Virus record (IMG/VR): IMGVR_UViG_3300014868_000005
Coordinates: 1 to 36,645 of that record
Strand: one strand, 5' to 3'
From: a virus
Length of the DNA stretch: 36,645 nt
Both the position numbers and the translations under genes were made by a program. Shown here one piece after another: positions 1 through 36,645 of the stretch. The notes beneath the pieces were generated by a model. That model made no database searches, was not told the origin of the DNA, and saw only the letters and a program-made list of their open reading frames with translations. The stretch's first letter is position 1; the number at the start of each line of letters is the position of its first letter.

Positions 1-212
1 GTTCCAGGTATCATAGTATTTATTAATTCAGATTCTAAGCGAACTTCTTTTAAAATTTCATCGTTTTGAAGTACCTGTAAAACAAGTTGACCATCAGGAT
101 TGCCCCATTTAATAATCCAAGGACGAAAGTGTGCCAATGACATCGTTTTGTTGATGCGAAAATTTTGAGTAAATACTACTCCATCAAATAGTTCGTCTAC
201 AACTAAAGTCAT
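1..212 (-). CDS. Distal tail or baseplate-region protein, N-terminal part (cut by window edge)
   Basis: The first 70 codons of a leftward gene that runs off the left edge. It starts MTLVVDELFDGVVF, and its ATG overlaps the TAA of the upstream gene by one base (TAATG), the arrangement used repeatedly in this genome. I do not recognise a family. The sequence alternates short hydrophobic and polar stretches with no signal peptide, as in beta-rich virion proteins. Its place, two genes after the tape measure, suggests a distal tail, hub or fibre-attachment protein. The function is inferred from position only. Confidence 0.6.
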   Translation of the reverse strand, partial: MTLVVDELFDGVVFTQNFRINKTMSLAHFRPWIIKWGNPDGQLVLQVLQNDEILKEVRLESELINTMIPG

Positions 213-988
213 TATCCTGCCTGATTTACGCGGATATTAGCGTTCCAATGTTGTCCACCAGAGGCACTCCAAACCGGAACCTCTTCTAAATATCCATAAG
301 TGGTTAATATAAACTCGCCATCATTCATGCCTTCGCCGTTCTGATCGACGATCATCCAAAATGCGGTGCTGCGTTGATGACGGTCAAATATCTCTCTAAG
401 TATTTCTTGTTCCGTCTTTGTGCAGAACTCTAATGCGCCTGAAACATATTTAGTTGAATTTCGTTTGTCTATAAACATCTGGTCATATTTATTTGCAGAG
501 ACGGTAGCATTATCGCGTAGGCTATATCTAAATGATGAAATTGATAGGTTATTTTGTTCTAGTTCTACTTTTTCACCAATAAATATATTAGATAACTCTA
601 CATATACCCCAGTACCCGTTAATGTAAGTTCTACAAATCTATGGTCAACTGCATCCATAAATACATAACCTAATCTGGTTTCAGCATCAAGTGGTACATT
701 CGTCACAACAGAACTTGTGAAATCTGTAGTTAATGACGTTCGCACTGACGCATTCGTCATCCCCAGAGTGCCATTAGTATCCCCATGAAGTGCAATGGCG
801 TCTATTTGTCTAGTAGTTTGTAAATCAAATACAATTACTACAGTGTTTTCCATAGAGCGAAATTTATATGCCGGACTTTCATTAAAAATATTACTTAAAG
901 GAAACTGTGCGTTTTCTGTGCCAGTGTCCAACTCAACGATTGCGTCATCTAAATAGTTATCTGATAAGAATACTACACCGCAAGACAT
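212..988 (-). CDS. Tail protein downstream of tape measure (distal-tail-like)
   Basis: 258 aa protein immediately after the tape measure gene; the TMP stop and this ATG abut. The N-terminal 150 residues look like a beta-sandwich of the discoidin or carbohydrate-binding type, with stretches such as VVIVFDLQTTRQIDAIALHG and RFVELTLTG. The C-terminal part (about 150-258) resembles a second beta domain (SGALEFCTKTEQEILREIF). In siphoviruses this position usually holds the distal tail protein or another tip component, so it is likely a virion protein at the tail tip. I cannot name a specific family. It shares the leftward late operon and hands over to the next gene with a one-base overlap. Confidence 0.65.
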   Translation of the reverse strand: MSCGVVFLSDNYLDDAIVELDTGTENAQFPLSNIFNESPAYKFRSMENTVVIVFDLQTTRQIDAIALHGDTNGTLGMTNASVRTSLTTDFTSSVVTNVPLDAETRLGYVFMDAVDHRFVELTLTGTGVYVELSNIFIGEKVELEQNNLSISSFRYSLRDNATVSANKYDQMFIDKRNSTKYVSGALEFCTKTEQEILREIFDRHQRSTAFWMIVDQNGEGMNDGEFILTTYGYLEEVPVWSASGGQHWNANIRVNQAG

Positions 989-3819
989 TATTGTACTTCT
1001 CCTAAAACTAATCCATTTGCAACTTGTCGAGATACACTGTGACCAACTGCCTCACCATCTAATTCAACCGTTGTATGAACTACGATTTCTTGACTTCTAT
1101 TTCCGCCGCCTGCGCCTTGTGCCATTTTGAATAATTCACTTTGTTGCTGACGATTAAGAATCATCTCTCCAGAGTTAACACGAGCCATTACATTATCGCC
1201 AGTGAAGGATGAACCGCCTACAACCCCGCCGTTTTCAAATCCTTTAATAGCTGACGCGAGAATTGTTGCACCGCGCAATGCTCCTTGAATTTTGGCATTA
1301 GCCATTAATGTTGCGGCTACAGGAGGGTTCCATGCCCATGCCGCATCAATCGACGCCATAGCAGATTGGGTGTTAACAATATTTTCAGCAAAGGCTACCG
1401 CTTTACTAATAATAAAGGCTTCTTTACTAGCGTTACCTAGTATAGTCGTAATTAGTTCCGAAGTTGTTGTAGCAATCGCGATTCGACTCTGCGCTTTAAG
1501 TGCATCTATTTGTCTTTGTTGTTGTGCCGCGCGTTGTTCTTGTTGTAGTCTTTTATTTAGTCCCTCTTGAACTGCTTTATTAAGAAGAGTCTGTTTTTTA
1601 ACTTCATCTTGTTCTGCGTTAAGGGCGGCCTGAACTCTGGCCTCCTCTTCACGGGTAAAGTAATCTTGAAGTTGAACTAAACGCTCATCTAAAAATATCT
1701 GTTCTTCAGTTTGAGTAAATAGTCTTATAGCCTCTTCTGCAATAGCAACATCTTGTTTTGATTTTAATTGGTCATCTACAAGTTTTTGTCTCTGCTCAGC
1801 CTGTTCTTTTAAGAAATCATCTTCGGCTTTACGAAGCTCTTGCATTTGTTTTTGAAAATCTTTTTGTGCTTCGAGGCTAAGTTTATCTAATCCAATAGAT
1901 GCTTTAAATGATTCTGTTCTTCGACGTTGGCCCTCTTGAGCAACAAAATCAAGGAATGCTTCTTTTTCCTTTTCTGATTGTATAATAGCAAAGTTAGAAT
2001 TTAACTTGGCAATCTCTTCATCTTTAAAAAATTTCTTAAGGTCTCTGGTTTTATCATCTTCAAATGCCGTAACGATAGCGGCGGCTTTAGCTCCAGCGGC
2101 AGCGTATTCACCAAATGCAACTCCGGCATTTTTTAATTGACCCGCATAGTCATTTAATTCTTTAGTCTGGCGATCAAGTGGTATGCTAACCTCTTCAAGT
2201 CCACCAGTTACTGCGGTTAAGTGACTCAGGAAAGTTTGCGCCTCAGTTCCGGCATTTTTATAACCTTCAGCTAAGTCGTCAGCATTCTTTCTACCTTGTG
2301 CTTTATCGGCTTCAGCGTTTAAATCCTGAAATGTAGTAACAATATCATAGACAGCGGCACTTACTGCGGCTAGTCCTATAATAGTTAATCCGATAGGTCC
2401 AGTAATAGCTACCCATGCCGCCGCAGCGGCAGTCGCAAGACCCGCCAATGCCCCAGTTGCTATAATAGCTTTAGCGGCTAAAACTACAAGTCCAGCGGAT
2501 GCCACAGTAAATCCAACTGCTAGAGTTTGAATTAATTGTTGATTTTTTTCCTCAAGCAATACCTTAATGAAGTCGGTCATACCTTGAACAATACTTCTCA
2601 AGATAGGCCCAATTACCGTAAATAATACTTTGCCTAGTGCATCAAATGAATTTTTAAGTTGTTGGATATCAGCAGTTAAACTTTGCGCGGATTTAGCTGC
2701 CTCTTGATCTAAGGCATTTTTTTCTTGTGCTTCTTTTCTTGCTGTAGATATAGCGGTACTTAGTGTGTCATATCTTGCAATTAACGGAGTTAATGTTTTA
2801 AGTACACGAGCATCATTAAACCCGAGTTCAACAAGTTTACGATTAAGTTCTGTACCGCTTTCGCTGGTTTTATCCAAACCTTCAGCGAGTTTAAGAAATG
2901 CAGTAGTGGGGTCTTGTTGAAATAGTTTAGTAAATTCTTCTGTAGTCATGTTTGCACCTTTGGCAAACAATGCTAATTTATCTCCACCCTCAACTGTGGC
3001 CTCACCAATTTCTTTAAATACTTTTTGAATAACAGAACCAGAAATCTCCGCTTCGGAACCAGAAGCTTTGAATGCTACAGCTAATCCTAAAACATCTTCT
3101 GACGCAATGTCAAATCCGGCAGTACCCTTAGCGACTTCGTTAGCCACATTAAGGATTTGAGACTCTGTAGCCGCGAAATTGTTTCCTAATTCTGTTAATA
3201 CTGCACCAAATTTTTTGATGTTATCAGAACCGTTTTCTTGTAATTCATTAGTTAATCCAAGAATACGAGCAACAGCCTGAGAACCCTCTTCTGCACTTAT
3301 GTCAGTTGTTAATTGTAATTTAGCAAGAGTTTCAGTAAATGCAGTAAGATTCTCGACGCCTTTAATACCCAACTGTCCGGCAACTGTTGCAATCTCAAGT
3401 AATTTATCAGTCGCGACAGGTATCTTTAATGCTATGCGAGTTATCTCATCGCCGAATTGTTTGGCAGCAGATTCGCCTAATCCTGTTGTTTTAGCAACTT
3501 GAATAAGACCTGCTTCAAAATCTTGTCCGGCACTTATTAATCCGCCGATACCATTAATTATTGAATTTATAGATGTAGTAACTGCCCGTGATGTAATGTT
3601 ACCAATAAAAGACGCGAAGGCAATATTAAGAATACTAAATCCTTTAGATGAACGCTGTGCGGCTTCGTCCATTCGATCTAGTCTTTTTTGAAGAATGTCA
3701 GTTTGTAAAGATGCCTGCTTTTCTTTTTCTGCGGTGATATTCAATGTCGCATTAAGTTTCGCTAGGGTAGCCTCCGCTTTCGCGGCTTCTATCTTTATCT
3801 TTATATCAATATCATCCAT
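988..3819 (-). CDS. Tail tape measure protein
   Basis: 943 aa, the longest gene here. The N terminus is a charged coiled coil (residues 1-60). Residues about 90-400 match the phage tape-measure core, with the segments VAKTTGLGESAAKQFGDE and VAGQLGIKG. A hydrophobic Ala/Gly-rich membrane-like stretch lies at about 430-495. A long coiled coil (about 640-800) follows, then a C-terminal ENGGVVGG...VNSGEMILNRQQQ motif typical of tape measure proteins. It sets tail length and is threaded by the chaperones encoded just upstream; its ATG overlaps the GT reading frame by 8 bases. No lysozyme or peptidase domain is evident. The call rests on length, composition and position. Confidence 0.93.
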   Translation of the reverse strand: MDDIDIKIKIEAAKAEATLAKLNATLNITAEKEKQASLQTDILQKRLDRMDEAAQRSSKGFSILNIAFASFIGNITSRAVTTSINSIINGIGGLISAGQDFEAGLIQVAKTTGLGESAAKQFGDEITRIALKIPVATDKLLEIATVAGQLGIKGVENLTAFTETLAKLQLTTDISAEEGSQAVARILGLTNELQENGSDNIKKFGAVLTELGNNFAATESQILNVANEVAKGTAGFDIASEDVLGLAVAFKASGSEAEISGSVIQKVFKEIGEATVEGGDKLALFAKGANMTTEEFTKLFQQDPTTAFLKLAEGLDKTSESGTELNRKLVELGFNDARVLKTLTPLIARYDTLSTAISTARKEAQEKNALDQEAAKSAQSLTADIQQLKNSFDALGKVLFTVIGPILRSIVQGMTDFIKVLLEEKNQQLIQTLAVGFTVASAGLVVLAAKAIIATGALAGLATAAAAAWVAITGPIGLTIIGLAAVSAAVYDIVTTFQDLNAEADKAQGRKNADDLAEGYKNAGTEAQTFLSHLTAVTGGLEEVSIPLDRQTKELNDYAGQLKNAGVAFGEYAAAGAKAAAIVTAFEDDKTRDLKKFFKDEEIAKLNSNFAIIQSEKEKEAFLDFVAQEGQRRRTESFKASIGLDKLSLEAQKDFQKQMQELRKAEDDFLKEQAEQRQKLVDDQLKSKQDVAIAEEAIRLFTQTEEQIFLDERLVQLQDYFTREEEARVQAALNAEQDEVKKQTLLNKAVQEGLNKRLQQEQRAAQQQRQIDALKAQSRIAIATTTSELITTILGNASKEAFIISKAVAFAENIVNTQSAMASIDAAWAWNPPVAATLMANAKIQGALRGATILASAIKGFENGGVVGGSSFTGDNVMARVNSGEMILNRQQQSELFKMAQGAGGGNRSQEIVVHTTVELDGEAVGHSVSRQVANGLVLGEVQ

Positions 3820-4671
3820 TACGTTTACGGTCCTTCTCGGCCTTGCGTCGGCTATCCTCTTCTCGTTCCATATCTAATTCAAATATGGTGTCAAAGATAT
3901 CCATAATCTGCCCGGGTTGTTCTGATACAGACCCAGGAAAGGGTAGGGTGCCTGATTTATTAAAAGCGTGATATGTAGTCATTGCGAAATTAAAATGATA
4001 GTATTCAGGATAATCTTTATACTCTTGAGTAAACTCCATGTTGCAGCTTATATTAAGAGTTGTTCCTAAACTTTTTCTGAGGTACTTAAGTTGAGCCTCT
4101 GAATACCCTTTATTGAATATTTCTGGGTTTACCGTTTCGCGCTTATAATGTGAGTTATATTTAGCTACCAGACACGCTCTATCAAAATTACTTAATGATG
4201 AAATTTCGGTAGTTTTGATGAATAGATATAAGCAAAGAGGGGTTAAGGCTAATGCCTGGTTATCTACTTTTTTTTGTTTTGTTTCGCTTTCTCGACAAAT
4301 TTAACGCCATCCATCGGCTTTTTTGTTTGCGGGTCTAAAAACTCGCCTTGCGGCATTCCGTTTATAAGACTAATTGCGATAACATTTAATTTATCAGATT
4401 CCGGTATATTTAATAAATCTGTAATACAATCTTCTTTAAGAGAACCATCGGCATCAAATTCTAGTTCATATTCAGAACCATCATGAAGTTGTAAACCTTT
4501 AATACCTTTAATACTGTTTTTAAGTGCAAGTACAGCGGCATCCATCGGCTTACCCGCCATAACACAGGCTTGCATATCAGCTTTAATTTTATAATTTAAT
4601 GGGCTTATTGTTACAACGATGTCATCAACTTTAATATCGACTCTATCGCTTATACGATAAACTGTACTCAT
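3812..4671 (-). CDS. Tail assembly chaperone GT, made by programmed -1 frameshift
   Basis: Fusion of the upstream chaperone (G) with a second frame. The G frame ends in a run of eight A followed by G; bases 4273-4267 read A-AAA-AAG, an excellent bacterial -1 slippery heptamer, two bases before the G stop codon at 4266-4264. After a -1 slip the frame is fully open for 151 codons, beginning VDNQALALTPLCLYLF and ending in EEDSRRKAEKDRKRNG at 3812. I translated the whole extension by hand and found no stop. The product is about 286 aa. In lambda-like and many other siphoviruses the G and GT proteins are made this way and chaperone the tape measure during tail assembly. The ATG at 4039 in this frame is probably internal rather than a start. 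Confidence 0.85.
4264..4671 (-). CDS. Tail assembly chaperone G (unshifted product)
   Basis: 135 aa starting MSTVYRISDRVDIKVDDIVV. I chose the ATG at 4671 rather than the in-frame ATG at 4689 because a strong GGGAGG sits just before 4671 and would otherwise be coding. The protein lies between tail tube and tape measure, the conserved place for tail assembly chaperones. It ends KQNKKK in an A-run that is the frameshift site for the longer GT form. It contains an acidic middle segment (HDGSEYELEFDADGSLKED). It is a non-virion assembly factor by analogy. Identification relies on position plus the frameshift architecture, not on sequence similarity to lambda gpG. Confidence 0.85.
   Translation of the reverse strand: MSTVYRISDRVDIKVDDIVVTISPLNYKIKADMQACVMAGKPMDAAVLALKNSIKGIKGLQLHDGSEYELEFDADGSLKEDCITDLLNIPESDKLNVIAISLINGMPQGEFLDPQTKKPMDGVKFVEKAKQNKKK
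4267..4273 (-). promoter_or_regulatory. Programmed -1 ribosomal frameshift site
   Basis: Heptamer A-AAA-AAG in the zero frame of the G chaperone gene. Tandem slippage by one base keeps both tRNAs paired and moves translation into the open 151-codon downstream frame. The zero-frame stop follows one base later. I did not establish a stimulatory pseudoknot; stimulatory elements are not always obvious in phage G/GT genes. Confidence 0.82.
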
Positions 4672-4698
4672 ATTTCCTCCCAGAAACAAGTAAAGTAA

Positions 4699-4720
4699 CC
4701 CCGGCTAAACTCCTCCGGGG
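4699..4720 (-). terminator. Hairpin between tail tube and chaperone genes
   Basis: Six-base perfect stem CCCCGG/CCGGGG with a 10-base loop in the 85-base gap after the tail tube gene. In the leftward transcript it is followed by TTACTTTACTTG, which is only moderately U-rich. It could be a weak terminator or attenuator that lowers chaperone output relative to the abundant tail tube protein, or a 3' stabilising hairpin. Confidence 0.45.
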
Positions 4721-4756
4721 CGAGTGTACGCTTTTACCGCACACTGATATTTTTAA

Positions 4757-5944
4757 CTAGAAAAATGCAATCTTCATTTCTTCGTCAGTGCCTTGTGGAC
4801 CGCGTGTAGCTTCAAAACTTACATCTTCGATTAATAGACCATCTTGATCGCTCTCGCCTAATTCTGTAGTGATACAGTTAGTTAAGAAGATCGCAACGCC
4901 ATTAACAAATTCGCCGTTAAAGTCACAACCGCCATCTGGGTTAAATGCCCAAAGGAAAAGGTCATAAGGTACGTTACATTTAAAGTTTTCAAACTGTGTT
5001 AATGAGTTATCATCTTTATATGGATTGAAAGTGCCCGTAATAGAGCGTGCAGTAACGCGCGAACTAATTCGTCCATTCTCAGAACAAGTAGATGTCACAA
5101 AGCCAAGAGTGTTCTCAAGTGCTAGTGTAAAGTTATTAACTGCTATATCAACTCCATCTTGATGTAAACACGCTCTCAATGCAATTGGGGGCAAGCTGTC
5201 ATCATAGTTTGGTGTAAAAGGACTTGCAGTCAATGAACTATCAAAAGTCAATCCTTCAAAACCAAAATTTACGGACGGAATTTGTCCAGTAGTAAAATTG
5301 TCAATACTCATTGAGTTGACTTTACAGCCAACTGCTTGTTCAAGTTTAGCAGCTTCAATATATTTTGAAATTGACAAACTTGGGTGTCCGCTATTTGCAG
5401 TAGAATATTGAGTGGTAGCAGAAATTTCTACGTTATCCGCAGGTGCTCCAGTCAATGCTTTACCTAAAGTAATATTAGCTGCACTTGGAGTTGTATCGAC
5501 TGCGCTCACCCAAGAAAATTGGAACTCGCCAGCCTCTTTAACAACAACAAGGTCATATCTACTAAATCCAGAAATATCTGCATCGTCTATTTGAAGAACT
5601 GTTGCAGTATTACCTGTACCTGTAGTTACAGCCGCGCGTACTTTCTTGCCGCCAAGTGCAGACGTATATAGTTTGTCTGCTTCTGGGGCCGCGCCCTCTG
5701 TGTCACCTGCTCTTAGCTCAACTGGCATCGCGCCTGAAACAGAACGCATACCAACTCGGCTTTGAGTCTTACCAATAGACCCAGTAAAAATTTCTCTTTG
5801 TAATAGCTCCTGACTGCGAGTCATCTCGGTGCCGTCTTTTAAAACCTGTACATAACTGTCTGCGGATGCAGGCGGTACGTAAGTTCCTTCGGTCACTTCA
5901 ATCTCTACAGCAAAGGAGGTATTATCTCTTACAGCAATTGCCAT
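4757..5944 (-). CDS. Major tail tube protein
   Basis: 395 aa, starting MAIAVRDNTSFAVEIEVTEG. It lies directly upstream of the frameshifted chaperones and two genes upstream of the tape measure, the canonical place for the major tail protein. Composition is beta-rich and low in Lys, with a central insertion (about 100-180; VTTGTGNTATVLQIDDADI) that may be a surface-exposed Ig-like or decoration domain. It is longer than minimal tube proteins (about 200 aa), consistent with such an extra domain. The ATG has a purine-rich AGGAGA leader. It should polymerise as hexameric rings around the tape measure. The call is from position and character; I recognise no exact family. Confidence 0.78.
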   Translation of the reverse strand: MAIAVRDNTSFAVEIEVTEGTYVPPASADSYVQVLKDGTEMTRSQELLQREIFTGSIGKTQSRVGMRSVSGAMPVELRAGDTEGAAPEADKLYTSALGGKKVRAAVTTGTGNTATVLQIDDADISGFSRYDLVVVKEAGEFQFSWVSAVDTTPSAANITLGKALTGAPADNVEISATTQYSTANSGHPSLSISKYIEAAKLEQAVGCKVNSMSIDNFTTGQIPSVNFGFEGLTFDSSLTASPFTPNYDDSLPPIALRACLHQDGVDIAVNNFTLALENTLGFVTSTCSENGRISSRVTARSITGTFNPYKDDNSLTQFENFKCNVPYDLFLWAFNPDGGCDFNGEFVNGVAIFLTNCITTELGESDQDGLLIEDVSFEATRGPQGTDEEMKIAFF

Positions 5945-5958
5945 TTAAAATCTCCTAT

Positions 5959-6426
5959 TTATAAAGTTAGCCTATAGATTATATCTATATTTCCTGTGAG
6001 CACGGCTACTTTATCATCCAAAAATTCGGGTTCTTCTAAAAAGAAGTTTATCGCGTTGAGCACTGTACCCGGTAAACCTGCTTTAGTTTTTATTACCCTA
6101 TTATTGAATTTTAAGGCTATCTCATGTAAATCTAAGAACGCCTCGAATTTAGCTTCGTCAGTCATACCAGTTTGACTATAACCTTTCGTGAGCACGAACT
6201 GAAAAGTCTGAGTATAGGTTAATGCCTGATTCGCTACAGCAACATCATTTCTTGGGGTCTCACCGGGACGGACACCGTACCTTTTATCATGACCCATAGT
6301 AAATGTATTCTTGCTTAAATTAGCACTATCAACGTATTTCAATGTAGTATAGTCCGGCCCAGCCTCTTCGGACAGACACATTTTTATAGAGTCTCGTAAG
6401 TCTCTAGCAGCACTGGGATTTGCCAT
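5959..6426 (-). CDS. Tail terminator or tail-completion-like protein
   Basis: 155 aa (MANPSAARDLRDSIKMCLSE). It sits between the connector-like 272-aa protein and the tail tube, where siphoviruses encode the tail terminator (lambda gpU-like) that caps the tube and joins it to the head. The size fits, and the mixed alpha/beta sequence (FQFVLTKGYSQTG, VLTGNIDIIYRLTL) is compatible. No diagnostic motif is visible, so the role is inferred from gene order. Its ATG overlaps the upstream stop. The coding sequence contains one copy of the 10-mer GACTATACTA (6345-6354) discussed as a possible late promoter element. Confidence 0.6.
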   Translation of the reverse strand: MANPSAARDLRDSIKMCLSEEAGPDYTTLKYVDSANLSKNTFTMGHDKRYGVRPGETPRNDVAVANQALTYTQTFQFVLTKGYSQTGMTDEAKFEAFLDLHEIALKFNNRVIKTKAGLPGTVLNAINFFLEEPEFLDDKVAVLTGNIDIIYRLTL

Positions 6427-7244
6427 TATCTACTCCAAGTCATTGCCTTAATTGGCCTTTTTTCGGCTTCATCAACTTTGCCGTCGTCGTTTATATCAAT
6501 TCGTAGGCGGCCTAATCCAAAGGTCTCCTCGAACTTGTATTCGTAGGTTTTATATTTAGCCCAGTATTGATCTTCTGGGTCGTCAGAGAAATTAAAGTAT
6601 ATTTGACATATTGCATAATAACAGGCCGCCTGTCTCATTTCATAGATATCAAGTATGTCCCATTCGTTAATGTTCTCTTGTCCATCTTCGGTCTGCTTTA
6701 CATATTTTAATTTACGAAGTTCCGCCATGATTTTATTTTTAGCTGCAACGTGTTGGAGAATATAGCTTGTCTGACCATTAGGATAAAAGGCTGGGTCAAT
6801 AAGGGCAGGTTCTTCTGCATATACATCATTATCGTCAGCAAAGATTATATTAATTGCTTGTATTACGATATCAGGTGCGTCTCCATCAAACCGGATACGA
6901 ACCCAATGAAGTTCACAGTTATTAATTTCCGTCGCGGCAGAATCTTCAACTCTTTCCCAGGTTACAAATCCAGAACGAGTTAAAACTTTCGTATCGTCAG
7001 ATACTACTAATTCCTCCCAAGCGGTTCCGTTATAATATTCAAATGCAAGTAAGCCAGGAGTTGCATTAACCGCATTTAACATAACATAGAATGCGTTAAT
7101 CGGCTTATGATATCCAATATAAAGATGGTCTTGATCTACAAAATCAATTGTAACTGCATCCCGTCTAAAATCTTGTGCTTCGTTGGAAAAGTCTGTAAAT
7201 CCAGAACTATCATGAAGGACTGTTAATTTTGTTCTTTGGTCCAT
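6426..7244 (-). CDS. Head-tail connector-region protein with EF-hand-like calcium loop
   Basis: 272 aa. Residues 1-150 are beta-rich (AFEYYNGTAWEELVV, CELHWVRIRFDGDAPD), resembling a lectin-like or Ig-like module. Residues about 165-240 are helical and charged, as in gp6-type head-tail adaptor proteins. The C terminus carries a textbook EF-hand or dockerin loop: D250, N252, D254, G255, D258 and E261 in DINDDGKVDEAE. The location between holin and tail-completion gene suggests a neck or tail-attachment virion protein, with calcium perhaps stabilising its fold. I do not recognise the family as a whole. The ATG abuts the holin stop. Confidence 0.6.
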   Translation of the reverse strand: MDQRTKLTVLHDSSGFTDFSNEAQDFRRDAVTIDFVDQDHLYIGYHKPINAFYVMLNAVNATPGLLAFEYYNGTAWEELVVSDDTKVLTRSGFVTWERVEDSAATEINNCELHWVRIRFDGDAPDIVIQAINIIFADDNDVYAEEPALIDPAFYPNGQTSYILQHVAAKNKIMAELRKLKYVKQTEDGQENINEWDILDIYEMRQAACYYAICQIYFNFSDDPEDQYWAKYKTYEYKFEETFGLGRLRIDINDDGKVDEAEKRPIKAMTWSR

Positions 7245-7630
7245 TATTTTTTCTCCGCATTCTTTGAGCCGAGTTTTTCTAATACTAACACAAGTAAATC
7301 TTTACCAGCGATAGCACTACCGTTTTCTAAAATCGAGGTAAACTCTACCATACCGATTACACCTGCAACGATTTTTGACACAGGCACTAAATCTTGTAAC
7401 ATATATTTTTCTAATATAAAGCCTGAAATTATAGCAATTTGATATACAATAAGTTTACTAACGCTCCTACGCATCTGCGCAGATGTAATCTTCTCTCCGC
7501 GTTTTTTAGCGGCAATTATACCTGTAACCATATCGGCCACAATGAGAGCACCACACGCAAAGAGTACAGATTGAATTGGAGCAAAAACTGAGAACATAAC
7601 GAGTATCCCTTTATATATGTGTTCTTTCAT
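7244..7630 (-). CDS. Holin (phage holin family 4-like)
   Basis: 128 aa integral membrane protein. It has hydrophobic segments at about 8-41 (ILVMFSVFAPIQSVLFACGA and on), a basic stretch AAKKRGEKITSAQMRRSVSK, then hydrophobic segments at about 60-78 and 82-100. The order of membrane segment, MTGIIAA-like turn, basic KIxSxxMRRSxxKL motif and further membrane segments is the signature of the toxin-secretion/phage-lysis holin family. It should form the inner membrane lesion that lets the amidase at 15732 reach peptidoglycan. Oddly, it lies in the structural operon, about 8 kb from and opposite in direction to the amidase. A charged tail (EKLGSKNAEKK) ends the protein, as in many holins. Confidence 0.82.
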   Translation of the reverse strand: MKEHIYKGILVMFSVFAPIQSVLFACGALIVADMVTGIIAAKKRGEKITSAQMRRSVSKLIVYQIAIISGFILEKYMLQDLVPVSKIVAGVIGMVEFTSILENGSAIAGKDLLVLVLEKLGSKNAEKK

Positions 7631-7631
7631 A

Positions 7632-7946
7632 TTAATCCTTTTTAACCCACGACCAGAGTTCGTAGTCCAACGTCCGAAATGTTGTTTGTTCTAATGGTAT
7701 TATACTGGCCTCACAATGGCTTGTAACAGTTCCATCGGAGTTTATTCTTTTATCAAACCAAAATAATTTATTTACAAAAAGTCTAAACCATCTAACCCAA
7801 AAATATCGTTCTTTACTAGAGGCTCTCCCAAGTCGGCTAGATATTGTTTCATCTGGATGACCTAACATAATAGTATTTAATAATTGATCTAGTGCTAGAA
7901 ATGAATTTACAATAACTCTAAATATAAAGCCTTTGTTCGATTTCAT
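7632..7946 (-). CDS. Conserved phage protein next to holin, unknown function
   Basis: 104 aa. The core LALDQLLNTIMLGHPDETISSRLGR matches, from memory, a small family widespread in phages of Gram-negative bacteria (a DQxxNTLxxGxPDETxSSRxxR pattern). That family often sits beside lysis genes; its function is unknown. The N-terminal 30 residues are fairly hydrophobic, and aromatic-basic segments (RYFWVRWFRLFVNKLFWFDKR) suggest membrane association. The direct junction with the holin start supports a lysis-related or membrane role, but this is inference. Confidence is good that the gene is real and low for any specific function. Confidence 0.7.
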   Translation of the reverse strand: MKSNKGFIFRVIVNSFLALDQLLNTIMLGHPDETISSRLGRASSKERYFWVRWFRLFVNKLFWFDKRINSDGTVTSHCEASIIPLEQTTFRTLDYELWSWVKKD

Positions 7947-7947
7947 A

Positions 7948-8724
7948 TTACGCTCTAAATATATCTAATAAGGCTTGAAGCCTGTGTTTTTTTCCTGCGG
8001 TGTGTCTAACAATAAATCTAATTTTATTTGTACCTGCGCCTGGTCCTAATAGCGGATGCTCATAATATAATATAGTTCCGGCAACTCCATCAAGGCCAGT
8101 TTTATCCCTGGCTCCGATATAGCGCATATTCATGCCGCCCTCGGCAAATGTAAACTGTGGACCTCCGTAAATATCCGGTAATACAACGCCTTGGGTCCAA
8201 ACATATAGATTTTCATCTAAGGTTTCAAATTGTGCGACCCATCCACCTTTTACCATATAATCAATATCGGGCATCCACTCAAGATCAGTTCTAATACAAT
8301 TAATATCTATATCGGCTTGATCTTCACATTCAATTTCTTGGCCTTCTACTAATTTATAGAATTTTAAACTAGACCATCCAATATCTTCATTTAACCAATT
8401 TTTTTCGTGAATACTATTTTGTTGTGATGTTTGGAACTCGGTTTCAAACCGTTGTTGTTTCCATCCAGTTGGAGCGTACTTTGGTGTGTATTGAAGTCCG
8501 CCAGTTTCTAAATCTTTATTAGATATTGGACCATTAATACTAGGTAAATAATTATTTTCAAAATCTATTTGTTCTTCATTGCGAGGTTCTGTCTTATTTA
8601 TAACACACTGAATTACTCTTGGTCCATTATATATAGCAATAATATATTTATGGTCATAACTTTTTTCAAGTTGAATATATAGTTTTAATTTCTCGGCTAA
8701 TGCTTTAAACTCTGACCATACCAT
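7948..8724 (-). CDS. Virion-associated protein, unknown
   Basis: 258 aa from the ATG at 8724 (MVWSEFKALAEKLKLYIQLE). I prefer this start because GGAGG lies eight bases upstream and the ATG overlaps the preceding stop by one base; a TTG 15 bases further up would be the alternative. The sequence is acidic with many aromatic residues and a glycine-rich patch (GPQFTFAEGGMNMRYIGARD). It has no signal peptide or membrane segment. It follows the fibre-like protein in the virion operon and could be its partner, but no motif supports a name. Confidence 0.65.
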   Translation of the reverse strand: MVWSEFKALAEKLKLYIQLEKSYDHKYIIAIYNGPRVIQCVINKTEPRNEEQIDFENNYLPSINGPISNKDLETGGLQYTPKYAPTGWKQQRFETEFQTSQQNSIHEKNWLNEDIGWSSLKFYKLVEGQEIECEDQADIDINCIRTDLEWMPDIDYMVKGGWVAQFETLDENLYVWTQGVVLPDIYGGPQFTFAEGGMNMRYIGARDKTGLDGVAGTILYYEHPLLGPGAGTNKIRFIVRHTAGKKHRLQALLDIFRA

Positions 8725-9923
8725 TATGGCATCCTCCAAGCTTTAACTCTTGCCTGTAGCCAATTTATATTAATTAGATTATCTCTAACTCTAAATCTGA
8801 TAAAATCTGCACTAGAGTTTTGAATTAACATGGGCTTCTGAAAAGTTAATTCTCCCATATAGTTATCTTGATCGTTTAACCATCCTGTGCCCGATGAAGG
8901 ATAAAAACATTTAATAAAAGATAAAGAAATATCTAGGTTATCCTGAATATTGGTTATTTCGTACAATACGCCTTTACTTTGTACTTCTAAAACTAATCCG
9001 TTGGTTAAGGCCGCACCCAATGAACCAAATTCATTAAAATCCGGGCTTGCGCCGTCTCCAATAGCCAGACTTACTGATTCAATAAACCATGTTTCACTGG
9101 CGGCAGGCACAAAGGAAAAAATTTGTGGAGTTACGGCACCATTAACATTTAGAGTTTTAACTCCGGTCCCGTCTAATCGTAAATTTACTATTTTATATAT
9201 TAAATCATTTAGCGGCGCTGCGTTAACCTTACTATGCGCTTCACCTGCCGTTGTAACTAGTAATGTATCTGTTCCATCGCCAATTTTTACTTGGTCTTGT
9301 GTATGGTTTAAATTTCTGATATCTAAGTCTGTTGCCGAAACCGGAATAGGATTACCTAGATCATTTGTTATCTCAACGGCTCCGCCAGAAATAGTTACAG
9401 TAATATCTTCAAGTGCTGCTAATGTGGGAGCGTCTAGCGCAACAATTGAACCGCTTACATCTACCGAGTCCGATGCAAAGTCTAAATCTCTAATATCTAA
9501 ATCAAGTGCAGATACAATTAAAGGCGCAGTAAGTTTGCTATCAATAGAGGTTAAACTAACATTTGCGTCACTTAATTCATCTGATATAACACCAAGGTCT
9601 GCATTATTTTGTGCTGCGAATGTATCAATAGAATCTTGAACATTAGTTAGGTTATCGTTAATTTCATCTAACTTGGTATGTGTATCGGCGTCGCTAGTTG
9701 GAATAGGGTTTCCGACATCATTCTTTACTTCAACTTCATTAGAAACAGTAACAGTGCCATCAAAATTTATATTCTCAAGCGCGTCAATAACTTCATCAAG
9801 TTTAACCTCGACGCCTGGGTCAGTAACAGCAACAAACCGTTCATCTGTGGTTTCATCTCTACGAAACTTCTTATATTCATTATCAAGGGTTGTACCTTGA
9901 CCCGTTAAAGGAATCTTAGCCAT
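8724..9923 (-). CDS. Fibre-like or decoration virion protein with internal repeats
   Basis: 399 aa. Residues about 45-220 carry degenerate repeats. VEVKNDVGNPIP and VEITNDLGNPIP are two copies of one module; SALDLDIRDLDFASDSVDVSG and SATDLDIRNLNHTQDQVKIG are two copies of another. The NDxGNPIPVS motif recurs in minor structural and fibre proteins of many phages, usually as trimeric beta-structure. Residues 230-399 form a non-repeated C-terminal domain (ASETWFIESVSLAIGDG). The protein is likely exposed on the virion, as a head fibre or collar protein given its position after the capsid gene. Receptor binding is possible but unproven. Confidence 0.7.
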   Translation of the reverse strand: MAKIPLTGQGTTLDNEYKKFRRDETTDERFVAVTDPGVEVKLDEVIDALENINFDGTVTVSNEVEVKNDVGNPIPTSDADTHTKLDEINDNLTNVQDSIDTFAAQNNADLGVISDELSDANVSLTSIDSKLTAPLIVSALDLDIRDLDFASDSVDVSGSIVALDAPTLAALEDITVTISGGAVEITNDLGNPIPVSATDLDIRNLNHTQDQVKIGDGTDTLLVTTAGEAHSKVNAAPLNDLIYKIVNLRLDGTGVKTLNVNGAVTPQIFSFVPAASETWFIESVSLAIGDGASPDFNEFGSLGAALTNGLVLEVQSKGVLYEITNIQDNLDISLSFIKCFYPSSGTGWLNDQDNYMGELTFQKPMLIQNSSADFIRFRVRDNLININWLQARVKAWRMP

Positions 9924-10113
9924 TTGCTACCCTCTCGTTCCATTCAGCAAGTGGAACTTTAAACCAGCAAATGAATTTACCATTCTTTAATTGAGAGAAA
10001 TCAAAAAAATCTAACGTCATACCCCAATTCGTCTGAGCAGCTATCGTAAGGATAGATAGTTCCTCGGGCGTATCGGCCTGTAGTGACAATGTTATATATT
10101 TTCTCTCGTTCAT
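9916..10113 (-). CDS. Small protein after capsid gene, unknown
   Basis: 65 aa (MNERKYITLSLQADTPEELSI). It lies just after the capsid terminator hairpin and overlaps the fibre-like gene start by 8 bases, which places the next gene's ribosome binding sequence (GAGAGGG) inside it. It is compact alpha/beta with a Trp-rich end (CWFKVPLAEWNERV). No family recognised. It could be a small decoration or regulatory protein. Confidence 0.6.
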   Translation of the reverse strand: MNERKYITLSLQADTPEELSILTIAAQTNWGMTLDFFDFSQLKNGKFICWFKVPLAEWNERVANG

Positions 10114-10133
10114 AGTTTACCTAAAGAAGACCA

Positions 10134-10149
10134 AGGGGCCGAAGCCCCT
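10134..10149 (-). terminator. Hairpin with UUCG tetraloop after major capsid gene
   Basis: The leftward transcript folds into a six-base stem AGGGGC/GCCCCT closed by an extra-stable UUCG tetraloop, 15 bases after the capsid stop. It is followed by TTGGTCTTCTTTAG, a moderately U-rich tail. This is a good candidate for a partial terminator or 3' stabiliser that separates abundant capsid mRNA from the genes downstream. Confidence 0.7.
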
Positions 10150-10164
10150 CAGTGAATTAAACTA

Positions 10165-11049
10165 TTATAGCTCGAATTTAACGCCGTAAGCGCCGCCATC
10201 CATAAGTGTTAATCCCCAGCCTACTGCGAAAGAGTAGTCAGTGGCACGAATAGTAACGTCTGCGCGTTGAGTTTCATAGTCAAGTGCTTTTTGCATTGCA
10301 GTATTAACGCAATGTTTATGCACAGCATACGACTCATCGTCAGCAAGAAGAGTAGATTTAATTACGGTAAATCCATAAATGCGTCCAACTTCTCCGTTAA
10401 GAAGTGCTTCTCTTGAACCATATTGGTCTGCATTAACAAAGTTATCCATTTTGATGATAGCTTTTTCTTGTGCAGGAGAGATAATAAGAAAACGATTCAT
10501 TGAAGAAACATATTGTTTATCCAAGATCAAACGCGCTTGAGCGATATTTGAAAGACTGATTGTTGCAGTCAATGCAGGAATATCGGCATCTGCGGGACCG
10601 TCATAAGTTACCGCTTGAGTAAGGGTAGCATAGACTACACGAACAGATTCGTCCATGTAACGAGCCATATCTTTACCAGCTTGTGCTGCAAATTCAGAGA
10701 TAAGATTAACTCTGTTTTGAGCAACAACTCTATCGGGCAAACGATAAGACAAGTTTTTCCATTGGTTAAGGTTGATAATGTCAACATCTAATGTTACAGT
10801 TTTAAGTGCAACGGGTGTTTCACCATCAGGATTTTGAGTATCAGGGTCACCAAAACGACGGAAACCTGCGCTATCAGTAGCGTGGAAACGTGGTAATTCA
10901 AGTGATTTGATACCGGGTTGTAAAAGATTAGAACGATCTTCGGTAGTGTTCATTAGAACCGTATTAGCTAAACGGTTTTCCTCAACAATACTTGCAATGA
11001 GTTCCATCTCAGTTACGCCGACATTAGCGGCGGATGTAATTGCAGCCAT
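10165..11049 (-). CDS. Major capsid protein (HK97-fold type)
   Basis: 294 aa, encoded directly after the scaffold-like gene and followed by a strong hairpin, as expected for the most abundant virion protein. The arrangement resembles HK97-fold coat proteins: an N-terminal helix (VTEMELIASIVEENRLANTV); a beta-rich E-loop-like region with SLELPRFHATDSAGFRRFG; a long spine-helix candidate (RVNLISEFAAQAGKDMARYM); and a C-terminal P-domain (NTAMQKALDYETQRADVTIR, AVGWGLTLMDGGAYGVK). No protease or long cleavable delta domain is fused, matching a separate scaffold. The fold is inferred from pattern and gene order. Confidence 0.88.
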   Translation of the reverse strand: MAAITSAANVGVTEMELIASIVEENRLANTVLMNTTEDRSNLLQPGIKSLELPRFHATDSAGFRRFGDPDTQNPDGETPVALKTVTLDVDIINLNQWKNLSYRLPDRVVAQNRVNLISEFAAQAGKDMARYMDESVRVVYATLTQAVTYDGPADADIPALTATISLSNIAQARLILDKQYVSSMNRFLIISPAQEKAIIKMDNFVNADQYGSREALLNGEVGRIYGFTVIKSTLLADDESYAVHKHCVNTAMQKALDYETQRADVTIRATDYSFAVGWGLTLMDGGAYGVKFEL

Positions 11050-11059
11050 TTATAAACTC

Positions 11060-11656
11060 CTATTGTTTATTTGCGTGTATTTGCTTAAGCAGAGCAACCT
11101 TCTCATCATGAGTCATTTGATTGATCGGCTTTGGGTTAAAGTTGTCTAAATTAGACGGGGAATGTCCTGTAATATTAGCGTTATCTGATTTTGGTATCAA
11201 TTGGCCGTGCTCTTTTCTAAACTGGTTCGCTACACTAAGTACCGAATCAGCGTCAATTGCTCCATGTTCATTTACCGTAATAGCATCAAGATTTGCGAAC
11301 GTGAGGTACTCATCCTTAATTTTTCCTCCGAGTTCACTTTTAAGCGCGGACATTTTTACAGAACGCATATAGCGATTCTTTTCTTGTTCGGCTCTTTGTT
11401 TCTCCTGTTCTGATTCAGCTTTAGTTTTCTGATAGAGTTCTTTCCATTGTTCTTGCTTCTGCATTTCAGCCTCTTCTTGAAGCTTAAGTTGGGCTTGCAA
11501 CTCATTTAAAGATGCCTCCAACTCTTTGCGTCTTGCTTTCTCTTTATGCATATCACGAGTAACCTCTTCATACGCTCTAACAGGAACTACTTTTTTGTCG
11601 TCAGAAACATTCTGATCGTCCACGGCACTACCGTTATTTTCTTTATTTTCTGGCAT
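11060..11656 (-). CDS. Capsid scaffold protein
   Basis: 198 aa, highly charged. Residues about 30-105 are a continuous coiled coil rich in Glu, Lys and Gln (EKARRKELEASLNELQAQLK and on). A globular helical part (MSALKSELGGKIKDEYLTFA) and a short basic C-terminal helix (NQMTHDEKVALLKQIHANKQ) follow, the latter like coat-binding tails of scaffolds. It is encoded ten bases before the capsid gene. It should guide procapsid assembly and leave before DNA packaging. The call rests on coiled-coil architecture plus location and is solid for phage genomes. Confidence 0.88.
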   Translation of the reverse strand: MPENKENNGSAVDDQNVSDDKKVVPVRAYEEVTRDMHKEKARRKELEASLNELQAQLKLQEEAEMQKQEQWKELYQKTKAESEQEKQRAEQEKNRYMRSVKMSALKSELGGKIKDEYLTFANLDAITVNEHGAIDADSVLSVANQFRKEHGQLIPKSDNANITGHSPSNLDNFNPKPINQMTHDEKVALLKQIHANKQ

Positions 11657-11671
11657 ATTTTCTCCCGGCTA

Positions 11672-12136
11672 CTAGCCTTTCTTTATACCTTTATTTAATC
11701 TTTCTTCAACTATATCTGTTATATCTTTAATTTCTCTGCGGCTAAGATTCATAAACTTACGATCTTTTTCCGCATTGTATCTGGCCTTTTTTTCATTGGC
11801 TTCACCGCTTACGAAGATACGCGCTTCATTATTGCTAGTAACTTCAAAATCTACCGAGTCGATCATTGCCCCGGTTTTAGTGAGGTTCGATTTATTTGGT
11901 GTCGTCTCTGGATGTAGTTCGCCTTTGGCCTTTAATCTTTTACGCTCTTTTTTATATGTATCACTAAGAGGTTTTAATTTCTTGGCGGGTGCGCCTTCTT
12001 TGTCAACTCCATAACCTCTACGAGTTCTGGCCTTCACATTAGTCTGAACAGCTTTAGCAATATCAGTCATTAAGTCACGATTAATTGCTTCGGGTAATAG
12101 ACGATTAAGTTTTTTTTGTAAATCTTTAATTGTCAT
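11672..12136 (-). CDS. Virion morphogenesis (gpG/neck)-like protein
   Basis: 154 aa, basic. The middle carries the pattern of Mu gpG-like and other phage virion morphogenesis proteins: TRRGYGVDKEGAPAKKLKPLSDTYKK, then LTKTGAMIDSVDFEV, then a C-terminal RKFMNLSRREIKDITDIVEE helix. These proteins act in head completion or head-tail joining (neck or tail completion). It overlaps the upstream, similarly built 131-aa protein by 11 bases, so the pair may be diverged duplicates or two connector components. Its position between portal and scaffold is somewhat early for a connector. Confidence 0.68.
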   Translation of the reverse strand: MTIKDLQKKLNRLLPEAINRDLMTDIAKAVQTNVKARTRRGYGVDKEGAPAKKLKPLSDTYKKERKRLKAKGELHPETTPNKSNLTKTGAMIDSVDFEVTSNNEARIFVSGEANEKKARYNAEKDRKFMNLSRREIKDITDIVEERLNKGIKKG

Positions 12137-12521
12137 ATCTACTCAATATTAGGTCAAGGTCTGTTTGGCTTATGCCAACAAAGTTCCTGATAGGCTGTTT
12201 ACCTAACTTCTGCCCAGTTGGTCTTTGTATCCATGATGCCTTATCATTTGACTCGGGGTCTATAAATCCAATGGTAATAAATCCTACGCCGTGAGAAAGT
12301 ACCTCTAGGTCGGCCATCATATTACCGCTAAATCTCAAATCCACAGGTTGACCAGATTTTTCATAAGACGGCGCATATTCTCGAAACAAGTTTCCATTTA
12401 CGTCCAGCCCATTCTGCGTTCTTTGTCTTATCAACCTAACTATATCTTCGCCAATTTTTTGTCTCTGTAATACATTATATTTATCTGGGATGCGTATTAT
12501 CTTATTCTGGGAGGGTTCCAT
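12126..12521 (-). CDS. Second virion morphogenesis-like protein
   Basis: 131 aa. Its layout parallels the next gene: a helical N terminus (LQRQKIGEDIVRLIRQRTQNG), the motif GLDVNGNLFREYAPSYEKSG corresponding to GVDKEGAPAKKLKPLSDTYK, then DLRFSGNMMADLEVLSHGVG corresponding to LTKTGAMIDSVDFEVTSNNE, and a C-terminal ISQTDLDLILSRY helix. I infer a shared fold and a head-tail connector or morphogenesis role. It overlaps the portal gene by 20 bases and the next gene by 11, so the three are translationally coupled. Confidence 0.68.
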   Translation of the reverse strand: MEPSQNKIIRIPDKYNVLQRQKIGEDIVRLIRQRTQNGLDVNGNLFREYAPSYEKSGQPVDLRFSGNMMADLEVLSHGVGFITIGFIDPESNDKASWIQRPTGQKLGKQPIRNFVGISQTDLDLILSRYDN

Positions 12522-14040
12522 TGGCGGCCTTCTTTATTAAGTTAGCATCCGATACTCCAGCCTTTTGACGATCAAGTTGTGTAGCTCCAGGAGTCAGTCC
12601 CATTTGCATCATTTCTTTTTTCTCTTTTTTAAGTTCCTCTTCTAACTCTTCAAGTCTGACATCAAGTTGATCTTCAGGTAAGTTAGGGTAGATTTCTTTA
12701 AGTGCTTGTCTCTTAGTAATTAATTTAAGTTCACGAGCAACTTTCATTTTATCGTATTTATCTTTTTCAGATTCGATTGGTTTAATATCGGCGAATTTGA
12801 TAGAAAAGCTTTCAATAAATGCCGGATTAAATTTATCTTTCTTAATTACAATCGCGCCTGTAGACCAGTATGCTTGCATTGTAGAAAGTTTATTCCAAAA
12901 ATCCTTTTCAATCATACGAAATAGTTCTGTTTGTTTTTTACGAATTTCGGTAGTGTCACCTTCGTCGATAATTTTAGAAATACCACTAGATGCATTTGAT
13001 GCTTCAAGTTGACCGATTGCGCCTGACTTTATTCCAACAGTTGACAAGTACGCAGATAATTGAAACTCAATAAGACTTAGAACATTGGATATATCAGTCT
13101 CAGGTTTAATAACTCCGATATCAGGTGTGCCTCCATCTGGAGTAGTATCACCGAGATCAACAATAGCGTCTGGGTTAATATCTGGATTTTGAAGTTGTAC
13201 GTTACGCGTCCATATAACTGAGTGACTCATAAATTGGGCGGAGAAGTTAAGATCAGTTAAAAGTTTAGGAACAAGAATACCTAGGTCATATCCGGTTTGA
13301 TTTGGGAAAGGAACTAGTTCGGTGAAAGACCGATTAATATAAACAAAAGGTATTACCCCAAATGGGTTAACCGTTGAGGTAGCTCCCATTTTAGCCATTA
13401 GATCAGAGCGAACTGCGCCGCTAGAATCAATAACCATAAATTCATCGTCGCTATACAACGCGAATAAATCTACCATTGTAACTTGATCGGGCTTCGGGTC
13501 TCGGTAGCCCATATTATCAGCAACGGCCTCTTGTCTTTGGGTTTCTTGTCCCAAGAGTTTAATAAATACGGTCATTTGATTTGGACTTGTGATGCTATCA
13601 GAAAACGGTAAGAATTGGTGAGCATTTAACAATTTAAGTTTCTGTACTCCCTCCTCTTGATAGATTTCTAATGCACAACGATTATTATAATTAAACGAAC
13701 GATTGGCTTCAGCCATATATGCATTTAGCGATAACGAATCAGTAAATTCGGTAATCAATTCTTGGTCTTTTTCGGAGAACCTAATAGGGGCCTCTGCGTA
13801 AACCTTAGATAATTTGTCAGATACCTTTTGAACTACGTTAATACTGGGGATGCGCTCAACCGCGCGTTTATAGGCAGACGGAGATAACATCTCATTTTTA
13901 AGTGATGCCTCAACCGCTTCACGAACTTGGCCTTCATGTAATTTGTACATCTTTAGCTCAAATTGCATTTGACCCCAATAATTGCGATAATGTGCAAGGA
14001 TATCAGGTATTAATTGAACTAAAGGTTTAGTTGTTTTCAT
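12502..14040 (-). CDS. Portal protein
   Basis: 512 aa, the expected size for an SPP1 gp6-like portal. It follows the terminase large subunit. It has the familiar portal course: an N-terminal helical clip/wing part (VVQKVSDKLSKVYAEAPIRF), a beta-rich middle (FMVIDSSGAVRSDLMAKMG, NPFGVIPFVYINRSF), and a stem/crown region with QLSAYLSTVGIKSGAIG and the ASSGISKIIDEG segment. A long charged C-terminal helix follows (PEDQLDVRLEELEEELKKEK). It forms the dodecameric DNA channel at one capsid vertex. A copy of GACTATACTA plus TATAAT lies 15-25 bases before the ATG. Confidence 0.9.
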   Translation of the reverse strand: MKTTKPLVQLIPDILAHYRNYWGQMQFELKMYKLHEGQVREAVEASLKNEMLSPSAYKRAVERIPSINVVQKVSDKLSKVYAEAPIRFSEKDQELITEFTDSLSLNAYMAEANRSFNYNNRCALEIYQEEGVQKLKLLNAHQFLPFSDSITSPNQMTVFIKLLGQETQRQEAVADNMGYRDPKPDQVTMVDLFALYSDDEFMVIDSSGAVRSDLMAKMGATSTVNPFGVIPFVYINRSFTELVPFPNQTGYDLGILVPKLLTDLNFSAQFMSHSVIWTRNVQLQNPDINPDAIVDLGDTTPDGGTPDIGVIKPETDISNVLSLIEFQLSAYLSTVGIKSGAIGQLEASNASSGISKIIDEGDTTEIRKKQTELFRMIEKDFWNKLSTMQAYWSTGAIVIKKDKFNPAFIESFSIKFADIKPIESEKDKYDKMKVARELKLITKRQALKEIYPNLPEDQLDVRLEELEEELKKEKKEMMQMGLTPGATQLDRQKAGVSDANLIKKAANGTLPE

Positions 14041-14045
14041 AGAGG

Positions 14046-14065
14046 TCCTTGATTATAGTATAGTC
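14046..14065 (-). promoter_or_regulatory. Candidate promoter element before portal gene
   Basis: Reading leftward, GACTATACTATAATC lies in the 36-base gap before the portal gene. It contains overlapping -10-like hexamers TATACT and TATAAT, and the same 11-mer GACTATACTAT found in both arms of the inverted repeat before the terminase and amidase genes. A TTAAAC 17 bases upstream of TATAAT is a poor -35. It may depend on a phage-modified polymerase or be only a weak promoter. Confidence 0.4.
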
Positions 14066-14076
14066 TGATCGTGCGT

Positions 14077-15270
14077 TTAAGGGTTGTATATACGACCAGA
14101 GCGTCTAGGTTTTTGAAGAGGGTTGACTTTCCACGCAACATAACCCGTAGCGTCAGAAATATGACTTAGCATCGGGTCTTCGTTATCATAAGTTAATTGT
14201 TCTAAATCCTTAATAAGATTAACGCATCTAGGATGAATTTTAATGTAGCCTCGATCAAAAAGTCGGTTTAAGTTATTGTATCTATCCTTGACAGGCGGAT
14301 TGGTAAACTTAACTACTTCTAAATTTGCCCTGCGGAGGATTTCATGATCGGTTTGATTTGACGAGGTTCTGCGTCTATTCCCGGTCTCGTCTGCCACGAT
14401 TTGTACATAGCGAGCCGGATAGCGTCTGATTATCTCTTTGGCCGCAGCGAAGGTATTACTGTTTTCCAGATATAGTTCATCTACTATATATAACATTTCG
14501 CCACGCTTTGCCACAAAAACGCCACATAATGGGTGTACGTTGAAATCTAGCCCAACAAAAAGCATATCTCGATCAGTAAGTTCAATATTTTTAACGTGTT
14601 TCTTACGATCAAAGGCATAATATACCTGACCTGAGTTCAAATTAATAAACTGGCCACTAAGTTCTTGAGCGGCCATCTTACTGTCATATTGCTGTTCAAG
14701 TTGTGTCACATAGGTATCAGGTAGGTTTGCCGCGTTATCCGATGTTGCTGAATATATAACTTTTTTATAGTCGGCGGGCTTTTCAATGAAATATTCATAT
14801 AGCCAATTAAACCCGTTCGGGGTTGTAGTGAAACGTATTTGACATGGGCCTTTTTTATCCCGTACGCGAGCAGCGCCTTTGTCAAACGCCAATTGACTAT
14901 AAAAAGATGCTTCGTCTGGCCACCACCATCCTACCGTGGGTCCAGCTAAGTTTTCTGGTTTTTTCATTGTATAACAAAGGATTTCAGAATTACCAATAAA
15001 AATTTTATTTTGATTTAATAAATGTCTATAAGGAATTTTTAATGTATCGCATAATCCAAAGAGTTCCGCTAGTGTCGCCTTTTGTAACTGCGAATGGGTA
15101 TTTGCTGTAATTAATCCTCTACAATCTGGATATTGTTGGGCCATCATTATTGCCCATAATGCACCACTAAATGTTTTTCCCGAGCCGACTCCTCCACAGA
15201 ATAATACGTGCGGTTCTTTCGCAAATATAAATTCATATTGGCTATCGGATAATTGTATATTACTCTCCAC
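14077..15270 (-). CDS. terL: Terminase large subunit
   Basis: 397 aa DNA-packaging motor. The ATPase domain shows Walker A GGVGSGKT at 26-33 and a Walker B/catalytic acid segment WWWPDE (D119-E120). The C-terminal RNase H-fold nuclease shows three acids in order: D242 in VGLDFN, D294 in IVADETGNRRRTSS, and D373 in SDATGYVAW. The start is a GTG that overlaps the small-subunit stop by 11 bases. It cuts concatemeric DNA and drives it through the portal. At 397 aa it is at the short end for the family, but all motifs are present. Confidence 0.95.
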   Translation of the reverse strand: MESNIQLSDSQYEFIFAKEPHVLFCGGVGSGKTFSGALWAIMMAQQYPDCRGLITANTHSQLQKATLAELFGLCDTLKIPYRHLLNQNKIFIGNSEILCYTMKKPENLAGPTVGWWWPDEASFYSQLAFDKGAARVRDKKGPCQIRFTTTPNGFNWLYEYFIEKPADYKKVIYSATSDNAANLPDTYVTQLEQQYDSKMAAQELSGQFINLNSGQVYYAFDRKKHVKNIELTDRDMLFVGLDFNVHPLCGVFVAKRGEMLYIVDELYLENSNTFAAAKEIIRRYPARYVQIVADETGNRRRTSSNQTDHEILRRANLEVVKFTNPPVKDRYNNLNRLFDRGYIKIHPRCVNLIKDLEQLTYDNEDPMLSHISDATGYVAWKVNPLQKPRRSGRIYNP

Positions 15271-15667
15271 CGACTACCTTCAATGGGTCACGTTTACTAA
15301 TATTAATAAACTTCGGCATTTCGGATTCGTTAATGGTTTCTTTTTCGTGATATACAGAATTTAATTTATGTATTTCTTTTTGGATTTCAAGTGCGATCTT
15401 TAGATTGCCTTTGGTCATCGCTTCATTGTACATGAACTCTAACCTGTCGGCGTATTTATTTCGCATCTTCTGAGTTTCTTCTGGGGCGCGTTCTTGCCAC
15501 TCTTTGCTGATTCTTAGGAGGTCCTCTTGAATAGCTCTTTTTGTGGTTTTCCACTTCTCAGACATCATATCAACTATCTCTCCGGTATTATGACCAGATA
15601 AGATAAGTTGTTGAATTTCTTCGCGTCTTTTAATTAGCTCGGCACGGCCTGCTCTATTTCTGGACAT
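15260..15667 (-). CDS. Terminase small subunit
   Basis: 135 aa. The N-terminal part (IQQLILSGHNTGEIVDMMSEKWKT with TKRAIQEDLLRI following) reads as a helix-turn-helix DNA-binding domain. A helical oligomerisation region follows (QKMRNKYADRLEFMYNEAMT) and an acidic/basic C-terminal tail. It lies immediately before, and overlaps, the large subunit. It should recognise the packaging site and regulate the motor. A strong GGAGGG ribosome site precedes the ATG. Confidence 0.82.
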   Translation of the reverse strand: MSRNRAGRAELIKRREEIQQLILSGHNTGEIVDMMSEKWKTTKRAIQEDLLRISKEWQERAPEETQKMRNKYADRLEFMYNEAMTKGNLKIALEIQKEIHKLNSVYHEKETINESEMPKFINISKRDPLKVVGGE

Positions 15668-15687
15668 ACTATGCCCTCCATGTACAC

Positions 15688-15718
15688 ATAGTATAGTCGC
15701 GCAGAATGACTATACTAT
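15688..15718. promoter_or_regulatory. Inverted repeat with mirrored -10-like elements (divergent control site)
   Basis: A perfect 11-base inverted repeat, ATAGTATAGTC and GACTATACTAT, with a 9-base spacer, lies between the leftward terminase gene and the rightward amidase gene. Each arm reads GACTATACTAT outward, toward the gene it faces, so each carries TATACT as a possible -10. The same 11-mer precedes the portal gene. The rightward element would give a transcript starting almost at the amidase ribosome site. Alternatives are an operator or an RNA hairpin; T5 follows it on the + strand. Confidence 0.5.
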
Positions 15719-15731
15719 TTTTGGAGGCATT

Positions 15732-16172
15732 ATGAGAAAGATTGATCTTGTCGTTGTTCATTGTTCCGATTCTCCAGATTATATGGATATTGGATATAAA
15801 GAAATCAAATCTTGGCATACCGATAAACCGCCCAAAGGTAATGGATGGAACGATATCGGATATCACTACATCATTCGTCGTAATGGTGAAATAGAACAAG
15901 GTAGAAAAGATGAAGTTGCTGGCGCACACGCCGCCGGAGTAAATTCTAATTCTATCGGTATCTGTGTTGTCGGAAAAAAGAACTTTAGTCCCGAACAACA
16001 AAAAAGCCTCACTGGTATTATAAACTGGCTTCGAGGTAAATACAATATTCCTATTGACCGAGTTCTTGGTCATTGCGAAGCTGTCACTACTCCCAAGACC
16101 TGTCCTAATATGGATATGAACAAAGTTAGAGCCGAATTAATTTTTATACAACCCGAACCAAAGGTACGATAA
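15732..16172 (+). CDS. N-acetylmuramoyl-L-alanine amidase (T7-lysozyme type endolysin)
   Basis: 146 aa single-domain Amidase_2 enzyme that cleaves the bond between MurNAc and L-Ala in peptidoglycan during lysis. Zinc ligands are visible as H10 (VVVHCSDS), H114 (LGHCEA) and C124 (PKTCPN). The catalytic Tyr and Lys correspond to Y44 (DIGYHYII) and K122, as in T7 lysozyme. There is no signal peptide, so release depends on the holin at 7244. A TTTGGAGG ribosome site precedes the ATG. It begins a short rightward operon and overlaps the next gene as TAATG. Like T7 lysozyme it could also bind an RNA polymerase, but nothing here shows this. Confidence 0.95.
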   Translation: MRKIDLVVVHCSDSPDYMDIGYKEIKSWHTDKPPKGNGWNDIGYHYIIRRNGEIEQGRKDEVAGAHAAGVNSNSIGICVVGKKNFSPEQQKSLTGIINWLRGKYNIPIDRVLGHCEAVTTPKTCPNMDMNKVRAELIFIQPEPKVR

Positions 16173-16834
16173 TGTTACTTTCCCTTATTTTTTCTTTGTT
16201 GGCGGCACAAGAGCCAACTCTTTTGACAACAAAAAATTACTGTACATTAGCTGGCGAAGTTAATAGCGAGTCGATGCAAGAACTAAAATTCTGTCTAATT
16301 GATCAAGATTTAACTAGAGGAAAAAAAACATATCCAATATATTTAGTTGTTGATTCTGGAGGAGGAGAAATCTACTCGGGACTTCGATTTATTGAATTTG
16401 CAAAAACTATAAAAAATCTTGAAACTGTTACAATTTTTGCTGCATCTATGGCAGCAGGTATTGTTGAGGCTCTGCCAGGTAAACGTCATGCAACAGAGAA
16501 CGCAATCTTTATGTTTCATAGAGCTAAGGGTTCATTTCGCGGTCAATTTGAAGATGGCGAAGTTGAACAACAACTTGCTATGTGGAAACAAGTAGTTCGT
16601 AAAATGGAACAAATGAATGCCGATAGAATTGGTATTTCATTAGCTGTATATAAAAATAAAGTTATTAATGAATGGTGGATATACTGGAAAGATTCTGTTA
16701 AACAAAAAGTTTCAGATAAAATGTCAGACTTTGAATGTAGTAATGTTCTTTTACAAGAGCGCCGCACTGTATCTATTGAGACTTTTTTTGGACCAGTGGA
16801 ATTTGAAGAATCTGCCTGTCCGTTAGTGAACTAA
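16172..16834 (+). CDS. Exported ClpP/SppA-fold serine-protease-like protein
   Basis: 220 aa. It begins with a short hydrophobic signal-like segment (MLLSLIFSLLAAQ), then a ClpP-type core: YPIYLVVDSGGGEIYSGLRF, the nucleophile motif FAASMAAG with S92, and the general base in FMFHRAKG with H116. The third ClpP catalytic residue, normally Asp, appears to align with E167 (NEWWIYW), so activity is uncertain. Cysteines at 24, 41, 189 and 216 could form disulphides outside the cytoplasm. Unlike capsid-maturation ClpP proteins it sits with the amidase, which suggests an envelope or lysis role. A second, cytoplasmic ClpP-like gene is at 27145. Confidence 0.75.
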   Translation: MLLSLIFSLLAAQEPTLLTTKNYCTLAGEVNSESMQELKFCLIDQDLTRGKKTYPIYLVVDSGGGEIYSGLRFIEFAKTIKNLETVTIFAASMAAGIVEALPGKRHATENAIFMFHRAKGSFRGQFEDGEVEQQLAMWKQVVRKMEQMNADRIGISLAVYKNKVINEWWIYWKDSVKQKVSDKMSDFECSNVLLQERRTVSIETFFGPVEFEESACPLVN

Positions 16835-17196
16835 TGCGCACGGCATCTGCTAAACAAAAAGGCCGAAGATTGCAACAAGATGTATCTAAGGCTTTACTCA
16901 ATATTAGTAATGGACTAGAATCTGACGATATTAGGTCAGCGTCTATGGGTGCTCCGGGTGAGGACATACTTCTTAGTCCTGCCGCTCGTAAGCAATTTCC
17001 GTTTAGTATAGAATGTAAAAATGTTGAGAAACTTAGTATATGGTCGGCTATTGAACAAGCTAGAACTAACTGTCGTGCCGAACATACACCACTAATTGCC
17101 TTCTGTAAAAATCATGAAGATATCCAGGTATCACTACCAATGAATAAGTTTCTTGAAATATACGAAGTCTACTTAAGGAATAAAGATGTTAAATAA
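16834..17196 (+). CDS. PD-(D/E)XK nuclease, probably Holliday-junction-resolvase-like
   Basis: 120 aa, small basic protein. The N-terminal helix carries KQKGRRLQQDVSKAL. A SASMGAPGEDILLS motif supplies D44, and FPFSIECKN supplies E60-x-K62, together forming the D-(E/D)xK site of the restriction-endonuclease fold. The GxxGEDIxLSPxARxxFPxxIECKN pattern resembles small phage endonucleases proposed to resolve branched DNA or trim ends before packaging. It overlaps both neighbours slightly in the amidase operon, a common place for late resolvases. Confidence 0.75.
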   Translation: MRTASAKQKGRRLQQDVSKALLNISNGLESDDIRSASMGAPGEDILLSPAARKQFPFSIECKNVEKLSIWSAIEQARTNCRAEHTPLIAFCKNHEDIQVSLPMNKFLEIYEVYLRNKDVK

Positions 17197-17569
17197 AATT
17201 CTTATATGTGGAGGTATTCTTGTTGTTGGTATTCTTATCGGTGCTTATATTAATCCTATGCACAGTATTGAAGAAAAGATTGTGTACAAAGACCGTACAC
17301 ATACGATTAGTAAAGAAATAAAAACTGAGTTTCCTGACGGTAAGAAAGTTACTGTTATTGAAACAGAAAAGAATGAACAATCTGAAGGTTCATCAATTAA
17401 ATCAAGTACACCTAAGCCCGATTGGGCCGTAGGTGTTAAGTACGACTTATTTACCTCTACGCCTGTCTGGACTGTAGACGTAAACCGCCGCATTCTGTGG
17501 AATATTTATGGCGGAGTCTATGGCAGAACGGACGGCACCGTCGGCGTCGGACTTCTCTACACGTTCTAA
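17186..17569 (+). CDS. Inner-membrane-anchored protein of lysis operon (spanin candidate)
   Basis: 127 aa with one N-terminal membrane segment (residues about 5-22, ILICGGILVVGILIGAYI). A charged linker follows (EEKIVYKDRTHTISKEIKTE), then a beta-rich C-terminal part (WAVGVKYDLFTSTPVWTVDV, VGVGLLYTF) that would face the periplasm. Position in the amidase operon and an N-in/C-out topology would suit a spanin or other envelope protein, but the linker is short and the beta-rich end is unlike classic Rz coiled coils. Its last 123 bases overlap, on the opposite strand, the end of the next leftward gene. Confidence 0.65.
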   Translation: MLNKILICGGILVVGILIGAYINPMHSIEEKIVYKDRTHTISKEIKTEFPDGKKVTVIETEKNEQSEGSSIKSSTPKPDWAVGVKYDLFTSTPVWTVDVNRRILWNIYGGVYGRTDGTVGVGLLYTF

Positions 17570-17728
17570 AAAATCTACTAGTAAATCTACTATCTCAGCA
17601 TTATTCACAGCAAGTTTAAAACTATATTCTTTGATGGCATTAAGATTATTAGAATTACGAGCGGCTTGTAGTTGACCACGTAAGTGTAATGTTCTATTTG
17701 TTTTTTGTTTAAATAGAGAGAGGCTCAT
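17447..17728 (-). CDS. Small helical protein, unknown
   Basis: 93 aa (MSLSLFKQKTNRTLHLRGQL). Residues 1-60 make a convincing helical protein (AIKEYSFKLAVNNAEIVDLL). The last 40 codons lie opposite the 3' end of the rightward membrane-protein gene. Its ATG overlaps the upstream small gene by 20 bases, and it ends the leftward accessory cluster. No family recognised; the overlap with a convincing gene makes its C-terminal end less certain. Confidence 0.55.
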   Translation of the reverse strand: MSLSLFKQKTNRTLHLRGQLQAARNSNNLNAIKEYSFKLAVNNAEIVDLLVDFLERVEKSDADGAVRSAIDSAINIPQNAAVYVYSPDRRRGK

Positions 17729-17951
17729 GGCGTCTCCATTTATCTAGGTCTTTTTTCATAACCTTACCATTAAAGTAAAGTCCATCTATAAGCCAACTCA
17801 TAGTGCCTTGTCCTTTGTTCCAGCAACGATATTTAACCTTTAGATAATCTTCATGAACGTCGTAAACTTTAAGAACTTCGTACACGACATCCATACTATA
17901 ACAATGTATCCAAAATCCTTTAGTTTTCATTATAAATCCCATTTTCGTCAC
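17709..17951 (-). CDS. Small protein, unknown
   Basis: Up to 80 aa. Possible starts are a GTG at 17951, an ATG at 17942 and an ATG at 17930 (MKTKGFWIHCYSMDVVYEVL); none has a strong ribosome site, so I give the longest form. The sequence is beta-like and rich in Trp, Tyr and Lys (LKVKYRCWNKGQGTMSWLID). It overlaps both neighbours in the leftward cluster. No recognised domain; probably a host-takeover or accessory early protein. Confidence 0.5.
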   Translation of the reverse strand: MTKMGFIMKTKGFWIHCYSMDVVYEVLKVYDVHEDYLKVKYRCWNKGQGTMSWLIDGLYFNGKVMKKDLDKWRRHEPLSI

Positions 17952-18177
17952 ATTTTTTCATAAGTTCTTCAAATGCGGGAACCCAGGGAAATCTCGCCCA
18001 CGTATATTCACAATAGGGACAACGCCAATAGGCAACTCCATCGTAGTATCCTCGAACTTCAATACCAATACATTCACTATAAAATCCATCTCCAGCATAA
18101 TACTGTTTATGTTCGTCTGGTATCTCTTTTCCGCGCATATCAAAATTACAATGTGGACAATATCTAGGGTGTCCCAT
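17920..18177 (-). CDS. Zinc-ribbon protein
   Basis: 85 aa with two Cys pairs, CPHC (residues 8-11) and CPYC (residues 54-57), separated by about 42 residues rich in Tyr and Gly. Together they should bind one structural zinc. The end is acidic and helical (PAFEELMKKCDENG). Small zinc-ribbon proteins of this kind are frequent among phage accessory genes and often bind nucleic acid or host proteins; no specific role can be read. Its ATG directly follows the upstream membrane-protein gene. Confidence 0.65.
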   Translation of the reverse strand: MGHPRYCPHCNFDMRGKEIPDEHKQYYAGDGFYSECIGIEVRGYYDGVAYWRCPYCEYTWARFPWVPAFEELMKKCDENGIYNEN

Positions 18178-18338
18178 TATTTTAATTTCCCAATATTGTT
18201 CATTTCTTTTAAATTATTGTACATACTAAATAGACTGATAGGCACAACTGCAATATGAATAAATAGCGGCATATCTACTTTCATAAATACTCCAAACAAA
18301 TAACCAATAACTAGGGCATCAAATATTGTGAACTTCAT
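18177..18338 (-). CDS. Small two-pass membrane protein
   Basis: 53 aa from the ATG at 18338 (MKFTIFDALVIGYLFGVFMK). I prefer this start to an upstream in-frame ATG at 18404 because GGGAG precedes it and the ATG overlaps the stop of the 37-aa gene as ATGA. Two hydrophobic segments (ALVIGYLFGVFM and LFIHIAVVPISLFSM) are followed by a basic tail. It is probably inserted in the host inner membrane. Function unknown. Confidence 0.6.
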   Translation of the reverse strand: MKFTIFDALVIGYLFGVFMKVDMPLFIHIAVVPISLFSMYNNLKEMNNIGKLK

Positions 18339-18448
18339 GATACGATTCTCCCAAGGAAATAAATCCAGATTAGAAATAACCAGACACTGAGCATTCCGCC
18401 ACATACAACGATCAACAACTTAATAGTTTCTAAGACTTCATGCAACAT
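18335..18448 (-). CDS. 37-aa single-pass membrane miniprotein
   Basis: MLHEVLETIKLLIVVCGGML leads into a hydrophobic segment ending IYFLGRIVS. The reading frame starts 6 bases after a GGAG, and its TGA overlaps the next ATG as ATGA, which argues for real translation. Topology is probably N-out or N-in with one membrane helix (residues 10-32). It is one of four similar mini membrane proteins in this window. Confidence 0.6.
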   Translation of the reverse strand: MLHEVLETIKLLIVVCGGMLSVWLFLIWIYFLGRIVS

Positions 18449-18698
18449 TGTGTTCTCCATCTTCATTAATTGTTACGGTATAAATACTATTTAGTGTTTT
18501 AATAACCCATCCCGGATTATTTGCATCTTTTTCAACATGAGTTATAACAGATGTTCTAAACCATTCGATACTTGATAAAATTAATAATGGCTTACCTATT
18601 TCGGGAGGACTTTCAATATACCCATAAAATGGAAATTGAAGGTTATATCCTAAATTCGATGGATTTTTACTATTCTTAACTATAAATACATTAATCAT
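18438..18698 (-). CDS. Small protein, unknown
   Basis: 86 aa (MINVFIVKNSKNPSNLGYNL), preceded by a strong GGAGG site. The predicted fold is beta-rich (PLLILSSIEWFRTSVITHVE, SIYTVTINEDGEHN), like a small SH3-type barrel. It overlaps the following mini membrane protein by 11 bases and lies just after the tRNA in the leftward transcript. No family recognised. Confidence 0.6.
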   Translation of the reverse strand: MINVFIVKNSKNPSNLGYNLQFPFYGYIESPPEIGKPLLILSSIEWFRTSVITHVEKDANNPGWVIKTLNSIYTVTINEDGEHNVA

Positions 18699-18716
18699 TT
18701 AATCCTCCATATAAAA

Positions 18717-18787
18717 GGGCTGGGACGGGAGTCGAACCCGCATCGTCCTGATAACAAACCAGGGTTTTACCATTAAACTACCCAGCT
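18717..18787 (-). tRNA. tRNA-like gene, anticodon uncertain (UGU-Thr by structure; GUU-Asn if read one base later)
   Basis: Cloverleaf on the - strand: acceptor arm (GCTGGG pairs with CCCAGC); U8-A9; D-arm GTTT/AAAC with a GGTA loop; anticodon arm CCTGG/TCAGG with a 7-base loop TTTGTTA; a 5-base variable loop; and T-arm GCGGG/CCCGT with TTCGACT. The loop centres on TGT (Thr), but position 37 is then U rather than the usual A; reading GTT (Asn) with A37 breaks the stem. Base 26 seems missing and the 1-72 pair is A-C. CCA is not encoded. It is embedded among protein genes and begins within the upstream stop codon. Confidence 0.75.
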
Positions 18788-19062
18788 TAAAATCGCCATG
18801 TATAACTTGCTCGTTGTTCTATTATTGCCCGAGCTATAATACCAATATATACAAGTTCTTTGTGTTTGTCAAGCTTTAGATATTTCTTCTCAAAACGAGA
18901 TGCGATATCTTTTAATTCTAATTCTTGAACTATTGCCTTTGCTATATATCTAGGAGCATCTGCATCCGGCATAGCTTGTCCTTGTTGCACATTAATTGAT
19001 ACGAATGCGGCTGCGGCGTATGCACTAATCATGCTTTTCGCACCAATCGCTATGTTTGCCAT
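18787..19062 (-). CDS. Small protein, unknown
   Basis: 91 aa (MANIAIGAKSMISAYAAAAF). It overlaps the upstream gene by 38 bases. An alternative ATG at 19032 (MISAYAAAAFVSINVQQG) would remove most of that overlap and leave an Ala-rich hydrophobic N terminus. The C-terminal two thirds are helical and charged (DIASRFEKKYLKLDKHKELV). No domain recognised. Confidence 0.5.
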   Translation of the reverse strand: MANIAIGAKSMISAYAAAAFVSINVQQGQAMPDADAPRYIAKAIVQELELKDIASRFEKKYLKLDKHKELVYIGIIARAIIEQRASYTWRF

Positions 19063-19330
19063 AGCCTAACGTATCGACTCCGCATTGACATACTGGGCCT
19101 TTACAATCTACAAAATTATCCTTCTTATACCCTTCGGGTAGCCATATTTCACCAGGACCTAGTGTAATTTGTGTAGATACTAATTCAAGTTCGTTATCTG
19201 CAAATCTACTTTCATTTGCACTCCATTTTACTTTATTGACATAAACATTATTCGGGTTTATTTCAATAATTTCTCCAATCTCGCCTGACTGAAACCCTCT
19301 AAGTTTTACTTTATCTCCAACTTTAAACAT
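19025..19330 (-). CDS. SH3/KOW-like barrel protein with C-terminal cysteines
   Basis: 101 aa from the ATG at 19330, chosen because it overlaps the upstream stop as TAATG. The N terminus MFKVGDKVKLRGFQSGEIGE is the typical start of an SH3-like or KOW-like small beta barrel, and similar segments occur in the 296-aa protein at 19706. The C-terminal half has a GPVCQCGVDTLGYGKHSDWC cluster that could bind zinc. Function unknown; possibly a nucleic-acid or host-factor-binding protein. Confidence 0.6.
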   Translation of the reverse strand: MFKVGDKVKLRGFQSGEIGEIIEINPNNVYVNKVKWSANESRFADNELELVSTQITLGPGEIWLPEGYKKDNFVDCKGPVCQCGVDTLGYGKHSDWCEKHD

Positions 19331-19578
19331 TAGAAACAATCCTCTTCATAGATAACCCATCGGCTTGTTTGATTTCCGGGGGTACGAGTCATTCGTGCCT
19401 CTTTCAACAAAGCGGCGCAATTCACATATAAACTTAGCCTACCGTCGCCTATGTCATGAGGTCCTCTACTATCCTCGACTATACAAGGCACTTCAACAGT
19501 TGCCCAGTGTGTTTCAGTGGGTGGATAACTTCTATACAGGTGTAACAATAATGTACAAGTTACTAGTTTACCAATCAT
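19330..19578 (-). CDS. Small protein, unknown (first gene after strong promoter)
   Basis: 82 aa (MIGKLVTCTLLLHLYRSYPP). It is the first gene downstream of the near-perfect leftward promoter at 19660-19688 and is joined to the next gene by a TAATG overlap. The sequence is beta-like (HWATVEVPCIVEDSRG, GRLSLYVNCAALLKEA). No family recognised. No strong ribosome site is evident. Confidence 0.5.
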   Translation of the reverse strand: MIGKLVTCTLLLHLYRSYPPTETHWATVEVPCIVEDSRGPHDIGDGRLSLYVNCAALLKEARMTRTPGNQTSRWVIYEEDCF

Positions 19579-19616
19579 TAGACAAACCTATCCTTAAATC
19601 TCGTTACATCAACAGC

Positions 19617-19634
19617 GCGGACTTTATTGTCCGC
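19617..19634 (-). promoter_or_regulatory. Hairpin in 5' leader
   Basis: GCGGAC/GTCCGC, a perfect six-base stem with loop AATAAA in the leftward transcript. It lies about 20-35 bases after the predicted transcription start and about 40 bases before the first gene. It may stabilise the mRNA or act as an operator. Confidence 0.45.
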
Positions 19635-19659
19635 TTTGCTGGAATGTGGCCATATAGAT

Positions 19660-19688
19660 ATTATAACCACATTTTTAAATCTTGTCAA
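19660..19688 (-). promoter_or_regulatory. Strong sigma-70-type promoter, leftward
   Basis: TTGACA at 19688-19683, a 17-base spacer, and TATAAT at 19665-19660: both hexamers are perfect consensus with optimal spacing. Transcription would start near 19653 and run through the small-gene cluster (19578 to 17447) and the tRNA. It is the best sigma-70-type promoter I see in the window, as expected for immediate early genes. Confidence 0.88.
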
Positions 19689-19705
19689 GTTATTTTTTCT
19701 TAAAA

Positions 19706-20596
19706 CTACTCAACTACACGAAAACATGATGATGGCACTATTTGAATTATTCCATCAATTCGGTACACTTCGGGTTCTGGATAGTGTTCAACAATAATAC
19801 CACGACTACCCGCAGGGAAATTATGTGCCCATCGGCTTGCTGCGGCGTTAGTTAAAATTTGCACTTCTGTGCCAATTGGATAAGTGTGACTCGGTATATC
19901 AGCCGTTGGTTCTGGAACAGTATTCATTATTGTGACTTCAGTTAGTGCTGCTAAAGCTGCTCCATCTAATTCTATTTCAATAGAACCAGCAATACCTACA
20001 ATGTAGGTAATATCTCTATGCTCTGGCCGTAGATACCTGGGGTCGCTCATATTGCGTATAGCCTCTTCTGAATTACGTAAGTCAATTTCAAGACTTCGCG
20101 CGACTTCGCTGTCTCTGACTTGTCGATCAGTTGGTCTGCGCTCAAATGTAAAGTTAGTTCCATGCATTGCATTATATTCACTCAGTAACATAATATCTTG
20201 TCTATTTACATAGTACGATCTACCGCGCGATGTTAATATTGATATACTTTGTCCTTCTCCGCCATATTCGCTATATGGAGATACGTTTTGTACTCGACAA
20301 ATATCGCCAAAGTTTAATCTGTGTCTATCTCTACGAGTATTGTCTATAATGATAACATCCTTACCTCTTAACGAATTGGGGTCTGTATTTACTGAAACAT
20401 CAAGTAACTTAAAATCTCTATTATATAGTTCGGCATCTTGCTCTTTACTATCAACACAATAGTATAACTTGTCTCCAACGAGTATTTGATACTCGGGAGC
20501 TAAATCGTCGATACGTTTAATTTTAAATTTATGACCAATACAATAATGGTCTGTATTGTCTACAAGTTCAATTTCATCATTTATTTTAAAGTCCAT
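19706..20596 (-). CDS. Multi-domain SH3/KOW-like barrel protein, unknown
   Basis: 296 aa built from repeated small beta-barrel-like modules: residues 1-65 (FKINDEIELVDNTDHYCIGH), about 75-130 (LRGKDVIIIDNTRRDRHRLN), and about 240-296 (YPIGTEVQILTNAAASRWAH). Each begins with a GDxV/GxEV turn typical of SH3-like or KOW folds. A polar linker at about 140-200 is Arg/Glu-rich. The ATG has GGAGG seven bases upstream, inside the 41-aa gene. Function unknown; it may bind RNA, DNA or a host complex. Confidence 0.6.
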   Translation of the reverse strand: MDFKINDEIELVDNTDHYCIGHKFKIKRIDDLAPEYQILVGDKLYYCVDSKEQDAELYNRDFKLLDVSVNTDPNSLRGKDVIIIDNTRRDRHRLNFGDICRVQNVSPYSEYGGEGQSISILTSRGRSYYVNRQDIMLLSEYNAMHGTNFTFERRPTDRQVRDSEVARSLEIDLRNSEEAIRNMSDPRYLRPEHRDITYIVGIAGSIEIELDGAALAALTEVTIMNTVPEPTADIPSHTYPIGTEVQILTNAAASRWAHNFPAGSRGIIVEHYPEPEVYRIDGIIQIVPSSCFRVVE

Positions 20597-20711
20597 TCAG
20601 CGCCTCCGCGATCATATTAATACTAGCCATTAGTAATACATAAGTAATTACTATAGCACCAAAAGAAATCCATAATACTTTTATTAAGTGATCTTCGTCT
20701 CTATTTTTCAT
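20586..20711 (-). CDS. 41-aa single-pass membrane miniprotein
   Basis: MKNRDEDHLIKVLWISFGAI followed by a hydrophobic helix to about residue 36. A GGAGGAGCT ribosome site precedes the ATG. The start overlaps the stop of the collagen-like lipoprotein (ATGA), and its end overlaps the next gene by 11 bases. The acidic N terminus probably stays in the cytoplasm. Function unknown. Confidence 0.62.
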   Translation of the reverse strand: MKNRDEDHLIKVLWISFGAIVITYVLLMASINMIAEALNGL

Positions 20712-21118
20712 AGCTCCTCCACTTCACCATCCACTACCATAAAATAGCACATTTGTGTGTCTGTGGTTCTATAAGTAGTATTGGGGCTTAGCAAGCTTAA
20801 CCCAACATTTAGATACCAGGCTAAAACCCTACCATCGTCCATAATCAACAATACTTCGTCGGGTCCTACTCCATCACCACACGGGTCCACAATACTAAAC
20901 TGGATACCGTTAATTCCGTTTACACCGTCAATACCATTGATACCATCTGTACCAGGAATACCGTCTAATCCATCGCGCCCTGGGTTGCCTGGCGCTCCAG
21001 GAACTCCGGGTGTACCGTTCATACCAGGCTTACCCGGTTTGCCATCCACTCCATCTTTACCATCTTCGGCACACGCCCCCAACAATAAGATTAAACCTAC
21101 TAAGATCATTTTTTTCAT
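20708..21118 (-). CDS. Collagen-like outer-membrane lipoprotein
   Basis: 136 aa from the ATG at 21118, which has GGAGGA upstream. It has a lipoprotein signal (MKKMILVGLILLLGAC, modified Cys16), then about 18 uninterrupted Gly-X-Y triplets from GKD to GIQ, many with Pro or Asp, which should form a short collagen-like triple helix. The C-terminal domain (DPCGDGVGPDEVLLIMDDGR, DTQMCYFMVV) likely drives trimerisation. It is probably displayed on the periplasmic or outer surface of the infected cell. Superinfection exclusion or another envelope change is plausible but unproven. It has its own promoter at 21137-21165. Confidence 0.82.
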   Translation of the reverse strand: MKKMILVGLILLLGACAEDGKDGVDGKPGKPGMNGTPGVPGAPGNPGRDGLDGIPGTDGINGIDGVNGINGIQFSIVDPCGDGVGPDEVLLIMDDGRVLAWYLNVGLSLLSPNTTYRTTDTQMCYFMVVDGEVEEL

Positions 21119-21131
21119 AATGTCCTCCATA

Positions 21132-21165
21132 TCACAAGTATGTCAATCTTTTGTGAATATGTCAA
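21132..21165 (-). promoter_or_regulatory. Promoter and operator-like repeat for collagen-like lipoprotein
   Basis: TTGACA at 21165-21160, a 17-base spacer, and CATACT at 21142-21137 give a start near 21130, 12 bases before the ATG. A six-base inverted repeat, TCACAA (21132-21137) and TTGTGA (21151-21156), covers the -10 and spacer and could bind a regulator. Confidence 0.6.
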
Positions 21166-22245
21166 CTAAGTATCTCATTATGAACATTTGTATCAAAATG
21201 ACTAGTATGAGTTACGATTTAATAATGCACGATATATCGAAATACTGACGGTTTCTCGTTATATTAAATTTACTATTTTACGTATTTTTACAATACTTTA
21301 CATTAAGTGACTTATGTTATTGATTTTATTAAGGAATGTAGTGTATATACAGTAGTTTTTTCACTGTAGAACTTTTAGACATACGGTATAACGCGTTATA
21401 AGCCGTAAGATTGAACGTAGGCGCTGCTGGAGCTACTATGTGGCTGCGCTATTCCAGCAGCTAAGGGTACCTAACCGTGGCATCCAGGCGGGCCACCCTA
21501 ACTTATTTGTATATTTTTTTATATGGAGCCTTGTGAAGTAGTGGCCCCTCTTTATATTTGGGCTTTAGACAAGACCCAGGCTCTATATTTTAGCCCAGTA
21601 TTGCGCTACAGGTACTCTGAGATACCAAAAGTAATTTTTTATTTTTTGGAGTGCTATGTAGAGGGTATCATTTTGGTCCATCTCATCCCGATTCATAACC
21701 CTCGTGCGGCACGCTTATTGCATATTGCAAGATTTGTGCCTACAATCCTATTAGAATTACTTATTGACTCATAGTGAGACAGTATTAATATGGTACATGA
21801 TACAGAATGAGACAGGATTACTATATACCTACTTATATTACTAAGTATATAATAATACCTATATTTAGGAGTTTAAACTGTCTAAGTACCTGAATACACA
21901 CATTAGTGTTATACGCCGCTGTCTATATCGGGCGCTAAATAATTACCTATGTTATAGGCTAAATAATCGTATGTACTAGTGTATATGACTTAATTTAGGC
22001 GTAGAAATGCTAAATGAACACTTTGAACTAATGAATGAACTTAGTTCCTAGTACACTAAATTAGCCGTATACTACCACTATAGGTCAAGTATATAGGCGC
22101 TCCGAGGATTGAGTCAAGTGTGTATATGCCTTTGTCTTTAGCGGTCATATACCTTTGCTTGTACCTTTGATTGTCTCTTAGGTATTCACTCAGTGTACTA
22201 AGTAGGGGCCTTGATTGTGCGACTAATACCCGTACTTATTACTTT

Positions 22246-22274
22246 AGTATAGTCCATGATTGATACATTGTCAA
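22246..22274 (-). promoter_or_regulatory. Strong leftward promoter into non-coding region
   Basis: TTGACA at 22274-22269, a 17-base spacer, and TATACT at 22251-22246; start near 22239. The -10 is part of GACTATACTA, the 10-mer that recurs before the portal, terminase and amidase genes. No ORF of gene size follows for about 1.1 kb. Confidence 0.75.
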
Positions 22275-22291
22275 TGAAAAAATTATAAGTA

Positions 22292-22732
22292 TTAGAGATT
22301 ATTAAAGAACTTGTATAATAGACTAGAACGATTATTAAAATAGTATACGCCGCCGATTAGATTAGGAGTCATCACATTAGGGGCCGTATAGGTATGCCCC
22401 TTGTCTAAATCACAATGACCTAGTTCATGCATTATTAAGGCTTCACGCCGCGCGTGACTCATTGCAGCCCATGAAGCCGAATCAATCTCAATAGTCCTTA
22501 GACTGTCATCGTGGGGCCTAATGCATCGGCCTAGTGTGGGATACTCAAGAGATGCGAATCTGATTAGTATATGCCTATATGATTGATTAGTACCTAAATA
22601 TTCAAGCTTAGATTCTAGGTATGTATCAATATGAGAATCAAACTCAATTGACTCAGAATGAATGAAATTAGGGGCCTTGAATGCCCCACAAGAAGTAATT
22701 AGTAATAATAATAAGTATCTTAATTTAGCCAT
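22292..22732 (-). CDS. Lipoprotein zinc metallopeptidase (HExxH type)
   Basis: 146 aa. The lipoprotein signal is MAKLRYLLLLLITSC with Cys15 as the lipidated residue. The active site HELGHCDLDKGH gives H102, E103 and H106 of HExxH; H113 is a likely third ligand, one residue later than in classic metzincins. VMTP (M121) resembles a Met-turn. The protease should sit in the periplasm or at the outer membrane of the host. It ends the amidoligase operon and overlaps the 38-aa membrane miniprotein gene. Possible roles are cleaving envelope proteins or excluding other phages; the substrate is unknown. Confidence 0.75.
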   Translation of the reverse strand: MAKLRYLLLLLITSCGAFKAPNFIHSESIEFDSHIDTYLESKLEYLGTNQSYRHILIRFASLEYPTLGRCIRPHDDSLRTIEIDSASWAAMSHARREALIMHELGHCDLDKGHTYTAPNVMTPNLIGGVYYFNNRSSLLYKFFNNL

Positions 22733-22836
22733 AACTTAATATGCTCGATTGCTATAATGAATGTAATTAAATTAGCTAAAGCAAAAATAAAAAAGGCTAT
22801 ACTAAGACTAATTAGAATCTGCTGAGTCATACTCAT
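22720..22836 (-). CDS. 38-aa single-pass membrane miniprotein
   Basis: MSMTQQILISLSIAFFIFAL followed by a further hydrophobic run and IKLWLN. GGAG lies five bases before the ATG, the ATG overlaps the upstream TGA (ATGA), and the 3' end overlaps the metallopeptidase start by 13 bases. This tight coupling supports translation. One membrane helix spans residues about 6-30. Confidence 0.6.
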   Translation of the reverse strand: MSMTQQILISLSIAFFIFALANLITFIIAIEHIKLWLN

Positions 22837-23039
22837 ATATGCTCCATTGCGAGACGTTTCAATTTTAGAATAAGGTCTTGTGTATCATAGTAAGACAAAT
22901 TGTGTTCTAATGATACTTGTCGTTTCAATGTCTCAAGATTATTAGACACTTCGGACAAAAATTCTACTTGTCGTTGAATGTCTCGAATTGACTCTAATAT
23001 AGTTTCGGGGTATGATTTAATTTCACAGCAATGCTTCAT
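22833..23039 (-). CDS. Small coiled-coil protein, unknown
   Basis: 68 aa (MKHCCEIKSYPETILESIRD). Almost entirely helical with heptad-like spacing (IQRQVEFLSEVSNNLETLKR), so probably a dimer. Two adjacent Cys are near the N terminus. Its ribosome site lies in a 23-base leader that is an exact copy of the leader of the operon's first gene. Sitting between the amidotransferase and the lipoprotein protease, it may be an adaptor or regulator. Confidence 0.6.
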   Translation of the reverse strand: MKHCCEIKSYPETILESIRDIQRQVEFLSEVSNNLETLKRQVSLEHNLSYYDTQDLILKLKRLAMEHI

Positions 23040-23046
23040 TTGTTCT

Positions 23047-23069
23047 CTCCTTGTTATAACTACTAATCG
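23047..23069 (-). repeat. Translation-leader repeat, copy A
   Basis: 23 bases identical to 25755-25777, ending in AAGGAG and positioned just before a start codon. Upstream of copy A is a tandem ATGGGGCCTCAA repeat. Copy B precedes the first gene of the same operon. It looks like a duplicated 5' leader that could bind a common regulator or carry a -10-like TATAAC. Confidence 0.65.
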
Positions 23070-23117
23070 GATTGAGGCCCCATAACTTGAGGCCCCATTG
23101 TAAAATAAATTCTCTAA

Positions 23118-24194
23118 TTAAGACACTTTTTCATTACCAATGAAATATTGAATATACTCGCCATCGGATGTCTCAATTAGACACATTTTCTGTTGTTCTA
23201 TTGTGAGATTATCGAATTGATGCATAGTAATTTCATTACCGTGCTTGTCCCATATAGTACAAGTATCGTCAAGCCTTTGGTCTATAGCCTCAAAAAATTT
23301 CTCTTCAGCGTAGTATTCAGCATCGTCTAAGTCTATATCAGTAATATTATTTCTGTGATGACTACTCCATTTAGCCGTATCATTCCACTGGTCAACAGTA
23401 GTAATCTTATTAGTTGACTGAGAACTATATGAATCAATTAGTTTGCCTAGGCTCGATTCGGAATATTTAGATTGATTATAATTCCAGCCTCTAGGACTAA
23501 TCTCATTGATATAAGTCAATTCATTACCTTTGAATACCATGTATATGTCTTTTCTGACCTCTTCAATCATTTCAATTTCGCATCCAATAGATTTAGCAAT
23601 TGATTCTAATAAGTCTACGGTAGTACCTATTAGGTATGTATCATACTTGTCAAGCCATGTAATATATAATGAAGCCACAGAATCACGGACAATGTGAAGA
23701 TTACCGTTTGGGTCTATACAAGCAAAGGCATAGTATCCAGTCAAGTTGTCTTCTACTGAATTGATTCCCTCAATGAATCTATATAATAGGTCTTCTGAGT
23801 CATTAGTTGTCTGTTTGACATACTCGGGGCCATCGTCTGAAACTACTCCATTGTGAATCAAGTAATGATTGTCTCTAATCATAGGATGACAATTAAGTAA
23901 TCCTTTGTCATTGGTACTAATACGGCCATGCATTATTAAAGGACCACTAGGCTTTGACTTGATTCCAAACTTAGAATATTTTTGAATGATTACACTTTGA
24001 GGTATTTCAAACTTGTAATCAATACGGCTAATAAAACTAGTGTCTACACATTTCTCTCCATATACTCCTGATACTCCTTGAACGGCATAGCCAAACCCAT
24101 CACGTTCTGATTTTAATAATATATTACCCGCTCGATTGACGGTAGTTTTTACGTCTAACTTATTAGCATTTGTGAATACTGCAATTTTACACAT
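23118..24194 (-). CDS. Class II glutamine amidotransferase (Ntn hydrolase) domain protein
   Basis: 358 aa. The N terminus begins Met-Cys, leaving Cys2 as nucleophile after Met removal. GATase-II hallmarks follow: ERDGFGYA (30-37), MHGRIST with R91, NCHPMI (101-106) and LIHNG (112-116). The C-terminal third is acidic and unfamiliar. Such domains release ammonia from glutamine and pass it to a partner. The neighbouring amidoligase is the obvious partner, so together they may form amide bonds on a peptide or protein carboxylate. Alternatively it acts as a stand-alone amidohydrolase. GGAG precedes the ATG; it follows the amidoligase by 14 bases. Confidence 0.83.
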   Translation of the reverse strand: MCKIAVFTNANKLDVKTTVNRAGNILLKSERDGFGYAVQGVSGVYGEKCVDTSFISRIDYKFEIPQSVIIQKYSKFGIKSKPSGPLIMHGRISTNDKGLLNCHPMIRDNHYLIHNGVVSDDGPEYVKQTTNDSEDLLYRFIEGINSVEDNLTGYYAFACIDPNGNLHIVRDSVASLYITWLDKYDTYLIGTTVDLLESIAKSIGCEIEMIEEVRKDIYMVFKGNELTYINEISPRGWNYNQSKYSESSLGKLIDSYSSQSTNKITTVDQWNDTAKWSSHHRNNITDIDLDDAEYYAEEKFFEAIDQRLDDTCTIWDKHGNEITMHQFDNLTIEQQKMCLIETSDGEYIQYFIGNEKVS

Positions 24195-24208
24195 ATCGTT
24201 CTCTCCTA

Positions 24209-25384
24209 TTAGGCGGCATCGTTGCCGCGCTCCTCGTTGTCCTCAATTTGTACATGATTATCTAGTTCTATCATAGTACCATCAATATTTTCAATCAGTA
24301 ATGGCTTATTATTAGCTGTATTAAATTTAGTCATACGCTTGTCATAAAATTCTACAAGTGTATCGTTTAGCTCCAATATGTCAATGAAGTCCTGAAAATC
24401 TTCAGGTTCATGATTCAATGGATTACTACACTTATTTTTGATCTTAGTCCACAATTCAATCCAATTTTTGATCTTATTAAAATTAGTCGTTCCACTATGC
24501 ATTCTAATCTCAATCGTTCTATGTTTAGAATATGAAGTGAGATTGATTGCAGAATACCTGTCTTGACTAGATGCGACAAGTTTGCAATAGTTATTAGTAC
24601 GACGCGAAACGGGCACGAATTGACTTAATATAGGTAAAAATAATGCCATACGTTTTCCCATTGTCATTACATTAGTTGAGTTCCATATACTATGACTAAA
24701 GTCTAAATGAATATGTAAACCACAATCAGAATTGACGCGAGCGCCAAACGAATTTAATATATTACATAGTTTTTCAAGTTTAGCGAAGCCATGCGCCGCG
24801 TCGAATAGGAATGTAATTTCGACTCCGCCATCATCGTCTAAACTGCCATCACGACGTACGGAGCATCTAGTAATTTTTTCACGTTCTAATGCTTGTTTTA
24901 ATTTCATTAGTACATTACTGTCATCCCCATCACAATATACATATCCGGCCCCTTCGCATTGTGGACAGTCTCCTGATGGTTCTCCATCGTCGTCATAGTC
25001 TCGACCAGAACCATCGCAATCGCCACAATCAACTCGACGTTCTGATTCCCTAAAATTGATACCGTCAATATAGCATTCAATCTCAACTCCAACCCAATTT
25101 GTCTTGTCGCTACTATTTCGCGGGGCATGGTTTCTATTACCATCGTTGTCTAATAAGTCCTGAAACGATACTAGAATATTATTAGGACTTTTTCTAGCTA
25201 ATGCGTCGCGCCCCTTAGTCTTAATTAAGTCATTGATTCCATTTAGATTCTGTTTAGAACCTAAGATGCTTAATAAGTATGCACCAAATTGTCTCGAATT
25301 TAGGTGTTTCATTTTGGCTTTATGTTTTCTTGTAATTTTTATTTTTCGATTGATTGAAACTATATCATTTTTAATTTGTATCAT
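24209..25384 (-). CDS. Amidoligase (Amidoligase_2-like) with inserted DnaJ-type zinc module
   Basis: 391 aa. Signature segments of the glutamine-synthetase-fold amidoligases are in order: WVGVEIEC (97-104), VRRDGSL (176-182), GGVEITF (186-192), CGLHIHLDF (221-229) and HRTIEIRMHSGTT (288-300). They would bind ATP and metal and join a carboxylate to an amine or ammonia. Between the first two lies an insertion (120-147) with CGDCDGSG and CPQCEGAG, like DnaJ cysteine repeats, which should bind zinc. The N-terminal 60 residues are basic. It overlaps the upstream HTH-like gene as ATGA and is followed by a class II amidotransferase. The substrate is unknown; envelope peptides or host proteins are candidates. 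Confidence 0.85.
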   Translation of the reverse strand: MIQIKNDIVSINRKIKITRKHKAKMKHLNSRQFGAYLLSILGSKQNLNGINDLIKTKGRDALARKSPNNILVSFQDLLDNDGNRNHAPRNSSDKTNWVGVEIECYIDGINFRESERRVDCGDCDGSGRDYDDDGEPSGDCPQCEGAGYVYCDGDDSNVLMKLKQALEREKITRCSVRRDGSLDDDGGVEITFLFDAAHGFAKLEKLCNILNSFGARVNSDCGLHIHLDFSHSIWNSTNVMTMGKRMALFLPILSQFVPVSRRTNNYCKLVASSQDRYSAINLTSYSKHRTIEIRMHSGTTNFNKIKNWIELWTKIKNKCSNPLNHEPEDFQDFIDILELNDTLVEFYDKRMTKFNTANNKPLLIENIDGTMIELDNHVQIEDNEERGNDAA

Positions 25385-25599
25385 TTTACACCGCCTTGTT
25401 TTAGTACATTTAAAACTTTGTCTAATCCATACGTCAATATTAAGTTCTCTAATTGCAATGTGATAGCCGTATCAGCTTGAGACTCATGCATTAGCCATTC
25501 CCGAGCTATACGACGTTCTATTTTTGAGACATCACTCTTGACGGTATGTCTTGAGATGTCTATTATATTATTAAGTTCAACTAATTTAGCTTGACTCAT
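25381..25599 (-). CDS. Small HTH-like (DeoR-type) protein, possible operon regulator
   Basis: 72 aa. The N terminus MSQAKLVELNNIIDISRHTV continues into KSDVSKIERR and matches the spacing of DeoR-like helix-turn-helix domains (LxELxxxxxISRxTVxxDVxxIE). The rest is helical (TAITLQLENLILTYGLDKVL). It lies between the first operon gene and the amidoligase, with overlaps on both sides. It could bind the operator-like repeats in the divergent control region, but the HTH call is by eye and moderate. Confidence 0.6.
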   Translation of the reverse strand: MSQAKLVELNNIIDISRHTVKSDVSKIERRIAREWLMHESQADTAITLQLENLILTYGLDKVLNVLKQGGVK

Positions 25600-25748
25600 T
25601 ATAATACTCCTTGTTTTACGTTGAATACATGGGTCTTACCGTTTATTTTATTTCTGATACACACATTACCAGTAGACGGGCATGACCACATTATTAAGAT
25701 TTGTCCTTTAGTATCGTATTGTTTTAATTGTTTGAGTAGTTCTCTCAT
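25599..25748 (-). CDS. Small protein, first gene of amidoligase operon
   Basis: 49 aa from the ATG at 25748 (MRELLKQLKQYDTKGQILIM), chosen because AAGGAG precedes it. Upstream in-frame sequence extends to 25889 but lacks a ribosome site and runs into the control region. An amphipathic helix is followed by a beta segment (WSCPSTGNVCIRNKINGKTH). No family recognised. It overlaps the HTH-like gene as TAATG. Confidence 0.6.
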   Translation of the reverse strand: MRELLKQLKQYDTKGQILIMWSCPSTGNVCIRNKINGKTHVFNVKQGVL

Positions 25749-25754
25749 TGTCAA

Positions 25755-25777
25755 CTCCTTGTTATAACTACTAATCG
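25755..25777 (-). repeat. Translation-leader repeat, copy B
   Basis: Exact 23-base copy of 23047-23069 directly before the first gene of the amidoligase operon; it ends in AAGGAG in the leftward direction. Three extra bases next to it make the local inverted repeat CTAATC/GATTAG here but not in copy A. Confidence 0.65.
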
Positions 25778-25827
25778 TCGGATTAGAGAAAAACTTTAGG
25801 ATTATTTTAATTATTTTTAAAAATAAG

Positions 25828-25843
25828 TGGCACGTTTTTTGCA
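25828..25843 (+). promoter_or_regulatory. Sigma-54 promoter 1, rightward
   Basis: TGGCACGTTTTTTGCA fits the sigma-54 consensus TGGCACG-N4-TTGCW exactly, with GG at -24 and GC at -12. The start would be near 25854, inside the operator-like GTATCAAAATGAGA. Sigma-54 promoters need an activating AAA+ enhancer-binding protein, presumably from the host. Confidence 0.82.
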
Positions 25844-25941
25844 ATATAAGTGTATCAAAATGAGAATATCTCAAATTGGAACGTATCATAATGAGATGTC
25901 AAAAATATATACGCCCCGGAATGATACAAATTAAGAAGAAT

Positions 25942-25957
25942 TGGCACGATTCTTGCA
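25942..25957 (+). promoter_or_regulatory. Sigma-54 promoter 2, rightward
   Basis: TGGCACGATTCTTGCA, preceded by T, is a second exact consensus match in the same orientation, 114 bases after promoter 1. The start would be near 25968. Transcription would run into the early gene cluster at 26170. Confidence 0.84.
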
Positions 25958-26075
25958 GTTATATCACTATATCATGCCATTCCGAGCAAATACTGTATAT
26001 TAAGATTCGTTTTTATCATCTATATTTACAATTTTTCGGGACACGCGTGGTCAAACAAAAAGTTGTATCAGTTTG

Positions 26076-26104
26076 AAACATCAGCCAAAACACTTTTGCA
26101 AAAA
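26076..26104 (+). repeat. 29-bp direct repeat, copy 1
   Basis: Identical to 26131-26159. The core GCCAAAACACTTTTGC is a near-palindrome. The copy contains the TTGCAA -35 of the promoter at 26096-26124, so a protein bound here would block polymerase. Confidence 0.85.
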
Positions 26105-26124
26105 ACACTTTTTTATATTACAAT
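26096..26124 (+). promoter_or_regulatory. Sigma-70-type promoter between the 29-bp repeats
   Basis: TTGCAA at 26096-26101, a 17-base spacer, and TACAAT at 26119-26124. The start would be near 26131, the first base of repeat copy 2, so the repeats cover the -35 and the start site. It would drive the rightward early genes independently of sigma-54. Confidence 0.65.
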
Positions 26125-26130
26125 TTAGAA

Positions 26131-26159
26131 AAACATCAGCCAAAACACTTTTGCAAAAA
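26131..26159 (+). repeat. 29-bp direct repeat, copy 2
   Basis: Second exact copy, 55 bases after copy 1. It ends in the A-run that leads into AAGGAG of the 29-aa gene. In RNA, CTTTTGC could pair with GCAAAAAG and partly mask this ribosome site. Confidence 0.85.
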
Positions 26160-26169
26160 GGAGATTAAA

Positions 26170-26259
26170 ATGTGGTTAAGAATGTGGACAATGCCGGGTA
26201 AACGATTAAAATGTGTTAAACATAGCGTAAGCGGAGAAGTAAAGGTAGTAAGGTATTAA
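26170..26259 (+). CDS. 29-aa basic leader peptide or small protein
   Basis: MWLRMWTMPGKRLKCVKHSV, ending VKVVRY. AAAGGAG lies six bases before the ATG, the best ribosome site in this segment, and the stop is followed directly by the next ATG. It is basic and Trp-rich. It may be a true small protein or a leader peptide coupling translation to the next gene. Confidence 0.55.
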   Translation: MWLRMWTMPGKRLKCVKHSVSGEVKVVRY

Positions 26260-26260
26260 T

Positions 26261-26521
26261 ATGAAAATGTATAGAAATTTTAAATATGAAGCATTTGGAA
26301 CTCACTATTATATGATAGAGAATCTTCATGCCACTAATGAACATAGAAAGTTAAATGATGAATACCCGCTAGGAATAAGATACGTTAGTATTCCTGACGT
26401 GTATAAAGACTTACCAGAACTGTATGTGAAAAGAATTATTGACCGGATATATGAACAATATCACTATCATAGAGAACAGGAACTAATTTTGTTAGAAATT
26501 TCTCTTGACAAATACCTTTAA
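26261..26521 (+). CDS. Early protein, unknown
   Basis: 86 aa (MKMYRNFKYEAFGTHYYMIE). Rich in Tyr, His and charged residues; the C-terminal half is helical (DLPELYVKRIIDRIYEQYHY). It is the first sizeable gene of the rightward early cluster. No recognisable domain, signal or membrane segment. It starts one base after the stop of the 29-aa gene, suggesting translational coupling. Confidence 0.6.
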   Translation: MKMYRNFKYEAFGTHYYMIENLHATNEHRKLNDEYPLGIRYVSIPDVYKDLPELYVKRIIDRIYEQYHYHREQELILLEISLDKYL

Positions 26522-26533
26522 TCGTGGTACATT

Positions 26534-26818
26534 ATGGTAATGACAATAGAAGATCACAACGAACTATATCAAGAACTTCGTAAAGTAATTTATACGAAGG
26601 GCCAAAACATTAAAGGACTAACTCCTACACAACTTATTTTTGTGCAGGCTATGGAACTAGCGGTGTTTGGCGGGGATATGTTAAAGTTCTACTCAGAATT
26701 AGTAGATAATCAGCCTGATATTGATGTAAAAAATTTACACGCGTTCTGCATTGGCTGGGGATTGGGCATTAGAAATAAGAATTATATTGTAAAAGAAGAA
26801 AAAGAAACATCTCATTAG
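26534..26818 (+). CDS. Early protein, unknown
   Basis: 94 aa (MVMTIEDHNELYQELRKVIY). Helical throughout, with a conserved-looking segment LTPTQLIFVQAMELAVFGGD. A second ATG at 26540 is possible; a TTGACA-17-TACATT pair upstream would place a transcript start there, but this is weak. No family recognised. Confidence 0.58.
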   Translation: MVMTIEDHNELYQELRKVIYTKGQNIKGLTPTQLIFVQAMELAVFGGDMLKFYSELVDNQPDIDVKNLHAFCIGWGLGIRNKNYIVKEEKETSH

Positions 26819-26827
26819 GAGGTCTCA

Positions 26828-27145
26828 ATGAGTGAAGTTAAAAATACAGGTAAATTTGCATTGGTGCAAAGAATCCTGGATGACAAAGGTAATCCTACCG
26901 ATGTTATTAGAGCATACATTACTGACGATATCGTTTTGAAAAAAGGTCAAACGGTATTCTTTAACGGATTTGAAGATGATATCAACGAATTAGTTAAACG
27001 TGAGTATATTACCGCAGAAGAGGGCGAAAAACGTATTGCTGATCGTCGAGCTAAAGATGCAGAATACAGCCAAAGCACAATGTATTCATTGCGAGCAGGT
27101 AATTTACCTAAAGAAAAAGAATCTAACCGAGGAAATACTCTGTAA
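26828..27145 (+). CDS. Early protein, unknown
   Basis: 105 aa (MSEVKNTGKFALVQRILDDK), preceded by TTAGGAGG, one of the strongest ribosome sites here, so probably made in quantity. The N-terminal half reads like a small beta barrel (FALVQRILDDKGNPTDVIRA, LKKGQTVFFNG); the C-terminal part is helical and charged (EEGEKRIADRRAKDAEY). A single-strand DNA-binding role would suit abundance and context, but no OB-fold signature is clear. It joins the ClpP-like gene as TAATG. Confidence 0.62.
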   Translation: MSEVKNTGKFALVQRILDDKGNPTDVIRAYITDDIVLKKGQTVFFNGFEDDINELVKREYITAEEGEKRIADRRAKDAEYSQSTMYSLRAGNLPKEKESNRGNTL

Positions 27146-27735
27146 TGTCAGACCCCCGTCATCAAAAAGTAGATAAACGATATGAGTTGGAGCGGTTCCA
27201 GTTAAATATGGAAACGGCGCTAGAGCGCGGCATCAATTTAGATGCTCGCACTATACAGCTTACAGAAGATATCGAAGAGTTTCATTTCGATTTTTTTGAT
27301 ACGGCAATGACGTTATTAGAGTCACAAAATAGAAGAAAAATTATAACCATAAAGATTAATAGTTATGGCGGAGATGTTCATACAGCGTTGGCTATTATTG
27401 GACGTATGCAAGAGTCAACGTGCGCTATACACACTAAAGGTTATGGTAAAATTATGAGTGCTTCTACTGCAATTTTAGCCGCAGGCGATAAACGTAGTAT
27501 ATCCAGATTATCCGAATTTATGCACCACGAAATGAGTTACGAAGTAGGCGGTAAACACTCCGAAATCCTACACAATGTAAAACAGGCACAGACCCTTTCT
27601 GAGCGTTGGTGTACCCTTATGTTTGAATTAACTGGAACGCCTATTGATTATTGGATGCAGCAAGGTAAAAGTCACGACTTCTATATGTCACCAGAATTAT
27701 GTTTAGAATTGAACGTAGTTGATAGGATTTTTTAA
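27145..27735 (+). CDS. ClpP-like serine protease (cytoplasmic)
   Basis: 196 aa, the usual ClpP length. The family pattern is clear: TIKINSYGGDVHTALAI (oxyanion and substrate strand), KIMSASTAILAAGDKR with S105 as nucleophile, SEFMHHE with H128, and SHDFYMSPELCLELNVVDRI with D178, corresponding to the Ser-His-Asp triad. No signal peptide. Phage ClpP homologues are usually head proteases, but this one is in the early region away from capsid genes. It may degrade or process host or phage early proteins, perhaps with a host Clp ATPase. The TAATG overlap couples it to the preceding gene. Confidence 0.85.
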   Translation: MSDPRHQKVDKRYELERFQLNMETALERGINLDARTIQLTEDIEEFHFDFFDTAMTLLESQNRRKIITIKINSYGGDVHTALAIIGRMQESTCAIHTKGYGKIMSASTAILAAGDKRSISRLSEFMHHEMSYEVGGKHSEILHNVKQAQTLSERWCTLMFELTGTPIDYWMQQGKSHDFYMSPELCLELNVVDRIF

Positions 27736-28262
27736 TGAGTAAAAAAGATCGTGTACCTAAAGGCGTAGAGCGAGAGTTAAAGGACGTTGATTATTGGCGC
27801 AAGCTTAGTAAAAAGCCCAGTATTCCTATGCCAGATGGTTCATTGGTTTCCCAGTACGACTGGATGAATAAGTTTATGAAAGAATATTATGGAAATGATT
27901 TTTATAATGCACCAGAGGGGCAGCAGATTCTTACTACTAAAGAGCAACAAACTGAGGCATTACGAAATAACAATAATTTAAAGCGGGACGCATTTCTTGT
28001 GAGTGGCAAGGCAGGTATGCTATATTTTACCCCCAATATTGAACGAGTAAATATAGATGAAATAAAAGAACCTTGGGAAAAAGAGTTTATGTATGGCTCT
28101 ACCGAAGCCGCACAGGAAAAACTTTTCCAACAAAGTTGTGAAGATTTGAATATTGAATTTACAAAGACGAACATTATCAGGTTAATAATGATATTTAAGA
28201 GAATCAAAAAATATCTTCGATTGGTCAGAAGAGACCAGAGGACACAGAATGAAAAAAAATAA
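27735..28262 (+). CDS. Early protein, unknown
   Basis: 175 aa (MSKKDRVPKGVERELKDVDY). The middle contains a well-ordered segment (NLKRDAFLVSGKAGMLYFTP); the C terminus is hydrophobic then strongly basic (IIRLIMIFKRIKKYLRLVRR), which may bind membrane or nucleic acid. It directly follows the ClpP-like gene (stop/ATG overlap), so it could be that protease's partner or substrate adaptor. No family recognised. Confidence 0.6.
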   Translation: MSKKDRVPKGVERELKDVDYWRKLSKKPSIPMPDGSLVSQYDWMNKFMKEYYGNDFYNAPEGQQILTTKEQQTEALRNNNNLKRDAFLVSGKAGMLYFTPNIERVNIDEIKEPWEKEFMYGSTEAAQEKLFQQSCEDLNIEFTKTNIIRLIMIFKRIKKYLRLVRRDQRTQNEKK

Positions 28263-29031
28263 GCCGAGAATCATCTTTTGGGACTTAGAAACGCTTGCGG
28301 ACTTACCCAAGGTAATGAAATATTTGCCTGGTATGTCTGCATATCCTGGTCTTACTATGAAAGCTACACATAACTCCGTTATATGTTTTGGTTATAAAGT
28401 CCTCGGGGAAAAATCCCCACAATGTCTAAATGCCTGGGACTATCGAGGATGGAAAAAGGACGTAAATAATGATAAGGAACTTGTTGAAGCTGCGCGAGAT
28501 ATTCTTATTACGGCTGACGGCATCGTCACTCATAACGGCACTAGGTTTGATATTAAGTTTCTTAATAGCCGTTTGGTGTATCATGGATTGGCCCCTCTCC
28601 CAAAAATCCCGCACATTGACACTTGCTCAGTTGCTAAGTCTAAACTTTTTCTTTTTAATAATCGTCTCAATACTCTGGCTGAGTTCTTAGGCGTTGAAAC
28701 TAAAATGGAGAACGGCGGCTGGCCTTTATGGGAAAAGGTATTGACCCGAGACCCTAAATCTATGAAGATTATGACAGCATACTGTAAACAGGATGTTAAT
28801 GTCTTAGAACAGGCATATTTGCGATTGTTACCAATGATGGGCAATGTGCCTAATTACAATTTATTTAGTGGTACGAAAGAGATTGTTTGTCCTAATTGTG
28901 GCGGAACACACGCACATAAGCATGGAACTAGAACGATGCCTAACCGTATCGTGCAACGATATATATGTACAAATTGTGGCACAACTTATAGCAGAACTTC
29001 ACTATTAACCTTACCAAAGGCAAACCAATGA
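28249..29031 (+). CDS. DEDD 3'-5' exonuclease with C-terminal zinc ribbon
   Basis: 260 aa. The RNase H-like exonuclease core shows FWDLET (D12, E14), THNGTRFDIKFL with D101, and AYCKQDVNVL with D182, the four acids expected for DnaQ/PolB-type exonucleases. Residues 214-243 form a zinc ribbon, CPNCGG and CTNCGT, reminiscent of transposase and replication zinc fingers, and likely bind nucleic acid. It may act in nucleotide recycling, host DNA degradation or RNA processing. It is distinct from the exonuclease domain within the polymerase at 34061. Confidence 0.8.
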   Translation: MKKNKPRIIFWDLETLADLPKVMKYLPGMSAYPGLTMKATHNSVICFGYKVLGEKSPQCLNAWDYRGWKKDVNNDKELVEAARDILITADGIVTHNGTRFDIKFLNSRLVYHGLAPLPKIPHIDTCSVAKSKLFLFNNRLNTLAEFLGVETKMENGGWPLWEKVLTRDPKSMKIMTAYCKQDVNVLEQAYLRLLPMMGNVPNYNLFSGTKEIVCPNCGGTHAHKHGTRTMPNRIVQRYICTNCGTTYSRTSLLTLPKANQ

Positions 29032-29408
29032 TAGTAGGAAATGACCAAACTATATGTTTTGATGTAGACGATACATTAATTTTATGGGACGATTTAAGCT
29101 ATAAAGAACACATAGTTACAACGAATCGTATAGTAATCAAAGACCCGTATGATGGGCTATTGACTTCACACGAAGTTCATCAACGGCATATCAATTTCAT
29201 GCAAAGAATGAAAGCCCGTGGATATACTGTTGTTGTATGGTCATCTAGCGGGGCGGCATGGGCGGCGGCGGCTATCCGAGCACTAGGTTTAGAGTCATGC
29301 GTAGATATATGCATGAGTAAACCCGCTAAAATAGTTGATGATTTAAAGAATACTAATGAAATTATACCCGAACCCATGTTTTTAAACATAGAAGGATATA
29401 GCCGATGA
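29028..29408 (+). CDS. HAD-superfamily phosphatase
   Basis: 126 aa. Motif I is CFDVDDTL with D12 as nucleophile and D14 as acid/base; motif II is VVVWSSSG with S72; motif III is SKPAKIVDDL with K98/K101 and D104-D105. There is almost no cap domain, like small polynucleotide or nucleotidase HADs of phages. Probable substrates are nucleotides or DNA 5'/3' phosphates, in keeping with the adjacent exonucleases. The ATG overlaps the upstream gene as ATGA. Confidence 0.8.
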   Translation: MIVGNDQTICFDVDDTLILWDDLSYKEHIVTTNRIVIKDPYDGLLTSHEVHQRHINFMQRMKARGYTVVVWSSSGAAWAAAAIRALGLESCVDICMSKPAKIVDDLKNTNEIIPEPMFLNIEGYSR

Positions 29409-29923
29409 AAGATGTAATGATAGATTTTGAAACATTAGACACAAGCCCAAATGCCGTTGTCGTACAAATTGGTGCCGTTGAATTTGACCGCACTACAGGT
29501 GAAATTGGTCGAGAATTTAAAGTCAATGTAGATGCACAGTCGGCAGTAAATAGCGGGGCCACCCTTAATGCGTCTACTGTCGAATTTTGGTTAAATCAAA
29601 GCAACGAGGCACGAGCGAGTATTTTAGCCTCACCAAAAATTCCTATTTATGAAGCCTTTGATGACTTAAACAAGTTCTTATCTAACTGTAAATATATATG
29701 GAGCCACGCCACATTTGATTTTGTTATTTTATGTCAAACATTAAACCGTTTACATATTAAACCTAATTTTTCTTATCGCTCGGCTAGAGATATAAGAACA
29801 TTGGTTGATCTATCGGGCGGCGGAACAACTGCTGCACGCGAAGGAACGCACCATGACGCATTGGATGATTGCAGATTTCAAGTAAAATATTGCGTAGAAA
29901 TGATGAAAAGGATTAAAGTATGA
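29405..29923 (+). CDS. DEDDh 3'-5' exonuclease (Rv2179c/RNase T-like)
   Basis: 172 aa. Catalytic residues are visible as MIDFETLDT (D7, E9), HATFDFVIL (D105) and HHDALDDCRFQ, giving the HxAxxD motif with H150 and D155. The sequence VVVQIGAVEFDRTTGEIG is typical of the 3'-5' exoribonuclease family found in many phages and in mycobacterial Rv2179c. It may degrade RNA or DNA 3' ends. It overlaps the HAD phosphatase by four bases, suggesting a shared nucleic-acid turnover module. Confidence 0.86.
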   Translation: MKDVMIDFETLDTSPNAVVVQIGAVEFDRTTGEIGREFKVNVDAQSAVNSGATLNASTVEFWLNQSNEARASILASPKIPIYEAFDDLNKFLSNCKYIWSHATFDFVILCQTLNRLHIKPNFSYRSARDIRTLVDLSGGGTTAAREGTHHDALDDCRFQVKYCVEMMKRIKV

Positions 29924-30177
29924 AAAAATCCGAGACGGCAGAATTTAACTTATTAAGTGTAAAGGTATTCGGTAGTCCCCATGCGTGGCAGCGCCTGACA
30001 AAAAAGGGCATAGTAGTAGGTAGAGACAAGGATTTACCTTATGTGTATCGAAGAGTTAAACTTAGCCCGGCACAGGCTAAACAATACATGATTAAAACCT
30101 TAGAAATGCGCGAAGCTATGGTAAAAGAGATTGAAGAGAAAGGAGAATTATTAGATGTCCGAAGCGAAGAAAAATGA
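29920..30177 (+). CDS. Small basic protein, unknown
   Basis: 85 aa (MKKSETAEFNLLSVKVFGSP). An N-terminal beta part is followed by a helical charged end (LEMREAMVKEIEEKGELLDV). It overlaps both neighbours (4 and 23 bases). The ribosome site of the next gene (AAAGGAG) is inside it. No recognised domain. Confidence 0.58.
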   Translation: MKKSETAEFNLLSVKVFGSPHAWQRLTKKGIVVGRDKDLPYVYRRVKLSPAQAKQYMIKTLEMREAMVKEIEEKGELLDVRSEEK

Positions 30178-30469
30178 TTCAGAAAAAAATAGATTGGAAT
30201 TAGTTCCGCCCGAAGCCATTGACGCACTGGGTAGAGCATTCACATTCGGCGCTAAAAAATACGCAGACGATAATTGGAGAGGCGGCTTTGAGTGGAGACG
30301 ACTTATTGGTGCGGCTCAAAGACACATAAATGCGTTTAATAGATGTCAAGATTTAGACCCAGAATCAGGTTTAAGTCATATTGACCACGCACTGGCTTGT
30401 TTAGCCATGCTTTCTGCTCATATAGAACAAAACATGGGCACAGACAACAGGTATAAAAAAAATGGATAA
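30155..30469 (+). CDS. dATP/dGTP diphosphohydrolase-like protein
   Basis: 104 aa. It matches the small all-helical phage family annotated as dATP/dGTP diphosphohydrolase (DUF5664-like): RLELVPPEAIDALGRAFTFG, AKKYADDNWRGG, LIGAAQRHINAF and DPESGLSHIDHALACLAML. The acidic and His residues of QRH...DPESGLxHxxH are the presumed metal site, as in MazG-type pyrophosphohydrolases. It would adjust purine dNTP pools during replication. MazG relatives take part in base-modified (Z) genomes, but here no PurZ is visible and the polymerase is family B, so I make no such claim. Confidence 0.75.
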   Translation: MSEAKKNDSEKNRLELVPPEAIDALGRAFTFGAKKYADDNWRGGFEWRRLIGAAQRHINAFNRCQDLDPESGLSHIDHALACLAMLSAHIEQNMGTDNRYKKNG

Positions 30470-30746
30470 CGCAGTATTTAATGTCCCATTTGTTATTAAT
30501 AGAGTTAAACAAAGATTTTTAGTTGACGGTATGACCGGAACTGATTATGCATTTGTGTTTTATGACAAACATAAAACTTTTCAACGAACTTATAAGTATA
30601 GATTAGCTGATCTTCTTTTACCTCAAATAAAAGATTTAGAAGTTTTGGAAAAAGAATTTGAAGAAAAATCCTGTACTGATTTTATAAATTTTGTTAATAA
30701 GATAGTTAAAGAACGTATAGAATCTGCCGAGGTCGAAAATGGATAA
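30462..30746 (+). CDS. Small protein, unknown
   Basis: 94 aa (MDNAVFNVPFVINRVKQRFL). An N-terminal beta part is followed by an acidic helical C terminus (PQIKDLEVLEKEFEEKSCTD). It overlaps the preceding gene by 8 bases and the nuclease gene by 8, in a run of overlapping replication genes. No family recognised. Confidence 0.58.
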   Translation: MDNAVFNVPFVINRVKQRFLVDGMTGTDYAFVFYDKHKTFQRTYKYRLADLLLPQIKDLEVLEKEFEEKSCTDFINFVNKIVKERIESAEVENG

Positions 30747-31707
30747 ACCGCTATCTTTTTCTGGGTATAAAAGATTTACTGAATGCCCAAAAAAGTATGA
30801 ATATTATGATATAGATAAGCATCGTCCCGAACAACTGTCCTCCGCGCTCATTGTTGGCTCTATTATCGACGAATGCGTGGGAGCTATTTTAAAGGGCGAG
30901 GACTACGACTTAAATTCAATGATTGAAGAAAATACGTTTAAAGAAATGAGTTTTTTTACTAATGACTTAGACCTTGACCTTATTGACTTGAATTTTTTAG
31001 AGAATCATGCCAGAGATTTAGGATGGACCGGAACCGACGATATAGGTACAGTTTTAAAAGGACTTTTAGCGGACCAAAAGAATCTAAGCGCCGGACAAAC
31101 CAGCCTACTAGCTACAGCAGTTTGGGAAAGTCTACATATTAAAATTACCGCAATGCTCGCATCATTTAACAAATGGATTTTACCTCAGATTAAAAATGCA
31201 AGTGATATTCAGCTTCATTTAGATGACGGAAAGACGCATGGATATTTAGATTTTACTGCGGAACTTAAAGATGGTCGAAAGGTGTTATTTGATCTTAAAA
31301 CTTCTAGTATGCCATATAGTGACGACGCTGTATTAAAATCTCCACAATTAAGTTTATACGCGGCCATGCATAATTATGAATACGCTGGGTTTATTGTACT
31401 GTGTAAAAATTTAAACAAGAACAAAATCAAAACGTGCATCCCGTGTGGAACAAAGGAGAAAGGCGGCAATCGTAAAAACTGCGCAACTTGTAAAGAACCG
31501 TTGGACGTTGTTATGGAACCTACTAGTTTTAGTCAGCTTTTAGTCTCTAAGGTCCCAGAACACAATAAAAGCTTGACAAAAGAAGCTTTGTATGATACGA
31601 TCAAATGTATAGATAATGGTATATTTCCTAGAAATTTGAATAGTTGTTTTAATCAGTATGGCCAAGAATGTCCGTATGTTTCTACTTGTTGGAAAAGAGG
31701 TAAATAA
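30739..31707 (+). CDS. Cas4/RecB-like PD-(D/E)XK nuclease with likely Fe-S cluster
   Basis: 322 aa. The N terminus LSFSGYKRFTECPKKYEYY is the classic opening of Cas4/AddB-type nucleases. Catalytic residues follow as HGYLDF (D171) and LFDLKTSS (D185-x-K187), then SPQLSLYA. C16 plus C303, C311 and C317 near the end could hold a 4Fe-4S cluster as in Cas4 and AddB. A zinc ribbon (C233, C236, C248, C251) is inserted before it. It would resect DNA ends for the ERF protein encoded nearby, forming a two-component recombination system. No cas1 or array is present. Confidence 0.85.
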   Translation: MDKPLSFSGYKRFTECPKKYEYYDIDKHRPEQLSSALIVGSIIDECVGAILKGEDYDLNSMIEENTFKEMSFFTNDLDLDLIDLNFLENHARDLGWTGTDDIGTVLKGLLADQKNLSAGQTSLLATAVWESLHIKITAMLASFNKWILPQIKNASDIQLHLDDGKTHGYLDFTAELKDGRKVLFDLKTSSMPYSDDAVLKSPQLSLYAAMHNYEYAGFIVLCKNLNKNKIKTCIPCGTKEKGGNRKNCATCKEPLDVVMEPTSFSQLLVSKVPEHNKSLTKEALYDTIKCIDNGIFPRNLNSCFNQYGQECPYVSTCWKRGK

Positions 31708-31967
31708 TGGATTACGATGTATGGACAGGTACACCCAGAACGCTTTGTGATGTACTCAGAGAAATGCGGAGTTTATTTCAAACTTATAATTTTTCTTCGA
31801 TGTTGGGTCTTATTGAGGAGTGTCAGATGCTCGCTAACCGCATGGAGGCCCATTTGACTAATGAACAAACATACGAGCGACAAAGAGAAAACATTAAAAA
31901 AGCTAAAAATGAATTACTAGAATTAACAAAAGAAATAGAAAAACTCAAAGGAGAAAAGAATGGATAA
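31707..31967 (+). CDS. Small coiled-coil protein between nuclease and ERF genes
   Basis: 86 aa. The N-terminal part is helical (TLCDVLREMRSLFQTYNFSS). Residues 50-86 are a strong coiled coil (KKAKNELLELTKEIEKLKGE). It overlaps both flanking genes by a few bases. It may be a bridging subunit of the recombination module, but this is inference from position only. Confidence 0.6.
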   Translation: MDYDVWTGTPRTLCDVLREMRSLFQTYNFSSMLGLIEECQMLANRMEAHLTNEQTYERQRENIKKAKNELLELTKEIEKLKGEKNG

Positions 31968-32433
31968 ACCCCAAACAATCGGCCCAGATGCCAGACTGAA
32001 ATTTCATACAGCTTTATTAGCTTTCCATAATGATATGGAGGTTGTTAAGCGCGATGAATCAAACCCATTTTATAAATCTAAATATGTACCATTGCCTAAA
32101 ATGTTAGCGGCAATTCGTCCTATTGCGTCCAAACATGGCTTTATTCTTAGTCAGCCTGTCGATATTATTAACACTCAGAATGGAGCGCGTAACGTAGTTA
32201 CTACATTTCTAACTCATGCTGAAACTGGGTTGAATGAAGCGTCTAAAATTATGATTGCAGAACAGGCTGATATGCAGAAAGTTGGATTAGCTATTACTTA
32301 TGGCCGCCGCCAAACTTTGTCGGCATTAGTTGGTCTTGAAGAGGCCGACGACGACGGAAATGAATTAGTTGGAAACAAAGTTACTGCACCTAAAGTAAGT
32401 AAAACTGCCGTTGCTGCAAAGAATAAATTCTAA
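31960..32433 (+). CDS. ERF-family single-strand annealing protein
   Basis: 157 aa. The ERF signature is clear: NPFYKSKYVPLPKMLAAIRP near the N terminus, and QKVGLAITYGRRQTLSALVG followed by LEEADDDGNE. The C terminus is a short basic tail. ERF proteins form rings and anneal complementary single strands, supporting recombination-dependent replication. The Cas4-like nuclease two genes upstream would make its substrates. Confidence 0.92.
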   Translation: MDKPQTIGPDARLKFHTALLAFHNDMEVVKRDESNPFYKSKYVPLPKMLAAIRPIASKHGFILSQPVDIINTQNGARNVVTTFLTHAETGLNEASKIMIAEQADMQKVGLAITYGRRQTLSALVGLEEADDDGNELVGNKVTAPKVSKTAVAAKNKF

Positions 32434-32552
32434 TGAAGGACTTAATACAGACAGCACTTGGTGTATTTTTCTTGCTTGGTATAGTCGCATTAATTTTTTT
32501 AAGCGCGGCTGCCCCAGTTTTAATTTCCCTCAAACTTTTAGGAGTAATATAA
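32433..32552 (+). CDS. 39-aa single-pass membrane miniprotein
   Basis: MKDLIQTALGVFFLLGIVAL followed by more hydrophobic residues and SLKLLGVI. The ATG overlaps the ERF stop as TAATG, and it fills the gap before the primase-helicase gene, whose GGAG ribosome site is in its last codons. One membrane helix at about 7-33. Function unknown. Confidence 0.58.
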   Translation: MKDLIQTALGVFFLLGIVALIFLSAAAPVLISLKLLGVI

Positions 32553-32555
32553 TAT

Positions 32556-34064
32556 ATGCGTATTTCTATTGGCGAAGATAATGTAAATTTTAAACCAGTC
32601 GAAGTTAATAGCTTGGCAGAATTTATTAATTATGCGACCCAATATAATTACAGCACTGGGGTCTTTAGGAATGATTATCGTAATAAAGCTAACTTCTTAG
32701 AGGCCCAATCAATTGCTATAGACGTTGACAATGACGACCCCAATAATAACTATACCATTGAAGATGCTGCATTACATTTTATTAATTATAAACATATTAT
32801 TATGCCATCCAAGTCACACCGTATCGAAAAAAACGGTAGAATTGCTGATCGTTTCCGCGTTATCCTATTCCTAGAGGATAAGATCGAAGATGCCAAAGAT
32901 TTTACAGCGACTTGGAATGAGCTTCTCAAATTTTATCCTGCGGCGGATTTGGCGTGTAAAGACGCGTCAAGATTTTATTATCCGTCTACCGATGTACATA
33001 GTATTACCGACGAAGGTAAATGTTGGCCTGTCACTAAATATGTAGCACCAATCGTGCCTTCAGTCGTACCCGAATCTAATTCTAGCTTGGGTCAATTATC
33101 TGCCTCCACAATGCAATTTCTTACTTATGGAGCGCCTGCTGGTAAGCGTAATGTTCGCCTGTTTAAAGCGGCTAAGGATATGCAAGAACAAGGATTTGGC
33201 CTAGAAGAATGTAAGCTTCGTGTTAGTATGATGATTCAGGCAACTGCAAATTGGGGCACAGACTTTCTTAATGAAACTGACATCATGACAATTAATAACG
33301 CATATAAAGAGACACCAAAATATCAACCCAGAGAAGGTGAAGTGACTCGTAAATCTGTATTTAACTTTCAATCAATAGATACTATGGTTAAAGAGGCCGG
33401 AAATGTTAACTGGCTGGTAGAAGATTTATTAACGGTCGGCGGCTTTAGTATTATGGTCGGTCCACCCAAAACAGGTAAATCTACACTTGTGCGCCAATTA
33501 ATTAAATCCATTGCGCATGGGTCTGAGTTTCTTGGTCGCAAAGTACAAAAAGGCGGCATTCTATATTTGACATTTGAAGAACAGCCAAGTATTCTCAAAG
33601 AACAATTCAACGCCATAGGTATTACATCTCGTGACCCAGTTATTGTACACGTTGGGTCTGTATTTGATGATCGAGCATTGCCAGATTTAGAGGAGGCAAT
33701 TCATGAGTTTACTCCGCAACTTGTTGTATTAGATACGATGTTTGATATTAGTCAATTGGAAAGTATTGATAACTATAAAGAGGTAAAAGATGCCCTTGCA
33801 AAAATCCGAAATATCGCGCGTAACACTGAGGCGCATATTCTCGGCGTTCATCACACAAACAAGACAGGCAAATTCATGGGGTCACAGGCGATCTTTGGCG
33901 CGGTTGATGCTATGATTACTTTTGTGCAAGAGCGTGAACGTAGATATTTGTTCAGCACTGGTAAACACGGGGTTCATTTCCAAGATCAAGAAATATTGTT
34001 TAACCCAACTAATCAGAGCTATGTACTTGGAGACGTTCGAGAGCGAAAGGTCGATAGACTATGA
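32556..34064 (+). CDS. Primase-helicase (AEP primase domain plus RepA/RecA-like ATPase)
   Basis: 502 aa. Residues 1-150 look like an archaeo-eukaryotic primase palm: AIDVDND with D56/D58, PSKSHR with H88 (the sxH motif), DRFRVILFLE, and the acidic third motif near ACKDASRFYYPS. Residues 290-500 are a RepA/DnaB-like P-loop ATPase with Walker A GPPKTGKST (302-310), Walker B VVLDTMFD and sensor segment LGVHHTNK. It should unwind DNA and lay primers at the phage fork, directly feeding the family B polymerase whose gene overlaps its end. Confidence 0.84.
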   Translation: MRISIGEDNVNFKPVEVNSLAEFINYATQYNYSTGVFRNDYRNKANFLEAQSIAIDVDNDDPNNNYTIEDAALHFINYKHIIMPSKSHRIEKNGRIADRFRVILFLEDKIEDAKDFTATWNELLKFYPAADLACKDASRFYYPSTDVHSITDEGKCWPVTKYVAPIVPSVVPESNSSLGQLSASTMQFLTYGAPAGKRNVRLFKAAKDMQEQGFGLEECKLRVSMMIQATANWGTDFLNETDIMTINNAYKETPKYQPREGEVTRKSVFNFQSIDTMVKEAGNVNWLVEDLLTVGGFSIMVGPPKTGKSTLVRQLIKSIAHGSEFLGRKVQKGGILYLTFEEQPSILKEQFNAIGITSRDPVIVHVGSVFDDRALPDLEEAIHEFTPQLVVLDTMFDISQLESIDNYKEVKDALAKIRNIARNTEAHILGVHHTNKTGKFMGSQAIFGAVDAMITFVQERERRYLFSTGKHGVHFQDQEILFNPTNQSYVLGDVRERKVDRL

Positions 34065-36208
34065 ATAATCCATTAATATACGGTAAAGACCCGGTTAAAC
34101 GCATCGTTGGTTCTGAAGTAATGAAAGATTATCTTATTAATTATATTGCAGATGGAAATAAAACTATTACAGAAAAACGACCCTTCTATTATTATGTACT
34201 TTTAGAAGAATATGATGATAGTCATGAGTGCGGCAGACTTGGCGGCAAGAATGATTTCCAGTATTTCGTAAAGTTTAAAACAAAGGGCGCTGCATATAAC
34301 TATTGCCGAGGATTAGATTATGAAGGTAAGAAGTATTATCGTTGTTACAATCCAGTTGAATCTGCTATGTTGCGCGAAGGATTTACTTTTTATAAAGATA
34401 TGAAAGTTAATGATGTCTCGGTATTATCCTTTGACATTGAAACCACAGGAGTAACAATCAATGATGAAAGTTTTGTCTTACTTATTTCAAATACCTATCG
34501 TAGTCGGTCTGGCGATGTTTCACGCCGCGTGTTTGACTTTAACAGTTTCGACAGTGCTAAGGATATGCTCAATGCTTGGTGTGAATGGGTTAGGGGAGTT
34601 GACCCAGATATCATGCTCGGGCATAACATTTTTAATTTTGACTTTCCTTATTTGCATAAAGTCGCTACACTCAACGGAACAAAACTAAACCTAGGCCGTA
34701 ATGCAAGTCCAATTGAATTTGATAGACATACCAGGGAGTTCCGCAAAGACGGCTCCCAGAGCTATGACTACATCAACGCTAGTATATTTGGACGAGAGAT
34801 TGTTGATACATTTTTTCTATCTATGAAATATGACATTGGTAGACAGTATCCTAATTATGGATTAAAGGCTATCATAGCTCATGAAGGGTTACAAAAGGCT
34901 GATCGCCAATTCTGGGACTTTGAAAAAGTTCGCGAGCCATGGAATAATCCTAGCGAATGGTCTAAGTTTATTCAGTATTGTAAAGATGACTCAGATGACG
35001 CGCTGGCACTTTTTGATTTAATGATACCACAGTTTTTTTATTATGCTCAGAGTATCCCTAAGTCTTTTCAGGAAATTATAAACTCAGCAACAGGGTCACA
35101 GGTAAACTCGTTTATGATGCGAGCATATTTACAGGATAGTTTAGCCGTGCCTGCCGCGACGGAAAAGGCAGATTTTAAAGGAGCGGATGTAATTGGAAAC
35201 CCTGGTTTATATAAGAATGTCTATAAGGTTGACGTGGCGTCTCTTTATCCTTCTATCATGTTATCATACGAAGTTGCCGACAAGAAAAAAGACCCAGAGA
35301 ACCGATTCCTTCAAGCTGTTAAATTCTTTACTGAGCAACGATTGGCCGACAAACTTGCATACAAAGAAACGGGCGAACGTATTTACAAGGATTTATCGGA
35401 TGGTCGTAAGATTATGATTAACAGTTTTTATGGTTTTATGGGTGCGCCTGGTTTGAACTTTAATTATCCAGTTGGGGCCGCGTTGGTAACAGAAAAGGGC
35501 CGAGAGATATTGGATATTGCAATTCAATGGTGTTTTAAAAAGGACTTTAGGCTTGTTAATGCCGATACCGATAGTATCAGTTTTGAGGCACCCGAGGGTC
35601 TCTCTATGCAGAATTGTCTAGCAGAAATTAACGCGCTGTCCCCTAAAGGTATTTCTTGGGAGGATGACGGCATCTATGACAGTTTCCTTGTTGTAAAATC
35701 TAAAAATTATGCAATGAAACGCGGAGATAAGGTTACAATTAAGGGGTCTGGTCTTAAGGCAACAATGAAGGAACCTGCATTAGTTAAAGTTTTAGAACAG
35801 TCTATTAAGTGGTTACTTGACGGTAAAGTTGATCGAGTATATCACAATTACGTTAATCATGCATATTACATACATAAAGGTATAGATAATATTAAAGATT
35901 GGTGTAGTAAAAAAACCGTAACTAAAGCGGTTCTTACGCCTAAACGTAAGCAGGAGGCAAACATACTTGAGGCACTTGCTGGAGAAAATATTCAAGAGGG
36001 CGACAAGTATCGAATGTTCTTTGAAACATCTGAAAAGTTATGTCTGGAGAAAAATTTTAAGGGCGAATACGATAAAGATAGGTTATATGAAAAGCTTTAT
36101 AATTCTATATATGTGCTTGCGCCAGTTCTTGATATGGAGAATTTTTTAAACTATAAGCTTAAACGAAACAAGAAATTATTAGAGGATTTGAATGAATCAA
36201 CTAGATAA
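34061..36208 (+). CDS. Family B DNA polymerase
   Basis: 715 aa replicative polymerase. The 3'-5' proofreading domain has Exo I FDIETTG (124-130), Exo II GHNIFNFDFPYL (187-198) and Exo III YCKDDSDDAL (306-315). The polymerase domain has motif A DVASLYPSI (391-399), motif B with K450 and NSFYGFMG (454-461), and motif C ADTDS (501-505). Length and motifs fit the RB69-like/short phage PolB class; there is no TPR insertion diagnostic of protein-primed enzymes that I can identify. It overlaps the primase-helicase gene by four bases. Confidence 0.95.
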   Translation: MNNPLIYGKDPVKRIVGSEVMKDYLINYIADGNKTITEKRPFYYYVLLEEYDDSHECGRLGGKNDFQYFVKFKTKGAAYNYCRGLDYEGKKYYRCYNPVESAMLREGFTFYKDMKVNDVSVLSFDIETTGVTINDESFVLLISNTYRSRSGDVSRRVFDFNSFDSAKDMLNAWCEWVRGVDPDIMLGHNIFNFDFPYLHKVATLNGTKLNLGRNASPIEFDRHTREFRKDGSQSYDYINASIFGREIVDTFFLSMKYDIGRQYPNYGLKAIIAHEGLQKADRQFWDFEKVREPWNNPSEWSKFIQYCKDDSDDALALFDLMIPQFFYYAQSIPKSFQEIINSATGSQVNSFMMRAYLQDSLAVPAATEKADFKGADVIGNPGLYKNVYKVDVASLYPSIMLSYEVADKKKDPENRFLQAVKFFTEQRLADKLAYKETGERIYKDLSDGRKIMINSFYGFMGAPGLNFNYPVGAALVTEKGREILDIAIQWCFKKDFRLVNADTDSISFEAPEGLSMQNCLAEINALSPKGISWEDDGIYDSFLVVKSKNYAMKRGDKVTIKGSGLKATMKEPALVKVLEQSIKWLLDGKVDRVYHNYVNHAYYIHKGIDNIKDWCSKKTVTKAVLTPKRKQEANILEALAGENIQEGDKYRMFFETSEKLCLEKNFKGEYDKDRLYEKLYNSIYVLAPVLDMENFLNYKLKRNKKLLEDLNESTR

Positions 36209-36437
36209 AGCCGAAATAAAGCAGATTGCCCAAGATTTATTTATGCGTACTAGTCATGAGAAGATGTTTGATTTAGTTATTGATGCTGTCGAACATTGGT
36301 TTAAGACAAAGAATAAAGTAGTTGTTGACTACTGGGTCTTAAAGGCATTTAGAGAAGAGATTGAATACTTAAATAAAAAGGCCGCCGAGGGGGAGAGGGA
36401 GGCATCTCCAAGTCCTCGGGGCCAGCAATCAGATTAA
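36192..36437 (+). CDS. Small helical protein after polymerase
   Basis: 81 aa (MNQLDKAEIKQIAQDLFMRT), with AGAGGA before an ATG inside the polymerase gene end. Helical, with a basic Trp-containing centre (AVEHWFKTKNKVVVDYWVLK) and a low-complexity tail (EGEREASPSPRGQQSD). It could be a polymerase accessory protein by position, but no domain is recognised. It is the last gene of the rightward cluster. Confidence 0.6.
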   Translation: MNQLDKAEIKQIAQDLFMRTSHEKMFDLVIDAVEHWFKTKNKVVVDYWVLKAFREEIEYLNKKAAEGEREASPSPRGQQSD

Positions 36438-36458
36438 GTTTAATAGATTCTGTATATC

Positions 36459-36473
36459 TATACCCTAGGTATA
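36459..36473. terminator. Possible bidirectional terminator hairpin between convergent genes
   Basis: TATACC/GGTATA, a perfect six-base stem with a 3-base loop, in the 46-base gap between the rightward early cluster and the leftward glycine-rich gene. Being AT-rich it is weak, but its place between converging genes fits transcription termination. Confidence 0.35.
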
Positions 36474-36483
36474 TTATTATCGA

Positions 36484-36645
36484 CTAAGTTCTTTTCCACA
36501 TAATTCTACAAAGACCATTGCCGCCATCTCCGCCGCCGCCAGCATTTTGATATGCGCCGCCGCCTCCGCCTCCGTTAGACCCATTTTGTCCTGGGCCAAA
36601 TCCAGCATCGCCGATGGTGCCGCCAGCCGCGCCTCCGTTACCATA
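36484..36645 (-). CDS. Glycine-rich C terminus of leftward protein, probably a tail fibre or adhesin (cut by window edge)
   Basis: The last 53 codons of a leftward gene that enters from the right edge. The frame reads YGNGGAAGGTIGDAGFGPGQ, continues through long Gly runs interrupted by Asn, Ala and Asp, and ends GLCRIMWKRT before the stop at 36486. Glycine-rich tips of this kind occur in fibre and adhesin domains of phages (polyglycine helix sandwiches) and face the receptor. The coding strand is GC-rich because of GGC/GGA codons, unlike its surroundings. If the genome is circular, it would belong to the tail operon continuing beyond position 1. Confidence 0.65.
   Translation of the reverse strand, partial: YGNGGAAGGTIGDAGFGPGQNGSNGGGGGGAYQNAGGGGDGGNGLCRIMWKRT

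Follow-up and report, generated by a model that had tools for sequence, protein, structure and literature searches.

Pairs of an amidoligase and a class II glutamine amidotransferase (GAT-II) have already been described in phages. A 'peptidoglycan modification cassette' of the LUZ24/phiEco32/RIO-1 type, hypothesized to prevent superinfection, is listed in RIO-1, phiEco32, 7-11, PA11, tf, MR299-2, LUZ24, PaP3 and CW02 (PMC5498523); phage UFV-P2 carries the set found in LUZ24 (PMC3890496), and the set has also been named a peptidoglycan modification module (PMC11945000). The same hypothesis is credited to Iyer et al. 2009 in a passage of PMC10580990. Since 2009, phage amidoligase cassettes have figured as putative genes for wall modification. 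In PMC10580990, more than 30 genomes are said to carry an amidoligase and a GATase as auxiliary genes. As annotated in LUZ24, the cassette includes a COOH-NH2 ligase (gp16), an amidoligase (gp18), a GAT-II (gp19), a RimK-like protein (gp21) and a gamma-glutamyl cyclotransferase (gp22). We found no experimental test of phage amidoligase cassette function in the literature that we searched.

Here we describe a reduced variant of this pair, bearing a zinc-finger-like insert, in a stretch of viral DNA of 36,645 bases (the window). The pair is real, conserved and, judging from its sequences, functional-looking. The best explanation, which we hold at a probability of about one half, is that it belongs, in stripped-down form, to the phage amidoligase cassettes and that its GAT-II would feed ATP-driven amidation of a carboxylate. 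This minimal two-gene form with its catalytic residues intact would be the simplest setting in which to find the reaction of the cassette, and the zinc-finger-like insert provides a handle on the substrate of the amidoligase.

The pair lies in a compact minus-strand gene block

The window record carries tailed-phage genes. Those on its left side encode a tape measure, a tail tube, a major head protein and a terminase; those on its right encode a ClpP-like protease, an exonuclease, an ATPase (AAA_25) and a DNA polymerase of family B. Between the structural and the replication-side genes sits a compact block, all on the minus strand. The first gene of the tight block encodes 49 aa (25599–25748) and is followed by a 72-aa gene (25381–25599) directly upstream of the amidoligase, whose start it overlaps; each of these small genes has an AAGGAG site. 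The amidoligase is an Amidoligase_2 (PF12224) protein of 391 aa, a glutamine-synthetase-like carboxylate-amine ligase (24209–25384; Pfam E=4.4e-19). Fourteen bases past its stop, and with an AGGAG ribosome site, begins the gene for the class II (Ntn) GAT-II, 358 aa long with a C-terminal extension (23118–24194; GATase_6, PF13522 E=1.3e-6). Next come a 68-aa protein, possibly a coiled coil (22833–23039; AAGGAG ribosome site), a 38-aa hydrophobic single-span membrane miniprotein (MSMTQQILISLSIAFFIFALANLITFIIAIEHIKLWLN; 22720–22836), whose gene overlaps both neighbors by a few bases, and a lipoprotein zinc peptidase of 146 aa (PhageMetallopep, 22292–22732; PF18894 E=6.8e-6). The open reading frames of the block, their coordinates, their leftward direction and the 14-base gap had been given by a sequence-only reading of this DNA, and all were confirmed on the minus strand. 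A scan of the block for promoters and terminators returned counts close to the shuffled expectation.

Both proteins retain the catalytic residues of their enzyme families

The amidoligase scored 69.8 bits against the PF12224 profile, for which the curated cut-off is 22. Across 53 aligned homologues, the invariant residues are GVEIE at 99–103, D179, H224, H226, R261, N281, T290, E292, R294, K304 and W308, among which E101, E103, H224, H226, E292 and R294 make up a conserved acidic/His/Arg active-site set. Searched with Foldseek, an AlphaFold2 model of the protein (pLDDT 76.4) matched glutamine synthetase (8fbp, E=4.3e-6, TM 0.36) and YbdK (1r8g, E=1.5e-4), with weaker matches to plant glutamate-cysteine ligase and to Dop/Pup structures. 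The TM-scores are low (0.31–0.36 for matches with E<1e-3), so we base the fold assignment on E-value, profile and motifs taken together. At the sequence level, the amidoligase family matched no solved structure, no cellular or prophage relatives of the window and L002 ligases were confirmed in a search of genome contigs (L002 being a related locus discussed below), and an exact scan for the motif NFNKIKNW returned only 4 contigs.

The GAT-II begins MCKI, which places its nucleophile, Cys2, directly after the initiator Met, whose removal would make the cysteine N-terminal. Invariant in 28 homologues are C2, H89, R91, H103-P104, H114-N115-G116 and D132. We take Cys2, Arg91, Asn115-Gly116 and Asp132 to correspond to Cys1, Arg73, Asn98-Gly99 and Asp123 of GlmS, so that the invariant set would include, as in GlmS-type domains, the nucleophile, an Arg that binds the carboxylate of glutamine, the oxyanion Asn-Gly and an Asp that binds the amino group. 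Foldseek matched the AlphaFold2 model (pLDDT 76.4) to GlmS (3ooj, E=4.4e-10), PurF and the asparagine synthetase AsnB, as well as to EgtC (4zfj, E=5.6e-8; also 4zfk and 4zfl). Compared by sequence with solved structures, the GAT family had its best match in the conserved hypothetical protein 1te5, weakly (E=0.041). A tblastn search of named phages with the window GAT-II gave no match; profile methods, unlike tblastn, detect a GAT-II beside many amidoligases.

Membership of both proteins in their enzyme families is thus firm and, in our judgment, close to certain. The sequence-only reading had made the same two assignments: its Amidoligase_2 protein is upheld by profile, Foldseek and invariant catalytic residues, and its Ntn-type amidotransferase with Cys2 by PF13522, Foldseek and residues. 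With the folds correct and the catalytic residues intact in homologues, that reading of the two enzymes stands.

The GAT-II consistently adjoins the amidoligase

A scan of viral contigs with an amidoligase profile identified 142 relatives, of which 80 were kept, and 83 non-duplicate amidoligase loci, forming 43 clusters at 60% identity, were analyzed. A GAT-II was detectable in 19 of the 43 clusters, a paired fraction that is not free of bias, since paired loci supplied all four seeds, part of the contigs stop close to the gene and the deep forks of the tree are weak. Every GAT-II hit (34/34) lay on the same strand as the amidoligase and at most 1 kb away, a placement shared by only 20% of random genes in those loci; 29 of the 34 were downstream of the amidoligase, and 29 of the 34 were within 200 bp of it. 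The conservation of the pair in phages, on which the sequence-only reading depended, is thereby borne out. On the amidoligase tree, the paired and unpaired states changed at least 6 times.

A second scan, seeded by GAT-II, found a group of phages (L092–L101) with GAT-II genes whose upstream gene carries HIHIN and TVEMR motifs (GGHIHIN, GTVEMRLWGT). The one such gene searched against Pfam, directly upstream of the GAT-II in L097 (5659–6996), had no match. Aligned with the amidoligase profile by hhalign, the upstream gene of this group gave a probability of 68% (E=4.6e-5) over the catalytic region. These upstream genes are probably an unrecognized, divergent amidoligase family, and the motifs and alignment together suggest that the pair probably extends further than the profile scan indicates.

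A zinc-finger-like insert marks a clade of three phages

The window amidoligase contains a zinc-finger-like CxxCxGxG insert directly past the first core strand (residues 116–150; 24935–25039, minus strand), with motifs at residues 120–127 and 140–147. C120, C123, C140 and C143 and the glycines are invariant in two related loci, L002 and L106, and are kept despite an overall identity of 41% and variable spacing among the three proteins; the L106 insert has extra CxxC motifs. The window groups with L002 and L106 in a single clade of remote phages (SH-aLRT 99), and their GAT-II proteins have the C-terminal extension in common. The insert was absent from all other amidoligase loci scanned, which had at most one CxxC. 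Matches to the DnaJ_CXXCXGXG and anti-TRAP profiles were weak and below cut-off, and the region was poorly modeled by AlphaFold2 (pLDDT about 48–58 at residues 111–150).

The insert, which lies beside the ligase core, may bind zinc and probably binds a substrate or partner. One could go further and credit the three phages with a two-enzyme system of their own: a zinc finger would steer the amidoligase to one particular macromolecule (a peptide, a protein or a nucleic-acid partner), and the pair would be a minimal machine for glutamine-fed amidation, distinct from the peptidoglycan cassette. We consider this rather improbable.

The window pair is reduced relative to known cassettes

LUZ24 gp18–gp19 resembles the window pair in that Amidoligase_2 is directly followed by GAT-II, on one strand and near replication genes, whereas the window differs from the phiEco32, LUZ24 and RIO-1 cassettes in the zinc-finger-like insert of its amidoligase. 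The COOH-NH2 ligase (PF14395) was undetected in the window and the L002 contig (it is present in G002 and G003), an ATP-grasp of the L003 type had no match in the window or in G001 (the 78.9-kb contig of L002), and gamma-glutamyl cyclotransferase (GGCT, PF06094) was undetected in the window and G001, absences that must be read against the uncertain completeness of the window, which may be a partial genome, and of the L002 contig. The L003 and L004 contigs, more distant than L002, carry a COOH-NH2 ligase and an ATP-grasp, with GGCT in L004 alone.

Two-gene forms resembling that of the window, with ligase then GAT-II, occur in the Arthrobacter phages Ottawa and Salgado (Laroyevirus), where the gaps between the genes are 77 and 118 bases and no further cassette gene is annotated in the flanks. 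The Arthrobacter phage ligases are about 26–32% identical to the window ligase over 34–38% of its length, and their GAT-II is not detectably similar to that of the window by tblastn. By description, the OM43 phages MEP401 and MEP402 are also alike, with an amidoligase and a GATase of the same two Pfam families (PMC10580990).

The related contigs also varied in their gene content. In the full cassettes of L003 (2697–10303) and L004 (1890–9139), two different GAT-II genes flank one Amidoligase_2; in L004 there are, in addition, GGCT and a class I enzyme of the Peptidase_C26 family. L106 encodes a RimK/D-Ala-D-Ala-ligase-like ATP-grasp (11829–12749), different from the L003 type, about 7.6 kb from its zinc-insert amidoligase pair.

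Proposed glutamine-fed amidation and its alternatives

In the amidation that we favor, the GAT-II would use its N-terminal cysteine to hydrolyze glutamine, and the released ammonia would go to the adjacent amidoligase, which would activate a carboxylate with ATP in its glutamine-synthetase-like site and convert it to an amide. As the class of target we think most likely a carboxylate, glutamate-like or in a peptide, that belongs to host material (peptidoglycan precursors, for example); peptidoglycan itself we put forward tentatively as the target of the pair. The earlier idea of a cell-surface modification acting against superinfection is the standing published hypothesis for the cassette and is compatible with the window pair as a presumed benefit to the phage. 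About half of the related amidoligase clusters are without a detected GAT-II nearby, so a GAT-II may not be indispensable to the ligase.

One argument against amidation is that the structures matched by the GAT-II model include EgtC, which is a gamma-glutamyl amidohydrolase and delivers no ammonia; the main rival builds on this match. EgtA and EgtC of ergothioneine biosynthesis, a glutamine-synthetase-fold gamma-glutamyl ligase and a class II Ntn amidohydrolase, offer an analogue in function: the amidoligase would add a gamma-glutamyl amide to an amine (of a metabolite, a peptide or peptidoglycan) and the Ntn protein would remove gamma-glutamyl groups, so that the pair would attach and trim a glutamyl unit serving as protection or tag instead of transferring ammonia. 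Such chemistry is suggested by the three EgtC structures among the Foldseek matches (EgtC has no significant sequence match to the window GAT-II), by the likeness of the amidoligase fold to YbdK and, weakly, to plant glutamate-cysteine ligase and Dop, by the weak match of the GAT family to 1te5, by the gamma-glutamyl cyclotransferase and Peptidase_C26 class I enzyme of fuller related cassettes, and by the published description of the amidotransferase of the peptidoglycan modification cassette as degradative (PMC5498523). GlmS/PurF-type synthases, however, slightly outscore EgtC, and the window and G001 have no cyclotransferase. Since the glutamyl-binding GAT residues are common to both reactions, sequence cannot separate amidation from gamma-glutamyl chemistry, and we regard the latter as possible, if on balance doubtful.

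The remaining alternatives differ in the target or in the number of genes involved. The pair might instead modify a protein, of the host or the virion, or else a ribosomal peptide. Recognition of the polypeptide would then fall to the zinc insert, loosely as in Pup ligase and Dop chemistry, which would be in keeping with the Dop/Pup structures among the weaker amidoligase matches and with the resemblance of the insert to the peptide-binding zinc region of DnaJ. We think it unlikely, as the DnaJ likeness is limited to the CxxCxGxG motif and falls below cut-off, and no candidate tag protein was identified. Less probable still is a modified nucleotide or DNA base, amidated or amino-acylated, that would protect the phage DNA: amide chemistry on bases is used by other phages and replication genes (PolB, AAA) adjoin the block, but scans of window proteins (part of the open reading frames) against Pfam and PHROGs brought up no base-modification enzyme, and a literature search on amidoligase and hypermodification gave no such system. 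We give least credence of all to one envelope-modifying operon made up of the lipoprotein peptidase, the small membrane protein and the enzyme pair. The genes are tightly spaced in the window, and the peptidase is among the genes best conserved between the window and G001 and is also found no more than 7 kb from the pair in both L002 and L106. These two are nevertheless the only ones of 33 contigs with a peptidase relative to have the pair nearby, the other 31 lacking it in the flanks examined; the L106 relative is on the opposite strand from the pair, and other amidoligase loci yielded only two peptidase hits, both without GAT (L044 and L058). The peptidase was therefore rejected as a conserved component of the system and is best understood as a lipoprotein that is widespread in phages. 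The sequence-only reading had called the block an operon that includes export or envelope components: the tight spacing in the window holds, but the peptidase and small genes are not kept together in relatives, and the envelope components find no support given that peptidase relatives are rarely near the pair and the small genes are without detected relatives in the sampled part of G001.

Other genes of the block and the window

The peptidase has a lipobox (LLLITSC) and an HELGH motif, and is 43% identical to its L002 counterpart, in which the lipobox Cys15 and HELGHCDL are conserved. For the small genes of the block, no relatives were detected in the 54 kb of G001 compared. Family matches of the 68-aa protein were weak, and there were none for the 72-aa gene or for a 96-aa reading (25599–25889) that is the longer form of the 49-aa gene. 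An anti-phage defense system was also considered and rejected, as four proteins had no PADLOC match.

Elsewhere, the window has a single tRNA gene, tRNA-Thr (TGT), on the minus strand (18717–18787), and two ClpP-like proteases on the plus strand (16172–16834 and 27145–27735); the first, which has matches among head maturation proteases, is flanked on either side by leftward gene blocks. At 20708–21118 the minus strand encodes a collagen-like lipoprotein, which has a lipobox (GAC) and repeats of the form Gly-x-y, and L002 encodes a longer collagen-like lipoprotein (9206–10357).
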